Assembly (NCBI RefSeq): GCF_003030305.1 | Contig: NZ_CP023676.1 | Coordinates: 2,108,001 to 2,172,000 of the forward strand | From: Cutibacterium acnes | GTDB taxonomy: Bacteria > Actinomycetota > Actinomycetes > Propionibacteriales > Propionibacteriaceae | Length of the DNA: 64,000 bases | Reading direction: 5' to 3' | Part shown: in pieces, positions 1 to 64,000 of the stretch | How positions within the stretch are numbered: position 1 is the first letter of the stretch | How the letters are laid out: each line of letters begins with the position of its first letter | Position numbers and translations under genes: made by a program | Notes under the pieces: generated by a model | Told to the model about the DNA's origin: nothing | The model's input: the letters and a program-made list of their open reading frames with translations, nothing else | Databases searched by the model: none

Positions 1-462
1 CAGAAGCTATTCAAGTCGATCACCGACTATGTCTCGGCGCGTCCCGGGCGGAATTATCCGAGTACTGATGGTCTTATGCTCGCCGCCCTGTCGCATGTGG
101 TGTCTACAGCATACGGTCAGGAGGGGATTACGGCTGTCAAGGCGGCGCTTGTCAAACGTCTGGATGCCGATCGTCAGACAGATGGGTGGGGTTGGCCAGA
201 CCACGGTGCGGATGTGCGTGCGACGACGCGAGTGGCACCGGGTTTGTATCGGGCCGGTGACGCGAACCACAAAGACCAGGCTGTCAAGGGTCAAGCGTGG
301 CTGGCCGGTCAGCAGAAGGCTGACGGCTCGTTCCCAAGTAATGTCGTTAGTCCCGCGTGGACGATGATGGCGACGGTGCAGGCGGTTCCGGTGTTGCGGG
401 GTTTGCAGTCGTTGGACACTATTGGTGCTAATCCGGCTCGGGCGGTCACGGTTGATGGGTGA
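1..462 (+). CDS. Terpene-cyclase-like repeat protein, C-terminal part (5' end outside window)
   Basis: The reading frame is open from the first base and stops at TGA 460-462, so only the last 153 residues are visible. They look like the alpha-alpha toroid of the prenyltransferase/squalene-cyclase fold: a QW-type motif (WLAGQQKADGSF) is followed by a helix (SPAWTMMATVQAV). The substrate cannot be inferred; in secreted actinobacterial proteins this fold is often a binding module and not a cyclase. The frame continues without a shift into the next gene (GTG at 463), so the TGA is the only thing separating this domain from an SGNH hydrolase that lacks its own signal peptide. It may therefore be the N-terminal part of one longer secreted protein. 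Confidence 0.6.
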   Translation, partial: QKLFKSITDYVSARPGRNYPSTDGLMLAALSHVVSTAYGQEGITAVKAALVKRLDADRQTDGWGWPDHGADVRATTRVAPGLYRAGDANHKDQAVKGQAWLAGQQKADGSFPSNVVSPAWTMMATVQAVPVLRGLQSLDTIGANPARAVTVDG

Positions 463-1773
463 GTGCCGCCTCGCCGGTTAGTGAAGATGACTGTGCTGGG
501 AGACTCCTACTCGGCAGGCAACGGAACCTTGGTTGATGGGTATCCGGCTGATGGGTCGTATCGCAGCCCTAAGAATTATGGTTCGGTGCTCACGCGCCGG
601 TTGAATCGGGAGTTCGGGGACGATACCACGTTCCAGACTGATGTGCGGGCCTGGAGTGGCGCCCAAATCACTACCGGGGACCACACTATTGTCAGTCAGG
701 CCGACGGAATGGATCCCCACACACATGTAGTCCTCATGACCGCCGGAGGCAACGACCTAGACTTCACCACCGTCGTCGAAAACTGCTTCATTGAAAGAGT
801 GTGGTCAGCGGCCAAGTGTGGCGGCTCTGTTGATGCGTCACGCAAGAAGATTGATGCCACGATGACGAAAACGACGACGTTGTTGTCGCACATACAGAAC
901 CGACTGGCCGACCCGGCTCACACACGGGTCATCCTGATCGGATACCCCTACCTCATCCCCGCAGACGATGATGCTCCTTTAACCGACGTGCCGTCTACCC
1001 GGGTGCGGGCCGCCGAGGACGAATTCCGCACCAGGCAAGCCGCCACCATCAAGGCCTGGAACACATCCCATGCCCTCAAAGTGACCTACACCCCCACCAC
1101 CAGCCTCTTCAACACCCACGAACCCGAACCGCTGGTTCATAACGGTGACCAGAATCCGCAACGTTGGATCAACGCCGTCTTTGAGACCGCTGGCTACTCA
1201 TATAATGGAAATGGCGTCATATTGTCAGAGCCAAGTCAAGATGAAAAGAATTGGTACCATCCGAATGTGGTCGGTCATGAACAGATTGCTGGGCTGGTCC
1301 ATGATGCGCTCCTGTCGAGAACGGCCAGGAGTGCGAGCTTGTCTGAGAGTGTTGCGCAGGTGGCCTCGGCGCCGGGGGTGCGGATGCGTGCCGCTGTGAT
1401 CGGGCAAAGCCAGGTGCGCCGGGGTAACCCGTTGAGCCTAGACGCGTCCTCGTCGTATACAGCCTTCGGCCATATCCGCCGCTGGCAATGGGACTTAGAC
1501 GGTGACCGACACTACGAAATCGATACCACCACGCCTGAGATCACTCGCACCCTCACCCGAATCGGAACATACCAGGCACACCTGCGCATCACCGATACCA
1601 CCGGCACCACTGACACCCTCACCTTCCCGATCCAGGTCACCCGAGACGGCGACGGCGTACCCGATACACAAGACAACTGCCCCACCATAGCCAACCAAGA
1701 CCAAACCGACACCGACCACGACGGCATCGGAGACGCCTGCGACCCCCACACCACCACAAAGACACCACGATGA
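463..1773 (+). CDS. SGNH/GDSL hydrolase with PKD and thrombospondin type 3 repeats
   Basis: The product is 436 residues if translation starts at GTG 463. SGNH blocks are visible: GDSYSAG with nucleophile Ser15, an AGGNDLDF block, and WYHPNVVGH with the catalytic His. The residue three before that His, normally Asp, is Asn here, so the enzyme may use a dyad or be altered. A PKD-like beta domain follows (about residues 310-395), then a C-terminal Ca-binding thrombospondin type 3 stretch (DGDGVPDTQDNCP and a second Asp-rich loop). These extracellular modules imply secretion, yet no signal peptide precedes the SGNH domain. It is in frame with the upstream domain across a single TGA, so it may be the second half of a nonsense-interrupted gene. 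The next gene overlaps by 4 bp (ATGA). Confidence 0.75.
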   Translation: MPPRRLVKMTVLGDSYSAGNGTLVDGYPADGSYRSPKNYGSVLTRRLNREFGDDTTFQTDVRAWSGAQITTGDHTIVSQADGMDPHTHVVLMTAGGNDLDFTTVVENCFIERVWSAAKCGGSVDASRKKIDATMTKTTTLLSHIQNRLADPAHTRVILIGYPYLIPADDDAPLTDVPSTRVRAAEDEFRTRQAATIKAWNTSHALKVTYTPTTSLFNTHEPEPLVHNGDQNPQRWINAVFETAGYSYNGNGVILSEPSQDEKNWYHPNVVGHEQIAGLVHDALLSRTARSASLSESVAQVASAPGVRMRAAVIGQSQVRRGNPLSLDASSSYTAFGHIRRWQWDLDGDRHYEIDTTTPEITRTLTRIGTYQAHLRITDTTGTTDTLTFPIQVTRDGDGVPDTQDNCPTIANQDQTDTDHDGIGDACDPHTTTKTPR

Positions 1774-2333
1774 CCACCCACAAAAACACACACGAACAGC
1801 AATACCGCCACGCACCCCTCAACGGCCTGGCCATCGGTACCATCGTTGGAGCCGTCTGGGCACTAGCGATCTTCGGATACCAAGTATCCTCAATATTAGC
1901 AGGTGCAGACAGTAAACTCAGCTCACCTAGATTATTCATGTCATTTATTTTTCCTGCAGTTGGGTGGCTCACTGGGCTGTGGGAAAAGGCCGCAGTTTCC
2001 CGAGACAATGTGACAAAACAAAAACGCAGAGTTAAGGCCATCACTGCCGTCATGTCGAGCCTTGCTGGCGTGCTCATGGGCTCCATGGAATATTTTCTTA
2101 CAAGCCTCAGGTTTGCTAGCAGCAAGGAAAAGCTCATACACTACCTTATTTTGATTGTGGTGTTCTCGCTAACAGGTTGGATTCTTGGTACGATAGGCAC
2201 CATCATCAAAGATGATGGCCATCGTTTTCTTATCAAGATGAGTATCGCCACAGCGGTCGCACTGTTCACATCTGTTGCGGTTTGGTTTTTTGTATTCAGT
2301 TTCATAAGAGTGGCATTTTTCTTCGAGTTTTGA
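1770..2333 (+). CDS. Small multi-pass membrane protein
   Basis: 187 residues, start ATG 1770 overlapping the hydrolase stop (ATGA), which suggests translational coupling. Four or five hydrophobic segments are visible (about residues 19-42, 53-72, 83-105, 125-147 and 157-182), separated by basic loops (KQKRRVK). I recognise no family. The middle and end of the gene are clearly AT-richer than its neighbours, which suggests recent acquisition or relaxed selection. Its first codons recur in decayed form at 2493-2564, so the hydrolase/membrane-protein pair was duplicated at least in part. A membrane partner or immunity-like role for the secreted hydrolase is speculation. Confidence 0.65.
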   Translation: MTTHKNTHEQQYRHAPLNGLAIGTIVGAVWALAIFGYQVSSILAGADSKLSSPRLFMSFIFPAVGWLTGLWEKAAVSRDNVTKQKRRVKAITAVMSSLAGVLMGSMEYFLTSLRFASSKEKLIHYLILIVVFSLTGWILGTIGTIIKDDGHRFLIKMSIATAVALFTSVAVWFFVFSFIRVAFFFEF

Positions 2334-2459
2334 TGGACGTAAGTTACGTAGGCACAGCTCTTAGCAACAACAGTAATCTTGGGGAATCGCCCCAGCCGCG
2401 GGAGGCTACAGTGTTCCCAGTTACCACGCGGCGCCACCTCCACTGCTGTTACAGAACCA

Positions 2460-2564
2460 GACCCCCACTGACGCGAGGCAGCAATAAATATTCACACTAA
2501 TACAGACGAGGAGCAATACCGCCGCGCACCCCTAACCACCGACACCATCGCCGAAGCCCTCTAG
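2460..2564 (+). pseudogene. Decayed partial copy of the hydrolase/membrane-protein gene junction
   Basis: Translating 2493-2561 gives HTNTDEEQYRRAPL followed by TTDTIAEAL and a TAG stop. This aligns with residues 4-26 of the membrane protein (HKNTHEQQYRHAPL and onward). A GACCCCCAC block at 2460 matches the same block at 1741 in the end of the hydrolase gene, at nearly the same distance from the repeated codons (33 versus 38 bp). The copy lacks a start codon and ends early. The rest of 2334-2459 shows no further recognisable feature. Confidence 0.6.
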
Positions 2565-2696
2565 GTGGTTATGTTTTTGCCGCCTTTCTTATTTCCGATA
2601 GGCAACTACTCACGTAACCCCTGTTCGATCGGCTGTCGTGATCGTCCCGAATACTCTGGTGGGCACGCCACCCACTCTCCCCATACCCTTGACTCC

Positions 2697-3650
2697 ATGA
2701 ATGATGCCGTGCGCAGTGATTCCTCCCCAGTCCTCGCCGTCGACGCCGGACAGTCCAGTACCCGCGTGCGGTGCGAGCCAGGGCCATGGGGGCCGGGCTG
2801 GATCGTCACCTCGTCAGGGGTGCGCACCGCACTCCCGCTAGCCCAGCAGTTTGCGACCATCATGCACGACGTCGCGACGGCTCACCCGGAGATCACCCAG
2901 TCCGAATACACAGTAGCTATCGGATCATCGGGGGCCCGCGACGACGAGGACCCCATTCCCGTCTTGCACGCTCTCAAACCCTTCGGCGTCAGTCGAGTAC
3001 TGCTCGCCCACGACTCCATCACCTCTTACCTCGGTGCTCTCGGTGACCAACTGGGCGTCGTTACAGCGTCGGGCACCGGAGTCATCACTCTGGCCGTAGG
3101 CCGCCACAACGTGGCCCGAGTCGACGGCTGGGGGTACATCATCGGCGATGCCGGATCAGCCTTCTGGCTGGGCCGTCATGGCCTGGATGCTGTCATGCGC
3201 GCCCACGATGGTCGCGGCGAGCCGACAGTCCTTAGCCACACCATCGGCAACGACTTTGACGACATCGAGGCTGCCTACCTGGAACTCCATGCCGACCCGC
3301 TCATGGTCTCACGGATCGCGGCCTACTCAGCCACAGTCACCGCCGCAGCCGAAGAAGGGGACCACGTCTCCCGTGATATCTGCGTGCGCGCAGCCCATGA
3401 GCTAGCCCACTCCACCGTTACCGGTCTGCGCCAGACCGAACTCACCGACGCCGACAGCCCCGCCGTCGGTCTACTGGGCGGGGTTATGAAGTCTCAGCTC
3501 ATCCATACCGCGATTACCAGGGAAATCTCTGCGGCGATGCCGGGAGCGCGAATCGTCGAGCCTCTCGGCGAGGGACTCGACGGCGCCGCTGCCCTACCAA
3601 CCGTCAGTCCCGAGTCCCCGCTCGGCCAGCGCATCCACGTCGCCCAGTGA
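2697..3650 (+). CDS. BadF/BadG-type N-acetylglucosamine kinase-like protein
   Basis: 317 residues from ATG 2697; a longer open frame reaches back to 2565, but the conserved fold begins near LAVDAGQSSTRV, so the later start is preferred. This is the ASKHA kinase fold: phosphate-1 loop DAGQSSTRV, phosphate-2 region ASGTGVITL, then GWGYIIGDAGSAFWLG, typical of the BadF/BadG/BcrA/BcrD family that includes eukaryotic-type N-acetylglucosamine kinases. Likely an ATP-dependent cytoplasmic kinase of an amino sugar. The sialic-acid cluster 11 kb away has no visible nanK, so this is one candidate for the missing ManNAc or GlcNAc kinase (inference). It converges on purQ with a strong hairpin between them. 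Confidence 0.75.
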   Translation: MNDAVRSDSSPVLAVDAGQSSTRVRCEPGPWGPGWIVTSSGVRTALPLAQQFATIMHDVATAHPEITQSEYTVAIGSSGARDDEDPIPVLHALKPFGVSRVLLAHDSITSYLGALGDQLGVVTASGTGVITLAVGRHNVARVDGWGYIIGDAGSAFWLGRHGLDAVMRAHDGRGEPTVLSHTIGNDFDDIEAAYLELHADPLMVSRIAAYSATVTAAAEEGDHVSRDICVRAAHELAHSTVTGLRQTELTDADSPAVGLLGGVMKSQLIHTAITREISAAMPGARIVEPLGEGLDGAAALPTVSPESPLGQRIHVAQ

Positions 3651-3672
3651 GCCACAACACCGCAGAATTCTG

Positions 3673-3706
3673 ACGGCGGGGTGGACCATGAGGACCACCC
3701 CGCCGT
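3673..3706. terminator. Bidirectional hairpin terminator, kinase / purQ
   Basis: A perfect 12-bp inverted repeat (arms ACGGCGGGGTGG and CCACCCCGCCGT, 10-nt loop) lies between two convergent genes. There is no clear T-tract, but the stem is very stable. Confidence 0.8.
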
Positions 3707-3727
3707 ACGTCTCCAGGACGAACACCG

Positions 3728-4402
3728 CTACAGCTGGGCGGACAAGAATGTCATCAACGATCGAAAGAATCCCAGCCCGTCGGTCCCGGCGCCGGTGAGC
3801 TCCTCTACAGAATGCTCCGGGTGCGGCATGAGCCCGACCACGTTGCCCGCCTCATTAGTGATGCCAGCGATGTCGTGGACCGATCCATTCGGATTAGCGG
3901 TGTAGCGGAAGACGACCCGATTATTGGCCTCCAGCGCAGCTACGGTTGCAGCGTCCGCCACGTAGTTACCCTCGCCGTGCTTAGCAGCAATATGAATGCG
4001 CTCGCTGGGACGGAAGTCGCAGGTCCACACGGTGTCCACGCTGGCAACTTGAAGCTGCTGCACCGAACAGTGGAAGCGTCGTTTCTCGTTACGCATCAGG
4101 GTGCCAGGCAGCAGATGGGATTCGCACAGTACCTGAAACCCGTTGCAGATACCGAGCACTGGCAGGCCCCCATCGACAGCTCTGCGAATAGACGACATCA
4201 CTGGCGAGGCAGCAGCCAAAGCTCCTGCACGCAGGTAATCACCATAAGAGAAGCCTCCCGGAAGGATGACGGCGTCGACCCCAGCCAGATCGGTCGAGGC
4301 GTACCACAACGACACAGGCTCAGCCCCGGCCAGGCGAACGGCCCGCGCTGCATCCTGGTCGTCGAGAGTGCCAGGGAAGGTGACGACTCCAATGCGCACC
4401 AT
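3728..4402 (-). CDS. purQ: Phosphoribosylformylglycinamidine synthase, glutaminase subunit PurQ
   Basis: 224 residues, full length for the family. Class I glutamine amidotransferase that supplies ammonia to PurL in step 4 of purine synthesis (FGAR to FGAM). Visible: N-terminal [26 protein letters not shown], nucleophile motif GICNGFQ, and HPEH near the C-terminus supplying the catalytic His and Glu. It begins 2 bp after the purC-purS stop, so the two are co-transcribed. purL is not in the window. Confidence 0.95.
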
Positions 4403-4404
4403 CG

Positions 4405-5667
4405 TCAGTCCTCCACGTGCACGTCGAAGGATTCAATGACGGTGTTGGCCAACAGCTCAGAGGCCACCTGACGGATCTCGTCGAGACGATCTTCCAAACC
4501 CTCACCAGTGATCTCGAAACGCTTACCCTGGCGCACCGTCAAGCCGTCATGGCCAAGCCGAGCGAGCACCGACGTGATGGCCTTGCCCTGGGGATCCAAG
4601 ATTTCGGGTTTCGGCATGACCTCCACCACTACACGTGACATAGCCCCGATCTTATCGGCACTACAGGACTCCGACTCGCCAGGAACGTCGAGGGCCACCG
4701 GTGCAGCGTCCCCGGACTCCCCGGAAACGCTATCCCGCGAAGCCCTCGCGTGCTTGTCATCGTCGGCCTCATTGTGAGGCGTCTCATCGCTGACCTCATC
4801 AGACACGTGCCCGCCAGTCAGACGTGCCCAGGCCTCCTCATAACGCCGACTGGTGGCCTTGACGACCTCCTCTGGGAGGGCAGGCGGCTCCTGGTCACTA
4901 GCGCGATCCCAACCGGACTCATTCGTGAGCCAATCGCGCACATATTGCTTATCGAAGGAATCTGCCCCCTTGCCGGGCTGCCACGTCTCAGCGTCCCAGA
5001 ATCGCGAAGAATCAGGGGTAAGCACCTCGTCAGCTAGCACGATGGTGCCGTCGACACGACGCCCGAATTCAAGCTTGGTATCGGCCAGGAGGATGCCTCG
5101 CTTCCGAGCGATCTCCTCTGCACGCTGGTAGACCCGCAGCGAAAGGTCATGCAGCTGCGCTGCAACATCGGGACCGACGAGTTCTACCAGGCGTAGATAG
5201 TCGATGTTCTCGTCATGTTCTCCCTGCGGGGCCTTAATTGCCGGGGTGAAAATGGGCTCTTCGAGCCGGGACCCATTCTGCAGCCCCTCGGGAAGGCGGA
5301 TTCCGCACACGGCCTGGTTGCGCTGATATTCGGCCCACCCTGAACCGGTGAGGTAGCCCCGCACGACGCATTCGACCGGGAACATGTCGAGTTCCTCAAC
5401 GACCATGGCGCGCCCTGCGACCTCGGCGGGGACATCCACGCTCACGAGATGGTTATCGACGATGTCGGCCAATTGGTCGAACCACCACAAGGACATATTC
5501 GTCAAGATGGCTCCCTTGCCGGGAACATCGGGGGTCAGGACGTGGTCGTAGGCGCTAATCCGGTCCGTAGCGACCATAAGCAGGCGGCCCGGCTGATCGG
5601 GAAGACGATAGAGGCGTCGGACCTTGCCCTCAGCCAGCAATGGAAGATTGAGGTGCGAAGTGACCAT
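4405..5667 (-). CDS. purC: SAICAR synthetase PurC fused to PurS
   Basis: 420 residues in one uninterrupted frame. Residues 1 to about 290 are PurC ([13 protein letters not shown], the ATP site, and [14 protein letters not shown]), which condenses CAIR with aspartate. An acidic, low-complexity linker of about 50 residues follows. Residues 343-420 are a complete PurS ([19 protein letters not shown] onward), the small subunit bridging PurQ and PurL. The Met at the PurS boundary (codon at 4639-4641) has only a weak ribosome site, so a bifunctional fusion is favoured, although internal initiation making free PurS cannot be excluded. It is followed directly by purQ, so PurS and PurQ are encoded side by side as expected for the FGAM synthase complex. 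Confidence 0.9.
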
Positions 5668-5729
5668 GGGGGCATCATGCCACGGGTGCGGGCCCTGGCG
5701 ACACAGAGAGTCCCGAGTTCACGATCTTT

Positions 5730-5776
5730 ATAGTTATTGGCTATAGATAATATGTTTAGTGATAGCCTTGATCTAT
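5730..5776 (+). promoter_or_regulatory. OxyR-type operator of ahpC
   Basis: Two exact ATAG-N7-CTAT elements are present (5730-5744 and 5762-5776) with 17 bp between them. OxyR contacts four ATAG-like quarter sites. The extra helical turn between the two pairs (17 instead of 7 bp) is the arrangement described for reduced E. coli OxyR. An AT-rich -10-like TAATAT lies at 5748-5753. The site is 27 bp upstream of the ahpC start and also faces purC, and an OxyR gene is 2.3 kb downstream. Confidence 0.8.
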
Positions 5777-5802
5777 CACATCGTCGACGAGAGAGGACAC
5801 CC

Positions 5803-6366
5803 ATGAGTCTCATCAACACCAAGATCCTTCCATTCAAGGCCAACGCTTTCCGCAACGGGGACTTCATCGAGGTCTCCGATTCCGACATCAACGGCAAGTG
5901 GGCCGTGTTCTTCTTTTACCCCGGTGACTTCACCTTCGTCTGCCCCACCGAGTTGGGCGACCTCGCCGACCACTATGAGGAACTGCAGGCCATGGGGGTC
6001 GAGGTGTTCTCGGTGTCCACCGATTCGCACTTCGTGCACAAAGCGTGGCATGCCGACTCCGACACCGTCGGCAAGGTGAACTACACGATGATCGGCGACC
6101 CGAACCTGCAGCTGACCCGCAACTTCGACGTCGAGCGCGAGGGTGCCGGACAGGCCGATCGCGCCACCTTCCTCGTCGACCCTGACGGCATCATTCAGTT
6201 CTACGAGCTCACCGCTGAAGGAATTGGACGTAATGCCACCGAGCTAGTCCGCAAGGTTAAGGCCGCCCAATACATCTACACCCACCCAGGCGAGGTGTGC
6301 CCCGCCAAGTGGGAAGAAGGCGATGAGACCCTCGCCCCGTCGATCGACCTCGTCGGCAAGATTTGA
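5803..6366 (+). CDS. ahpC: Alkyl hydroperoxide reductase peroxiredoxin AhpC
   Basis: 187 residues from ATG 5803, preceded by GAGAGG; this gives the usual [11 protein letters not shown] start. It is a 2-Cys peroxiredoxin that reduces H2O2 and organic peroxides in the cytoplasm. Peroxidatic Cys47 lies in FTFVCPTE and resolving Cys166 in GEVCPAKW. It is followed by its reductase ahpF and by oxyR, and preceded by an OxyR operator, so it is likely peroxide-induced. Confidence 0.97.
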
Positions 6367-6387
6367 GTTCCGACCCGAGCATCTGCT

Positions 6388-6407
6388 GCAGGGGCGCTCG
6401 TCCCTGC
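6388..6407 (+). other. Small hairpin between ahpC and ahpF
   Basis: A 6-bp inverted repeat (GCAGGG / CCCTGC, 8-nt loop) lies in the 97-bp gap. It could attenuate readthrough so that AhpC is made in excess over AhpF. No T-tract is present. Confidence 0.4.
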
Positions 6408-6463
6408 GGCGGATCCCCAGACCGGTACCCTTCCCTCCCCCTCCTCACCCCTTCAGGAGAACC

Positions 6464-8038
6464 ATGCTTGATAACGCCCTGACCACTCAGCTCAAGACCT
6501 ACCTCGAGATGGTGCGCGAGCCGATCGTCCTGGTGCCTTCCCCATACCGGGGTGACGACGCCGCAAAATCGTCAAAGTCGGCTCACATGGACGAGCTTTT
6601 ATCCGAGATCGCCGCCTTGTCTGACAAAGTGAGCGTCGGTAAGCCCGTCGACAATGAGCGCACCCCCTCCTTTGCCATCACCCGCCCCGGTAGCCCCATC
6701 GACATCCGCTTTGCGGGCCTGCCGATGGGCCACGAATTCACCTCACTCGTGCTGGCCCTGCTGCAGGTAGGTGGACACCCCGTCAAGGAGGAGCAGTCCC
6801 TCATCGACGCCGTGCGCGCGGTCAAGGGTGAGCACCACTTCGTCACCTACATGTCACTAACCTGCCAAAATTGCCCGACGGTAGTGCAGGACCTCAACGC
6901 AATGGCCGTCCTCAACCCGAATATTCACCACACCGCCGTTGACGGTGGCACCCACACCGATGAGGTAGAAGCCAAAGGAATCGCCTCGGTGCCGGCCATC
7001 TACCTGGACGGCGAGGACTGGGGCTCCGGGCGCATGGACATGGCCGAAATCCTCGAGCGTCTCGACGCCGACGCCGCCCAGGGAGCCAAGGAAGACCTCT
7101 CGCAGCGCGACCCCTACGACGTGCTCGTCGTAGGGGCGGGTCCCGCCGGTGCCGCGGCCGCCGTGTACGCGGCTCGTAAGGGCATTCGCACCGCCATGGT
7201 CGGGTCTCGAATCGGCGGCCAGGTACTCGATACCGAGGCCATCGACAACCTCATCTCGGTGCCGCACACCACCGGTCCGCGTCTGGCCGACGCCCTCCGC
7301 AGCCACGTCAACGACTACAACATTGACGTTATTGAGCGTCAGACCGCCAGCGCCATAGAGACCACCGGCGGTATGACCACCGTGCATCTGACCGACGGCG
7401 ACCTGCGGGCGCGCTCAGTCATCGTGGCCACCGGTGCCCGCTGGCGCAACCTTGGCGTGCCTGGCGAGAAGGAATACCGCACCAAGGGTGTGACCTACTG
7501 CCCGCACTGCGATGGCCCGCTATTCACAGGCAAAAAGGTGGCCGTCGTCGGAGGTGGAAACTCCGGCATTGAGGCCGCTATCGACCTTGCCGGCGTCGTC
7601 GACCACGTCACCGTCGTGGAGTTCCTCGACGCCCTCAAGGCTGACGACGTACTACTACGCACCCTGAACTCACTGCCGAACGTCGACGTCATCACCTCGG
7701 CCCGCACCACCCAGATCCTCGGCGACGGATCCAAGGTGACCGGTCTGGAGTACGAGGACCGCACCAGCGGCGACGTTAAGACCATCGAGCTAGCAGGTGT
7801 GTTTGTCCAAATCGGTCTGCTGCCCAACACCGAATGGCTCGAAGGTGCCCTGGAGCGCAACCAGCGGGGAGAAATCGTCATCGACGAGCGTGGCACCACC
7901 TCAGCCCCCGGAATCTTCGCCGCCGGTGACTGCACCACTCAGCCGTACAAGCAGATCATCATCTCGATGGGGGCCGGCGCCACCGCTGCTCTAGGCGCCT
8001 TCGACCACCTCATCCGTCAAAATCCGACACAGAACTGA
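6464..8038 (+). CDS. ahpF: Alkyl hydroperoxide reductase flavoprotein AhpF
   Basis: 524 residues from ATG 6464, chosen for the AGGAGA ribosome site 3 bp upstream; the family is about 520. It transfers electrons from NADH through FAD to AhpC. The N-terminal double-thioredoxin domain carries the CQNC centre (Cys134, Cys137). The thioredoxin-reductase-like part has an FAD site ([18 protein letters not shown]), a redox centre CPHCDGPLF (Cys346, Cys349), an NAD site ([14 protein letters not shown]) and a C-terminal FAD motif ([10 protein letters not shown]). All cysteines are in place. Confidence 0.97.
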
Positions 8039-8044
8039 GGCCGT

Positions 8045-8989
8045 GTGAACCTTCATGATCTGCGGTATTTCGTCGCCCTGGCCGAAGAACACCACTTCGG
8101 CCGGGCTGCGGCGTCATGCGGTGTCAGCCAGCCCACCCTCTCAACTCAAATCCACCGGCTCGAGAACGAGCTCGGCGTGGTGCTGGCCGTGAGGGTGGGA
8201 CGACGCATCGAGATCACCCCAGTGGGGGAACGCATCGCCCAAGCTGCCCGTGACATGCTGGTGCTATCCGACGACATCCGGACCATGGCGCGGGAGGAAG
8301 CCGACCGGATGACCCTCCAGCTGAGGGTCGGGGTATTCCCCACCTTAGGGCCGTTCGTGTTGCCTCAGGTGATCGCCCGATGTGACCAGCACGAGCCTGG
8401 CGTGAACATCCATATCGTCGAGAAGCGCACGGCAGAGCTGTTGGAGGCAATCCGCAACGGACAGTTAGACGTCGCCGCAGTGGCAGCCCCCGTTAATGAT
8501 GACTCTTTGGTGACTATTCCCGTTTTTCGGGAGGAGTTCTTGCTCGTGACGGGGGCTGACGATGAGTTGGCCCGTGAGGAACGACCAATCAATCCGCACG
8601 ACGTTCCCACCGAAGGGCTCATCCTCATGTCGGAGGGACACTGTCTAAGAGACCAGGTGCTTGAGGTGTGCAGCCCGTCTCATCCGCTGCCTCCCGACAC
8701 CCTCACGGCGGGATCCCTCGAGACGCTCCGCGAACTCGTATCGGTGGGCGCCGGTCGAACCCTCATGCCGCGCAGTGCGATCTCGGCACCACTTCATGCG
8801 GACCCGCGCATCGTGGTGCGGGAGTTCACCCACCCCAGACCCCACCGCGACATCGTGGTGGCTGGCAGACCGGCCACAATGCACCGTCCGGCGGTGCAGA
8901 CCCTGACCACCATCCTGCGGCAGCTACCAGGTGACGTCGTCGAGCCTCTCGGCGTTGCCGGAGCATCGTTGTGCTCTCACGGGATGTGA
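8045..8989 (+). CDS. oxyR: Peroxide-sensing LysR-type regulator OxyR
   Basis: 314 residues from GTG 8045, 6 bp after ahpF, so probably co-transcribed. The N-terminal LysR helix-turn-helix (MNLHDLRYFVALAEEHHFG) is followed by a regulatory domain. The sensor motif GHCLRDQVLEVC places Cys200 and Cys209 with the same spacing as E. coli Cys199/Cys208, which form the activating disulfide. The perfect operator upstream of ahpC supports this identity over a generic LysR. Confidence 0.93.
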   Translation: MNLHDLRYFVALAEEHHFGRAAASCGVSQPTLSTQIHRLENELGVVLAVRVGRRIEITPVGERIAQAARDMLVLSDDIRTMAREEADRMTLQLRVGVFPTLGPFVLPQVIARCDQHEPGVNIHIVEKRTAELLEAIRNGQLDVAAVAAPVNDDSLVTIPVFREEFLLVTGADDELAREERPINPHDVPTEGLILMSEGHCLRDQVLEVCSPSHPLPPDTLTAGSLETLRELVSVGAGRTLMPRSAISAPLHADPRIVVREFTHPRPHRDIVVAGRPATMHRPAVQTLTTILRQLPGDVVEPLGVAGASLCSHGM

Positions 8990-8998
8990 TGACAACGT

Positions 8999-9022
8999 GG
9001 TGCGTGCCCCGGCACGATCACC
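8999..9022. terminator. Hairpin between convergent oxyR and purB
   Basis: The stem is GGTG+CGTGC paired with GCACG+CACC, with a CCCG loop and a 2-nt bulge, in the 33-bp gap between two gene ends. Confidence 0.5.
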
Positions 9023-10456
9023 TCACAACACCAGACCAGGCAGGTAGTTGGCAGCCTTCGGGTATTCCCGAACAATGTCCTCCACCTTGGCGCACAGCGC
9101 CTCGACCTGATCCTGGGCGCCACCAGTGAGATCCAGCGGAGAGGACACCAAACCACGTAGCTGCTCCTTGGTGAGCGGGATGCGCGGATCGGCGGCCAGA
9201 CGGGCGAAAAGGTCGTTACCAGTGCGACCGGTTTCGCGCATGTCGAGGGCCACGGCTACGGCGTGTTCCTTGATGGCCTCATGGGCGTCCTCCCGACCGA
9301 CGCCAGCACGCACACAAGCCATAAGGACCTTAGTAGTCGTCAGGAAGGGCAGGTAGCGCTCAAGCTCAGCCTCAATGACAGCGGGGAACGCCCCGAAGTC
9401 GCCAAGGATCGTCAAAAAGGTCTCAAAAGCACCATCAATGGCATAGAAGGAATCGGGCAGCGCCACACGACGCACCACCGAACAGGACACGTCACCCTCG
9501 TTCCACTGCACTCCCGCCAGACCGGTGGCCATAGTCAAATAGCCACGTAACACAACAAGGAAGCCGTTGACCCGCTCGCAGGAACGAGCATTCATCTTGT
9601 GCGGCATCGCCGAGGAACCCACCTGGCCGGGCTTGAACCCCTCGGTGACAAGTTCGTTACCGGCCATAAGGCGGATAGACGTCGCCAGGTTAGACGGGCC
9701 TGACAGCACCTGCACCAGAGTTGACATGACCTCAAAGTCCAAGGACCTCGGGTAAATCTGACCGGTCGAAGTGAGTACCTGGTTAAACCCCAGATGATCA
9801 GCAACGCGATGCTCAAGATCGTCAAGCTTGGACTCATCACCGCCAAGCAGGTCAAGCATGTCCTGGGCAGTTCCCATCGGGCCCTTGATACCACGAGCCG
9901 GGTAGCGCTCAATGAGCTCGTTGACGTGATCCCATGCCACCAGCATCTCATCGATAGCGGTGGCGAACCGCTTGCCCAGGGTCGTCACCTGGGCGGCAAC
10001 ATTGTGAGAGCGTCCAGCAATGGCTTGATCGGAGAACTGAGCGGCCAGGCGCGACAGCTGGTTGAGCGTGGCAACCATTTTGTCGCGCACTAGCCGCAGC
10101 GACTCCAGCACCTGCATCTGCTCAATGTTTTCGGTGAGGTCACGGCTCGTCATGCCCTTGTGAATGTGCTCATGACCGGCCAGGGCGTTGAACTCCTCAA
10201 TCCTGGCCTTGACGTCATGACGAGTAATCGCCTCCCGCTCGGCGATCGAGTCAAGGTCAACGTCGTCGAGAACCGCCTGGTAGTCGGCCAACACCTGTTC
10301 GGGATCGTCGCCACCAAAGCTCACACCGAGATCGGCTTGAGCTTCCATGACGGTCAGCCAGAGTCTGCGCTCAGCACGGATTTTGTTTTCCGGCGTCCAG
10401 ATGGAACGCATGGCCGCGGAGGCATAACGGGTGGCAAGGATATTGGGTACGCTCAT
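9023..10456 (-). CDS. purB: Adenylosuccinate lyase
   Basis: 477 residues. It acts twice in purine synthesis, cleaving SAICAR to AICAR and adenylosuccinate to AMP, both releasing fumarate. The fumarase/aspartase superfamily signature SSAMPHKMNARSCER is present, with HDVKARIEEF and TSRDLTEN near the active site. Its start overlaps the purD stop by 4 bp (ATGA), so the two are translationally coupled. Confidence 0.95.
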   Translation of the reverse strand: MSVPNILATRYASAAMRSIWTPENKIRAERRLWLTVMEAQADLGVSFGGDDPEQVLADYQAVLDDVDLDSIAEREAITRHDVKARIEEFNALAGHEHIHKGMTSRDLTENIEQMQVLESLRLVRDKMVATLNQLSRLAAQFSDQAIAGRSHNVAAQVTTLGKRFATAIDEMLVAWDHVNELIERYPARGIKGPMGTAQDMLDLLGGDESKLDDLEHRVADHLGFNQVLTSTGQIYPRSLDFEVMSTLVQVLSGPSNLATSIRLMAGNELVTEGFKPGQVGSSAMPHKMNARSCERVNGFLVVLRGYLTMATGLAGVQWNEGDVSCSVVRRVALPDSFYAIDGAFETFLTILGDFGAFPAVIEAELERYLPFLTTTKVLMACVRAGVGREDAHEAIKEHAVAVALDMRETGRTGNDLFARLAADPRIPLTKEQLRGLVSSPLDLTGGAQDQVEALCAKVEDIVREYPKAANYLPGLVL

Positions 10457-11772
10457 GAAGACTCCCCGTCGGTCAGGTTGGTGGAATTCTCGGACTGCGG
10501 TGCGCGTCCGTCAGCCATTTCGTCAACGGCCTCGAGCTCGGCTGCATGGCGGGCAATGTCCGTGCGGTGGAACCCGTCACTAACCTCCAACTGGTCGATC
10601 CTGCGGTAGGCGTCAGCGCGGGCTCCGGCCAGAGTTTCGCCGTGGCCGAGCACGACGAGAACGCGGCCACCACTGGTAACGAGGCCGTCCCCTTCGATAC
10701 GAGTCCCAGCGTGCAAAACGTCCTCGTCGTCAACCGGGGCGACGACCCGGCGCCCTTTCGCCGGGCAAGCGGGATAACCCTCGCTGGCCATCACGACGCC
10801 GACGGCTGCGCCACAACGGAAGCGAAGACCGTCAACACCGGACAGGTCTCCACGAGCCGCGGCAGCCATGATCTGGGCCATAGGTGACTCCACCATACTC
10901 AGTAGTGGCTCAGTCTCGGGATCGCCGAATCGCACGTTGAACTCAACGACTTTGGGACCAGCAGAAGTGAGCGCCAACCCCACGTAAAGCAGGCCGACGA
11001 ATGGGGTACCGCGATCCGCCATGGCCCTCAGGGTTGGCGAGATGATGGTAGTCGACACCGTCTCGACGAGATCGTCTGGGGCCCACGGCAACGGGGTGTA
11101 GGCACCCATGCCACCGGTGTTCGGACCAACTCCCCCATTCCCGACCCGCTTAAAGTCCTGGGCCGGCTGCATCGGAAGGGCACGGGTGCCATCACAGATA
11201 GCAAAAAGACTTACCTCCGGGCCGTCAAGGTACTCCTCAACGACCACCCGGTGATCGGACTCGAAACACCGTTTGGCATGAGCGAGAGCCTCGGCGCGAT
11301 CGTGTGTGACGACGACTCCCTTGCCCCCGGCCAGACCATCGTCCTTGACCACGTATGGTGGCCCGAACTCGTCAAGGGCAGCCGAGACGGAATTGGCATC
11401 GTCGCAAGAACGGGAGGCTGCCGTCGGCACACGGGCAGCAGCCATCACTTCCTTGGCGAAAGCCTTCGACCCTTCCAACTGGGCGGCCTCGGCACTTGGA
11501 CCGAAGCAGTCGATCCCGGACTCGCGCAGAGCATCGGCCACCCCGGCAACCAGCGGCGCCTCCGGGCCGACGACGACGAGGTCAGCTTCCAGGCCACGCG
11601 CCAAGGAGACAACGGCATCACAATCGCACGGATCCAACGGATGATTCGTGGCGAAGGATGCCGTCCCCGGGTTACCGGGAGCGACGTGGACGGCGGCAAC
11701 CTCTGGGTCACGATGGCAGGCCAAGGCAAGGGCATGCTCGCGGCCACCGGACCCAAGGACGAGAACAGTCAT
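10453..11772 (-). CDS. purD: Phosphoribosylamine-glycine ligase (GAR synthetase)
   Basis: 439 residues from ATG at 11772, where the conserved MTVLVLGSGGREHAL begins; a longer frame to 11838 adds 22 poorly conserved residues. ATP-grasp enzyme of purine synthesis step 2. Visible: GGREHALA (phosphoribosylamine binding), the ATP-grasp region VVKDDGLAGGKGVVV, and EFNVRFGDPETE (metal/ATP site). The C-terminus extends about 20 residues past the fold with a Ser/Asn/Glu-rich tail. It overlaps purB and follows purA by 58 bp. Confidence 0.95.
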   Translation of the reverse strand: MTVLVLGSGGREHALALACHRDPEVAAVHVAPGNPGTASFATNHPLDPCDCDAVVSLARGLEADLVVVGPEAPLVAGVADALRESGIDCFGPSAEAAQLEGSKAFAKEVMAAARVPTAASRSCDDANSVSAALDEFGPPYVVKDDGLAGGKGVVVTHDRAEALAHAKRCFESDHRVVVEEYLDGPEVSLFAICDGTRALPMQPAQDFKRVGNGGVGPNTGGMGAYTPLPWAPDDLVETVSTTIISPTLRAMADRGTPFVGLLYVGLALTSAGPKVVEFNVRFGDPETEPLLSMVESPMAQIMAAAARGDLSGVDGLRFRCGAAVGVVMASEGYPACPAKGRRVVAPVDDEDVLHAGTRIEGDGLVTSGGRVLVVLGHGETLAGARADAYRRIDQLEVSDGFHRTDIARHAAELEAVDEMADGRAPQSENSTNLTDGESS

Positions 11773-11830
11773 GCTGGACACGGGGACTAGCCTAGAACCT
11801 ACAGCGTCTATTCCCGTCAGCCGGGAGGAA

Positions 11831-14196
<2,366 letters not shown>

Positions 14197-14292
14197 GTCG
14201 CCCTCCTGGGTCTGGCGACGCCTCTGACGTCGCTGTGTCTCCATTCTTCCGCCTTTTGCCACCTCACGTCACCCAAGCTGATTTTCTAGTGT

Positions 14293-14305
14293 CGTCATCA
14301 TGACG
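14293..14305. promoter_or_regulatory. Palindrome in the divergent acetyltransferase/gntR promoter region
   Basis: Arms CGTCAT and ATGACG are separated by one base, 9 bp upstream of the gntR start. A candidate autoregulatory operator for the GntR protein. Confidence 0.4.
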
Positions 14306-14313
14306 TCCATGCC

Positions 14314-15048
14314 ATGATTAACGGCATGTCAGATACGAACGATGCCGTCCACCTAGCCGATAACCTCAATCCGGCAGCTGAGCGGATGTTCAAGTGGATT
14401 CTCTCCTCAGACCTTGCCCCCGGGGACCCCATCCCGATCGAACAGGACCTCGCGACCCAGTTCGGGATGGCCCGTGGCACAGTTCGTGAAGCGGTGCGCG
14501 AATTACGCGCCCTAGGAATCCTTGAGGTGCGGCGTGGACTGGGGACCTACCTGTCTACGGCATCTGCTTCGACGATTCGGCACAGTCTCGTCTACCGGAG
14601 CGTCAAACAGATCACCACTGACGAGAGCGGCACCAGGGATTTCATCGGTCTGCGAGAAATGGTAGAGGTGCGGGCCCTTATGGAGTGCTCACTGGTCACC
14701 GAAGTCACCGGCCGCATCAGCGCCGAGACCGGACGGGCCCTGCACGCCCTGGCAGCCCGGATGGACGACCCTAAGGACTCCGCCGCTGCGGACCGCCAGT
14801 TCCACCGACTGTTGTACGCGGACATGGGCAATCAACTCGCCCGCGAACTGATCGACGTCTTTTGGGACTCCCTCAATCTCGCTGGGCTGATGCTTCCACC
14901 AACTAATACAATGCCGGCCACCCGTCACGCCCACGACCTCATCGCCGACTGCGTTATCGGCCATGATCCACAGGCCAGTCGCGAGGCTATGTGGGACCAC
15001 TTCGCCGCCATTCGGGAGAGGTTGGGAGGGGCACCCCGCACCTCCTGA
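14314..15048 (+). CDS. GntR/FadR-family regulator (FCD domain), probable regulator of the nan genes
   Basis: 244 residues from ATG 14314 (ATG 14326 is an equally weak alternative). The N-terminal winged helix-turn-helix has GDPIPIEQDLATQFGMARGT and VREAVRELRALGILEVRRGLG. An all-helical FCD effector domain follows (VEVRALMECSLV, then FHRLLYADMGN and a late helix with His), which binds a metal and a small acid or sugar. It converges on nanE and is the only regulator beside the sialic-acid genes, so a NanR-like role is likely but inferred. Confidence 0.8.
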   Translation: MINGMSDTNDAVHLADNLNPAAERMFKWILSSDLAPGDPIPIEQDLATQFGMARGTVREAVRELRALGILEVRRGLGTYLSTASASTIRHSLVYRSVKQITTDESGTRDFIGLREMVEVRALMECSLVTEVTGRISAETGRALHALAARMDDPKDSAAADRQFHRLLYADMGNQLARELIDVFWDSLNLAGLMLPPTNTMPATRHAHDLIADCVIGHDPQASREAMWDHFAAIRERLGGAPRTS

Positions 15049-15172
15049 AGAATGCACGCCACGCAACTTTGAAACAGTCAGCCTGACCTGACTAGCGGAG
15101 GATACGCGCCGGTGTGACATACCGAGAAACGTCCCGGCTTCGGCCTGGGAAAGGTGCTCGTCACGGGCAAGG

Positions 15173-15862
15173 TCACCTCAGCGCGTCACGGAACCATCCA
15201 GTGATCGAGGTCGGATGGGTGATCGCGGTCCCTACCACAACGGCGTGGGCTCCCAGGTCCATCGCACGGCGCGCTTGATCCGGGGTGTGGATACGTCCCT
15301 CAGCGATGACGGGACGGTCACCATCGAGCTTCTTGACAAGGGCTTCAATAACCTCATAGTCGGGCCCGTCGGCTTTGGGGCGCTCCCCGGTGTAGCCGCA
15401 CAGTGTCGTCCCGATGAGGTCGGCTCCCGCTTCAGCAGCGAACAATCCGTCATCAACCGAGCCACAATCGGCCATGACGACGACGTCGTATTCACGCTTG
15501 AGGCGTTCGATCGTCTCAGCCAGGCTCAACCCGTCGGCACGTTCGCGTCGGGTGCCGTCGAGGGCGACGACGTCAGCCCCGGCAGCTGACACGCAGCGTG
15601 CATGGCGCAGGGTCGGGGTGATGTAGATGCCCTCATCACCCTCCTTCCAGATACCAACCACTGGGACGCTCACGCGCCCCTTGACGGCGGAGACATCGGA
15701 GAGTCCCTGGGCACGCACCGCCACTGCTCCCCCGGCTTCGACCGCAGCCGCCATCTGGGCCATCGTCTCGGGGTGGCGCAGCGGCTCGCCCGGGTAAGCC
15801 TGGCAGGAAACCACAAGCCCTCCTGCCATAGAGGCGATGATCCGGTCGGTGAATCCGCTCAT
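15173..15862 (-). CDS. nanE: N-acetylmannosamine-6-phosphate 2-epimerase
   Basis: 229 residues from ATG at 15862, which has a GAGGAGG ribosome site. Converts ManNAc-6-P to GlcNAc-6-P. The TIM-barrel blocks are clear: LVVSCQAYPGEPL, VPVVGIWKEG, ADVVALDGTRRERADG, VVMADCGSVDDGLFAAEAGAD, and VIAEGRIHTPDQARRAMDLGAHAVVVGTAIT in the phosphate site. Last gene of the nanT-DUF4862-nanA-nanE run. The 124 bp to the convergent gntR end holds only weak hairpins. Confidence 0.95.
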   Translation of the reverse strand: MSGFTDRIIASMAGGLVVSCQAYPGEPLRHPETMAQMAAAVEAGGAVAVRAQGLSDVSAVKGRVSVPVVGIWKEGDEGIYITPTLRHARCVSAAGADVVALDGTRRERADGLSLAETIERLKREYDVVVMADCGSVDDGLFAAEAGADLIGTTLCGYTGERPKADGPDYEVIEALVKKLDGDRPVIAEGRIHTPDQARRAMDLGAHAVVVGTAITHPTSITGWFRDALR

Positions 15863-15894
15863 ACTTGAATCCTCCTCACATCGATGCTTGTCAT

Positions 15895-16815
15895 TCACGC
15901 GAGCTGGCCAACACGACGCAGCACTTCGGCAACTCTCTCCACGTTGTCCCCAGTGAGGGTTGGCAGTGGCACACTCATAGTGTTGGTTTCGATAATGCCG
16001 AGAAGCTGCATGGCCGTCTTGAAAGCGCCCACACCAGCGGCCGGACCGACGACACCCTGCGGTGCGAACGCGATCTCCATCAGCTCGGCAGCCTTGTCTT
16101 GTTCAATGCGGACCGTCTCCCAATCCCCCTCACGGTAGGCCTTGTACATGGCGACGTAGCTGGTCGCATCAACGTTAGCCAGCCCAGGCACGACGCCGTC
16201 AGTACCCGACATAAAGGCCCCGTCGACGACAACCTCGTGGCCGGTGAACAGGGACAGCGGGGAGCCGGCAGCACGGTTTGCCAAGGCGAGACGGCGGAAG
16301 GACACGTCGTCAGCCGAGGAGTCCTTGCAGCCTGCGATGACCCCCTCGCGCCCCAACTTCATCATGAGGTCGACGGGCACCTTGACGTGCACACACACCG
16401 GGATGTCGTAGACGAACAACGGCAGATCGGTGGCCTCGTGCAAAGCGCGGAAGTGGTTCTCGATCTCGGTCGGCCCGGTGATGGCGTAGAACGGCGCGGT
16501 GGCGACAACGGCGTCCACCCCAATCTCCTCGGCCTGACCGATGTGACGGATGACGCGCAAGGTCTCTGTGTCAATGACGCCAGCCAGCAGCGGAACCCGA
16601 CCGTCGATGATCCGCTTGGCCTCGGACAGGACACGTCCACGCATCTCGTCGTCGAAGAAGGCCACCTCGGACGTGGAACCGAGGACGAACAGACCGTCCA
16701 CCCCTTGCCCGATGAGGCGGTTGATGAGCTTTTCGTAGGAGGCGACGTCCAGGTCACCGTTGGGGGTTAGTGGGGTGACGACCGGGGGAATGACGCCGTG
16801 GAACTTCGTGGTCAT
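15895..16815 (-). CDS. nanA: N-acetylneuraminate lyase / dihydrodipicolinate-synthase family aldolase
   Basis: 306 residues from ATG at 16815 (an upstream ATG at 16866 would overlap the preceding gene). Class I aldolase; in this context it likely splits N-acetylneuraminate into ManNAc and pyruvate. Motifs: GVIPPVVTPL at the start, GSTSEVAFF (GSTGE-type pyruvate loop), catalytic Tyr in FVYDIP and Schiff-base Lys in IAGCKDSS. By sequence alone a dihydrodipicolinate synthase or a related sugar-acid aldolase is possible; the neighbours decide. Confidence 0.82.
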   Translation of the reverse strand: MTTKFHGVIPPVVTPLTPNGDLDVASYEKLINRLIGQGVDGLFVLGSTSEVAFFDDEMRGRVLSEAKRIIDGRVPLLAGVIDTETLRVIRHIGQAEEIGVDAVVATAPFYAITGPTEIENHFRALHEATDLPLFVYDIPVCVHVKVPVDLMMKLGREGVIAGCKDSSADDVSFRRLALANRAAGSPLSLFTGHEVVVDGAFMSGTDGVVPGLANVDATSYVAMYKAYREGDWETVRIEQDKAAELMEIAFAPQGVVGPAAGVGAFKTAMQLLGIIETNTMSVPLPTLTGDNVERVAEVLRRVGQLA

Positions 16816-16862
16816 GGTGTTGTCCTTCGTGTTGTTCGTGGATGTCGTGTCGTTGATGGGTG

Positions 16863-17765
16863 TCATGCCGTCGCCATGACGTCATGAATGGAGGTGATCA
16901 TGGCCAACCGCCGCTCGACGGTGGCATCAGCGGGGGTCTGGATCTTGATGCCTTGGTAGGCCTGAAGGCCTCGGGCCGCATCCAGGAAGGAGCCGACGAG
17001 ATCCGTAGTCAGGAGGCTGGTGGGTTCGTCGTTTCGCAGCGGAAGGTGAGCGTCTCCCCAGGCCGGGCCATATTGGGTGGCGTCCGGACCAGCACCCGAG
17101 AGCATCACCCCGCCGAGCACACCGGCATCAGCCAGCCGGGCGACCTGACGCGCAGGGAGCTCGGGGTCATGGGACTCGACAACGCTGCGGCCCCAGTTGA
17201 TCGTCAGGTGCACCCTCGTACCGACCACCGCGGTGATCTCGTCGTCCAGACTGAGGAACTCCTTCTCGCCCGGTCCGACGCCACCAGCCGCGTCACAGTG
17301 CTCGACGACGATGGCAAGTCCAGCGTCCTCGAAGAGACCGGAGAGCTCAACCAGCGAAGAAGCAAATGCTTTCGCGTCGGCCTTACGACTCGGGGCGGAA
17401 TGGACCTCGACCCACCTGACGACGGGGTGTCCGACCATCTCGTGCAGGGTTCGCACGTCGTCAACGAGGTTGGTGAACCACTTGAGTGCTCGTTGACGCC
17501 CCTGCTCGTCGGAGGACGCCAGACCGAAGTCCGGATCACCGGCCAGCTGACCCATGGTTCCCGGAATGGCCGTCACGACGCAGTGGGCGAACCGGTCGCG
17601 CAGTTGATCGGCGAGCCATCGGGGATCGGCGTCGAGGCCGTCCCGGTACGGGATCTCGATACCGTCGACCCAACCGGTCTCGGCCAGGCTCCGGTACAAG
17701 CACTCCCGCTCAGCGATGGCCCGTGGCATCGCGGCGTATGCGCCAACGATGGTCGGAGCAGTCAT
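16863..17765 (-). CDS. DUF4862 family protein in the sialic-acid cluster
   Basis: 300 residues from ATG at 17765 with an AGGAGG-type ribosome site. It reads like a xylose-isomerase-like TIM barrel: GIEIPYRDGLD, VVEHCDAAGG, VHLTINWGRSVVESHD and a late GVMLSGAG block contain metal- and base-type Glu, His and Asp residues. I recall the family as DUF4862 (from memory, not searched). Placed between nanT and nanA, it probably isomerises, epimerises or lactonises a sialic-acid-derived sugar before or after the lyase step; this is inference. Confidence 0.7.
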   Translation of the reverse strand: MTAPTIVGAYAAMPRAIAERECLYRSLAETGWVDGIEIPYRDGLDADPRWLADQLRDRFAHCVVTAIPGTMGQLAGDPDFGLASSDEQGRQRALKWFTNLVDDVRTLHEMVGHPVVRWVEVHSAPSRKADAKAFASSLVELSGLFEDAGLAIVVEHCDAAGGVGPGEKEFLSLDDEITAVVGTRVHLTINWGRSVVESHDPELPARQVARLADAGVLGGVMLSGAGPDATQYGPAWGDAHLPLRNDEPTSLLTTDLVGSFLDAARGLQAYQGIKIQTPADATVERRLAMITSIHDVMATA

Positions 17766-17789
17766 GATACGTCCTCCTTCTCGCTCGCA

Positions 17790-19394
17790 TCACGAGGCGA
17801 CGATAGTGTCAGGGTTCCGGGAAACAGCAAGCTCTTCATCGACGTGATCCATCCGGTCAGCGGGACGCACGTGGTCGGGGCGCAACAGCTTCTGCATCCG
17901 GAGCGGGAAATTGATGGCGATAAGAACGATGATCACCGCGGTGAATACGAAGGACAAGATGAACAGGGTCCATCCGAGGCCCCAGCTGGAGGGCAGCACA
18001 CCGCCAACACCGGTAGCTGGATCACCTGCCAGGGCAATGCCGAGGACCGGGGCGATAGCCCCACCAAGAGCTCCGACGTTATAAGAGAAACCCAAACCAG
18101 CAGCGCGCTTCTCGACCGGAAAGTAGTTCGAAATGAACTTCGGTAGCAGACCAGAGATACCTTGTCCGAACATCTGCTGGACAAAGATGAAAACTCCAAG
18201 AAGCACGACCCATATCACCGAGGAATGCACCATGCCTCGGCTGACGAGGAAGACCGGCAGGACGAGGAACTCCGAGATGAGCAGGGAGACCCAATAGGCC
18301 TTGCGGGTTCCGAATCTGTCACCGATAAATCCGGCCATGATGCAGCCCGCTGCCGCGCCAAAAGAAGTGGCGGTCACGAGATTGGAAGCGGTGTCGCTCG
18401 CCAGGCCCAGGGTTTGGCGATAGTAGGTAGGCAACAGAGCCTGCAAAGGCCAGGAGTAGAGGAAGGCGACAAACACCGTGATCATAACGGCCACACCTGT
18501 CGGCCAACGCGGTCCCTCGAACTGGACCATGAAGCTCACCATGACGGCCGCGACAACGACCCACAGCAATGCCAACACGAGCCCCGGGACGCCGCTCTTG
18601 AACAGGTAAATGACGATTAGGCATCCGAAAGTTGTGAGGGCCAGAACAATGTTAATGATGCTTCGCTTCGGGTTACGTGCGAAGAGCATGGTGAACATGT
18701 CAGTCTTCTTGACAGTCTCGCCGACAGCGGCGCGAGCGGCCTCCTCCTCGCGCATTTTTACAAAGTCGGCGGCCTCAGGAAGGGCACGACGCAGCCACAG
18801 GGCCAAGGCGATCGGAATAATGCCAAGCGCGAAGAGTATTCGCCAGGTATGAGGCTCAGCGGAGGTACCACGGGTAAGGTACTCGATGAGGGCATACACC
18901 TGAGCCGTCACACCGGCGCCAAGGGAAAATCCGGAAATAAGGAACCCGGAGGCCTTATTCCGCAGACGCACTGGCCAGGACTCAATGACGTAGGTGGCTG
19001 AAGAGCCGTACTCACCGGCCATACCCATGCCGATGCAGACACGGGCGACGAAGATAACCCAGAAAGCCGGGGCAATGGCACAGACGACCGATCCACCCGC
19101 ATAAAGCAGAATTGAGATGACCATAGCCTCCTTGCGGCCGATCCGGTCACCGATAGCTCCCAGCAGCAGTCCGCCGAACCATCGCGCAATAAAAGCAGCG
19201 GACACCAAGGTCGCAGTCGCCGCTGGTCCGACGTGAAAGGTCCTGCCGATCTCGGTGAGGACCAGCGTGATCATGACGAAGTCGAATCCGTCCAGCAGAT
19301 AACCGATCCATGCTGCCCAGAAGGATTTCCACTGCGTGCCAGTCAACTCGTCACGCCATGATTTCCTGGCTGCTATGGCCTCGACGTTGCTCAT
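17790..19394 (-). CDS. nanT: Sialic acid MFS transporter NanT
   Basis: 534 residues. Long segments match E. coli NanT as I remember it: GYLLDGFDFVMITLVLTE, GMAGEYGSSATYVIESWP, LRNKASGFLISGFS, FLYSWPLQALLPTY and AAGLGFSYNVGALGGA. NanT is a proton symporter with about 14 membrane spans, 2 more than usual MFS. It imports free N-acetylneuraminate and heads the nan operon. A charged C-terminal tail (DHVRPADRMDHVDEELAVS) is unusual in length. The 127 bp upstream carries palindromes. Confidence 0.92.
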   Translation of the reverse strand: MSNVEAIAARKSWRDELTGTQWKSFWAAWIGYLLDGFDFVMITLVLTEIGRTFHVGPAATATLVSAAFIARWFGGLLLGAIGDRIGRKEAMVISILLYAGGSVVCAIAPAFWVIFVARVCIGMGMAGEYGSSATYVIESWPVRLRNKASGFLISGFSLGAGVTAQVYALIEYLTRGTSAEPHTWRILFALGIIPIALALWLRRALPEAADFVKMREEEAARAAVGETVKKTDMFTMLFARNPKRSIINIVLALTTFGCLIVIYLFKSGVPGLVLALLWVVVAAVMVSFMVQFEGPRWPTGVAVMITVFVAFLYSWPLQALLPTYYRQTLGLASDTASNLVTATSFGAAAGCIMAGFIGDRFGTRKAYWVSLLISEFLVLPVFLVSRGMVHSSVIWVVLLGVFIFVQQMFGQGISGLLPKFISNYFPVEKRAAGLGFSYNVGALGGAIAPVLGIALAGDPATGVGGVLPSSWGLGWTLFILSFVFTAVIIVLIAINFPLRMQKLLRPDHVRPADRMDHVDEELAVSRNPDTIVAS

Positions 19395-19416
19395 ACGCCC
19401 ATCTCCATTGATTGGT

Positions 19417-19428
19417 CGGGTTAACCCG
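19417..19428. promoter_or_regulatory. Perfect palindrome upstream of nanT
   Basis: CGGGTTAACCCG lies 22 bp upstream of the nanT start, and an imperfect inverted repeat (GGAC/GTCC arms) lies near 19441-19455. A TTGACA -35-like element occurs on the minus strand near 19488. These are candidate sites for the neighbouring GntR regulator. Confidence 0.45.
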
Positions 19429-19521
19429 TCGCATTACATTGGACCTTGGATGTCCTATCTCAAGGATGAATCACCAGAATCATGTTGTCAACCTGCCGAC
19501 GTCTACGTGACGATAACCCCA

Positions 19522-20049
19522 TCACTCCTGATGATCGGACTCCTGCTCATCAGCGAGCTCTTCATCCACGTCGACGTCTACAGCATTATCAGACGGCACA
19601 TCATCTCCACGCAATGCCTGCCAGGCCTCGTTGCTCAACTCCCGCAAAAGGGTGTCGGCATCGTCGGACTCATCCCCAAATCCAAGCCGCTCGGCCGCCA
19701 TGGCCAACGCATGGAGGCAACGAAACACACCTTGGTTAGGCAGATAGCCCCAATCCACTGGCCCTTCGCCGTCCCACCCAGCGTCCCGGAGCTGCTCAAG
19801 GCCAAGGTCACGACCCGTACGGGCATAGGCGTACGCGGCGACATCAGCGGCATCTGTATCGCTCAACAGCGACCCTTCAGCCAGGAGGGCCCAGCACAGG
19901 GATGAGGAAGGGTGCTCCTTGACGACCGTCATGAACTCCCCACGTCCACGCTTAGCAAGTTTGCGAATGGCCGGGTCGGGCGGCAACCGCACGCCGTGAT
20001 CCTGTCCCTCGATCTCAGTGGTCAGATCGGTGTTTTGCTCCTCAGCCAT
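19522..20049 (-). CDS. DUF3151 family protein
   Basis: 175 residues, cytoplasmic, strongly acidic C-terminus. The DUF3151 core of Actinobacteria is visible: SSSLCWALLAEGSLL, AAYAYARTGRDLGLEQLRDAGW, GPVDWGYLPNQGVFRCLHAL and AAERLGFGDESDDADTLL. The function of the family is unknown. Confidence 0.8.
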   Translation of the reverse strand: MAEEQNTDLTTEIEGQDHGVRLPPDPAIRKLAKRGRGEFMTVVKEHPSSSLCWALLAEGSLLSDTDAADVAAYAYARTGRDLGLEQLRDAGWDGEGPVDWGYLPNQGVFRCLHALAMAAERLGFGDESDDADTLLRELSNEAWQALRGDDVPSDNAVDVDVDEELADEQESDHQE

Positions 20050-20149
20050 GATCCCAAGCCTAGGGCGAAATGCGCCGCGGCGCTTATTCGGGCCGCCAAT
20101 AAAGCCCTACGACAATAAACTTGTTTCAGCCAAGGAGAGGATTATCACC

Positions 20150-20314
20150 ATGTGCCGACCCGTCAGATGTGGCATTTGTGGCAAGACGACTTGGGCCGGA
20201 TGTGGCGAGCACATCGCCCACGTCAAGGCCCAGGTGCCACCCTCGCAGTGGTGCGATGGAACCCACACGACTGCTGAGAAAACTGCGGCCCAGTCACCAC
20301 ATTCGCGCTCCTGA
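20150..20314 (+). CDS. Small cysteine-rich protein (putative zinc-binding)
   Basis: 54 residues from ATG 20150 with a clear AAGGAGAGG ribosome site 10 bp upstream. It begins MCRPVRCGICGKTTWAGCG and continues with a His-containing helix (EHIAHVKAQVP) and QWC. I recall this arrangement (CRP.xC..CGKTTW.GCG.H) as a small protein widespread in bacteria, probably a one-metal zinc ribbon; no function is known to me. A 40-residue Ser/Thr-rich tail follows the conserved part. Confidence 0.7.
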   Translation: MCRPVRCGICGKTTWAGCGEHIAHVKAQVPPSQWCDGTHTTAEKTAAQSPHSRS

Positions 20315-20446
20315 AGGTGGCGCTGACTCGCTCATTCGTGGCGCAACCCTGCCCTGACCTACACTTCACTGTGGTGTGTTTGCACCCACCAACCACCCGC
20401 GGCCCCGTCGCGGTATCTCCATCCTCGATCTGAACCGGAGTTCTGC

Positions 20447-22309
20447 ATGCCCGTACGCAAGGATCTGCGCAACATTGCCATCGTGGCCCACGTTGACCAC
20501 GGAAAGACCACTTTGGTCGACGCTATGTTGTGGCAGTCGGGAGCCTTCCGCGAGGGTGCCGAAGTCGAGAAACGCGTTATGGACTCGATGGATCTTGAGC
20601 GCGAGAAGGGGATCACGATCCTCGCCAAGAACACCGCCGTCAAGCACGTCATGAGTGACGGCGAGGAAATCACCCTCAACATTATCGACACCCCCGGCCA
20701 CGCCGACTTTGGCGGCGAGGTGGAACGCGGCCTAGAGATGGTCGATGGCGTCATTCTGCTCGTCGACGCCTCCGAGGGGCCACTGCCGCAGACCCGCTTC
20801 GTGCTGCGCAAAGCACTAGCCAAGAAGCTGCCTCTCATCTTGGTGCTCAACAAGGTTGACCGTTCCGACGCCCGTATCGACGAGGTTGTCGAAGAAACCT
20901 ACGACCTCTTCATGGACCTTTCCGACGACGACGATGCCTCCCTGCTTGACGTCCCGGTGGTCTATGCCTCCGCGAAAGCCGGACGCGCATCCCTCAACAA
21001 ACCCGGGGATGGCGAGTTACCCGATTCCCCCGACCTACAGCCGCTGTTCGATTGCATCCTCGAGAACATCCCAGCCCCCACCTACGACGAGGGCGGGGTG
21101 CTACAGGCTCACGTCACCAACCTCGACGCCTCCCCCTATCTTGGCCGTCTAGCCCTGTGCCGTGTCGTCTCCGGTGAACTCACCAAGGGACAGACGGTGG
21201 CCTGGTGCAAGCGCGACGGCTCGGTCCAAAACGTCAAGCTCTCCGAACTACTCATGACCGAGGCCCTGGAACGCGTCCCCGCTGAGAAAGCTGGCCCCGG
21301 TGACATCGTCGCTATCGCTGGTATCCCCGAGATCACCATCGGCGAGACCCTCTCAGATCCCGAGAACCCGGTCCCTTTGCCGCTCATCCACGTCGATGAA
21401 CCGTCGATGTCGATGACGATCGGTATCAATACCTCACCGCTGTCAGGTCGGTCCGGTGACAAGCTCACCGCTCGTCTTCTCAAGGCTCGTCTCGATCAAG
21501 AACTCATCGGAAACGTGTCGATCAAAGTGGCTGACACCGACCGCCCCGACATGTGGGAAGTGCAAGGCCGCGGCGAATTGCAGCTGGCCGTCCTCGTCGA
21601 GCAGATGCGCCGCGAGGGATTCGAACTCACCGTTGGCAAACCGCAGGTCGTCACCAAAACCATTGACGGCAAGCTGCACGAACCTTTCGAGCGCGTCACC
21701 ATTGATGCCCCAGAAGAGTTCATGGGCCCCGTCACCCAGATGATGGGCCTACGCAAGGGCCAGATGATGCACATGGTCAACCACGGCTCCGGCTGGGTGC
21801 GCATGGAGTTCGTCGTCCCAGCCCGTGGCCTTATCGGCTTCCGCACCGAGTTCCTCACCCAGACCCGCGGTCAGGGCATCATGAACCAGATCTTCGAGAA
21901 CTTCCAGCCCTGGGTAGGCGAATTGCGCACCCGTCAGAGTGGCTCGATGGTCGCCGACCGTCAGGGGGTCGTCACCTCCTACGCCTTGTTCAACTTGCAG
22001 GAGCGCGGCACGATGTTCGTCTCGCCGGGCGAGGACACCTACGAGGGCATGGTCGTCGGCGAAAACTCGCGCCCCGACGACATGGACGTCAACCCCACCA
22101 AAGAAAAGCACCTCACCAACGTGCGCTCTTCCACCGGCGACGAGTTGGAGCGCCTGATCCCGGCGACGAAGCTCTCGATGGAGCAGCAGCTTGAGTTCTG
22201 CCGCGAAGACGAGTGCCTGGAGGTCACCCCAGACGTTGTGCGCATCCGCAAGACCGAACTCAATGCCCACGAGCGGGCCAAAGCCCGCACCCGCGCAAAA
22301 CATAGCTGA
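20447..22309 (+). CDS. typA: Ribosome-associated GTPase TypA/BipA
   Basis: 620 residues, full length. Translational GTPase that aids 50S assembly and stress adaptation. G1 AHVDHGKTTL, switch II DTPGHADFGGEVER and G4 VLNKVD are present, followed by domain II and the EF-G-like and BipA-specific C-terminal domains (RGQGIMNQIFENF, NVRSSTGDE). It is monocistronic with a strong hairpin after the stop. Confidence 0.96.
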   Translation: MPVRKDLRNIAIVAHVDHGKTTLVDAMLWQSGAFREGAEVEKRVMDSMDLEREKGITILAKNTAVKHVMSDGEEITLNIIDTPGHADFGGEVERGLEMVDGVILLVDASEGPLPQTRFVLRKALAKKLPLILVLNKVDRSDARIDEVVEETYDLFMDLSDDDDASLLDVPVVYASAKAGRASLNKPGDGELPDSPDLQPLFDCILENIPAPTYDEGGVLQAHVTNLDASPYLGRLALCRVVSGELTKGQTVAWCKRDGSVQNVKLSELLMTEALERVPAEKAGPGDIVAIAGIPEITIGETLSDPENPVPLPLIHVDEPSMSMTIGINTSPLSGRSGDKLTARLLKARLDQELIGNVSIKVADTDRPDMWEVQGRGELQLAVLVEQMRREGFELTVGKPQVVTKTIDGKLHEPFERVTIDAPEEFMGPVTQMMGLRKGQMMHMVNHGSGWVRMEFVVPARGLIGFRTEFLTQTRGQGIMNQIFENFQPWVGELRTRQSGSMVADRQGVVTSYALFNLQERGTMFVSPGEDTYEGMVVGENSRPDDMDVNPTKEKHLTNVRSSTGDELERLIPATKLSMEQQLEFCREDECLEVTPDVVRIRKTELNAHERAKARTRAKHS

Positions 22310-22321
22310 TAGACGCCTCAG

Positions 22322-22356
22322 TGCTGCAGCTCCCCCTAACTAGGGGTGCTGCAGCA
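22322..22356 (+). terminator. Hairpin after typA
   Basis: Arms TGCTGCAGC / GCTGCAGCA form a perfect 9-bp stem, extended by CCCC/GGGG after one mismatch. No T-tract. Confidence 0.75.
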
Positions 22357-22483
22357 TCATCGTCATATCACGGCGAAACACCCTGCCACCGCGGGCCCGG
22401 GGGGAGAGAGCAGAAACCAGGTCAAAAAATGCGAGCTACCAGGCGTAGCATTTTCATGTCCACGTCCCGAAAGGTTGTGATCA

Positions 22484-23020
22484 ATGCGATCCCCCCGCGC
22501 TGCCAGTCTGGCTGCCGCGCTGGTGATGTCACTGTCTGCTGGGGTCGTCGGCGTCGCGAACGCAGAACCAACGGCTTCGCCCGAACCAAGACAGTCTTCG
22601 CCCGCTGTCGCTTCTCCAGCCACCCTGCCAATCTCGAATACCGGTGCTCACCTAGACCGTCGCTGCATGAAGGGAACCGTTATCTGCGCCTCCAAGAAGC
22701 AGCGCAAGCTCTGGATGGTGCACAACGGGCGCATCCTCATCACCCTTGACGCCCGCTTCGGTCGGGCCAGTGAGCCCACTGCCGAGGGCGTCCATACCAT
22801 CTACTGGAAAGATAAGAACCACGTCTCCAGTGTCTACGGCTCCCCGATGCCATACTCGATGTTCTTTTACAGGGGCCAGGCCATTCATTACTCTTCGGAC
22901 TTCTCCCGTCGTGGCTGGAATGGGGCCTCCCATGGCTGCATCAACATCCGCAATATGTCTGGTCTGAAGTGGCTGTGGAACCGCACTCCAACTGGCCGCA
23001 AGGTCATCGTATTCAAGTGA
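22484..23020 (+). CDS. Secreted L,D-transpeptidase (YkuD domain)
   Basis: 178 residues from ATG 22484. Signal peptide: basic MRSPR, hydrophobic AAALVMSLSAGVVG, likely cleavage after GVANA. A Pro/Ser-rich linker precedes a compact YkuD domain whose active site is intact: His in GQAIHYSS and catalytic Cys in ASHGCINIRN. It likely makes non-classical cross-links in, or anchors proteins to, peptidoglycan. No second wall-binding domain is present. Confidence 0.88.
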   Translation: MRSPRAASLAAALVMSLSAGVVGVANAEPTASPEPRQSSPAVASPATLPISNTGAHLDRRCMKGTVICASKKQRKLWMVHNGRILITLDARFGRASEPTAEGVHTIYWKDKNHVSSVYGSPMPYSMFFYRGQAIHYSSDFSRRGWNGASHGCINIRNMSGLKWLWNRTPTGRKVIVFK

Positions 23021-23123
23021 TGTGACGACGCATGGCCCGGCTCCCATCAGGGAAGCGGACCATCTCGTCTCCTAGGCCACGACCGACAATGTCACAGGGG
23101 GGACTCGTAGCCCCTAGACATGG

Positions 23124-23158
23124 CACCGGCGCCCCACCACCACGGTGAGACGCCGGTG
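23124..23158. terminator. Terminator between ldt and the transcarboxylase operon
   Basis: Perfect 8-bp stem CACCGGCG / CGCCGGTG with a 19-nt loop and TGTTTCTT after it on the plus strand. It lies in the 156-bp gap between convergent genes and can serve both. Confidence 0.75.
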
Positions 23159-23176
23159 TGTTTCTTGGTTCGAGGA

Positions 23177-23539
23177 TCAGCCCAGAGCCACCAGGCCCTG
23201 ACCACCCTGGACGGCGTCACCGACAGCCACCAGGATCCCCTTGACGGTTCCGTCCGCCGGGGCATTGATCTCGGTCTCCATCTTCATGGCCTCGAGGGTC
23301 AGGAGCACCTGACCGGCCTTGACGGCATCTCCTTCGGCCACCAGGATCTTGGCAACAGTCCCAGCTAGCGGTGCGGGAACCTCGCCCTCACCGGCCTTAC
23401 CGGCGCCGCCACCGGATGCCTTCATCGGGCCGCCGGCGCCGCCACCAAAGAGGATCGGCGCCATCGGCGCATTGGCGGTCTTATCAACGTCAACGTCAAC
23501 GTCGTATGCGACGTCATTGACGGTCACCTTGAGCTTCAT
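23177..23539 (-). CDS. Transcarboxylase 1.3S biotin carrier subunit
   Basis: 120 residues. Starts [20 protein letters not shown] and contains ILFGGGAGG, a Gly/Ala-rich linker, then a biotinyl domain with EAMKMET (biotin Lys86) and a C-terminal [13 protein letters not shown]. This closely follows the P. freudenreichii 1.3S subunit as I remember it. It carries the carboxyl group between the 12S and 5S sites. Last gene of the operon. Confidence 0.95.
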
Positions 23540-23554
23540 GTCAGTTTCTCCAGG

Positions 23555-23797
23555 TCAACGAATCGAATGGTTCTGCTGAGCCCTGCGGCCCTGACGGACC
23601 CAGGTCTCACTCGGGGCGAAACGGACGGCCTGAACCTTTCCGTCGTTGCCCAGGTAAGCCGAAACGGCGGCGCAGATGGCGGCGAGCACGTCCTCAGGAA
23701 CGCCCTTGCTCGTCTTCTTGAGCCGGGAAACCTCGGCTTCCAGCGCCGCGAGTCGCTTGTTCAGCGTCTCGATGACGAGTTCATTGTTCTCACTCAT
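23555..23797 (-). CDS. Small protein of the transcarboxylase operon
   Basis: 80 residues. A short coiled coil (LNKRLAALEAEVSRLKK) precedes a conserved-looking segment: VLAAICAAVSAYLG, then SETWVRQGRRAQQNHSIR. The pattern AISAAV.AYLG...W...GR resembles small proteins found beside biotin-dependent (de)carboxylases. It lies between the 12S and 1.3S genes with 15-26 bp gaps, so it is co-expressed and may be a stabilising or epsilon/delta-like subunit. No catalytic residues are recognisable. Confidence 0.7.
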   Translation of the reverse strand: MSENNELVIETLNKRLAALEAEVSRLKKTSKGVPEDVLAAICAAVSAYLGNDGKVQAVRFAPSETWVRQGRRAQQNHSIR

Positions 23798-23823
23798 CTT
23801 GTCCTCCCATCAGCCTTCTTCGC

Positions 23824-25398
23824 TCAGCAAGGCATGACGCCGTGCTTCTTGGCCGGACGGGACTGACGCTTAGTGGCGTAGGTCTCCAGAGCGGCGGTGA
23901 TCTTGCGACGGGTGTCCGCGGGATCGATCACGTCGTCAACCTGTCCACGGGCGGCAGCCACGTAAGGCGTGTTGAAGGCGTTGCGGTACTCCTCGATCTT
24001 CGCGGCACGGGTGGCTGCGGGATCCTCAGAGTCCTTGATCTGGCGACGGAAAATGACGTTGGCAGCGCCATCGGCACCCATCACCGCAATCTCCGCGCTC
24101 GGCCAGGCATAGACGGCGTCAGCACCCAGGTCACGGTTGCACATGGCCAGGTAGGAGCCGCCGTAAGCCTTACGCAGCACCACGGTGATCTTCGGGACGG
24201 TGGCCTCGGAGTAGGCATACAGCATCTTCGCGCCGTGGCGGATGATGCCGCCGTACTCCTGCTGGACACCAGGCAGGAAGCCAGGAACGTCAACCAACTG
24301 CACCAACGGAATATTGAACGAGTCGCAGAAGGTAATGAACTCGGCAGCCTTGTCCGAAGCATTGATGTCAAGGCAACCCGACATCACCTTCGGCTGGTTG
24401 GCCACGATGCCGACGGTACGACCATTGACCCGGGCAAAGGCGGTGACGATGTTGGTCGCCCAACCGGCCTTGACCTCTAGGTAGTCGCCCCAGTCGACGA
24501 TCTTGGAGATGACGTCGCGGACGTCGTAGCCCTTCTTACCATCCAGCGGAACGATGTCGCGCAGCTCAGGCTGCGGGGAGACATCGTCATTGGGGTTGGA
24601 GATCTGGGCGTCCTCAGTGTTGTTTTGCGGCAGGAAGCTCAGCAACTTCTGCGCGATGAGCACTGCGGCGTCGTCATCTTCGGCCACGAAGTGGATATTG
24701 CCCGAGGTGGACATGTGTGCATCCGCACCACCCAGGTCGTCAGCAGTCACCTCCTCACCGGTAACCGACTTGATGACTCCGGGGCCCGTAATGAACATGT
24801 GGGCCTTCTTCGTCATGATGATGAAGTCGGTCAGGGCCGGGGAATAGGAGGCGCCGCCGGCGCAGGGGCCAGCAATGATGGCGATCTGCGGCACGACGCC
24901 CGACAGCTTGACGTTCGCGTAGAACATCTTGCCGTACCCGGACAGCGAGTCGATGCCTTCTTGAATTCGGGCGCCGCCCGAGTCATAGAAGAACAGAAAC
25001 GGAGTGCCGGTCAGCAGGGACTGTTCCATCGTCTCGACGACCTTCGTCGACTGGGTCTCGCCAGCCGACCCACCCATGACGGTGAAGTCCTGAGACGCGA
25101 TGTGGACCGGGCGACCATGGATGGTCGCACGACCGGTGACTACGCCGTCGGCGGGAACTTCGGCCTTGTCCATGCCGAAAAGGGTGGTGCGGTGCTTACG
25201 GAACGCACCCACCTCATCGAAGGAATAAGCATCAACGAGGTTGTCGATCCGTTCACGGGCTGTCTGCTTGCCCCTGTCACGCTGCTTTTGCAGGCGATCC
25301 TCGCCCCCGCCAAGCTCCACAGCGTGGCGCTCGTCGGCGAGCTGCTCGATCCGGCCGGCCATGGTATCGGCCAGCTTGATTGGTTTCTTCTCAGCCAT
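23824..25398 (-). CDS. Transcarboxylase 12S subunit (methylmalonyl-CoA carboxyltransferase)
   Basis: 524 residues. Carboxyltransferase subunit that moves carboxyl from methylmalonyl-CoA to biotin, giving propionyl-CoA. Two crotonase-like halves: the N-terminal half with FTVMGGSAGETQSTKV and SGGARIQEGIDSLSGYG, the C-terminal half with VDVPGFLPGVQQEYGGIIRHGAKML and the oxyanion-type AYGGSYLAM. Same fold as the propionyl-CoA carboxylase beta chain; the adjacent 5S and 1.3S genes fix the identity. Confidence 0.95.
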   Translation of the reverse strand: MAEKKPIKLADTMAGRIEQLADERHAVELGGGEDRLQKQRDRGKQTARERIDNLVDAYSFDEVGAFRKHRTTLFGMDKAEVPADGVVTGRATIHGRPVHIASQDFTVMGGSAGETQSTKVVETMEQSLLTGTPFLFFYDSGGARIQEGIDSLSGYGKMFYANVKLSGVVPQIAIIAGPCAGGASYSPALTDFIIMTKKAHMFITGPGVIKSVTGEEVTADDLGGADAHMSTSGNIHFVAEDDDAAVLIAQKLLSFLPQNNTEDAQISNPNDDVSPQPELRDIVPLDGKKGYDVRDVISKIVDWGDYLEVKAGWATNIVTAFARVNGRTVGIVANQPKVMSGCLDINASDKAAEFITFCDSFNIPLVQLVDVPGFLPGVQQEYGGIIRHGAKMLYAYSEATVPKITVVLRKAYGGSYLAMCNRDLGADAVYAWPSAEIAVMGADGAANVIFRRQIKDSEDPAATRAAKIEEYRNAFNTPYVAAARGQVDDVIDPADTRRKITAALETYATKRQSRPAKKHGVMPC

Positions 25399-25413
25399 AG
25401 TTGGCGATCATCC

Positions 25414-26907
25414 TCACGCAGGCTCGACGGTCACCTGGTGGCTGTTGCCACCGACCGTCACGTTGTAGTTGACCGGTCCGGCGATGCCGGCAGCGCCGGT
25501 GCCTTCCTTCTCGGCCTTCAGCTGTGCCTCGGTCATCGCGACGCTCTTCGGGCCCTGTGCGCGTTCCTTGAGGAACTTCGGGGCAACTCCCGGGAACAGG
25601 GCGTTGGTAAGAACGTCCTCGTCGGAGCCGTCGAAGCCCTCAAGACTCTTGGCCTGCTCGACCAGCTGGTCCCACTCAGGCTCGAGCAGGTCGGCGGGAC
25701 GGCAGTCGATCGGCTCCTTGCCGGTCTGCTTCTTGGCCATCTCAACGATCTCGGGATTGAGCTCGCCAATGGGCTTGCCGTAGTAGCCAAGCATGAGGTC
25801 GGCAAACTCGGCAGTGAGGTTCTTGTACGAACCATTGCCCATCAGGACGTTGAACACCGCCTGGGTTCCCACGATCTGGGAGGACGGGGTGACCAGCGGC
25901 GGGTAGCCGGCATCCTTACGAACGCGCGGCACCTCCTTCATGACCTCATCCATGCGGTCTCCAGCACCCTGGGCCTCGAGCTGGGACTCCATGTTGGAGA
26001 GCATTCCGCCCGGGATCTGGGACTGGAAGATGTTGGTGTTGACCAGCGTCTTCGACTCGAACTTCTTGTACTTCGGACGCACCTTCTTGAAGTGGTCGCG
26101 GATCTTGAGCAGGCGATCCATGTCGAGGCCGGTGGTGTACTCGGTGCCCTCGAGCATCTCGACCAAAGACTCGGTTGGGTTGTGCCCCGGGCCGAGCGAC
26201 ATCGACGAGATAGCGGTGTCGACGACGTCGACACCAGCCTCGATGGCCTTCTGCAGGGTGACCAGGGTGACGCCCGTGGTGGAGTGGCAGTGCAGGTTGA
26301 TCTGCACGTCCGGATGGTTCTCCTTAATGCCCTTGATGATGTCGTAGGCAGGCTGCGGCTTGAGCAAAGCAGCCATGTCCTTGAAGGCGATCGAGTCGGC
26401 ACCCATGTCGATGAGACGATCGGCCTGCTTGACGAAGCTCTCTGGGGTGTGAATCGGGGAAGTGGTGTAGCAGATGGTGCCCTGGGCGTGCTTGCCGGTC
26501 TTCTTGACGGCTGCCATCGCGTGCTCAAGGTTGCGAGGATCGTTCAGAGCATCGAACACCCGGAACACGTCCATGCCGTTCTCGGCCGACTTCTCGACAA
26601 ACTTGTCGACGACCTCGTCGTTGTAGTGGCGGTAGCCCAGAAGGTTTTGGCCACGCAGCAGCATCTGCAACCGGGAGTTCGGCAGCAGCTTGCGGAAAGT
26701 ACGCAGACGCTCCCATGGGTCTTCGTTGAGGAATCGGATGCAAGAATCGAAGGTAGCTCCGCCCCAGCATTCAACGGACCAGAAGCCTGCCGCATCAATG
26801 TCGGCACAGGCATCAACCATGTCCTCCATGGCCATGCGAGTGGCAAGCAGGCTCTGATGCGCGTCGCGGAGCACGAGCTCGGTAACGCCAATCTTTCGTG
26901 GACTCAT
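25414..26907 (-). CDS. Transcarboxylase 5S subunit (pyruvate carboxyltransferase)
   Basis: 497 residues. Moves the carboxyl from biotin to pyruvate, giving oxaloacetate. TIM barrel with metal ligands: Asp in LVLRDAHQSLLATRM, the Lys region DSIAFKDMAALL, and the His pair in INLHCHSTTG. A C-terminal carboxylase domain and a short hydrophobic tail follow (NVTVGGNSHQVTVEPA). First gene of the operon, preceded by a 323-bp structured region. Pyruvate/oxaloacetate carboxylases share the fold, but the neighbours make transcarboxylase clear. Confidence 0.95.
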   Translation of the reverse strand: MSPRKIGVTELVLRDAHQSLLATRMAMEDMVDACADIDAAGFWSVECWGGATFDSCIRFLNEDPWERLRTFRKLLPNSRLQMLLRGQNLLGYRHYNDEVVDKFVEKSAENGMDVFRVFDALNDPRNLEHAMAAVKKTGKHAQGTICYTTSPIHTPESFVKQADRLIDMGADSIAFKDMAALLKPQPAYDIIKGIKENHPDVQINLHCHSTTGVTLVTLQKAIEAGVDVVDTAISSMSLGPGHNPTESLVEMLEGTEYTTGLDMDRLLKIRDHFKKVRPKYKKFESKTLVNTNIFQSQIPGGMLSNMESQLEAQGAGDRMDEVMKEVPRVRKDAGYPPLVTPSSQIVGTQAVFNVLMGNGSYKNLTAEFADLMLGYYGKPIGELNPEIVEMAKKQTGKEPIDCRPADLLEPEWDQLVEQAKSLEGFDGSDEDVLTNALFPGVAPKFLKERAQGPKSVAMTEAQLKAEKEGTGAAGIAGPVNYNVTVGGNSHQVTVEPA

Positions 26908-27191
26908 GAATCTAATCTTTGCACCTTCCCCGAAGCTTTCACCGACTTGGGGTCAAAGTTCCACACCCTAACAGTGTTCAGCCACGAAGGCGTTCACCTG
27001 AGGACACCGAGAAGAGGTACCCGGACGGCGCCACGAGCCTGCCGCCACGGGATCGCCTACGCGGATTCACTGACGCCATTTCCCGTCGGAGCCCGACTCC
27101 TTCAAGGCGGCCCGAATCGGCACTTTCGCACCGAACGGGACCGCCGTTTTATCCGAGGAAAAACGCATATGTCGAGAGCGTTGCTGCTGAT
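26908..27191 (-). promoter_or_regulatory. Structured upstream region of the transcarboxylase operon
   Basis: No gene is supported here. The strongest element is 27106-27145: GGCGG-CCCG-(AA)-TCGG pairs with CCGA-(A)-CGGG-(A)-CCGCC around a 10-nt loop, and GTTTTAT follows on the plus strand. A second small hairpin (GTCGG / CCGAC, 3-nt loop) is near 27087-27099. On the minus strand these would lie in a long 5' leader of the 5S gene. No known riboswitch consensus was recognised by eye. Confidence 0.45.
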
Positions 27192-27217
27192 AGTCCGACC
27201 CAACCATGGGCCGGACT
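27192..27217 (-). terminator. Hairpin after the PAS protein gene
   Basis: Arms AGTCCG / CGGACT continue through one mismatch into CCC / GGG, 11 bp past the gene end on the minus strand. Confidence 0.55.
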
Positions 27218-27227
27218 CCGGCGTGGT

Positions 27228-28586
27228 TCAGCGTCCGGCCGCCACCTCGGCCCCGAGACGACGGATCTCAGCCAGCACCGAGACGTCCAATTCCTCGTTC
27301 GAGGCGTCTGCGAGTTTGTGCAGCCCAGCAACGACGTCGGTCAGCTCAGCGGCCATCGCCTGGCTGGCGCCGATCTGCTCCTCCACCCGCGGAACGAGAT
27401 CAGCCACCCCGGCCGATAGCTCCCGTTGGCTGGCCATCTGCTGCCAACTGGTGAGCAGGGCGGTCGGCATAGCCATCAGATCAGCTAGCTCCTGGGTGCA
27501 GGACGCGGCGCGATCGGCCAAGTCGCGCACCTCGTCGAGGCGACGGTTCGCCTCCGACATGGCTTCCTCCACAGCCCGAGAAAGGTCATCGATGGCGGGG
27601 AGGGCACGTTGCCAACCGTCCACCTCGGCCCACAGCTCGGAAACAAAGCTGCGGGTCGACTCGACCTGGATGTGGGCCACCGCCAGGCCGAAACTCGTGA
27701 GATCCGCGCTGGTAGCCATGGCGTCGAGGTCGGCGACTACCCCGTTGACCAGCGGCGCTATCTCGGCGTCCATCCGGCTCCACAGGGTGAGGACAGTCAC
27801 CAAGGGCCGCAACGACGCCTCAGTAGCTTCACGGGAATCAGTAATGACGTCAGCAGTGCGCTGCGATTCGGTCATCGCCTTACTCAGGGTGCGCGCGGTC
27901 CGACCGGCTTTGGACGAGAGGTCGCTTAGCCCGTCGAAGGTCTCCAGCCAGGTCTCGACCAACTGTCGAGCCCGGTTGACCTGGCTCGACAGCTGTCCCA
28001 AAGTCGTCTCGTCAACCATGCCACGGCAGGCACGGTGCTGCCGCCGACGTACCGACACCTCCTGAACCAACGCCTTGCGCATGAACGTCCCGTAGTCGGG
28101 GTATCCGGCCTGTTCGAGGGCCGTCTTGACGGCATCAAGACCACGGCGGGCTCGTTCAGGAGCACCGCATCCCTGTTCACCGGCAATCCACTCGGCGTCA
28201 CGACCCGCCTGGTAGACGGTCTCGGCCGCCTGAAGCATCTCGGGCACCTGCGGGGTGACGCGCACCGACAGGTAGCCCTCCCCCAACGGCACGACGGTGG
28301 CCAGCACCGTGTAGGTGGCACCATCAGCAGCGAGGTTGTGGACGTAGGCGCAAAAAGGTTCCCCGGTTTTGATTGTCGTCCACATGGCGAGGAATGCCGC
28401 ACCGGGCATCATCGGGTGACGAATAATGTTATGAGGCGCTCCGATGAGGTCATCCCAGGAGTACCGGGAGATGTCTACGAAAACCGAGTTGGCTTTCTCT
28501 ATGACCCCTTTGGCATCGGTAGTCGAGAAGAAGATCTCTTCCGGCTCGACGATACGGTTCTCTCCGGTCGGTTCAGGTCGAGACAT
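27228..28586 (-). CDS. Soluble Aer-like PAS sensor protein
   Basis: 452 residues from ATG at 28586 with an AAGGAGGG ribosome site. Residues about 15-110 are a PAS domain strongly like that of the aerotaxis receptor Aer (STTDAKGVIEKANSVFVDIS, PHNIIRHPMMPGAAFLAMW, TGEPFCAYVHNLAADG), which in Aer binds FAD. The rest is long helices (LDAVKTALEQAG, QLSSQVNRARQLVETWL, and further heptad-like runs), without membrane segments and without the conserved MCP hairpin that docks CheA/CheW. It may sense redox state or oxygen and signal by an unknown partner. Confidence 0.75.
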   Translation of the reverse strand: MSRPEPTGENRIVEPEEIFFSTTDAKGVIEKANSVFVDISRYSWDDLIGAPHNIIRHPMMPGAAFLAMWTTIKTGEPFCAYVHNLAADGATYTVLATVVPLGEGYLSVRVTPQVPEMLQAAETVYQAGRDAEWIAGEQGCGAPERARRGLDAVKTALEQAGYPDYGTFMRKALVQEVSVRRRQHRACRGMVDETTLGQLSSQVNRARQLVETWLETFDGLSDLSSKAGRTARTLSKAMTESQRTADVITDSREATEASLRPLVTVLTLWSRMDAEIAPLVNGVVADLDAMATSADLTSFGLAVAHIQVESTRSFVSELWAEVDGWQRALPAIDDLSRAVEEAMSEANRRLDEVRDLADRAASCTQELADLMAMPTALLTSWQQMASQRELSAGVADLVPRVEEQIGASQAMAAELTDVVAGLHKLADASNEELDVSVLAEIRRLGAEVAAGR

Positions 28587-28927
28587 GGCCCTCCTTGGTC
28601 AGTATGTGTATGTGTGGTTCAAGGAAGTCCTCGTCATCTCACCATGTACATAGTCGCCGCCGCCACCGCCCAACGGCCAGAGGATTTCCCCGTCAGGCGC
28701 ATAGTGGTCTAAACGGAACCTGCGGTCAACTCCAACCCATTAACACGTCGACCGCAACGAATCTCTCCTGCACGATGGCGGTGTCGGCCGCGAGCGCAAG
28801 GCCAGCCGCAAGCGATATGGAAGGCGTAGCACCCCTCGACGCTCCCCGGCCCTTCTTCCGCGCCCCCGAGTCACAGGCAAAGAGCGTGAATTCAATAGGG
28901 TAGAGCGAAGCACTTGGGACGAACTAC
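28587..28927. other. Intergenic region without a supported gene
   Basis: 341 bp between divergent genes. It must hold promoters for the PAS gene and for the small + strand gene; only weak -10-like elements are seen (for example TAGGGT near 28900). I see no RNA gene or repeat. Confidence 0.4.
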
Positions 28928-29339
28928 ATGGGCACTTCACTTGACATGAAACCGATTACCACCAAGGAACAGCAATCAGAACCAAAATGACTATAAAATA
29001 CCCGTATGCGTCATGCTATCCGCTGCTGTCGGAATTGGCGGCACACTCCTAGTACAGCACCGTGATGACGAACTCCAGGTAAGCACTGTCGGCATGGCGA
29101 CCTATTTCGCCGAAGCCTGGGGCCACGCCATTTTCAAGGCCTACAACGACGACAAAACCGGACTGAACGAAGGAATCCTTATTTCCGATGGACCCCTTCC
29201 TACGCGATCGTCCCGTTCGACCGGAGAACCGATCATGACGGTCGTCATGGTCCCCGTCAACGGAAAATTGCTCGTCGACTGGAACGCCACGGTGCGAGCC
29301 AACAATTCCCCGCTCCCACCACTACCATCACACCGATGA
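28928..29339 (+). pseudogene. Frame-broken small membrane-anchored protein
   Basis: From ATG 28928 the frame reads MGTSLDMKPITTKEQQSEPK and stops at TGA 28988-28990 just after an AAAA run (28984-28987). In the +1-base frame the sequence continues open through NDYKIPVCV, a hydrophobic segment MLSAAVGIGGTLLV, and a soluble domain ending at 29339. One extra A in the run would restore a 137-residue protein with a short cytosolic tail, one membrane span and an extracellular domain. The shorter form starting at ATG 29013 would have a truncated anchor. Alternatives are a real short gene or a sequencing error. No family is recognised. Confidence 0.5.
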
Positions 29340-29340
29340 C

Positions 29341-29390
29341 GTGAAAAATCCCAGCCAATCCTCACAACAGAACTGGCCGGGATTCTTCAC
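29341..29390. terminator. Bidirectional terminator, small protein / fbaA
   Basis: Arms AATCCC-A-GCCA and TGGC-C-GGGATT (one mismatch), flanked by GTGAA / TTCAC, fill the gap between the convergent gene ends. Confidence 0.65.
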
Positions 29391-29398
29391 AAAACAAC

Positions 29399-30424
29399 TC
29401 AGGCGCTGACCGAAGTACCCTTCGAACCCAGCTGCTCACAAGCCTCAACAATCCGGGCGGCCATACCAGCCCCAGCCTTCTTGCCCCACGAACGCGGGTC
29501 GTACATCTTCTTGTTGCCGACCTCACCGTCAATCTTGAGCATGCCGTCGTAGTTCTTGAACATGTGCTCAACAACCGGACGCGAGAACGCGTACTGAGTA
29601 TCGGTATCGATGTTCATCTTGATAACGCCATAGGACACCGCGTCGGCGATCTCCTGGGCAGTCGATCCCGACCCACCATGGAAGACCAGATCGAACGGCT
29701 TCTCCTTGCCGTACTTCTTGCCGCACTCGTCCTGGATCTCCTTGAGGATTCCCGGGCGCAGCTTGACGTAACCCGGCTTGTACGCACCATGGACGTTCCC
29801 GAAGGTCAGAGCGGTGGTGTAGCGACCCTTCTCACCCAGGCCCAGCACCTCGAGGGTACGCATGCCGTCAGCAACGGTGGTGTACAACTTCTCGTTGATC
29901 TCGCCGGTCACACCGTCTTCCTCGCCACCAACAGCGCCGACCTCGATCTCGAGGATGAGCTTGGCCTTCGCGGTGCGCGACAGTAGCTCCTCGGCAATCT
30001 GCAGGTTCTCCTCAACCTCGATGGCCGAGCCGTCCCACATATGAGAGTTGAATAGCGGGTCCTGGCCCTTGTCGACGCGCTCCTGCGAGATGGCAATAAG
30101 CGGGTTGACGTACTTATCTAGCTTCTCCTTCTGGCAGTGGTCAGTGTGCAAGGCCACGTTGATCGGATAATTCTTAGCAACGACGTGGGCGTACTCCGCG
30201 AGAGCAACCGCACCGGTCACCATGTCCTTCACCGTCTGGCCGGAGGCGTACTCGGCGCCACCGGTGGAGATCTGGACGATGCCGTCGGAACCGGCCTCAG
30301 TGAACCCCTGCAGAGCAGCATTGAGGGTCTGGGAGGAGGTCACGTTGATGGCCGGGTACGCGAAGCCCTGTTCCTTCGCGCGGTCAATCATCTCGCCGTA
30401 GACCTCAGGTGTTGCGATGGGCAT
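29399..30424 (-). CDS. fbaA: Class II fructose-bisphosphate aldolase
   Basis: 341 residues. Zinc-dependent aldolase of glycolysis and gluconeogenesis. Zinc ligands and active-site blocks: [50 protein letters not shown] and [12 protein letters not shown] class I aldolase is also encoded at 42515-43423, so the organism has both mechanisms. Confidence 0.96.
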
Positions 30425-30534
30425 GTTAGGCCTTTCCTATATGAACTCGCGTTGACAAGAGCTATTCTTCCGCAGGCACCCTCCCGATGTCAGTTCCGAC
30501 ACCCGGCACGCTCATAGGTGCTGCGCAGCGCACA

Positions 30535-31125
30535 TTAGTCGGCGATGCCGGCACCATCCTGTTCCACCCGAATGTGACCACCTGAGGCCGTGGAAATCGC
30601 CGCATCAATGTCAGCTAGCTGACTATCAAGCCAGGACAGTGGAACCTCCCACTGCCTGCCGTCATCGGCATAGACAACCAGACCGGGACCAGAACCAATC
30701 GACGAGCCCCCCACCTTGACCGCAGATACATCATCCCAGCGAACCTCGTCCATAGACGTCGCCACAGGCCCTTCAGACTCGCAGCGCAATGCTCGTCGCA
30801 AGAGCAAGCCACGCGAACAGACGATGAGCGCGGGCCCCTCCCCGACGTCGAGAAGATCCTTGCGAGCGGCGTGCAGCCGCAGATTCTGGATGACGAAAAG
30901 CACGAGGAATAGCACCACCCATGCCCCGAGCATCCACATCACCGTCGATAACTGGAAGGCGTCGGCCGTCAACGCCCACAACAAACCACCAATGACGACG
31001 ACAATGAAGGCCTGCACCGCCAGGCGAAATCTCGTCGCATGATGATGAGCAACCCGGGAGGCACTAGGCACTGGATTGAATGCCACAACTAGTCGGAGTG
31101 GTTCCTCGGTGGGTTGCGTGCTCAT
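30535..31125 (-). CDS. Two-span membrane protein
   Basis: 196 residues. Two adjacent hydrophobic helices (about residues 33-52 and 58-80: FIVVVIGGLLWAL and WMLGAWVVLFLVLFVI) are followed by a cytosolic beta-rich domain with DVSAVKVGG and GPGLVVYADDGRQWEVPLSWL. The layout resembles actinobacterial membrane proteins with a PH-like domain, but the family is not certain. Function unknown. Confidence 0.7.
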   Translation of the reverse strand: MSTQPTEEPLRLVVAFNPVPSASRVAHHHATRFRLAVQAFIVVVIGGLLWALTADAFQLSTVMWMLGAWVVLFLVLFVIQNLRLHAARKDLLDVGEGPALIVCSRGLLLRRALRCESEGPVATSMDEVRWDDVSAVKVGGSSIGSGPGLVVYADDGRQWEVPLSWLDSQLADIDAAISTASGGHIRVEQDGAGIAD

Positions 31126-31158
31126 GACACGAGCCTAGAGGGTGACGGTTCTCCCCGA

Positions 31159-31839
31159 TCAGCTAGTGCGTGGCTTTGGACACCACTGCGTCGTCCAGGC
31201 GTACATAGCAATCGCGGCAGCCGCACCAGCATTCATGGAACGCGTTGACCCGTACTGGGTGATAGCCACCAACTGCTCGCATCCTTTGACGACCTCGTCG
31301 GTCAACCCGGGACCTTCCGATCCAAAGACCAAGCAACAGTCCTGCGGCAGCTGGACCGTCTCCAGTGGCACCGATCCAGGCAGATTATCCACTCCGACGG
31401 GAGTGACGCCGTGCTCGTCAAGCCAGTGTAGGAAGGAGGGGACGTCAGAGTGATGGTAAACGTGCAAATACCGGTCAGTCACCATTGCGCCACGTCTATT
31501 CCAACGACGCCGCCCCAAGATATGAACGGCCGCGACATTAAAAGCGTTGGCGGTACGCACCACCGACCCGATATTGAAATCGTGTTCCCAGTTCTGAATA
31601 GCCACATGCAACGGGGAGCGCTGGGCGTCAAGGTCGGCGACGATGGCCTCCATCGTCCAGTAGCGGTACCGATCAATAACATTGCGTCGATCGCCTGAGG
31701 CCAACAGCTCAGGATCGAGTCTCGGGTCATCAGGCCACGGTTTGGGCATCGGCCCAACACCTACGACTGTAGTCCCTAACTGGCTGGGAGTCTGCAGTGA
31801 AGGGGCATCAGCGAGTTCATCAGCGGACGAGGCACACAC
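31159..31839 (-). CDS. SpoU/TrmH-family RNA 2'-O-methyltransferase
   Basis: 226 residues. SPOUT trefoil-knot methyltransferase: motif 1 NIGSVVRTANAF, motif 2 LVFGSEGPGLTDEV, motif 3 SMNAGAAAAIAMY. The N-terminal DPELLASGDRRNVIDRYRYWT is typical of the actinobacterial branch. The rRNA or tRNA target is not predictable. The start is uncertain: an internal Met at 31749 would leave more room for the divergent dedA promoter (only 23 bp now). Confidence 0.88.
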   Translation of the reverse strand: MCASSADELADAPSLQTPSQLGTTVVGVGPMPKPWPDDPRLDPELLASGDRRNVIDRYRYWTMEAIVADLDAQRSPLHVAIQNWEHDFNIGSVVRTANAFNVAAVHILGRRRWNRRGAMVTDRYLHVYHHSDVPSFLHWLDEHGVTPVGVDNLPGSVPLETVQLPQDCCLVFGSEGPGLTDEVVKGCEQLVAITQYGSTRSMNAGAAAAIAMYAWTTQWCPKPRTS

Positions 31840-31862
31840 GGACCAAAGATAGTCTTGACCCT

Positions 31863-32591
31863 ATGTCGAGTCTCCTCATGACCCTCCCAGCCCTGCTCAC
31901 CCCAACCTGGATGGACCCTCAGACCATCATCCAGGGTACCGGTGCTGCTGCTCTGTGGATCGTCGCGCTGATCGCCTTCGCCGAATGCGGCCTTGCGGTG
32001 TTCTTCATGCCCGGAGACTCTTTGCTTTTTGCTCTGGGAATGTTTGCCGCCGTGGGCGTTAACTCAACCGTCCCTTTGGTCCATTACGGATCTGTGACGA
32101 CGACCCTCATCATCGTCAACGTGGTCCTCATCATCTGCGCTATCGCAGGAAATATCTGCGGTTACTGGATCGGCTACCTGGTTGGCCCGAAGCTTTTCCG
32201 AGAGCGAGAAGGATTCATGGGTAAGGTGTTCTCCCCCAAACATGTGGACACCACCCATGAGTTCTTCCGCAAGCATGGTTCCGTAGCGCTCATCCTGGCC
32301 CGTTTCGTACCGATCGTGCGCACCTTCGTCACCATGATTGCCGGCGTGGGACGGATGACGTTTCAGAAATTCATCACCTATACCGCTATCGGCGGCATAC
32401 TCTGGGTACTCATCGCTGTCCAGGCTGGTTATTTCCTCGGCCAAATCCCCGTCGTTCGGAACAATTTCGAGGCGGCTCTACTCCTCATCATCGTGGTGTC
32501 AGTGCTGCCGATGGGTGTCGAATGGCTCAAGGCCCGACGCAAGGGTCAGGTCAGCCAGCCACAATCAGCTCGGCGGTCCCGCGTCGAGTGA
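31863..32591 (+). CDS. DedA family membrane protein
   Basis: 242 residues from ATG 31863. DedA/VTT domain protein; members act in phospholipid flipping and membrane homeostasis. Visible: ECGLAVFFMPGDSLLFALG, the re-entrant region with the conserved Arg (ARFVPIVRTFVTMIAGVGRM) and late membrane spans. Monocistronic; ends in a hairpin shared with the convergent neighbour. Confidence 0.9.
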   Translation: MSSLLMTLPALLTPTWMDPQTIIQGTGAAALWIVALIAFAECGLAVFFMPGDSLLFALGMFAAVGVNSTVPLVHYGSVTTTLIIVNVVLIICAIAGNICGYWIGYLVGPKLFREREGFMGKVFSPKHVDTTHEFFRKHGSVALILARFVPIVRTFVTMIAGVGRMTFQKFITYTAIGGILWVLIAVQAGYFLGQIPVVRNNFEAALLLIIVVSVLPMGVEWLKARRKGQVSQPQSARRSRVE

Positions 32592-32609
32592 AGGCCGAGC
32601 TGAACGTGC

Positions 32610-32637
32610 CGTAGGTGAGGGAATCGACTCACCTACG
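32610..32637. terminator. Bidirectional hairpin after dedA
   Basis: Perfect 10-bp stem CGTAGGTGAG / CTCACCTACG with an 8-nt loop, overlapping the stop codon of the opposite gene. Confidence 0.75.
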
Positions 32638-33174
32638 ACGGGAGTTCGCTTGCCACGGCTGGACCTGCCCCGGCGCTAGCCATCCTTCCTCTGGCGGATT
32701 TGCGATCACCTTGTCGCGTTCGGCGACAGCCTTAATCCACGTGTTAACTGGTGCGCTCCAAACGATAACCAACACCACCGCGACGACCATGACCCCGATG
32801 ACGTCAAACCCTCCTATAAACTCTGCGCCACGAGAAAGCCACCACATCCAACCCAGCGAGAGCACCGTGAAGAGATAGCGGTCGATGGCGTGGCCTCGAC
32901 CCATCGTCACCATCAAGACGCAACCCGCCAGTGGAATGAGCAGATAACCAGCCCAGCCTCCCGAGTCCATGCCCAAGGCGAACGACGTCAGGATCGGGCC
33001 GAGGGCCGATTGGCTCTCGCTACGCCCAGCCACCCACAACTCACAGATGATGAGGGCCCACATGGTCGACAAACCGATCACAATGACCCGTGCCACAACG
33101 ATCAGTTTGGGCATCCCTGGCAACGACGGCAGATAGCCATACCTGACTGTTCCCTCAGAGGTCGTATGGGTCAT
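32629..33174 (-). CDS. Multi-pass membrane protein of unknown function
   Basis: 181 residues with about five hydrophobic spans: VVARVIVIGLSTMWALIIC, AGYLLIPLAGCVLMVTMG, RYLFTVLSLGWMWWLS and VIGVMVVAVVLVIVW are the clearest. A cytosolic C-terminal tail has NPPEEGWLAPGQVQPW. No family recognised. The palindrome at 33176 abuts its start. Confidence 0.65.
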   Translation of the reverse strand: MTHTTSEGTVRYGYLPSLPGMPKLIVVARVIVIGLSTMWALIICELWVAGRSESQSALGPILTSFALGMDSGGWAGYLLIPLAGCVLMVTMGRGHAIDRYLFTVLSLGWMWWLSRGAEFIGGFDVIGVMVVAVVLVIVWSAPVNTWIKAVAERDKVIANPPEEGWLAPGQVQPWQANSRRR

Positions 33175-33175
33175 G

Positions 33176-33190
33176 GTGACATCATGTCAC
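33176..33190. promoter_or_regulatory. Perfect palindrome at the start of the 32629-33174 gene
   Basis: Arms GTGACAT / ATGTCAC around a single C, immediately upstream of the start codon. A GntR-like or similar dimer operator is possible. Confidence 0.4.
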
Positions 33191-33276
33191 TTAGCGACAA
33201 CCCGAACGAGAACCGTCATCGCCGCGATGTCTCACCAGGTCACTACCCAGGACAACACCGCTGACCAGACGAGCAG

Positions 33277-34080
33277 TCAGGAGAAGAAGGTCGCTCCGCC
33301 AGGCGGCCCCGGCGAGGATTCGGTGTCGCCATCGTGGAAAGGACGAGCATCTGCCAACAGCTTCGCCAGTGCATCACCAGCGATAAACCGGAACGGGACA
33401 GCCGCGCCGCTACAGCGTCGAGTCAGGTCCTCCTCGTGCAGCGGTCCGTTCGAGGCGGCCAGGACAATATTTCCGTAGCGACGCCCCTTGAGGGTCGCTG
33501 GCTCCGCCGCCATACAGACGTTGGAAAACACTTCTTTAACGGACCTCACGACTCGCTTAGTCCACACAAGGGGTGCGGAGTCAGCTAAGTTCGCTACCCC
33601 GATACCGTCGGAGTGCAGGATGCGGGATACATCGGCAAAGAACTCGACAGTGACGAGGTCGCCAGGAACCCGAGCGCCGTCGAAGGCATCGAGGATGACG
33701 ACGTCGGCGAAATCCTCCCGCATGGCCGCGACCCCCGATCGTCCGTCTACCGGACGCACCTTGATCCCTGAACGCACCGGTAGCGGAGCCTTGAGACGGA
33801 CCTCAGCCGTCAACTCGGCGTCGGGCTCACAGACGATCTGCGGGCTGGTCGGACGGGTCGCCGCGACATACCGCGCGAGGCACATCCCTGCCCCACCGAG
33901 ATGGATGACGCGCATCCTCTCCCCCGCTGGACGGTGAACATCGAGATGATCGGCGATGCGTTGCATATAGTCGAACTCCAGACGGGTGGGATCGTCGGGA
34001 TCGATCCACGACTGATCCGCGTCACCGACGCGCACCATCCACGCTCCCGCCACGTCCGGGTCGGGCAGAAGTCGGCTCAT
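33277..34080 (-). CDS. Spermidine-synthase-like (PABS) methyltransferase-fold protein
   Basis: 267 residues from ATG at 34080, which overlaps the stop of the upstream lipoprotein gene (ATGA). Rossmann-type fold: MRVIHLGGAGMCLARYVAA (SAM loop), IVCEPDAELTAEVR (acidic end of strand 2), DFADVVILDAFDGARVPGDL (strand 4, catalytic-type Asp). It lacks the N-terminal beta domain of true spermidine synthases, so polyamine synthesis is not assured; many actinobacterial members are uncharacterised. Confidence 0.75.
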   Translation of the reverse strand: MSRLLPDPDVAGAWMVRVGDADQSWIDPDDPTRLEFDYMQRIADHLDVHRPAGERMRVIHLGGAGMCLARYVAATRPTSPQIVCEPDAELTAEVRLKAPLPVRSGIKVRPVDGRSGVAAMREDFADVVILDAFDGARVPGDLVTVEFFADVSRILHSDGIGVANLADSAPLVWTKRVVRSVKEVFSNVCMAAEPATLKGRRYGNIVLAASNGPLHEEDLTRRCSGAAVPFRFIAGDALAKLLADARPFHDGDTESSPGPPGGATFFS

Positions 34081-35120
34081 CGAGACCCCAGCCTTCCGGC
34101 CAGCCAATCGTGCACCCAGTCCGAATTATCGGCCATCCACCTCGAGATCGCAGTGTCCTCCTGGCCACCACGCTTAGTGGTATCGACCATGAGGTGCTCC
34201 AGACTAGACAGGTGGGCGTCGTCGATTGCGAGGTTCCGGATGAGCTGAGCGGCCTTGGGATGGTCCTTCTCAAATCCGGGGCGACCGAAACTGTAAATGA
34301 GCTCCGCGTTGGAGATGGCGTTCTTGGGATCATCGAGATCGCGTACCGGGTAAGCATCATAAGCCCAGTGCGGCCGCCAGAGAGTGACCGCGACGTTATT
34401 CCCTGCCTTGGTGGCTTTCTGGAGCTGGGCCAGCATCGCCGGCGTCGACGAGGTCTTGAGGGTAATGTTCGACAACCCGTACATCGGCAACGTCTGATGA
34501 GCGATGGTCTTCGTCATCTCGGCACCCGGTTCAATGCTGTAAATGACGTTCCCGTAAGCGCTACCAGTTTTCTTGAGATCGGCGATGGAATGTGCCGGTG
34601 AGTTTTTATTCACGGCAATAGTGAGTTTCGCATTGTCGTACCAGCACCCGAGATTCTCCAACTTCGGGCCGTACTTGCGGATGTAGCCAGCCTGGGTCAC
34701 CGGAAGCCAGGAATCAGTGATGATGTCGATGTCACCGCCAGCAGTCGCCTGATACCCGACCCCGGCGTCAAATCCTTTAATGGTGACGGTGTAGCCGTCC
34801 TTCTTGAGGACTTGCTTGATGAGACCAGCTGTCGCCCAGGACTCATCCCATCCGTTGAACGCACCGATCGTCAGGGAGGTGTTGGTATCGGGCTTCATTG
34901 CGGTGATGTCCTTGGAACGAGCTCCTGGGGTGTAATGGGTCCACTTCTGGTCAGGCGTAGCACCTGCATGGGCCTCGGGGGTCGCCTCAACTCCCGAACG
35001 TGATCCGTTGGCCGCCTCGTCACCACTGTTGTAGACCCCGGCTGTCCCGGAACACCCCGCAAGTCCCAACCCGATCAGGCCTGCCAAGAACGCCATGGCT
35101 GCCACACCGTGCGACATCAT
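34077..35120 (-). CDS. Glycine betaine/proline-type ABC substrate-binding lipoprotein
   Basis: 347 residues from ATG at 35120 (ATG at 35117 has slightly better spacing to GGGAG; the open frame extends to 35330). Lipobox LGLAGC after a hydrophobic stretch, so it is a lipoprotein. The OpuAC/ProX-like domain is visible: LTIGAFNGWDESWATAGLIKQVL, AGGDIDIITDSWLPVTQAGY, NVIYSIEPGAEMTK, NNVAVTLWRPHWAYDAYPVRDL. It binds a compatible solute such as betaine. No permease or ATPase is adjacent; it is coupled instead to the PABS-like gene. Confidence 0.85.
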   Translation of the reverse strand: MMSHGVAAMAFLAGLIGLGLAGCSGTAGVYNSGDEAANGSRSGVEATPEAHAGATPDQKWTHYTPGARSKDITAMKPDTNTSLTIGAFNGWDESWATAGLIKQVLKKDGYTVTIKGFDAGVGYQATAGGDIDIITDSWLPVTQAGYIRKYGPKLENLGCWYDNAKLTIAVNKNSPAHSIADLKKTGSAYGNVIYSIEPGAEMTKTIAHQTLPMYGLSNITLKTSSTPAMLAQLQKATKAGNNVAVTLWRPHWAYDAYPVRDLDDPKNAISNAELIYSFGRPGFEKDHPKAAQLIRNLAIDDAHLSSLEHLMVDTTKRGGQEDTAISRWMADNSDWVHDWLAGRLGSR

Positions 35121-35233
35121 CCATCTCCCATCCATCCAGCGCCCGATGTGGCGCAAGCCTTCAGAATCTCGTCGGAGGGCCGGTGCCGACTGTAGTCCGC
35201 GCCGGGCGACACCCAGCCTGGGATGCTTAAACC

Positions 35234-35611
35234 ATGACCTTATTGTGTCCCTGCGGATCAGGACGGAACCTCGACCAGTGCTGCGGACCAATCCTCGACG
35301 ACCCGCGTCACGCCGAAACCGCCGAAGCACTCATGCGGTCGCGCTACACCGCGAACACCCTGGGACGGTGGAATCACCTGTGGGCAACCTGGCACCCCCG
35401 TACCCGTCCCGATGTTGTCGATTCGCAGGGCGTGGAATGGACGGGTTTACAGATCCTTGCCACCAAGGATGGCCAACCGGGCGACATCACGGGAATGGTG
35501 GAATTTCGCGCCTCGTACCGGGCCGGGAAGCGCCACAACGTCCTCCATGTGGTGTCCCGTTTCCAGCGTCGCGCAGGCCGGTGGATGTATGTCGACGGGG
35601 ACGTCGACTAA
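35234..35611 (+). CDS. YchJ-like SEC-C motif protein
   Basis: 125 residues. Starts with the zinc-binding SEC-C motif LCPCGSGRNLDQCCGP, followed by the NTF2-like domain of the UPF0225/YchJ family (RYTANTLGRWNHLWATWHP, VEFRASYR, FQRRAGRWMYVDGD). Function of the family is unknown. Divergent from the lipoprotein gene. The 185 bp downstream hold no clear feature. Confidence 0.85.
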   Translation: MTLLCPCGSGRNLDQCCGPILDDPRHAETAEALMRSRYTANTLGRWNHLWATWHPRTRPDVVDSQGVEWTGLQILATKDGQPGDITGMVEFRASYRAGKRHNVLHVVSRFQRRAGRWMYVDGDVD

Positions 35612-35796
35612 GCACTTAGTTCTTGCCAGACTCCGCCGCGGCCGAAGAGACGACGCTATCGAGCCATGTGCCGTGCGCACCGGACGTGGCATGACAACCA
35701 CCGGGCACTGCGCGTTGCGTCTGATGTCTCAGATCCCAACACCGCACAACGGAGTGGGCTTGATAGTGCTGGCCGTCGTAGTCGTCTCCTCCTGGC

Positions 35797-37308
35797 TCAC
35801 TCCGCTTGACGGGCGGCGGACTTCTTGGCACGGTCACGGCTGAGCGGATCAGTGATGGCCTCCAGACCCTTGCCCTCGGCGTCAACGCCCATGAACAAAG
35901 CGACGAGACCACCGGTAAGCATGATGCCGGCACCGATGAAGTAACCGCCGACAAGGGGGCCGCGCGAGGAACCGTCACCGATGAGGTTACCGAAGATGAA
36001 TGGAGCGATAGCACCGGCAATCTGGGCGATCGAGAAAAAGTAGCTAATAGCCTGGCCACGAACTTCCAGCGGGAAAATCTCAGACACTGTCAGATAGGCC
36101 GAGGAAGCTCCGGCACTAGCAAAAAAGAAAGCGACGCACCAGAAGATAGTGTGGGTGGTCGGCGTCAGGGCGTCACGCTGGAACAGTATCGCACTGATAG
36201 CCAGCACTAGAGCAGCTATTCCGTAGGTGGCGAAAATCATCTTACGTCGACCAACAGTGTCGAAGAATCGTCCCAGTAGAATTGGGCCGAGTAGGTTTCC
36301 GACCGCGAATGGGATCATATATAAGCCGACGTCAGATTTAGACACTGAATAGAACTGCGACAGCACGATCTCATAGGTGAAAAAGATGGCGTTGTACAGG
36401 AAGGACTGGGTCACCATAAGGGTGACACCCAGCACAGTGCGCTTCCAATAGCGACGCAGGAACACCTCGACCAGCTCAGCACCAGACTCCTTAAACTCTA
36501 CCCAACGCTGGGAGAAGTTGCGGCGACCTTGACGCCTCACCTCGGGTTCCAAGGTGATGGCCTGGTCGTCGCTAACCGGCTCAAGTTCATGCCCCGACTC
36601 CCGAACATCCTGCTCGATCCCGGCAACGATCTCTTCGGCCTGCTCACCGTAACCGTGCGTTAGCATCCACCGAGGCGACTCCGGAATGTGCTTACGAATA
36701 AGGATGACAACAATGCCGAGAACCGGACCAATAAAGAAGCCAATACGCCAGCCCCAAAACTCCGCGACCTTCGTCGGGTCAAGGAGGTAAATAGTGGCGA
36801 CCGAACCGAGCATGACGCCAGCCCAGTAGGTGCCATTGACAGACAAGTCCACCCGACCGCGATACTGGGCTGGAATGAGCTCATCGATGGCCGAGTTGAT
36901 CGCTGAATATTCACCACCAATACCAGATCCAGCAATAAACCGGCACACATAGAGGAACCACGTCGAGAAGGACAAACCTGCAATACCCGAACCAAGAAGG
37001 TAAACCAGGAGAGTCAGAGTGAAGAGTTTCTTTCGACCAATACGGTCGGTAAGTTTGCCGAAGAAGAGAGCACCAAGTACTTGGCCAAGCAGGTAGAAGG
37101 TTGCTGCCGCGGTAACCTCGGTGGTGGACATGTGCAGCGGTTTTGCAAAGCCATTTGCTGCGACGATCTGCACCTCAATACCGTCGAGGATCCACGCTGT
37201 TCCTAGACCGACGATAACCATGGTGTGAAATGTCGACCACGGCAGCCGGTCGATACGGGCCGGTATCAGTGATGTGATCGTTCGCTCAGTGGCTTGGGCG
37301 TCTGACAC
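35797..37308 (-). CDS. MFS metabolite:H+ symporter-type transporter
   Basis: 503 residues from GTG at 37308, which has a GGAGGAGG ribosome site (the open frame to 37383 lacks one). About 12 spans. MFS signature loops GKLTDRIGRKKLF and GRFFDTVGRRKMI, and RFIAGSGIGGEYSAINS, which is typical of sugar and organic-acid symporters. A 70-residue central cytosolic loop is rich in Glu. Substrate unknown. Confidence 0.85.
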   Translation of the reverse strand: MSDAQATERTITSLIPARIDRLPWSTFHTMVIVGLGTAWILDGIEVQIVAANGFAKPLHMSTTEVTAAATFYLLGQVLGALFFGKLTDRIGRKKLFTLTLLVYLLGSGIAGLSFSTWFLYVCRFIAGSGIGGEYSAINSAIDELIPAQYRGRVDLSVNGTYWAGVMLGSVATIYLLDPTKVAEFWGWRIGFFIGPVLGIVVILIRKHIPESPRWMLTHGYGEQAEEIVAGIEQDVRESGHELEPVSDDQAITLEPEVRRQGRRNFSQRWVEFKESGAELVEVFLRRYWKRTVLGVTLMVTQSFLYNAIFFTYEIVLSQFYSVSKSDVGLYMIPFAVGNLLGPILLGRFFDTVGRRKMIFATYGIAALVLAISAILFQRDALTPTTHTIFWCVAFFFASAGASSAYLTVSEIFPLEVRGQAISYFFSIAQIAGAIAPFIFGNLIGDGSSRGPLVGGYFIGAGIMLTGGLVALFMGVDAEGKGLEAITDPLSRDRAKKSAARQAE

Positions 37309-37386
37309 AGCGGTCCTCCTCCATGTGGGGATGGCGTGAGCAGGGTATACCCACACACTCCACCAAATAGTGAGAAACATCACAGC

Positions 37387-37418
37387 AGGGGCGTTGGTTC
37401 AACTGCCCCAACGCCCCT
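37387..37418 (-). terminator. Terminator of clpB
   Basis: Perfect 11-bp stem AGGGGCGTTGG / CCAACGCCCCT with a 10-nt loop, 41 bp past the clpB stop. Confidence 0.85.
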
Positions 37419-37458
37419 ACGAACTGTCACAACGCCGTCACACGGCAAGCGTTCGCCA

Positions 37459-40032
37459 TCAGAGAATCACCAAACCGTCACCGGCCTCGTTGATGTCAAA
37501 GGTCGCCGTATCGCCCTCCTGCACTTGCCCAGACAACACCTTGCGAGCCAGCTGATCATCGATGGTGGTCTGCATCAGGCGACGCAGTGGTCGGGCACCG
37601 TAGATCGGGTCGAAACCCGCCATGGCCAGCCAGTCCTTACCGGCGTCGGTCACGGCAATGGTGATGCGCCGCTCGGCCAGCCGTGAATTGAGCTTAGCCA
37701 GGTTCGTCTCGACGATCCGTCCCAGATCGGCCATCGACAACGGGTCGAACATGACCACATCGTCGAGTCGATTCAGGAACTCGGGTCGAAACGCCTGACG
37801 CACCGCCCCCATGACGGCCTCACGCTTAGCATGGTCATCAAGGCTCGCGTCTGACAGGAATTGGCTACCCAGATTGCTCGTCAAGACCAAAATGGTGTTG
37901 CGGAAATCCACCGTGCGTCCTTGGCCGTCAGTCAGACGACCGTCGTCGAGCACCTGCAACAAAATGTTAAAGACGTCGGAATGAGCCTTTTCCACCTCGT
38001 CGAGCAAGATAACCGAGTAGGGGCGACGCCGCACAGCTTCGGTAAGCTGACCGCCCTCTTCGTAACCGATGTAACCCGGAGGGGCACCGACCAGACGTGA
38101 GACGGAGTGCTTCTCCATGTACTCACTCATGTCAATACGCACCAGAGCGGTCTCGTCGTCGAAGAGGAACTCCGCCAGGGACTTGGCCAACTCGGTCTTG
38201 CCGACGCCCGTGGGGCCCAGGAAGAGGAACGAGCCAGTCGGACGGTTCGGGTCGCTGATTCCGGCCCGGGAGCGACGCACCGCATCCGAGACGGTCTTGA
38301 CAGCTCGATCCTGACCAATAAGACGTTCGTGCAGCCGCTCCTCCATATGGAGCAGCTTCTCCTGCTCGCCTTGCATCATCCGCCCCACGGGGATGCCGGT
38401 CCACGAGGAAACAACCTCGGCAATGTCGGAGGTACCGACCTCCTCGGACACCATCCGTGGGGTCTCCTCCTCAGCCTTGGCAGCAGCCTCCATCTCCTTC
38501 TCAAGGCCGGGAATCTGACCGTAGAGGATCTCGGACGCTCGCCCGAAGTCGCCCTCGCGCTGGTACTTGTCGGCCGCAGTCCGCAACTCGTCAATCCTTG
38601 TCTTGAGCTCACCGACCTTGTTGAGACCAGCCTTCTCAGCCTCCCAGCGCGACTCCAGGCCGCGCAGGGTCTCCTCCTTGTCAGCCATGTCAGCGCGCAA
38701 CCTCGTTAGGCGCTGCTGGCTGGCCGGGTCGTCCTCCTTCTCGACGGCGAAGATCTCCATCTTCATGCGGTCGACTTCACGGCGCAGGGTGTCGATCTCC
38801 TCCGGAGAGGAGTCAATCTCCATGCGCAGCCGAGACGCAGCCTCGTCGATAAGGTCAATGGCCTTGTCAGGAAGCTGACGGGCGGTGATGCACCGGTGAG
38901 ACAAGCTGGCGGCCGCGACAAGGGCTCCGTCAGTAATACGCACCTTGTGGTGGGCCTCGTAGCGCTCTCGCAAGCCGCGCAGGATGGCAATAGTGTCCTC
39001 AACCGACGGTTCACCGACAAAGACCTGCTGGAAACGACGCTCCAGAGCTGGGTCCTTCTCAATATGCTCGCGGTACTCGTCGAGGGTAGTGGCACCGATC
39101 ATTCGCAGCTCGCCACGGGCCAGCATCGGCTTGAGCATATTGCCAGCGTCCATTGCTCCCTCTCCGGAAGCCCCGGCGCCGACGACGGTGTGCAGCTCAT
39201 CGATAAAGGTAATGATCTGCCCCTCGGCCTCCTTGATCTCGTTGAGGACGGCCTTGAGGCGCTCCTCAAACTCGCCGCGGTATTTAGCCCCGGCAACCAT
39301 GGAGGACAGATCCAAAGAGACGACGCGACGCCCTTTGAGAGAGTCGGGAACGTCCCCGGCGACGACGCGCTGAGCCAACCCCTCGACGACGGCAGTCTTG
39401 CCGACCCCCGGTTCACCGATAAGGACCGGGTTGTTCTTAGTGCGTCGCGCCAACACCTGGACGACGCGGCGAATCTCCTGGTCACGACCAATGACGGGGT
39501 CGAGCTTGCCGGCACGGGCGCGCTCGGTGAGATCGACGGAGTACTTGGCGAGAGCCGATTCGCCTCCCTCGGACTCCTCGGAGGTGACACGACGGTCTCC
39601 ACGACCTTCATTGAAGGCCGCCGCGAGGGAGTCGGGCTTGAGGCCGAGCCCTGCCAGGCCGTTCTGGACGTCGGAGGGAACCGCCGTCAGCGAAATAAGA
39701 AGATGCTCGGTAGCGACGAAGGAATCGCCCATGGCCTCGGCACGGTTCTGCGCGTCGGCGATGACTCGGGCGAAGGCCCCGGACAGCTGCGGCTGAGCTA
39801 TTGAGGCGCCGGTACTTGACGGAAGGGAGCGCATCGCTGCGGTAGCGACGGCGTCGACCTGCTGAGGATCAATCCCCAAGCCAGCTACCAACGGACTGAC
39901 AGTGTTGTCTGGGATCGTGAACAGTGCGTGAAGAAGATGCGAGGGCTCCACGGATGGGTTCCCGTGGGCCAACGCATGCCGAGTAGCGGCGGTGACCGCG
40001 TCACGGCTCATCGTGGTGAGATTGGTGTCCAT
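37459..40032 (-). CDS. clpB: Disaggregase chaperone ClpB
   Basis: 857 residues from ATG at 40032; upstream frame residues are not conserved. ATP-driven ring that resolves aggregates with DnaK/DnaJ/GrpE. N-domain ([16 protein letters not shown]), first AAA+ module (Walker [14 protein letters not shown], Walker [16 protein letters not shown]), a coiled-coil M domain (about 400-520, which binds DnaK), second AAA+ module ([26 protein letters not shown]). Two HspR-type operators upstream put it in the same regulon as dnaK. Confidence 0.97.
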
Positions 40033-40048
40033 TACGTGCCTCACTGAA

Positions 40049-40121
40049 GTTGAGTTGCTATGACTCAAGTATGACTCCTGACGGGACACAATCAAGTGAA
40101 GTTGAGCGTATATGACTCAAC
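40049..40121 (-). promoter_or_regulatory. Two HAIR (HspR-binding) sites of clpB
   Basis: 40049-40069: arms GTTGAGT and ACTCAAG with a 7-bp spacer. 40101-40121: arms GTTGAGC and ACTCAAC with a 7-bp spacer. The consensus is CTTGAGT-N7-ACTCAAG. Both lie within 90 bp upstream of the clpB start and match the sites upstream of dnaK. Confidence 0.88.
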
Positions 40122-40321
40122 TAGCCCAAGGGAGTCGCTCCCCTACCACCTCGGAACCACTGTGAGGTCCAGCCGCTCCGCGTCGTCACGGTCAGAATGA
40201 CTGGAAGAGGACGGCCTCCCGTCCCAATTGTCAGATGACACGAACGACCCTCAGATGAACGCTCGTTCTCACCTATAGGAAAAGCGGAAGCTACCGCCAC
40301 CACCCTGGCAAGATATTCCCC

Positions 40322-41680
40322 ATGTCCGATCTGCGAACCGTCCCCAAGCACACCGCCCTCCTCATCGGGCTCATGATATTTGGGCTATTTTTCGGCGCCG
40401 GAAACCTCATCTTCCCGGTCGAGCTAGGGCGCCTCGCCGGCCACAGCGCCCCCGTAACCGCCGCAGGATTTCTCGTCACCGCAGTCGGGATCCCCATCGT
40501 GGCCATCATCTCTTCCGCCGTGTCGGGATGCTCCAGCGTCCACGGCATGACCTCGCGGGTGTCCTCTCAATACGCCACGATCTTCACCTGCCTGCTGTAC
40601 CTGACCATCGGCCCAGCCTTCGCCATCCCGAGAACGGCGACCGTCTCCTACGAAGTCGGCGTGGCGCCCTTTATCCAAGGCCACGGCCCGGCACTGCCGA
40701 TCTTCACCATCGTGTTCTTCGCGATGACTCTGGTCGCAGCCCTCAAACCCGGAAAGCTCATGGACTGGGTAGGGCGATATCTGACCCCACTGTTCCTTGC
40801 CCTGCTAGCCATCCTCATCGTGGCACCCCTCATCCATCCCATGCCCACCGTCGCGAATCGTCCCCCGCAGCCCCCGTACGATCACCAGCCCTTCATGCAC
40901 GGCTTCCTCGACGGCTACAACACCATGGACGCGCTGGCGTCCCTCGCCTTCGCCATCGTCATCATTGAAGCAATCAATCAACGCGGCTCGACGGGCCGTC
41001 GCGATGTCACCCATATCACAATCCGCGCCGGGCTGGTTGCCACCATCCCGCTGACCCTCGTCTACGTATCCCTGGCATGGCTCGGGCGCACGTCCACCCT
41101 CGTCGTCCCTAACGCTGCCAATGGCGGCGTCGTCCTGGCTGGGGTTTCACGCCACTACTACGGCACGGCCGGTCAGGTGTTGATAGCCGCCATCGTGCTG
41201 GTAGCCTGCCTCAAAACAGCGATCGGTTTGGTCGTGGCCTGTGCCGAGATCTTTCGTCGCATGTTCCCGGCGGGGCCGTCAGTGCGAAGCTGGGTCGTCA
41301 TCTTCAGCGTGGCGTCAGCCATCATCGCCAACGCCGGTCTGACGACGATCATCGCCTGGTCGACCCCCGTCCTCATGTTCCTCTACCCGTTGGCAATCAC
41401 GGCGATCATTTTGGGGCTGCTTGACCCGTGGCTGGGTGCCAGCCGCCTCCCCCACCGCATCATGACCGGATGCGTCGTCCTGGCTGCCCTGCCAGACCTG
41501 GTGCGCGCCCTGCCGATCCAAGGGTCAGGAACCCGCGCTATCACCCACGTGGCCGACATGGTCCTACCCTGGGCGTCCGACGGTCTCGGTTGGGGGCTTC
41601 CCGCCATTATCGGTCTGGCCGCCGGTTGGGGAGCCAGTCTCATCTTGGGTCGCCCCCGTCGTTGGGGCACGAGTAGCTGA
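40322..41680 (+). CDS. brnQ: Branched-chain amino acid carrier BrnQ
   Basis: 452 residues, about 12 spans. LIVCS-family sodium or proton symporter for Leu, Ile and Val. Characteristic N-terminus LMIFGLFFGAGNLIFPVELG, and IGPAFAIPRTATVSYEVG. Ends 6 bp from a convergent HAD gene. The 200 bp upstream (past the clpB operators) shows only a small GGGAG/CTCCC hairpin. Confidence 0.93.
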   Translation: MSDLRTVPKHTALLIGLMIFGLFFGAGNLIFPVELGRLAGHSAPVTAAGFLVTAVGIPIVAIISSAVSGCSSVHGMTSRVSSQYATIFTCLLYLTIGPAFAIPRTATVSYEVGVAPFIQGHGPALPIFTIVFFAMTLVAALKPGKLMDWVGRYLTPLFLALLAILIVAPLIHPMPTVANRPPQPPYDHQPFMHGFLDGYNTMDALASLAFAIVIIEAINQRGSTGRRDVTHITIRAGLVATIPLTLVYVSLAWLGRTSTLVVPNAANGGVVLAGVSRHYYGTAGQVLIAAIVLVACLKTAIGLVVACAEIFRRMFPAGPSVRSWVVIFSVASAIIANAGLTTIIAWSTPVLMFLYPLAITAIILGLLDPWLGASRLPHRIMTGCVVLAALPDLVRALPIQGSGTRAITHVADMVLPWASDGLGWGLPAIIGLAAGWGASLILGRPRRWGTSS

Positions 41681-41686
41681 GTGGCT

Positions 41687-42433
41687 TTACGCTTGCGAGA
41701 GCAAGTCTTCGAGCTTGACCAGGGTGTCGTGCCAGTCGTCGACCGCGACGCACGGAATACCCATCGCCTTGACAGGATAGTCGTTGCCGTGTTCGTCAAG
41801 ACGATCACCGTAAAACAGCACATCCGCCTTGGATAGGCCCGTCATCTCAAGCAACTTGGCTATACCGAAGGACTTGTCTCGACCAACTCGAGTGATATCC
41901 ACGGAGGTAGACCCCCCAGCGCGCACCTCAAGATCAAGGAGCTTCCCAGCAACCGCCTCACGCAGTTTAAGCTTCTTGTCGCCGCTGGGATCCCACGCTT
42001 TCTTCGCGTCGACGGGGGCCCGCTGACCCAGTGCGGAAAAAGTGATCTGCGACTCGCGGTCTTCCAGTACCGGACCCCAGGTGTGTTCCTCCCACAGCCC
42101 GAGGTCACGGGCGCAGGTTTCGACAGCTTCCATAGCACGGGACTTCTCGTCGTCGGTCAAAGCCTCGACGTAAATACGCTGCCACTCACCGTCAACACAG
42201 CGGTAGTACTGAGTACCGCAGGCGGGCAGCAGGTGGAGCCGATCCAGCCGGGGTGCGTCGACGAGAGCCTCGACGACCTGAGTCCGGAACTGACCGAACT
42301 GGCCACCAGAGATGACGCATACACTCGTGCGATCAAGCAAACGAACAATGATGCGGGCCATCTCCTGGGGAAGGCGAGTTTTCGAGGGGGCCAACGTGTC
42401 GTCTAGATCAAACGCGACAAGTTCAGGAATCAC
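41687..42433 (-). CDS. HAD-superfamily (IIB) sugar-phosphatase-like hydrolase
   Basis: 248 residues from GTG at 42433; the longer start at 42469 would sit against the upstream terminator hairpin. HAD motif I AFDLDDTLAPSK (nucleophile and acid Asp), motif II VISGG, the cap with ESQITFSALGQ, motif III Lys in GRDKSFGIAKL, motif IV FYGDRLDEHGNDYP. The cap and motifs resemble sucrose-phosphatase/phosphomannomutase-like HADs; likely dephosphorylates a sugar phosphate. Confidence 0.82.
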   Translation of the reverse strand: MIPELVAFDLDDTLAPSKTRLPQEMARIIVRLLDRTSVCVISGGQFGQFRTQVVEALVDAPRLDRLHLLPACGTQYYRCVDGEWQRIYVEALTDDEKSRAMEAVETCARDLGLWEEHTWGPVLEDRESQITFSALGQRAPVDAKKAWDPSGDKKLKLREAVAGKLLDLEVRAGGSTSVDITRVGRDKSFGIAKLLEMTGLSKADVLFYGDRLDEHGNDYPVKAMGIPCVAVDDWHDTLVKLEDLLSQA

Positions 42434-42473
42434 CCTCGAACTGTACAAGGCCGACGAATGCTCACGCACGACA

Positions 42474-42503
42474 ACGGGCCCGCACGTTTCCCAGCGGGCC
42501 CGT
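42474..42503 (-). terminator. Terminator of the class I aldolase gene
   Basis: Perfect 10-bp stem ACGGGCCCGC / GCGGGCCCGT, 10-nt loop, 11 bp past the stop on the minus strand. Confidence 0.85.
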
Positions 42504-42514
42504 CTGTCGAAGGG

Positions 42515-43423
42515 TCAGGACACCGATGCGGCGTAAATCGAGTCGATAGAGGCACGCAGAGTCTGATCGAACTCCTGCTGCGACTGTGCGACGTTTAGCC
42601 CCTCGGCCAAAGCACGAGAGAAGCTCGCGATGAGTCCCCTGTTGCGGGCCAGCTTCTTGTTGGCCTCCTCACGGGAGTACCCACCAGACAGGGCGACAAC
42701 GCGCAGGACCTTCGGATCCGCAATGAGGTCGGCATACAGGTCTTCGGAACTCGGGATCGTCAGCTTCAACATGATTTTGGCATCGAGCGGCAGAGAGTCG
42801 ATGTGGGCGCGGATGAGGTTGTGCAGCCTTTCCTCAGCCTTCTCCTTATGTAGAGCGTGGATGTCGACCTCGGGTTCGAGGATCGGCACAAGACCCGCAG
42901 CGCGCACCTGTTCGGCCAGTTCGAACTGCTGGTCGACAATCTTTTCAATGCCAGCTTTGTCATCATCCAGGATAACAGAGCGCTCTTTGGTACCGAAGAT
43001 GTGCTTGTCCTCGACGGCGCGATGCAGCAACTCGTCGAGGCCGGGAATCGGCTTCATGAGACGAACGTGGCGGTCTTCGTCAGCCAGGCCCTTATCAATC
43101 TTGAGAATGGGAACAATGCCCTTCTTCTCCCACAGGTAATCACCGGTGGGGATTCCCTCGATCTTGCGATCCATCGTCATCTCGAACAGGATCGCCGCGA
43201 GAATATGGTCGCTAGTAAAAGACGGGCTGGTGATGATCCTGGTCCGCATCTCGTGGACGAGATCGAACATCTTGTCCTGATCGTCTCCATAAACCTCAGG
43301 TTCTACCCCATATGCCTTGAGGGCCTTCGGGGTAGAACCGCCGGACTGGTCCAAGGCCGCAATGAATCCGGGCGCAGTACCCATGCGTTCAGTCTGCTGA
43401 GCGCGCGCATTAGTGGCTGTCAT
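42515..43423 (-). CDS. Class I fructose-bisphosphate aldolase
   Basis: 302 residues from ATG at 43423 with an AAGGAGA ribosome site. Schiff-base aldolase: FIAALDQSGGSTPKALKAYG at the start, IVPILKIDKGLA (Lys region), LVPILEPEVDIH, and LKLTIPSSEDLYADL with the candidate Schiff-base Lys. The N-terminus MTATNARAQQTERMGTAPG is usual for the bacterial type. Redundant in reaction with the class II enzyme at 29399-30424. Confidence 0.93.
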   Translation of the reverse strand: MTATNARAQQTERMGTAPGFIAALDQSGGSTPKALKAYGVEPEVYGDDQDKMFDLVHEMRTRIITSPSFTSDHILAAILFEMTMDRKIEGIPTGDYLWEKKGIVPILKIDKGLADEDRHVRLMKPIPGLDELLHRAVEDKHIFGTKERSVILDDDKAGIEKIVDQQFELAEQVRAAGLVPILEPEVDIHALHKEKAEERLHNLIRAHIDSLPLDAKIMLKLTIPSSEDLYADLIADPKVLRVVALSGGYSREEANKKLARNRGLIASFSRALAEGLNVAQSQQEFDQTLRASIDSIYAASVS

Positions 43424-43488
43424 GGCGACATCTCCTTCGACTTCGATGACGTCTTCCAACGTACCCGAAAACGTGGGTCACGAAAGGT

Positions 43489-44058
43489 TTAGCGAGGGAT
43501 CTCGTGCCACTCCCGAGCCATCCTCACCAACCCCGGGGCATGACAATTCCCAGCTTCGATCCGATCAATCGTTACCGCGATGAGTGTGGCCGATCCGGTA
43601 TCAGTCATTGACTGAACGAAACCATGCAAAATGGGCCCCTGCATCTCTAACCGGGGTGCTCCCTCAGCGCTCGGCGCCCACTCGGTGCCGGCAAAGTGAT
43701 CGGCCCCTGGCACAGCGAAGTCATCAGCGAGGTCCGCGCGATCTGCATCAAGCATGTGGACGATGACGCGGGACTCCTCCGTCAGGGTGGCCAGGGTCGT
43801 CGAACCATTACCCAACGACACCGACACAACAGCCGGGACGACTGACACCGACGCCAGGGAGGAGACCGTCAAGCCCTCGGGCCCAGCCGCTCCCATCGTC
43901 GTGAGGATCGCCACTCCAGCAGGGTACCCGCGAAATGCAGTGGCCAAATCGTTGGCTAGCTCGTGGGCAGAGGTCGGTGCGGGGTTCGGCGTCGTCACCC
44001 GCTTGAGTTTGTCACTCATTTTCACGATTGTCGCCAGAAAACTGCCCTCAAGGATCAT
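43489..44058 (-). CDS. Flavin reductase-like FMN-binding protein
   Basis: 189 residues from ATG at 44058, which overlaps the Nramp gene stop (ATGA); ATG at 44019 (MSDKLKR) is the alternative. FMN-binding split barrel: AFRGYPAGVAILTTMG, GLTVSSLASVSVVPAVVSVSLG, then TGSATLIAVTIDRIEAG. It likely reduces FMN with NAD(P)H or serves a partner oxygenase, but no partner is adjacent. The coupling to a metal transporter is noted under findings. Confidence 0.82.
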   Translation of the reverse strand: MILEGSFLATIVKMSDKLKRVTTPNPAPTSAHELANDLATAFRGYPAGVAILTTMGAAGPEGLTVSSLASVSVVPAVVSVSLGNGSTTLATLTEESRVIVHMLDADRADLADDFAVPGADHFAGTEWAPSAEGAPRLEMQGPILHGFVQSMTDTGSATLIAVTIDRIEAGNCHAPGLVRMAREWHEIPR

Positions 44059-45266
44059 GCACCCATGACCGTCTCGACGACGAGAACCACGTTGAGAGCC
44101 GAGACTGCTGCCACGACGATCCACGCGATGGCGGCCATGACACGGCCATTCGTCCATTGGCCCATCAGCCGCCGATCGCCGGTGAACCGAGCCAACGGCA
44201 CCAACACGAGCGGCAACCCCATGCTCAACAGCACCTGGCTCCAGACGAGGGCCTGAGTCGGATTGGCTCCGGATGCCAGAATGATTAGCGCCGGGATGAT
44301 CGTCACAAGTCGCCGGACCAGCATCGGCACCCTCATATGGAGAAGCCCGGCCATGATCTCAGCTCCGGCATACGCGCCAACGGAGGTTGAAGCCAGACCT
44401 GACGCGAACAGCCCCACCGCGAAAATAAGCCCCACTACCGGCCCCATTGAGTTACTCATGGCTGCATGAGCCTCAGCTATGCCGTCGATACCCTTAACAC
44501 CTTGCAGGCTCGCCGCAGCCAACAGCAGCATCGCAATATTCACCGATCCTGCCAGCACCAGAGAGACCGCGACATCCCATCGGGTTGCTCGCAACAGCGT
44601 GGTGATCCGTTTTGGCCTGTCGTCGGTCCCGTGGCGATCACGCACCAGGGAAGAGTGCATGTATACCGCGTGAGGCATGACTGTAGCGCCCAGCATCGAC
44701 GTGGCGAGCATGACGGTTTCAGTACCTTCAAACCGGGGCACTAGGCCTGACGCGACCCCACCCCATGACAGCGGGGAAAAAGCAAGACCGGCGGTGAACC
44801 CGATGGCGATGACGACGAGCATCCCGATAATGACGATCTCGAAGGTGCGCTGGCCATGACGCGACGGGATCGCCAAAATCGCCAGCGACAACGCCCCGGT
44901 CATAAGTCCACCTACGATCAGTGGGAGCCCGAACAGAAGCTGCAGGGCCACCGCCCCACCGATGACCTCCGCCAGATCAGTGGCGGCAGCGACAAGCTCG
45001 GCCTGAAACCAATAGGCCAGACGACTACCACGACGCGGCAGTGCCCCTCCGACAAGTTCGGGCAAGGAATGTCCGGTAACCAATCCGAGCTTGGCGGACA
45101 AATACTGCACCAACATCGCTACGACGTTGGCGACGACGAGCACCCATACCAGCAAGTAGCCGTAGCCGGCTCCGGCTGCCAGGTTCGCGGCGACGTTTCC
45201 CGGGTCGACGTACGCCACGGCGGCGACGAAAGCTGGCCCCATAAGGCGTATCACTCGGTTGCTCAC
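44055..45266 (-). CDS. mntH: Nramp-family divalent metal (Mn/Fe) transporter
   Basis: 403 residues from GTG at 45266 (a TTG at 45311 is less likely). About 11 spans. The Nramp metal site is intact: DPGN in AAVAYVDPGNVAANLAAG (span 1) and MPHAVYMHSS (span 6). Transport-motif region VGAYAGAEIMAGLL. Imports Mn(II) or Fe(II) with protons. Confidence 0.93.
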   Translation of the reverse strand: MSNRVIRLMGPAFVAAVAYVDPGNVAANLAAGAGYGYLLVWVLVVANVVAMLVQYLSAKLGLVTGHSLPELVGGALPRRGSRLAYWFQAELVAAATDLAEVIGGAVALQLLFGLPLIVGGLMTGALSLAILAIPSRHGQRTFEIVIIGMLVVIAIGFTAGLAFSPLSWGGVASGLVPRFEGTETVMLATSMLGATVMPHAVYMHSSLVRDRHGTDDRPKRITTLLRATRWDVAVSLVLAGSVNIAMLLLAAASLQGVKGIDGIAEAHAAMSNSMGPVVGLIFAVGLFASGLASTSVGAYAGAEIMAGLLHMRVPMLVRRLVTIIPALIILASGANPTQALVWSQVLLSMGLPLVLVPLARFTGDRRLMGQWTNGRVMAAIAWIVVAAVSALNVVLVVETVMGA

Positions 45267-45400
45267 ATCGCCATCATGTCCCCTCAGGCAAGGAGCCCCA
45301 AAACGCCACAACTGTCACCCGTCAGGCGGCGAGCTGAATCGTCATGAAATCCACCGACGGAAGGATGTCACACGCGTCTTGTAGCCGTAGGGTCAGGAAA

Positions 45401-46679
45401 GTGAGCAGCGCTTCGATACCCCCACGACGCCCCCCGGGACGTTTGCGTCGTCGTTACCGATGGCTGCACGCCCACCCCATGATCCTCGATTCAGTAATGG
45501 CCTTCCTCGTCCTCATCGCCGCATTCGCGACGTGGGGACACGACACCAACCACAACACCGCTTACCGCGCATGGATGGCGCTGTGGGTACTGACTGTCTG
45601 TGCGTCCTGGGTGTGGGCCCGCACCAAGCCGGAAGTGACCGCTTCGGTGCTAGTCGCCTCACACATCCTTCAGCTAGCGGTCTACCCGTTCCCGTCACCG
45701 CAAAACACCCTAGTCCCCCTCATCCTCTATCAGGTGTCACTGAAGACCGACCCGCCCCGGCGCAGATTCTGGCTGGCCATGTGCGTCGTCGGCCCGGTTT
45801 CCGCCGGGGTGAGCTGGGGATTCGCCCCGACGACCTCCGAACCCATCAGCTATAACACTCACCTCATCCGCTTCTCCGTCATCATCATCGCGTGCATGGC
45901 CAGTTGTTTGGCAGCGTGGTTTGCCGGCAGCGCCACGAGTAGACCGACGTCAAACCATGGCAGCGTTGCGCCAACGTGCCATCGACCTGGAGCGCGAGCG
46001 CGACCAAAGCATCAGGCTAGCCACCCAGGAGGAGCGGGCCAAGATCGCCCGGGACATACACGACATTGTCGCCCACTCCTTGTCGGTCATCGTGGTGCAG
46101 GCAGACGGTGGCGCCTACCTGGCTCACCATGAAGAGGCCGGCGATATCGAGACCCGACTGTCAGCCAGTGGGCAGGCCCTCGACACGATCGCTACGACGG
46201 CCCGTCACGCCCTTGACGGGACTCGACGTCTCGTCGGTGTGCTGCGTGACAACGATGCTGGCCCGCAGCTGTCCCCCACTCAGGGCCTTGACGACATCCC
46301 CAACCTCATCAGGGAGATGAAGGGAGCTCTCGCCATCACTCTGACGATCAAAGGCCGCTCGGAATGTCACGAACCGTTGTCCCAAGGCGCCGAACTCGCC
46401 TGCTACCGCGTCGTCCAAGAAGCCCTCACCAATGTCCTTAAACACGGCGGCCCGACGGCAACCGCCCGCGTCACCATCAGCCACCACCCCGATGATGTCA
46501 CCTTGGACATTCTCGACGATGGCCGCGGTACTAGCGTCACGGGTATCGAGCGCGCCGACGGGGCCGGACATGGCCTGGTGGGGATGCGAGAACGAATGTC
46601 CGCTTGGGGTGGCACCCTTGAGGTAGGGAGTCGCCCGGGCCACGGGTTCCGAGTCCGTGCCGTCATCCCTACCCGTTGA
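45401..46679 (+). pseudogene. NarL-class sensor histidine kinase, frameshifted
   Basis: The membrane half reads in one frame from GTG 45401 (ILDSVMAFLVLIAAFATW and further spans to CMASCLAAWFAGSA). The kinase half reads in the +1 frame: RRQTMAALRQRAIDLERERDQ, H-box EERAKIARDIHDIVAHSLS with the phospho-His, then N- and G-boxes (EALTNVLKHGG, LDILDDGRGT). The two join only if one base near 45931-45950 is removed; there is no homopolymer there. As read, the first frame runs on with a nonsense-like tail to 46132. The kinase half could be re-initiated at TTG 45921 or ATG 45957 as a soluble protein. Likely inactivated, or a base error in the sequence. Confidence 0.8.
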
Positions 46680-46709
46680 TCGTCAGTTTGAGCCCCGAAG
46701 GACCACGCC

Positions 46710-47384
46710 ATGACCGACCCGATCCGACTCCTCCTGGCCGACGACCAGCAGATGGTGCGCGCCGGGTTCCGCCTAGTCCTTGACGCCCAGCCGGATATGT
46801 CCGTCGTCGGGGAGGCTAATGACGGAGCTGAGGCCTTACAGCTCGTCGACGAGTTGGCCCCCGATGTTGTCCTTATGGATATCCGGATGCCTGTCCTTGA
46901 TGGTTTGGGCGCCACCGAGAAGATCATGACAAGCCACCCTGAGGCCAAGATCCTCGTGCTGACGACCTTCGACCTTGACGAGTACGTCCACTCTGCGCTG
47001 CGAGCAGGGGCGTCCGGATTCATGCTCAAAGACGCTGGGCCCACCGAACTACTAGCCGCCATCCGCGCTGTCCGCGACGGTGACTCTGTCGTCGCCCCGT
47101 CGGCCACTCGCCGCCTCATAGAGAGGTTCATCCCCCGTCAGGGCGAAGGGGCTGCGACCATAACCGACCCGAAGCTCGTCGAGACTCTCTCAGACCGGGA
47201 GCGCGAGGTGCTTACCTGCGTCGGCGAAGGACTCACGAACGCCGAGATCGCCGAACGGCTCTACCTGGCCGAGACGACCGTCAAAACCCACATTGGCCAC
47301 ATCCTGTCAAAGCTGGGGCTGCGCGACCGCGTCTCCATGGTCATCACGGCCTATGATGCCGGTCTGGTGCGTCCGGGTCGCTGA
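46710..47384 (+). CDS. NarL/LuxR-family response regulator
   Basis: 224 residues. Receiver with RLLLADDQQMVRAGF, phospho-acceptor Asp57 in VVLMDIRMP, Thr in LVLTTFD and Lys in GFMLKDAG. C-terminal LuxR helix-turn-helix: LSDREREVLTCVGEGLTNAEIA and TVKTHIGHILSKLGL. Starts 30 bp after the kinase and likely drives the ABC pair downstream, as in antimicrobial-peptide-response modules (inference). Confidence 0.93.
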   Translation: MTDPIRLLLADDQQMVRAGFRLVLDAQPDMSVVGEANDGAEALQLVDELAPDVVLMDIRMPVLDGLGATEKIMTSHPEAKILVLTTFDLDEYVHSALRAGASGFMLKDAGPTELLAAIRAVRDGDSVVAPSATRRLIERFIPRQGEGAATITDPKLVETLSDREREVLTCVGEGLTNAEIAERLYLAETTVKTHIGHILSKLGLRDRVSMVITAYDAGLVRPGR

Positions 47385-47478
47385 CCTTTCAGTTGACTAC
47401 GGCGCTGCCGAAAATGGGCACATCCTCCTGCGGTAGGAGAGCCGAAACCACTCCCGGGACCGATGTGTGACGAGGGAA

Positions 47479-47502
47479 AACACCCTTAGCGTCAAAGGTG
47501 TT
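47479..47502. promoter_or_regulatory. Inverted repeat in the ABC promoter region
   Basis: Arms AACACC / GGTGTT with TT/AA extension around a 6-nt centre, 26 bp upstream of the ATPase start. A candidate operator for the adjacent response regulator. Confidence 0.4.
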
Positions 47503-47528
47503 GTTAAACCTCTGACACAGGAGTTTCC

Positions 47529-48263
47529 ATGTCTGCCTCAGTGACGGCCGCAACCACCATGACGTCTCGCACGGCCTCAGCGGTCCGCACTCTCGACCTC
47601 ACTAAAACATACGGGTCCGGGACGACCCTTGTGAGAGCCCTGCGGTCGGTGACCCTCGACATACCTTCCGGACGGTTCACCGCAATCATGGGAGCGTCAG
47701 GTTCGGGCAAGTCGACCCTGCTGCACTGCATCACCGGGCTCGACTCCCCTACTTCGGGCCGGGTGTGGATTGGCGATACCGAGATCACCCATCTCGACGA
47801 CGACGCCCTCACCAAGCTACGTCGCCAGCACGTCGGGTTCGTGTTTCAATCTTTCAACCTCATGCCCACTCTCAGCGCTGCTGACAACATCACCCTGCCG
47901 CTGCGTCTGTCGCACACCAAGGTCGACAAGGAATGGTTTGACCACATCACCGGAATGCTCGGCATTACCGAGCGTCTTGGCCATAAGCCGTCGCAGATGT
48001 CTGGCGGACAGCAGCAGCGCGTCGCCGTCGCCCGCGCCCTGGTGACCCGCCCCGACGTCATCGTCGCCGACGAGCCGACCGGCGCCCTCGATTCGGAGGC
48101 CAGCGGCGATCTGCTCACCTTCCTGCGTCACTGCGTCGACGATCTTGGTCAGACCGTCGTCATGGTCACCCATGATCACGACGCCGCTGCCAGGGCCGAC
48201 GACATCGTCACCGTAACCGACGGCCAGGTCTCGACCGCTCGCAGCCAGGAGGCCCTGGCATGA
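47529..48263 (+). CDS. ABC transporter ATPase (MacB/LolD type)
   Basis: 244 residues, ATG 47529 with CAGGAG upstream. Walker A GASGSGKSTL, Q-loop VFQSFNLMPTLSAADN, signature MSGGQQQRVAVARAL, Walker B VIVADEPTGALD, H-loop VVMVTHDHDAA. Pairs with the FtsX-type permease, whose start overlaps its stop (ATGA). Confidence 0.95.
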   Translation: MSASVTAATTMTSRTASAVRTLDLTKTYGSGTTLVRALRSVTLDIPSGRFTAIMGASGSGKSTLLHCITGLDSPTSGRVWIGDTEITHLDDDALTKLRRQHVGFVFQSFNLMPTLSAADNITLPLRLSHTKVDKEWFDHITGMLGITERLGHKPSQMSGGQQQRVAVARALVTRPDVIVADEPTGALDSEASGDLLTFLRHCVDDLGQTVVMVTHDHDAAARADDIVTVTDGQVSTARSQEALA

Positions 48264-50683
48264 TCCACGAACGTCGTCGTCTTATACCCACGATGATCGC
48301 CGTCATCATTGGTGTGGCCTTCGTAGCCAGCACGCTGATGTTGATGGACTCGATCAAGGCCTACACGCTACGTATCCAGGCAGCAGCTGTCGGGGACGCC
48401 ACCGCAGTGGTGACCGCTAAGGAGCCCTCGAAGCCTATGTCCTCGATAACTGTCGACAAGGTTGCCGCAGTGCCCGGCGTGACCTCAGTGGAGCAGACCC
48501 GTAACGCCTTCCTCCAGCGCACCGACAACGGGCAGGCCTCCTTCGTCAACGGTCACCTGGTCCCGGCCCATCCCCACTTGGTCAAGGGCCGAGCACCAGC
48601 CAAGCTGGACGAGGTAGCCGTCAACCAATCCACTGCCGGCAACAACGCCGGGATCGGATCGAAGATCATCGTCAACGACCCCTCCCGAAACGGTGCGAAG
48701 CCCATTACCCTCACCGTGGTTGGTGTGCTCGACCCGGACGCCCGCACCACGACCACACCGACTTCCCCGGAAATTTACCTATCGGCCGCCAATCTGGGAC
48801 GCATCAGCGGTCATTCCGGTGCCAATACCGTGTACGTAAACTCTGACCGCCCTGCCTCGCAGATCGCGCAGGAGGTTTCGAAGGTTGTCGGCACCACAGC
48901 AACGGTCCGCACCGCCGACGACGAGCGAGCCTATGAGGCCAACCAAGCCTCCCAGGGATTCGCCGCCATGACGACCTTCATGGGAGCCTTTGCCGTGATC
49001 GCCCTGGTTGTAGCCGCGATCGTTATCGTCAACACCTTTACGATCCTCGTCGTACAACGCACTCGCACCCTCGCCCTGGCGCGCTGCATCGGTGCCACCC
49101 GAAAACAGGTGCGACGCTCGGTTCTCGGGGAAGCGCTCATCGCCGGTCTCATCGGGTCGGTTGTCGGAACTGCCCTGGGTATCGGCGTCACCCAGCTCAT
49201 GCTTATGGGCCTCAAGGCTGCTGGATCCCCGATCGACACCTCAGTGAGCGTCACCGTGACGTCCTGCATCATCCCAATCCTTGTAGGTGTGGTCGTCACA
49301 ACTCTGGCTGCCTTGCCTCCGGCACGACGCGCCACCAAGGTCACTCCAGTGGTGGCACTCCAGCCGGTGACTGAGACGCCCACTCGCAAGATTGGACGGG
49401 TCCGCGTCGGGTTCGGAACGCTGCTCTTCCTCGCTGGTACTGCCCTTGTCATCACCTGCGCAACGAGCGATATGGAGACGAAGAACGCCGTGATGTGCGG
49501 GGTCGCCGGCGGGTTCATCAGCTTTGCCGGAGTGCTCGTGTTAGCTCCTGTCCTCATCGGAAGCCTAGGCCGAGCCATCGGTGTCGCTCGTCCTGGCGGG
49601 ATTCCCGGGGAGCTGGCTATCGAGAACACCCAGCGCAACCCACGCCGCACTGCCACAACGGCGTCGGCTTTGCTTATCGGCGTCACCCTCATCGCCACCG
49701 TTGCGACGGGTGCCGCCACCGGTCGGGCCTCCATTGGCAACATGATGAACGGGCATTTCCCCGTTGACGCTACTGTGAGAGCCCAGGGCCCGCTCAACAA
49801 CGCCACCATTGGCGACGTCAAGAGGTCCGACGGTGTCTGTCAGGTCGCCACTGTGACGACGGTCCCCGGCACGGTTGAGGCCGGTGGCAAGGCCACAAAG
49901 GTCGCTGTCCAGGCAGCGTCTCCGGAGTTCCCCAAGGTCGTCCGTGACGAGTCCGCTGCCAAGGGACTCGACGACAGCCACGCTGTGGGAGCGCTGCCTG
50001 GGGCCGCCGATGGCAGCAAGATCACCGTCACCGTTAATGGGAAGAAAGCCAATCTGACCCTGGTACGACATGGCAAGGACAACGAGGGACTCATCGTCAC
50101 CCAAGGCATCCTCACCAAGCTGGCGCCTCATGCCCAACCCACTGAAATCCAGGTGCGTTATCAGGACGGCACCGATCAGTCCAAGGCCACCCAAGCCCTG
50201 TCCAAGTCGATGTCGACCCACCCAGGGGTGACGGTAACGTCATCGGCCGATCAGAAAGCCCAGATGGACAAGATCATCAACATCATGCTTGGGATGGTCG
50301 TCGGGTTGCTGGTGATTTCGGTCATCATTGCCATAGTCGGCGTCGCGAACACCTTGGGTCTATCGGTGGTAGAGCGCACCCGTGAGATCGGACTGTTACG
50401 CGCCCTCGGCCTGACTCGCGCACAGGTCCGATCGATGTTCGGCAAAGAAGCGCTCATGCTCTCGGGCATCGCAGCGATCCTGGGCATTGCCCTGGGGATC
50501 GGGTACGGCATCGCCGGATCCCACGCCCTTTTTGGCTCCCTCATGACCGTCGAGACATCCGTGCCATGGTTGCAGCTGCTCATCGTCGCCCTCGTTGCCG
50601 TGCTGGCCGGATGGCTGGCATCGGTGATCCCAGGCCGTCGAGGAGCCACGATCAAGCCGGCCGTCGCACTAGCTGAGGAGTGA
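48260..50683 (+). CDS. ABC permease with two FtsX domains
   Basis: 807 residues. One N-terminal span, an extracellular MacB-like domain (about 40-250), an FtsX block of three spans (about 255-365, including ALARCIGATRKQVRRSVLG), two central spans, a second extracellular domain (about 485-660) and a C-terminal FtsX block (about 675-800, ERTREIGLLRALGLTRAQVRSMFG). This is the duplicated layout of actinobacterial exporters for lipoproteins, peptides or antibiotics. Substrate unknown. Confidence 0.92.
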   Translation: MIHERRRLIPTMIAVIIGVAFVASTLMLMDSIKAYTLRIQAAAVGDATAVVTAKEPSKPMSSITVDKVAAVPGVTSVEQTRNAFLQRTDNGQASFVNGHLVPAHPHLVKGRAPAKLDEVAVNQSTAGNNAGIGSKIIVNDPSRNGAKPITLTVVGVLDPDARTTTTPTSPEIYLSAANLGRISGHSGANTVYVNSDRPASQIAQEVSKVVGTTATVRTADDERAYEANQASQGFAAMTTFMGAFAVIALVVAAIVIVNTFTILVVQRTRTLALARCIGATRKQVRRSVLGEALIAGLIGSVVGTALGIGVTQLMLMGLKAAGSPIDTSVSVTVTSCIIPILVGVVVTTLAALPPARRATKVTPVVALQPVTETPTRKIGRVRVGFGTLLFLAGTALVITCATSDMETKNAVMCGVAGGFISFAGVLVLAPVLIGSLGRAIGVARPGGIPGELAIENTQRNPRRTATTASALLIGVTLIATVATGAATGRASIGNMMNGHFPVDATVRAQGPLNNATIGDVKRSDGVCQVATVTTVPGTVEAGGKATKVAVQAASPEFPKVVRDESAAKGLDDSHAVGALPGAADGSKITVTVNGKKANLTLVRHGKDNEGLIVTQGILTKLAPHAQPTEIQVRYQDGTDQSKATQALSKSMSTHPGVTVTSSADQKAQMDKIINIMLGMVVGLLVISVIIAIVGVANTLGLSVVERTREIGLLRALGLTRAQVRSMFGKEALMLSGIAAILGIALGIGYGIAGSHALFGSLMTVETSVPWLQLLIVALVAVLAGWLASVIPGRRGATIKPAVALAEE

Positions 50684-50717
50684 GCAGACCTAGCGCCCTC
50701 GTGGTGACTGAGTGAGG

Positions 50718-50743
50718 TTTACAGCAAGCCCTGCTGCTGTAAA
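50718..50743. terminator. Bidirectional terminator, ABC permease / Nudix gene
   Basis: Perfect 9-bp stem TTTACAGCA / TGCTGTAAA with an 8-nt loop. It overlaps the Nudix stop codon and lies 35 bp past the permease stop. Confidence 0.75.
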
Positions 50744-51192
50744 GCCGGGATAACCCGGTCACACAGCAGCGGGGCCTGACGCACGTCGTCATAGCAGTGG
50801 TCGAGGTCAGTCCACTCGTACTCGACGATCTCGGAGTCTGGGACGGGCTCAGGCCAGATCTCACGCCAGTTGCACACGTAGACCACACACCGGATGCCGT
50901 CAGCGTCATGGTTAGCTGCGGGGGCGTCAAAGGTGCCGAGGTGCTTGAGGTCGTCCGGATCAAGAACCAGACGGGTTTCTTCTCGGGCCTCGCGAATGGC
51001 GGCCTCCAGCGGGGTCTCCCCCAGCTCAATCTTGCCTCCCGGCAAGATGACGTGATCGGCCCCCTTCTTGCGGACGTTGAGGCAAGTCCGGCCTCGCATC
51101 AGGCACACGGCGGCTAAGCTGAATATCACGCGGTCAGGGTATCGGCCGGAACCATCCCGCCAGGTCACCACACACTGGACGGACGGCGCCAC
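50719..51192 (-). CDS. Nudix hydrolase
   Basis: 157 residues at most; a GTG at 51129 (VIFSLAAVCLM) is a plausible shorter start. The Nudix box is complete: G-x5-E in GGKIELGE and REAREET at the correct spacing, preceded by NVRKKGADHVILPGG. Cytoplasmic; hydrolyses a nucleoside diphosphate derivative such as an oxidised nucleotide. Substrate not predictable. Confidence 0.88.
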   Translation of the reverse strand: MAPSVQCVVTWRDGSGRYPDRVIFSLAAVCLMRGRTCLNVRKKGADHVILPGGKIELGETPLEAAIREAREETRLVLDPDDLKHLGTFDAPAANHDADGIRCVVYVCNWREIWPEPVPDSEIVEYEWTDLDHCYDDVRQAPLLCDRVIPALQQQGLL

Positions 51193-51254
51193 GTCGCGCC
51201 CACCCTTCGATCAACACCGGTTCCCATCGACACCCGCCTCTAAACTCACAGACC

Positions 51255-52613
51255 GTGACCGAACCCGACCAGCAACTGCATCGCAGTCTGCGCAACCGAC
51301 ACATCCAACTCATCGCCTTGGGTGGCGCAATCGGAACCGGTCTGTTCTACGGAGCAGCCGACTCTATCGCGGCCGCCGGACCGGCGGTCATCGTCAGTTA
51401 CCTCGTTGGTGGCGTAGTGATCTATCTCATCATGCGAGCTCTTGGCGAAATGAGCGTCCACAACCCGACTTCGGGTGCCTTCAGTGAGTACGCGCACCAG
51501 TGGTGGGGAGATCTCCCCGGGTTCATCTCCGGCTGGAACTACTGGTTCAACTACATCTTCGTGTCGATGGCCGAGCTCTCGGTGGTCGGGATCTACATCA
51601 ACTATTGGTTCCCTGTCGTCCCCCGGTGGGTGTCAGCGGCGGTACTGCTTGCCATCGTCACAACCGTCAATCTCCTCCACGTCCGCGCCTACGGAGAAGT
51701 GGAGTTCTGGTTCGCCATCATCAAGGTCGTCGCGATTATTGCCATGATCGTCCTGGGCCTGTGGATTATATTCTTCGGCACCGGCTCCACCCCGGCGACT
51801 GGCATCGGCAATCTGTGGCGCAATGGCGGATTTTTGCCTCACGGCGTCACCGGGATGCTCGCCGGGATCATCGTCGTCATGTTCTCCTTTGGCGGCACCG
51901 AGCTCATCGGCATCACCGCCGGTGAGGCCGAAGATCCGCAGCGCTCCATCCCCAGGGCCATTAACCGAGTCGTCGGGCGCATCCTGCTGTTCTACGTCGG
52001 TGCGCTCATCGTCATGGTGGCGATTGTCCCGTGGACGAAGATCGACGGAAACGCCAGCCCCTTCGTCCAGATTTTCGACCTCGTCGGGATCCCGGGAGCG
52101 GCAGCCATCCTCAACCTCGTCGTTCTCACCGCAGCGATCTCGGCGTATAACTCTGGTCTGTACGCCAATGGACGCATGCTCCACGCCCTGGCCCATCAAG
52201 GGGATGCCCCCGCCTTCCTCGGCAAGGTAAATAAGGCCGGGTCGCCGTGGGCCGGGGTACTTCTGTCTAGCGCCGTAACAGCTATTGCAGTGGTCGTCGT
52301 CGGGCTGCTACCGGAACAGGCGTTCGTGTACATCATGTCGATCGCCATGATCGCCGCAATCATCAACTGGGCGACGATCATCATCACCCAGATGCTCTTT
52401 CGTCGCCGTCTCGACCCTGAATCCCGCTCCGAGCTGCGTTTCACGATGCCGGGAGCCCCCGTCACCAACTGGATCGTGCTGGCCTTCCTGGTACTCATGG
52501 TCGTCGTCATGACAACCATGCCGCCCTACCGGATCGCGGTGGCTATCGGCCCCATCTGGCTGGCTGTCCTGGGCCTGGGGTGGCAGCTGTCACGGCGCCG
52601 TCAGACTTTGTAA
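51255..52613 (+). CDS. Amino acid permease (APC superfamily, AAT family)
   Basis: 452 residues, GTG 51255, about 12 spans. N-terminal signature RHIQLIALGGAIGTGLFYG, then RALGEMSVHNPTSGAFSEYA and MFSFGGTELIGITAGEAEDP, typical of GabP/AnsP/CycA-like proton symporters. Which amino acid is carried cannot be said. Confidence 0.9.
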   Translation: MTEPDQQLHRSLRNRHIQLIALGGAIGTGLFYGAADSIAAAGPAVIVSYLVGGVVIYLIMRALGEMSVHNPTSGAFSEYAHQWWGDLPGFISGWNYWFNYIFVSMAELSVVGIYINYWFPVVPRWVSAAVLLAIVTTVNLLHVRAYGEVEFWFAIIKVVAIIAMIVLGLWIIFFGTGSTPATGIGNLWRNGGFLPHGVTGMLAGIIVVMFSFGGTELIGITAGEAEDPQRSIPRAINRVVGRILLFYVGALIVMVAIVPWTKIDGNASPFVQIFDLVGIPGAAAILNLVVLTAAISAYNSGLYANGRMLHALAHQGDAPAFLGKVNKAGSPWAGVLLSSAVTAIAVVVVGLLPEQAFVYIMSIAMIAAIINWATIIITQMLFRRRLDPESRSELRFTMPGAPVTNWIVLAFLVLMVVVMTTMPPYRIAVAIGPIWLAVLGLGWQLSRRRQTL

Positions 52614-52655
52614 ACGATCGGGTAAAACGACCGATAGGCGGTGACCCGAGGCTGT

Positions 52656-54233
52656 TTAGACCAGCACAATCACCTGTACTAGTAGGATTTTGACGACGGT
52701 TCCTAACGCGAAAAGGGCACCGTAGGCCGACTCGATCCGTTCGTCATTAACGAGAGAGTTGGCGTAGCTAAGGATGGCGGGCTGACCAACGAAGCCTGCA
52801 AAAGCACCCGTAGCGCGCTGGGCCGAAAGCTTCATACACCAGGCTGCTGCGATGACGATCGCACCACCAAGGACCAGGGTCACAGCCGAGACGGCAATAA
52901 CCGCCAGACCCGTCCCGCTCACCGCCTGGGACAAGAATGCTGGCCCGGACGCCAGCCCGACGCAGGCCAGGAAGATCATGAGCCCGAGCTGACGCAGAAT
53001 CGCGTTCGTCGCGTGCGGCAATTGCCACCGCAGCGGCCCCGTACGGTGAATCGATCCTAAGATCATGCCCATGACCAGCGGCCCAGCAGCGGTTCCCAGC
53101 TCGAACTGCAACCCCCTGGGCAGGGCCACCATGAGGGCACCGAGCAATAAGCCAAGAGCGGCACCCAATCCCAAAGACAGAGCATCCACTTGGGAGACGC
53201 GAGCCTCAGAGTCGCCAAAGAGGTCCGCAGCGTCGGAAAGGCGATGAGCTGGCACAACACACAGCACCCGATCTCCTGGCTGCAGGACGATATCGCTGCG
53301 AGCCAACATATCGAGGTCACCGCGACGTACTCGCGTCACCTTGCCACTGGTACGTCCGCGCACATCGATGCTGCCTAAGGTGCGGCCCACCAAGGCCGGG
53401 TTGGACACCACAAAGCGCCGGAAATCGAGCTCGTTGCGCTCGTTGGTGAGGGTGCGCTCGGAGACGTGCCCGAGGTGCTCGACAGCACGATTGACGTCGT
53501 CAGGGTTTCCGACCACCAGCACCTGATCACCGACGTGGAGATCGTCGTCGGGGGTGGCCAATCGCATCTCGCCATCGCGCAGCAGATAGGACATCCGAAC
53601 CTGGTCGTCATTAAAGCCAGGGGTCTGCCGGATCGATGTCTCCCGGTCGACGACTGTCGACACCGCGGTAAGCCCAGCCTCAGCCATTGAGGTGTTGTCT
53701 TTGCTGGCCGGCCAGCATCTCTTAGCAATGATTGCGACCATAATGAGCCCGACGACGACGCCCACGGGATAGGACAGCGCATACCCCACAAGAGTATCTG
53801 CGGCTCCATGGGTAGCCATCGATGCGGCGTCAATGGCTGGTGAGGTGAGGACACCGGCGTACAGACCCGCAACGTGAGCCGGGGTTAAACCGAAGAGTCG
53901 CCCCAGGCCGAGTCCAGCTGCGGCCATCACTGCCAACCCGACGACACCGGCGAGCATGAGGCCCCACTGACGTTTGAGGTCAGATAAGAAGGTCGATCCA
54001 GCAGCCAGGCCCACGGTGTAGCAGAACAGCACGACGCCTAGGCCTTTGATCATCCCCAGGTTTTGACCGAAGCGAGGATCAAGGGCCCCGACGACCAGCC
54101 CCATAAACAGGGCTCCAGCGGCACCAAATCTCAACGGGCCAAACTTGATTTGGCCTAGCAAGGCGCCGGAGGCCAGGACGATCAGGATCGTCAGCAGTTG
54201 ATGCGTGGCAAGAAAGTCGGTCAGTACTGTCAT
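52656..54233 (-). CDS. AspT/YidE-type transporter with two TrkA-C domains
   Basis: 525 residues from ATG at 54233 with an AGGAGC ribosome site; the open frame extends 90 residues further without conservation. Two five-span AspT halves (N-terminal QLLTILIVLASGALLGQ; C-terminal GLGAALGLLLGALMVALP) flank two TrkA-C-like regulatory domains (about 195-360, with GDQVLVVGNPDDVNRAVEHLG and GDRVLCVVPAHRLSDA). Family members include the aspartate:alanine antiporter and putative exporters. Confidence 0.88.
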   Translation of the reverse strand: MTVLTDFLATHQLLTILIVLASGALLGQIKFGPLRFGAAGALFMGLVVGALDPRFGQNLGMIKGLGVVLFCYTVGLAAGSTFLSDLKRQWGLMLAGVVGLAVMAAAGLGLGRLFGLTPAHVAGLYAGVLTSPAIDAASMATHGAADTLVGYALSYPVGVVVGLIMVAIIAKRCWPASKDNTSMAEAGLTAVSTVVDRETSIRQTPGFNDDQVRMSYLLRDGEMRLATPDDDLHVGDQVLVVGNPDDVNRAVEHLGHVSERTLTNERNELDFRRFVVSNPALVGRTLGSIDVRGRTSGKVTRVRRGDLDMLARSDIVLQPGDRVLCVVPAHRLSDAADLFGDSEARVSQVDALSLGLGAALGLLLGALMVALPRGLQFELGTAAGPLVMGMILGSIHRTGPLRWQLPHATNAILRQLGLMIFLACVGLASGPAFLSQAVSGTGLAVIAVSAVTLVLGGAIVIAAAWCMKLSAQRATGAFAGFVGQPAILSYANSLVNDERIESAYGALFALGTVVKILLVQVIVLV

Positions 54234-54388
54234 GAAGCTCCTGGCATCGTGCCGACGTTCCCGCCGCGACGGCAGGATGCGCGTCGCAGCAATCCCGGTC
54301 GATCCGGGACTTAACCCTTGAATTGTAGGCCTTCGCTCAGACACAGAGGTTGCACACAGCTGCATGGATTGATGCCGCCCAACGCGAA

Positions 54389-54418
54389 GGTGCCGCCACA
54401 ACGAATCGCGACGGCACC
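54389..54418 (-). terminator. Terminator of the alcohol dehydrogenase gene
   Basis: Perfect 7-bp stem GGTGCCG / CGGCACC, 15 bp past the stop on the minus strand. A second small hairpin (TCCCGG / CCGGGA) near 54291 lies in the transporter upstream region. Confidence 0.6.
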
Positions 54419-54432
54419 CGTGATGCGCTCCA

Positions 54433-55476
54433 TCAGGGCTTGACCAGGATACGGATCGGGTTGCCCTGGTGGGACTCGAGCTCCGCGATGCCGCTCTCGA
54501 CATCCTTCAACGGGATGACCTTTGAGATGGACTCCGTGAGGTCCAGGCGGTGATAGGACAACATCTCGGCGAGCAGGGCGATGTCCTGAGACTTGTAACC
54601 AAGGTGGCCAAGGACCTGCTTGCGTTGCAGGTTGAAGTTGAGGAATGGACCAGCGTCGATGTCCTGGGCGGACAGCCCAACCGAAACCGCCTTGCCATCA
54701 ACGTCGAGGGAGTCGACGCAGGCACGCAGCGTCGGCTTGATGCCGACGGCGTCGAAGGCAACGTCGATCATGCGGCCATGAGTGATGTCCTCGATTTTCT
54801 GCATGAGCTCGGGGTCGTCGCTACGCAGAGTGTGGTCGGCGCCGACTCGCTTAGCGCGCTCGAGGACAGCGTCATTGAGATCAATAGCAATGACGGGGAC
54901 GCCGCCGGCAAGCTTGGCTAGTTGGACGAGGTGGGTTCCGACACCGCCGACGCCCCACACGGCCACGGCATTGCCCATGTGGACCTTGCCGGTACGCACG
55001 ACGGCAGCATACGGGGTAGATACGGCGTCTGCGAGCAGAGCGGCCTGGTCCAGTGGGACGTTGTCAGGGATCTTCGTCATACCGGAGGCCTGCGCAATGT
55101 GGTACTCAGCCCATGCGCCGTCGTAGGCAAAAGCCATGAGGTTCAGATCCAGACAGTCCGTGAAGGCACCGCGGCGGCACTTGCGACACTTGAGACAAGG
55201 GCGACCGGCGGATGGGATGACGCGGTCACCCTCCTTCCAACCGATGACGCCCGCACCGAGCTCGACGATGGTTCCGGATGCCTCATGGCCCTGAGTCACT
55301 ACTGGCAGAGCTGCAGGGAACGCACCGCTAATGAGACTCAGGTCAGAATGGCAAATACCGCAGTAAGCGACCTTGACAAGCACCTCACCGGGTCCCGGGT
55401 GCGGGATCGGGATATCTTCGAGGGTGATAGACCGATCTGCGGCGTGGAAACGTTCAGCAAGCATGGTTTCTGTCAT
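54433..55476 (-). CDS. Zinc-dependent alcohol dehydrogenase (AdhP type)
   Basis: 347 residues from ATG at 55476 (GAGGGGAT upstream). Medium-chain dehydrogenase, cytoplasmic, NAD-dependent. Catalytic zinc: Cys39 in AYCGICHSDL and His64 in TQGHEASG. Structural zinc: Cys94, Cys97, Cys100, Cys108. Rossmann loop AVWGVGGVGTHLVQLAKLAG. Probably converts acetaldehyde and ethanol or a related alcohol. Confidence 0.92.
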   Translation of the reverse strand: MTETMLAERFHAADRSITLEDIPIPHPGPGEVLVKVAYCGICHSDLSLISGAFPAALPVVTQGHEASGTIVELGAGVIGWKEGDRVIPSAGRPCLKCRKCRRGAFTDCLDLNLMAFAYDGAWAEYHIAQASGMTKIPDNVPLDQAALLADAVSTPYAAVVRTGKVHMGNAVAVWGVGGVGTHLVQLAKLAGGVPVIAIDLNDAVLERAKRVGADHTLRSDDPELMQKIEDITHGRMIDVAFDAVGIKPTLRACVDSLDVDGKAVSVGLSAQDIDAGPFLNFNLQRKQVLGHLGYKSQDIALLAEMLSYHRLDLTESISKVIPLKDVESGIAELESHQGNPIRILVKP

Positions 55477-55579
55477 CGTTGATCCCCTCTGTGAGCGCGC
55501 CGACCCCATTGCCAACTGCCAACGCTATTGATGCCGAGGTTAATACGCCATCCTGCGGTTTGCTCGCTACTTCAGCCGA

Positions 55580-56488
55580 TCAGGACAGTGCGGCCTCGAC
55601 AGCCTCCGCTAGCACCTTGTGCCCTTGCTCGGATGGATGATCCCCGTCGTCAGTGAGCAGTGCTGTGTCATCACGCGTGCCATCTGCTCCCCTAAACGGG
55701 GTACGGAAGTCGACGTAGACCGCTCCGACCTCGTGGGCGATCTTCTTGACGTTGGCGTTGAAGGCCTCGGTGATCATATCGGTCACCTTGACGTAGTCGG
55801 GCCCGTTCTCGCGGCCCGCCTTGCCGTCCAGCCCCACGTCCCAATACCCGGTGACGACAACAGTCGCTCTCGGCGTCTTCATCGCGGCCTTGACGCGTTC
55901 CAGGATCGTCCGCACTCGATCAGTCACACCGTTAACATCATCAGCTATACATGACGCATCAGAATGAGCACACTGACCCACCATTGTGTCGAGGTCGAAG
56001 TCGTTCGCACCGATCGTCACTATCGCTAGATCAGACGTTGCCAGCAGAGCCTTCGCGTTATTGGACTCAAGCTGGGTCAATAGGTCAGCGGTCTTGTATC
56101 CCGATACCGACTCGTTATGCACAGCAGCCTTCACCCCGGCTTTACGTGCCATATCGGTGCCGACTCTCTCGATGAACGTCGTGCAGCCGGTACATGTGCC
56201 GCCCTGCGGCACCGAATCACCCAGGCCGAGGGTCGCCAAAGTTCCGCCATGCTCTGTCACCTGCCCAGCTGCGTACGCCGCAGGTGTTGGAGCTTGTAAC
56301 GGCGTGACCGTCGACGAGACAGCAGAGAACGCGCTCGTTGCCGGGCCCGGCGCGCTCGCGGCGCTAGACCTGTAGCGATTCTGAAACACCGACCCGAAGG
56401 CATGGGTATAAGGTCGCAACCCGATCGCTATTCCCGCCACGATGACCACAGCGACCACAACACTGAGAATCTTAAGAATTCTCTTCAT
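55580..56488 (-). CDS. Secreted SGNH/GDSL hydrolase
   Basis: 302 residues from ATG at 56488. N-terminal MKRILKILSVVVAVVIVAGIA is a signal peptide or anchor, followed by a Ser/Ala/Pro-rich linker. SGNH blocks: LGLGDSVPQGGTC (Ser nucleophile), block III IVTIGANDFDL, and block V DDGDHPSEQGH with Asp and His in D-x-x-H spacing, so the triad looks intact. Extracellular esterase or lipase; substrate unknown. It differs from the hydrolase at 463-1773, whose Asp position is Asn. Confidence 0.9.
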   Translation of the reverse strand: MKRILKILSVVVAVVIVAGIAIGLRPYTHAFGSVFQNRYRSSAASAPGPATSAFSAVSSTVTPLQAPTPAAYAAGQVTEHGGTLATLGLGDSVPQGGTCTGCTTFIERVGTDMARKAGVKAAVHNESVSGYKTADLLTQLESNNAKALLATSDLAIVTIGANDFDLDTMVGQCAHSDASCIADDVNGVTDRVRTILERVKAAMKTPRATVVVTGYWDVGLDGKAGRENGPDYVKVTDMITEAFNANVKKIAHEVGAVYVDFRTPFRGADGTRDDTALLTDDGDHPSEQGHKVLAEAVEAALS

Positions 56489-56576
56489 ACTCTCATCCTG
56501 CCTTACCAAGCCTCACCTGCATACCTCTCGCAGCAGGAGTCCAATCTGCATTCAGCAGATTCACAGCAGGCCACAC

Positions 56577-56603
56577 CATCGTGGTCTGAAGTCAACCACG
56601 ATG
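56577..56603 (-). terminator. Terminator of the dnaK operon
   Basis: Perfect 9-bp stem CATCGTGGT / ACCACGATG, 9-nt loop, overlapping the hspR stop codon. Confidence 0.7.
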
Positions 56604-57053
56604 AGAAGGCAGTGCCAACTGGGCATGAACGACCGTCCGACCCATATGCACCCGGCCGGTCGACTCAGCAGTAAAGACTCTCGGATCTTCACTGCCCTGG
56701 TAACGCGCCACTTGCATCCCACGCACGGTGTCGGTGAGCTCGTCCACCTGCTCCGACAACTGTTCGATCCTACGTTCCATCTGAAGGATCCTTCGGATGC
56801 CGTTGAGGTTAATCCCCTCTTCCTGGGACAGATGCTGGACCATCCGCAACGCAGCAACGTCACGCATCGAGTAGCGACGCCCCCGCCCCCGAGTGCGTTC
56901 GGGCACTACAAGCCCGAGCCGATCGTAAGTGCGCAGGGTCTGAGGGTGCATTCCGGCGAGCTCTGCCGCCACTGAGATGGCGAAGATGGCAGCGTCCTTG
57001 TCGATCACCGCAAGATCAACAGCGTCGGATAGATTCCTGCTGCGCCTCACCAT
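56592..57053 (-). CDS. hspR: Heat-shock repressor HspR
   Basis: 153 residues with a GGGAGGTG ribosome site inside the dnaJ end. MerR-type helix-turn-helix (AIFAISVAAELAGMHPQTLRTYDRLGL, then a wing with RYSMRDVAALRMVQ) and a dimerising helix (ERRIEQLSEQVDELTDTV). Actinobacterial HspR binds HAIR repeats with DnaK as co-repressor. Last gene of dnaK-grpE-dnaJ-hspR, so it is autoregulated; HAIR sites also precede clpB. Confidence 0.95.
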   Translation of the reverse strand: MVRRSRNLSDAVDLAVIDKDAAIFAISVAAELAGMHPQTLRTYDRLGLVVPERTRGRGRRYSMRDVAALRMVQHLSQEEGINLNGIRRILQMERRIEQLSEQVDELTDTVRGMQVARYQGSEDPRVFTAESTGRVHMGRTVVHAQLALPSHRG

Positions 57054-57054
57054 C

Positions 57055-58197
57055 TCACTTCACCTCCCATGGTCGCGGAGTGGCCTGGGGGAGGGAGTCA
57101 CGAAGTCTCTCCACGACATGCCGGGCGTCGTCGTCAAGACTCTCCGGGACAGCAATCTCAACGGTGGCGAGTAGATCCCCCCTGCTGCCGTCGGAACGCG
57201 GCACTCCACGCCCCCGCACCCGGAAGGTACGGCCATTCGGTGTCCCAGCCGGAATACGCAGTCGAACGGTCGTTCCCGCTAGAGTCGGCACCTCCACCTC
57301 GGCGCCCAGAGTGGCCTCTGGAAAGGTCACTGGCACGGTGACGGTGAGGTTGTGGCCGTCACGACCAAAGATCTCGTGTGGACGCACCGTCACCTTGACG
57401 TAAAGGTCACCCGCTTTCCCGCCATTCTCGCCAGGAGACCCCTTGCCCTTAATGCGAATGCGCTGACCATCCTCCACCCCGGCAGGGATGCGGATCTGCA
57501 TAGACTTGGTGGACTTAGCCCGACCCGATCCGTGGCAGACCTGACAGGGGTCCTCAACGATCATGCCTCGACCGTGACAATCCGGGCAGGGCTCGGTCAT
57601 CTCGAACACCCCACCAGCCGAGCTAGCATGCATACCCGACCCTTGACAGGTCGAGCACACTCGCGGAACGGTACCAGCCCGAGCTCCAGTCCCCCGACAT
57701 GCCTGGCAGGGTGCCTGAGAGACCATGTCCATAGTGACGGTGGTCCCAGACACGGCATCGTCGAAGGAAATCGTCGTCTCCCCCTCAACGTCAGCTCCCC
57801 GACGTGGCGACCGGGACGCTGTGCGACGTCCCCCGCTAGCCCCAAAGAGATTGCCGAACAGGTCACCGAACCCGTCCCCGTTGGAGGCAGTACGTAGAAA
57901 ATCCTCCACGTTGACGCTGGTCTGCGCTCCACCACGCGGGAACCGGAATCCACCTGCTGATCCGAACAGGCTACGAGCCTGGTCGTACTCCTTGCGCTTC
58001 TTGACGTTCGACAGCACGTCGTTGGCCTCCGAGGCCTCCTTGAAACGAGCCTCAGCGGCTTTATCACCAGGGTGGGAGTCGGGATGGTTGTCCCGGGCGA
58101 TCTTGCGGAACGCCTTCTTAATTTCTTCGGGCTTCGCGTCCTTGGAGACACCGAGGATCTTGTAGTAATCCTTCTCAGCCCAGTCCTTGGTACTCAT
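57055..58197 (-). CDS. dnaJ: Chaperone DnaJ
   Basis: 380 residues, GGAGGG upstream. J-domain with HPD (ARDNHPDSHPGD), a Gly/Phe-rich segment, four zinc-finger repeats (CQACRGTG, CSTCQGSG, CPDCHGRG, CQVCHGSG) and C-terminal substrate domains. Stimulates DnaK ATPase. Ends 1 bp before hspR. Confidence 0.97.
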   Translation of the reverse strand: MSTKDWAEKDYYKILGVSKDAKPEEIKKAFRKIARDNHPDSHPGDKAAEARFKEASEANDVLSNVKKRKEYDQARSLFGSAGGFRFPRGGAQTSVNVEDFLRTASNGDGFGDLFGNLFGASGGRRTASRSPRRGADVEGETTISFDDAVSGTTVTMDMVSQAPCQACRGTGARAGTVPRVCSTCQGSGMHASSAGGVFEMTEPCPDCHGRGMIVEDPCQVCHGSGRAKSTKSMQIRIPAGVEDGQRIRIKGKGSPGENGGKAGDLYVKVTVRPHEIFGRDGHNLTVTVPVTFPEATLGAEVEVPTLAGTTVRLRIPAGTPNGRTFRVRGRGVPRSDGSRGDLLATVEIAVPESLDDDARHVVERLRDSLPQATPRPWEVK

Positions 58198-58270
58198 CTA
58201 ATTCCTCCCTCCCTGGCCATCGTCGGATTTGCGGTCATGGTGGCCTCATCGTAGTCGGCCAAGATCGCCG

Positions 58271-58936
58271 TCACTCGTTACGCGGCGTCTCGTCATCCTC
58301 GTCAGCCTGAGCGGACTCGCCATCAGCCTGGCTGGATTCATCGGCTGAGGTCGCGTTGGGATCCGGGTCCGAGACGGCCACACGTGCCGGACGCAGGACG
58401 CGATCGCCAAGCTTGTAGCCGGGCTGCATTACCTGGCTGACGGAGGTGACGGAGACCCCCTCCATCGGCATCTGCATGAGTGCCTCGTGGAGGTTCGGGT
58501 CAAAGACGTCACCCACCTCGCCGAAACTGGTCAGGCCGTGATTATTGGCGACCTTCTCCAGCTCGTCGACGACGAGCTTGAAACCGCCCTCAACCTCACC
58601 GTGCTGACGAGCCATGGCGATTGAGTCGAGCACCGGCATAAGGTCGGTGATGACCTTGTCCACACCGGACTGACGCGACAGCGCGCGGTCACGGTCAACA
58701 CGCCTCTTGTAGTTGACGTATTCGGCCTGTAGACGCTGCAGGTCCTCGGTACGCTCGGCCAGCAGAGCCTCGAGTTGGGACTCACGGGACAGTTCCTCCG
58801 GAGCCGGCGAGTCAGTGGCCGACTGATCAGCGTCGATGTCGACGTCACCAACAATGTCGGCAAAACGCTCGTCGACGTTGTCGTCGCGGTTCTCGTCGGC
58901 CTGGTCGTCGTCGGGATTGACGTTCTTATCAGTCAT
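58271..58936 (-). CDS. grpE: Nucleotide exchange factor GrpE
   Basis: 221 residues, AAGGAA upstream. Very acidic tails at both ends. Central coiled coil ([21 protein letters not shown]) and beta-wing region ([28 protein letters not shown]). Releases ADP from DnaK. Confidence 0.96.
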
Positions 58937-58960
58937 CTGTGTTCCTTCACGTGAGTGCCG

Positions 58961-58993
58961 GCCGCCGGGCCATCGCGATGGCGACCCGGCGGC
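58961..58993 (-). other. Large hairpin in the dnaK-grpE gap
   Basis: Arms GCCGCCGGG / CCCGGCGGC enclose a self-complementary CCATCGCGATGG. In the operon mRNA this would be a very stable stem directly after dnaK, suited to partial termination or 3'-end protection of dnaK mRNA. Confidence 0.65.
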
Positions 58994-59020
58994 GGGGCTG
59001 GGGTCAGGCCGTGGCCCCGG

Positions 59021-60874
59021 TCACTTTTTCTCGTCCTCGTCGTCGACGATTTCCGCATCCACGACGGTGTCATCACCAGACTCCGAGCTGGCCGACTCTG
59101 CGTCTTGGCCCTGCGGGTTCTCGGCCTGAGCCTGCTGAGCGGCAGCGTAGATCGCCTGGCCCATGGCGGACGCCTTCTGGTTGAGGTCGTCCATGGCGGC
59201 CTTAACCTCGTCGTCGTTGTCGGTGCCCTTCAGGGTCTCCTTCAATGTGGCGATGGCCTCAGTCACCGGAGTCTTGGTGTCCTCGGGGATCTTGTCGGAG
59301 TTCTCGTCGAGCAGCTTCTCGGTACGGAACGCCAGGGCATCGGCCTCGTTACGCATCTCAACGGCCTCGCGACGCTTCTTGTCAGCCTCGGCGTTGGCCT
59401 CAGCCTCCTTGACCATGCGGTCGATCTCGTCCTTGCCCAGGGCGGATCCGCCGGTGACAGTCATGGACTGCTCCTTCCCGGTGGCCATGTCCTTGGCGTG
59501 GACGTGGACGATGCCATTGGCGTCGATGTCGAAAGACACCTCGATCTGCGGGATGCCGCGCGGGGCCGGCATAAGACCGGTCAGCTCAAAGTTGCCCAGC
59601 GACTTGTTATCGCGGACGAACTCACGCTCACCCTGGAACACCTGGATCATCACCGACGGCTGATTGTCCTCAGCAGTAGTGAACACCTCCGAACGCTTGG
59701 TCGGGATGGTGGTGTTGCGCTCGATGATCTTGGTCATCACGCCGCCCTTGGTCTCAATGCCGAGGCTCAGCGGGGTGACGTCGAGGAGCAGTACATCTTT
59801 GACCTCACCCTTCAGCACACCGGCTTGCAGGGAGGCGCCGAGGGCCACAACCTCATCGGGGTTGACGCCCTTGTGCGGATCCTTACCAGCGAGTTCCTTG
59901 ACGAGCTCGGCGACAGCGGGCATACGGGTCGAACCACCAACGAGGATGACCTCGTCGATCTGCGAGACGTTGAGTCCGGCATCCTTCATGACGGCGTTGA
60001 ACGGGGTGCGGCAGCGCTCGAGGAGGTCGGAGGTCATGCGCTGGAACTCAGCGCGGGTCAGCTTCTCGTCAAGGTGGAGAGGCCCAGCAGCACCAGCGGT
60101 GATGTACGGCAGATTGATATGGGTTTCAGAAGCCTGCGACAACTCAATCTTGGCGCGCTCGGCGGCCTCCTGCAGACGCTGCTTGGCCATCTTGTCGGCA
60201 GCCAGGTCAATGCCGTTAGCGTTCTTGAACTGGGTGACGAGCCAGTCGACGATGCGCTGGTCCCAGTCGTCACCGCCGAGGTGGTTATCGCCGTTGGTGG
60301 CCTTCACCTCGAAAACGCCGTCGGAGATGTCGAGCAGGGAGACGTCGAAGGTGCCACCACCGAGGTCAAAGACCAGGACGGTCTGGTCCTTGTCGGTCTT
60401 GTCGAGGCCATATGCCAAGGCGGCTGCGGTGGGCTCGTTGACGATACGGTCGACGGCCAGACCGGCGATCTCACCGGCCTCCTTGGTGGCCTGACGCTGG
60501 GCGTCAGAGAAGTAAGCCGGGACGGTGATGACGGCGTTCGTCACCGGCTCACCGAGGTAAGCCTCGGCATCCCTCTTGAGTTTCTGCAGGATGAACGCAC
60601 TGATCTGCTGAGGCTTGTAAGTCTTGTCGTCAACACCCATGGTCCACGCTTCACCCATATGGCGCTTGACGGAGCGGACAGTGCGGTCAACGTTGGTGAC
60701 GGCCTGGCGCTTGGCGACTTCGCCGACGAGGGTCTCGCCGGAGTTAGTGAATGCGACCACCGACGGGGTGGTACGAGCACCCTCAGCGTTCGGGATGACA
60801 GTGGGCTCGCCGCCCTCAAGGACGGCGACGCACGAGTTGGTGGTTCCGAGGTCGATACCGACTGAACGGGCCAT
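59021..60874 (-). CDS. dnaK: Chaperone DnaK (Hsp70)
   Basis: 617 residues, CAGGAGG upstream. ATPase domain: [61 protein letters not shown]. Substrate domain: [17 protein letters not shown], and an acidic C-terminus ending DDEDEKK. First gene of the HspR-controlled operon. Confidence 0.98.
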
Positions 60875-60918
60875 AGTTGGTTTCCTCCTGATGGACGAAT
60901 GTTCTGGGACTACATCCC

Positions 60919-61013
60919 CTTGAGCGACTTCGACTCAACTCTAGCCTCTGAGTCACGAGCACTCAAGTTGACGTTGGCTGATTTTTCATGAAGTTGAGTT
61001 CGCTACACTCAAC
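60919..61013 (-). promoter_or_regulatory. Three HAIR (HspR-binding) sites of the dnaK operon
   Basis: 60919-60939: CTTGAGC / ACTCAAC. 60947-60967: TCTGAGT / ACTCAAG. 60993-61013: GTTGAGT / ACTCAAC. Each has a 7-bp spacer, against the consensus CTTGAGT-N7-ACTCAAG. They span 45-139 bp upstream of the dnaK start. Confidence 0.9.
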
Positions 61014-61093
61014 CGACGATCCGGCGGGAGTATTCCCACCCACCGAAAGTCTCGTCAGGACATCCTCAGACGGCCCCTTCCGACCATGAAAAA

Positions 61094-61117
61094 TGCCGGA
61101 CGGCGAACCGTCCGGCA
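61094..61117 (-). terminator. Rho-independent terminator of the pit operon
   Basis: Perfect 10-bp stem TGCCGGACGG / CCGTCCGGCA with a CGAA loop, followed on the minus strand by TTTTTC. This is the most classical terminator in the window. Confidence 0.9.
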
Positions 61118-61133
61118 GCTTCCGCACTTCACG

Positions 61134-61367
61134 TCAGTGAAAATACGGGATAAGCAGGTATAACCCATACAAGACGATGAGGCCTGCGACGCCAATCGCC
61201 GTCCAGCCCAGAGCCACCAACCCGGCGGCACCGTCGCTGCCAGCCTCCGCGCGCGCATGCGCCCGATCGAGCATTAGTGCCCCACCCGAAACGACGGAGA
61301 CAATGAGAACGGTGGCCACGACGGTGACGACGGACACCAGCCCTAGCGAAGTCCAATCAATATTCAT
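61134..61367 (-). CDS. Small membrane protein coupled to pit
   Basis: 77 residues, two spans (VSVVTVVATVLIVSVVSGG and GWTAIGVAGLIVLYGLYLLI). The start overlaps the pit stop (ATGA), so the two are translationally coupled. Possibly an accessory part of the phosphate transporter; family unknown to me. Confidence 0.75.
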   Translation of the reverse strand: MNIDWTSLGLVSVVTVVATVLIVSVVSGGALMLDRAHARAEAGSDGAAGLVALGWTAIGVAGLIVLYGLYLLIPYFH

Positions 61368-62509
61368 GCTGCAGTCCCTCCGGCTACGGCGGAGCCCTTA
61401 CGGACGCCCACCTGGGTGGAGTCATTAACGTTCCTATGGTCAACCTTGTGCTGGTTGGCCTGACGGACAATCAGTGCGGCCATGACAGCCAGCAAGCCGA
61501 GGTCGACAATGACGCCCCAAGTGCCGGCACCGGCGACGGCTGAGGTGACGGCACCAACGAGAGCGGCCGCCGGCAGCGTGACGAGCCACGCGATAACCAT
61601 CTTTCCAGCGGTGGCCCAGCGAACCTCAGTGTGACGGCCGATACCCGAGCCCAGAATCGATCCCGAACAGACATGGGTGGTCGACAGGGCGAAGCCCAGG
61701 TGCGAAGAGGCCAGAATCGCGGCAGTGGAGGCCGTCTCAGCCGCAAAACCCTGCGGAGACTCGATATCACATAGACCTTTGCCCATGGTCCGCATGATGC
61801 GCCAACCACCCGAGTAGGTACCTAGACCGATGGCGCACCCCGCAGCCAGGATGACCCACCACTCTGGGCCAGTGCCGGAGGCCTGGTATCCAGCGGAAAT
61901 GAGGACCAGGGTAATGATGCCCATCGTCTTTTGACCATCAGAGGTGCCATGCGCGAGAGCGACCATGGAAGCTGAGACTCGCTGGCCGTTAAGGAACATC
62001 CGCGAAGAGTGGTGGGCAGTGTGGTTGGTGATGCGGTAAGCCAGCCACGTGGCCACTAAGGCCGCGATACCCGCAACAAAAGGGGCAACCAAGGCCGGTA
62101 GAACGATCTTGCTCATGATCTTGCCAGCGTCGATGCCACTCATACCAGCCTCAACCAACACAGCACCGATAAGGCCACCAAAGAGAGCATGGGAGGAGCT
62201 GGATGGCAGACCGAACAGCCACGTTGCCAGATTCCAAATGATGGCACCGATAAGTCCAGCAAAGACCATGGGAGCAGTCACCAGGTGATCGTTGACGATA
62301 CCGCCCGAGATCGTCTTGGCGACCTCAGTCGACAGGCACGCGCCAATGACGTTGAGCACAGCCGCGATGATGACGGCCACCTTGGGCTTGAGTGCCCCGG
62401 TTGCCACCGACGTTGCCATAGCATTGGCTGAGTCGTGGAAGCCGTTAGTGAAGTCGAATGCCAACGCCGTCACAACGACGATGACCACGATTAACAGAGT
62501 CGAACTCAT
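61364..62509 (-). CDS. pit: Inorganic phosphate transporter, PiT family
   Basis: 381 residues, about 10 spans. Both PiT signatures are seen: FDFTNGFHDSANAMAT (first half) and ALAHGTSDGQKTMGII (second half), with GLPSSSSHALFGGL and LSTTHVCSGSILGSG. Metal-phosphate:H+ symport. Upstream PHO-box-like repeats suggest control by phosphate supply. Confidence 0.93.
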   Translation of the reverse strand: MSSTLLIVVIVVVTALAFDFTNGFHDSANAMATSVATGALKPKVAVIIAAVLNVIGACLSTEVAKTISGGIVNDHLVTAPMVFAGLIGAIIWNLATWLFGLPSSSSHALFGGLIGAVLVEAGMSGIDAGKIMSKIVLPALVAPFVAGIAALVATWLAYRITNHTAHHSSRMFLNGQRVSASMVALAHGTSDGQKTMGIITLVLISAGYQASGTGPEWWVILAAGCAIGLGTYSGGWRIMRTMGKGLCDIESPQGFAAETASTAAILASSHLGFALSTTHVCSGSILGSGIGRHTEVRWATAGKMVIAWLVTLPAAALVGAVTSAVAGAGTWGVIVDLGLLAVMAALIVRQANQHKVDHRNVNDSTQVGVRKGSAVAGGTAA

Positions 62510-62742
62510 GCAAGATCCTTCGTGCGGGCCGTAACGCCCCCGGACGGCAAGCTGGGATCCCCCGCCCCTTACCGGAGCGGGGAGGACGGTCAGCCAGAAC
62601 CCGGGAGCAGCTCCAGCCGGCTGACACGTTACGCCCAGTTGGCCTATCTTCGCGCGGCGGGATCACCTCAGATGACATCAAGGTAAACGATTTTCACCCG
62701 ACACGCTGCCGTCCGACACAAAACTCCGTCGTGTAAACCCGA

Positions 62743-62830
62743 CTTCACGCGGTGTTTGACAGCGCAGCTCCAACTATCGCACCGCTCCGCTAGCGCTGTT
62801 GTTAGCCAAGAGTTCACCATGACTTCACAT
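62743..62830. promoter_or_regulatory. PHO-box-like direct repeats between pit and the OmpR-type regulator
   Basis: Two pairs of TTCAC-type repeats with 11-bp period: CTTCACG (62743) with GTTTGAC (62754), and GTTCACC (62812) with CTTCACA (62823). Actinobacterial PhoP boxes are 11-bp direct repeats of GTTCACC type. A single TTTCACC is at 62692. The rest of 62510-62932 has GC-rich hairpin-forming leader sequence before pit and no gene. Confidence 0.5.
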
Positions 62831-62932
62831 CAGCCCCGGCCGCAGCAGGCGTTACACCGTTGCCCATCTTCACAGGAATATAACAGGAGACCCATAAGGC
62901 AAAACGGACTTTCCACGTGAAACCCTTAATCC

Positions 62933-63664
62933 ATGGCATTCCCCACGCAACCTTCCAGATTCACCCGCGCTGACGGGTCCCCCATCCGCGTCCTGGTCGT
63001 TGAGGACGAACCGAGCCTCACTGGGTTGCTCTCCATGGCCATGCGTTACGAGGGATGGGACGTCACCACCGCTAATTCCGGTGCTCATGCCGTCCACGAA
63101 GCACAGGCCACCCGCCCTGACGTCATCGTCCTCGACATGAGGCTGTCTGATTTCGACGGTCTCGAAGTCATGAGGCAGATCCGAATAAACCAGCCCACTG
63201 TTCGGGCGGTTTTCCTTACTGCCAAAGACGCCGCTAGTGGCCGTATCGCTGGCCTCACCGCCGGCGGGGATGACTACGTCACCAAACCTTTCTCCCTCGA
63301 AGAGGTCATCGCCCGGTTACGCGCCCTCCTGCGCCGTTCGGGGGCCACCGAACCCAAGCCCGACTCCATGTTGACGGTTGGAGACCTCACCCTTGACGAG
63401 GACTCCCGGGAGGTACGCCGAGCAGGCGAAGAAATCCACCTGACGACCACCGAGTTCGAGCTGCTGCGCTACTTCATGCGCAACCCCAAGCGAGTGCTCT
63501 CCAAAGCCCAGATCCTTGACCGAGTGTGGAATTACGATTTCAGAGGTCAAGCCAATGTCGTCGAGTTGTACATCTCTTACCTGCGCAAGAAGATCGACAG
63601 GGGACACAAACCGATGATCCACACCATGCGTGGGGCAGGTTACGTTCTCAAACCTGCAGAATGA
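62933..63664 (+). CDS. OmpR/PhoP-family response regulator
   Basis: 243 residues. Receiver with VLVVEDEPSLTGLL, Asp68 in VIVLDMRLSDFDG, Thr in FLTAKD, Lys in YVTKPFSLEE. C-terminal winged helix (HLTTTEFELLRYFMRNPKRVLSKAQ, VVELYISYLRKKID, MRGAGYVL). Close to the PhoP/TcrA branch of Actinobacteria. The expected kinase gene is not found after it. Ribosome site weak. Confidence 0.92.
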   Translation: MAFPTQPSRFTRADGSPIRVLVVEDEPSLTGLLSMAMRYEGWDVTTANSGAHAVHEAQATRPDVIVLDMRLSDFDGLEVMRQIRINQPTVRAVFLTAKDAASGRIAGLTAGGDDYVTKPFSLEEVIARLRALLRRSGATEPKPDSMLTVGDLTLDEDSREVRRAGEEIHLTTTEFELLRYFMRNPKRVLSKAQILDRVWNYDFRGQANVVELYISYLRKKIDRGHKPMIHTMRGAGYVLKPAE

Positions 63665-64000
63665 GAGCGTCCAAGCGATTTCTCTCCTAGCCCGCCTATA
63701 GGCGATCACCCGCTCGCCTCGCGCTGGAACGAATCCCCCCAAAGCACAGGTCTGCATGACATCTGGATCTATGACCTCTCGAGTCCTCCCCAATGACCTC
63801 AAGTTAGCATCACGTCTATAAAGCTTCTATCCCCTTCGTGAGGCAATATGCCCCCAAGATTGGGATGACGATAAGACGAATAAATGTAATAACGGTACAC
63901 GCTGTCGTCATTAATGACAGCGTATACATTAACCCCGAAGACCTCAAAGACTGGAACAGTCTCACAGGGCAAGAGAGAATCTTGCCGGTGAGACGCCGTG
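63660..64000. other. Degenerate region after the response regulator
   Basis: An ATG at 63660 overlaps the regulator stop in the ATGA manner usual for a kinase gene, but the frame (MRASKRFLS) ends at TAG after nine codons. The other frames are short. From about 63840 the DNA is AT-rich. A 12-bp inverted repeat with one mismatch (63895-63906, GTACACGCTGTC, and 63916-63927, GACAGCGTATAC) may be a terminator or an element end. No intact gene is seen to the window end. Confidence 0.5.

Follow-up and report, generated by a model that had tools for sequence, protein, structure and literature searches.

The window, a stretch of 64,000 nucleotides of the Cutibacterium acnes genome, contains the genes ahpC, ahpF and oxyR in this order, preceded by a divergently oriented purine-synthesis gene that, from its sequence, we take to be purC-like and to code for a SAICAR synthetase (Table 1). 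Upstream of ahpC, two elements of the form ATAG-N7-CTAT, hereafter D2 (distal) and D3 (proximal), are separated by a spacer of 17 bp. Both are exact, as claimed in the original prediction, which had been made from the sequence alone; oxyR, announced there at around 2.3 kb downstream and with the cysteines Cys200 and Cys209, is situated at a distance of 2.27 kb and encodes both of them. In the intergenic region between ahpC and ahpF there is, moreover, a 15-bp hairpin (window positions 6381-6414, forward strand), which is retained with paired stem changes in the other Cutibacterium species examined and is not followed by a T-run; it may stabilise the 3' end of the ahpC mRNA or lower read-through.

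Table 1. Features of the ahpC-ahpF-oxyR locus, with positions counted from the first base of the window.
Feature	Position	Strand	Evidence
Divergent purine-synthesis gene, upstream neighbour	4405-5667	-	reading of the sequence
Candidate distal OxyR dimer element D2, ATAGTTATTGGCTAT, ATAG-N7-CTAT	5730-5744	+	sequence; kept in 7 of 9 Cutibacterium species
-35-like TATTGG within D2	5735-5740	+	sequence comparison
17-bp spacer, sequence unconserved	5745-5761	+	mean identity 64% vs 100% in the boxes (7 Cutibacterium species)
Candidate proximal OxyR dimer element D3, ATAGCCTTGATCTAT; GTGATAG-N7-CTATCAC with flanks	5762-5776	+	sequence
Predicted -10 box TAGCCT inside D3 (TAnnnT is the published P. acnes consensus, PMC3848588)	5763-5768	+	TAnnnT present in all 27 relatives compared
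Predicted transcription start inside D3	5774-5775	+	placed from the -10 box centred at -9
Ribosome-binding site AGAGAGGA	5790-5797	+	sequence
ahpC, peroxiredoxin, ATG at 5803	5803-6366	+	TIGR03137 AhpC, 328 bits, cut-off 272
ahpF, AhpC reductase	6464-8038	+	TIGR03140 AhpF, 832 bits
oxyR, GTG start, 314 aa, Cys200/Cys209, recognition helix SQPTLS	8045-8989	+	profile and structure matches, alignment

The whole genome of 2,495,001 bases contains nine exact ATAG-N7-CTAT elements. In the genome-wide scan for pairs of them that the original prediction had proposed, the ahpC pair was the only exact one: throughout the 2.495 Mb, no other two exact elements are found within 30 bp of each other. The chance expectation of one such element in the window is 0.10 (two elements occurred in 1 of 100 shuffles), and around 3e-5 exact pairs at one given spacing are expected in the whole genome (9*9/2.495e6). 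When up to three mismatches were allowed, one further N17 pair was found genome-wide, a weak match with three mismatches, which equals the control count. The seven remaining exact elements stand singly (G000:C1, positions 770058, 1070522, 1496100, 1639167, 1909206, 2017441 and 2018694).

Concerning the regulator, the best PDB match of the protein is OxyR 4x6g (178.8 bits), and it possesses the HTH and the regulatory domain of the LysR family. The redox cysteines (C199 and C208 in E. coli) are present as C200 and C209 in GHCLRDQVLEVC, and the recognition helix SQPTLS is identical to that of E. coli OxyR. The NCBIfam equivalog model for OxyR, NF008361, is the best-scoring model, yet its 217 bits lie below the cut-off of 329 bits, which is the curators' annotation threshold and not a biochemical feature. 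The predicted identity as OxyR is consistent with the cysteines, the recognition helix, the structure matches and the gene context. Since this OxyR carries the recognition helix of E. coli, the exact match of the elements, considered striking for an actinobacterium in the original prediction, is less surprising. No experiments on Cutibacterium OxyR were found in the literature searched. Among the relatives, the OxyR of L056, L057, L058 and L061 (genera g12 and g28), whose gene lies in the same ahpC-ahpF-oxyR cluster, is devoid of the resolving cysteine (C208 in E. coli) and retains C199 only, and the OxyR of Deinococcus likewise keeps only C199. In L080 (genome G077, 86% complete), oxyR and ahpF are each found in two aligned pieces, probably through sequencing errors.

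A close OxyR is present in 28 of the 147 genomes of the family, and in every carrier read the gene order ahpC-ahpF-oxyR adjoins such a site. Within Cutibacterium, both elements are exact in seven of nine species, with all 16 box bases invariant, such that the outer arms (ATAG of D2 and CTAT of D3) are as invariant as the inner ones; the two remaining species possess one degraded arm each. The spacer measures 17 bp in two of the seven species and 16 bp in five. In a scan that allowed any gap from 1 to 25, with a matrix trained on the seven species, the best gap was 16 or 17 in all nine Cutibacterium (seven of them being the training species) and, outside the genus, in 10 of 18 genomes, and a gap of 7 was best, weakly, in one genome; the genomes are mutually related and these counts are thus not independent. 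In genome G104 the far CTAT arm is lost. Beside D2, the compact N7 register offers a second dimer a match of just 0-5 of 8.

In the reduced state, the OxyR of E. coli makes contact with two pairs of major grooves that are separated by one turn, and the oxidised form is more compact (PMC2881104; for the oxidised form also PMC2225504). The arrangement of two ATAG-N7-CTAT pairs found here, with N17 in the window and N16/17 in the genus and its relatives, corresponds to the extended, reduced type of tetramer site and not to the compact, oxidised type of four half-sites with N7 between the pairs. The comparison supports the reading of 5730-5776 as a putative tetramer site for OxyR that has the geometry of the reduced type and is conserved beyond the genus. 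The geometry claimed in the original prediction thereby holds for the N16/17 layout, but not for 17 bp as an exact value, 16 bp being commoner in the genus.

Twelve relatives exhibit an additional element, D1, with 6-8 of 8 matches. They belong to the genera g22, g14, g10, g19 and g2 and to g37, a genus of another family (f7). D1 is situated at a fixed place around 66 bp upstream of D3 (near -66) and is followed by conserved half-site-like blocks at steps of about 11 bp; its compact partner shows a moderate match (4-6 of 8). Judged from the sequences, this position and rhythm are those expected of an activating OxyR. D1 is absent from Cutibacterium, g4, g12 and g28: in their 17 genomes, its place matches at 2-5 of 8, with a chance level of about 3.

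The original prediction overlooked that the pair of elements overlies the predicted core promoter. Vegetative promoters of P. acnes are characterised by the motifs GnTTnG, centred at -36, and TAnnnT, centred at -9 (PMC3848588). In the Cutibacterium comparison, D2 holds a -35-like CATTGR and D3 a TAGnnT; the centres of CATTGR and TAnnnT are 27 bp apart in the species with a 16-bp spacer and 28 bp apart in the window, which matches the published positions. Each of the 27 genomes compared has TAnnnT at the proximal ATAG arm, and the TTG within the distal element is largely conserved. All Cutibacterium and g4 genomes have a T at position 7 of the proximal element, but it is rare in the distal one; it therefore reads as promoter and not as operator. 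Together, D2 and D3 span around -45 to +2 relative to the start, which is itself a prediction, and overlap -35-like and -10-like matches that agree with the published consensus. A scan with the canonical TTGACA/TATAAT motifs found no promoter upstream of ahpC, whereas the P. acnes consensus does match; in the conserved stretch of 26 nt between D3 and the ATG, no AT-rich -10 was found. This overlap with the predicted core promoter favours a steric repression by reduced OxyR that would be relieved on oxidation. Of the repression or poising by the reduced form proposed originally, repression appears to be the likeliest function, and it is better argued from the position over the -35 and -10 motifs and the start predicted from them.

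We consider it fairly probable that the 47-bp element serves ahpC-ahpF-oxyR as the operator for OxyR, at which the reduced tetramer would repress ahpC until peroxide relieves the repression. The two dimers of the reduced tetramer would bind one ATAG-N7-CTAT each, two helical turns apart, covering the -35, the -10 and the start of ahpC and thus blocking RNA polymerase. Peroxide would oxidise Cys200, which would form a disulphide with Cys209; the oxidised tetramer, with altered dimer spacing, would no longer fit the layout of 16-17 bp and would free the -10 region, such that ahpC is derepressed, and oxyR as well if it is co-transcribed. If the distal dimer stayed in place, a second dimer in the compact register would lie on sequence without a matching site (0-5 of 8). 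Release on oxidation is, to judge by C. diphtheriae, not a general rule in actinobacteria, because repression by OxyR is reported there to be independent of H2O2 (PMC3306370).

It is conceivable, but unlikely, that OxyR acts here as a dual regulator, which represses in its reduced form and, once oxidised, stays bound, shifts one dimer and recruits RNA polymerase as E. coli-type OxyR does. Both redox cysteines are conserved, and in Shewanella OxyR is reported to regulate the same target, ahpCF, in both redox states (PMC6416212), which would be possible in Cutibacterium, too. However, a compact tetramer anchored on D2 would still cover the -10, no box matches the compact register, and D1, which as an upstream element would suit activation, is missing. 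Unlike in Shewanella, neither a compact nor an upstream element is left in Cutibacterium for an activating state.

The conservation of 16-17 bp could instead reflect the promoter spacer, being kept by the -35 and -10 boxes within the two elements and not by an OxyR tetramer. The usual promoter spacer is 17 +/- 1 bp and the distal TTG is largely conserved, but we regard this as quite improbable: the outer arms are invariant in the seven species although the promoter does not need them, and therefore the operator is not explained by promoter spacing alone. Moreover, in most genomes of g12, g22, g14 and others, TAnnnT is situated 2 bp further downstream, and N17 is nevertheless still the best or a good gap. 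The constraints of promoter spacing and of the tetramer may act together. That OxyR is an activator here, with the true -10 elsewhere and the TAnnnT in D3 a coincidence, seems very doubtful. Oxidised E. coli-type OxyR usually activates ahpC (PMC2225504); against this stand the 26-nt stretch devoid of an AT-rich -10, the presence of TAnnnT in each of the genomes compared and the T at position 7, which marks the proximal and not the distal element.

Similar pairs exist elsewhere. In a collection-wide scan for exact N16/17 pairs, chance matches and matches at LysR genes dominate among the matches listed, and in 12 of 80 loci among these the pair lies 0-120 bp upstream of the start of a LysR-family gene. 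As a sign of reduced OxyR, the geometry is weaker than originally claimed, for N16/17 pairs also precede unrelated LysR genes and 17 bp is the sigma-A spacer as well. The geometry of 16-17 bp is not specific to OxyR and is best called the extended layout of LysR tetramers, one that is also used by reduced OxyR. That the element belongs to another LysR-family regulator, as those 12 loci upstream of unrelated LysR genes might suggest, is nonetheless hardly credible: its boxes represent the half-site of OxyR, the OxyR encoded here has the same recognition helix as its E. coli counterpart, and every carrier read has ahpC, ahpF and oxyR in one cluster. L159, L118, L128, L166, L164, L110 and others (several of them Bacillota etc.) exhibit an exact ATAG-N7-CTAT-N16-ATAG-N7-CTAT around 16-33 bp before LysR-family genes, some with a common spacer pattern such as CGTTTTTATAG; these pairs probably serve another LysR subfamily for its autoregulation. 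When exact pairs were sought across the phylum, only N6, N8 and N14 pairs and one large palindrome came up outside the family, and at the two of these loci that were read (L083 and L085) no obvious peroxide genes were found. The catalase gene katA was rejected as a target in Cutibacterium, no pair being situated upstream of it.

Compared with the OxyR sites of E. coli (oxyR-oxyS), the half-site ATAG-N7-CTAT, the recognition helix and the two cysteines are identical in Cutibacterium, and the spacing of N17 reproduces the geometry of the reduced form. There are, however, differences: the oxyRS region of E. coli has its best pair at N7 and not at N16/17, and the Cutibacterium site, unlike those of E. 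coli, overlies the predicted -10 of its target gene. The nearest tested precedent is OxyR of C. diphtheriae, which represses cat with a footprint of 46 bp over the -10 hexamer and the start site (PMC3306370); it is likewise an actinobacterial OxyR with a site over -10 and start, the Cutibacterium side of this comparison being predicted. The target gene is a different one, the recognition helix differs (SQPSLSQAL in C. glutamicum), and no exact ATAG-N7-CTAT pair is found at Corynebacterium cat. The same pair was accordingly rejected there, where degenerate inner arms around 16 bp apart exist in some species and no clear spacing peak is seen. Upstream of cat in the Corynebacterium loci L223, L226, L231, L233 and L236, repeated CTAT and GATA arms lie around 16 bp apart, possibly a degenerate form of the known repressor site. 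Like LysR-family tetramer sites, which comprise a recognition and an activation site with a sliding dimer, the Cutibacterium operator would consist of two sites for dimers, spaced by two to three helical turns and placed either before the promoter or over it; unlike LysR sites in general, both are near-perfectly symmetric, and the second lies over the predicted -10 and start, not over the -35.

The genera with and without D1 also differ in other respects. The CTATC arm of D3 matches at 4.7 of 5 bases in the genera without D1 (Cutibacterium and three more) vs 3.1 of 5 in those with it, and the relatives with D1 possess an E. coli-like OxyR, its identity to E. coli OxyR being 47-49% in the D1-carrying genera of the family vs 34-38% in Cutibacterium and g4. 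The OxyR proteins of the genera without D1 form one group in the tree, with moderate support (86/87, 90% of bootstraps). From this tree and the presence of D1 in another family, we infer a loss of D1 rather than two separate gains elsewhere. In g12 and g28, two of the genera without D1, the resolving cysteine of OxyR is gone, which fits a repressor, because the C208A OxyR of Neisseria meningitidis represses and cannot activate (PMC2881104). The loss of D1 and the stronger -10 element suggest a shift from activation towards derepression in the Cutibacterium lineage. Tentatively, OxyR might in one actinobacterial lineage have turned from an upstream-bound activator of ahpC into a promoter-occluding repressor that uses the extended reduced-state geometry only, a change that would be recorded as the loss of D1, the stronger -10 element and, on one branch, the disappearance of the resolving cysteine, which the activated state requires.

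The footprints of OxyR in its compact (oxidised) and its extended (reduced) form were defined on few E. coli sites. A family of promoters with the extended arrangement only, beside relatives that carry D1, would allow a direct test of the role of each geometry, and the operator proposed here predicts how the main peroxidase is controlled in a dominant bacterium of the human skin.
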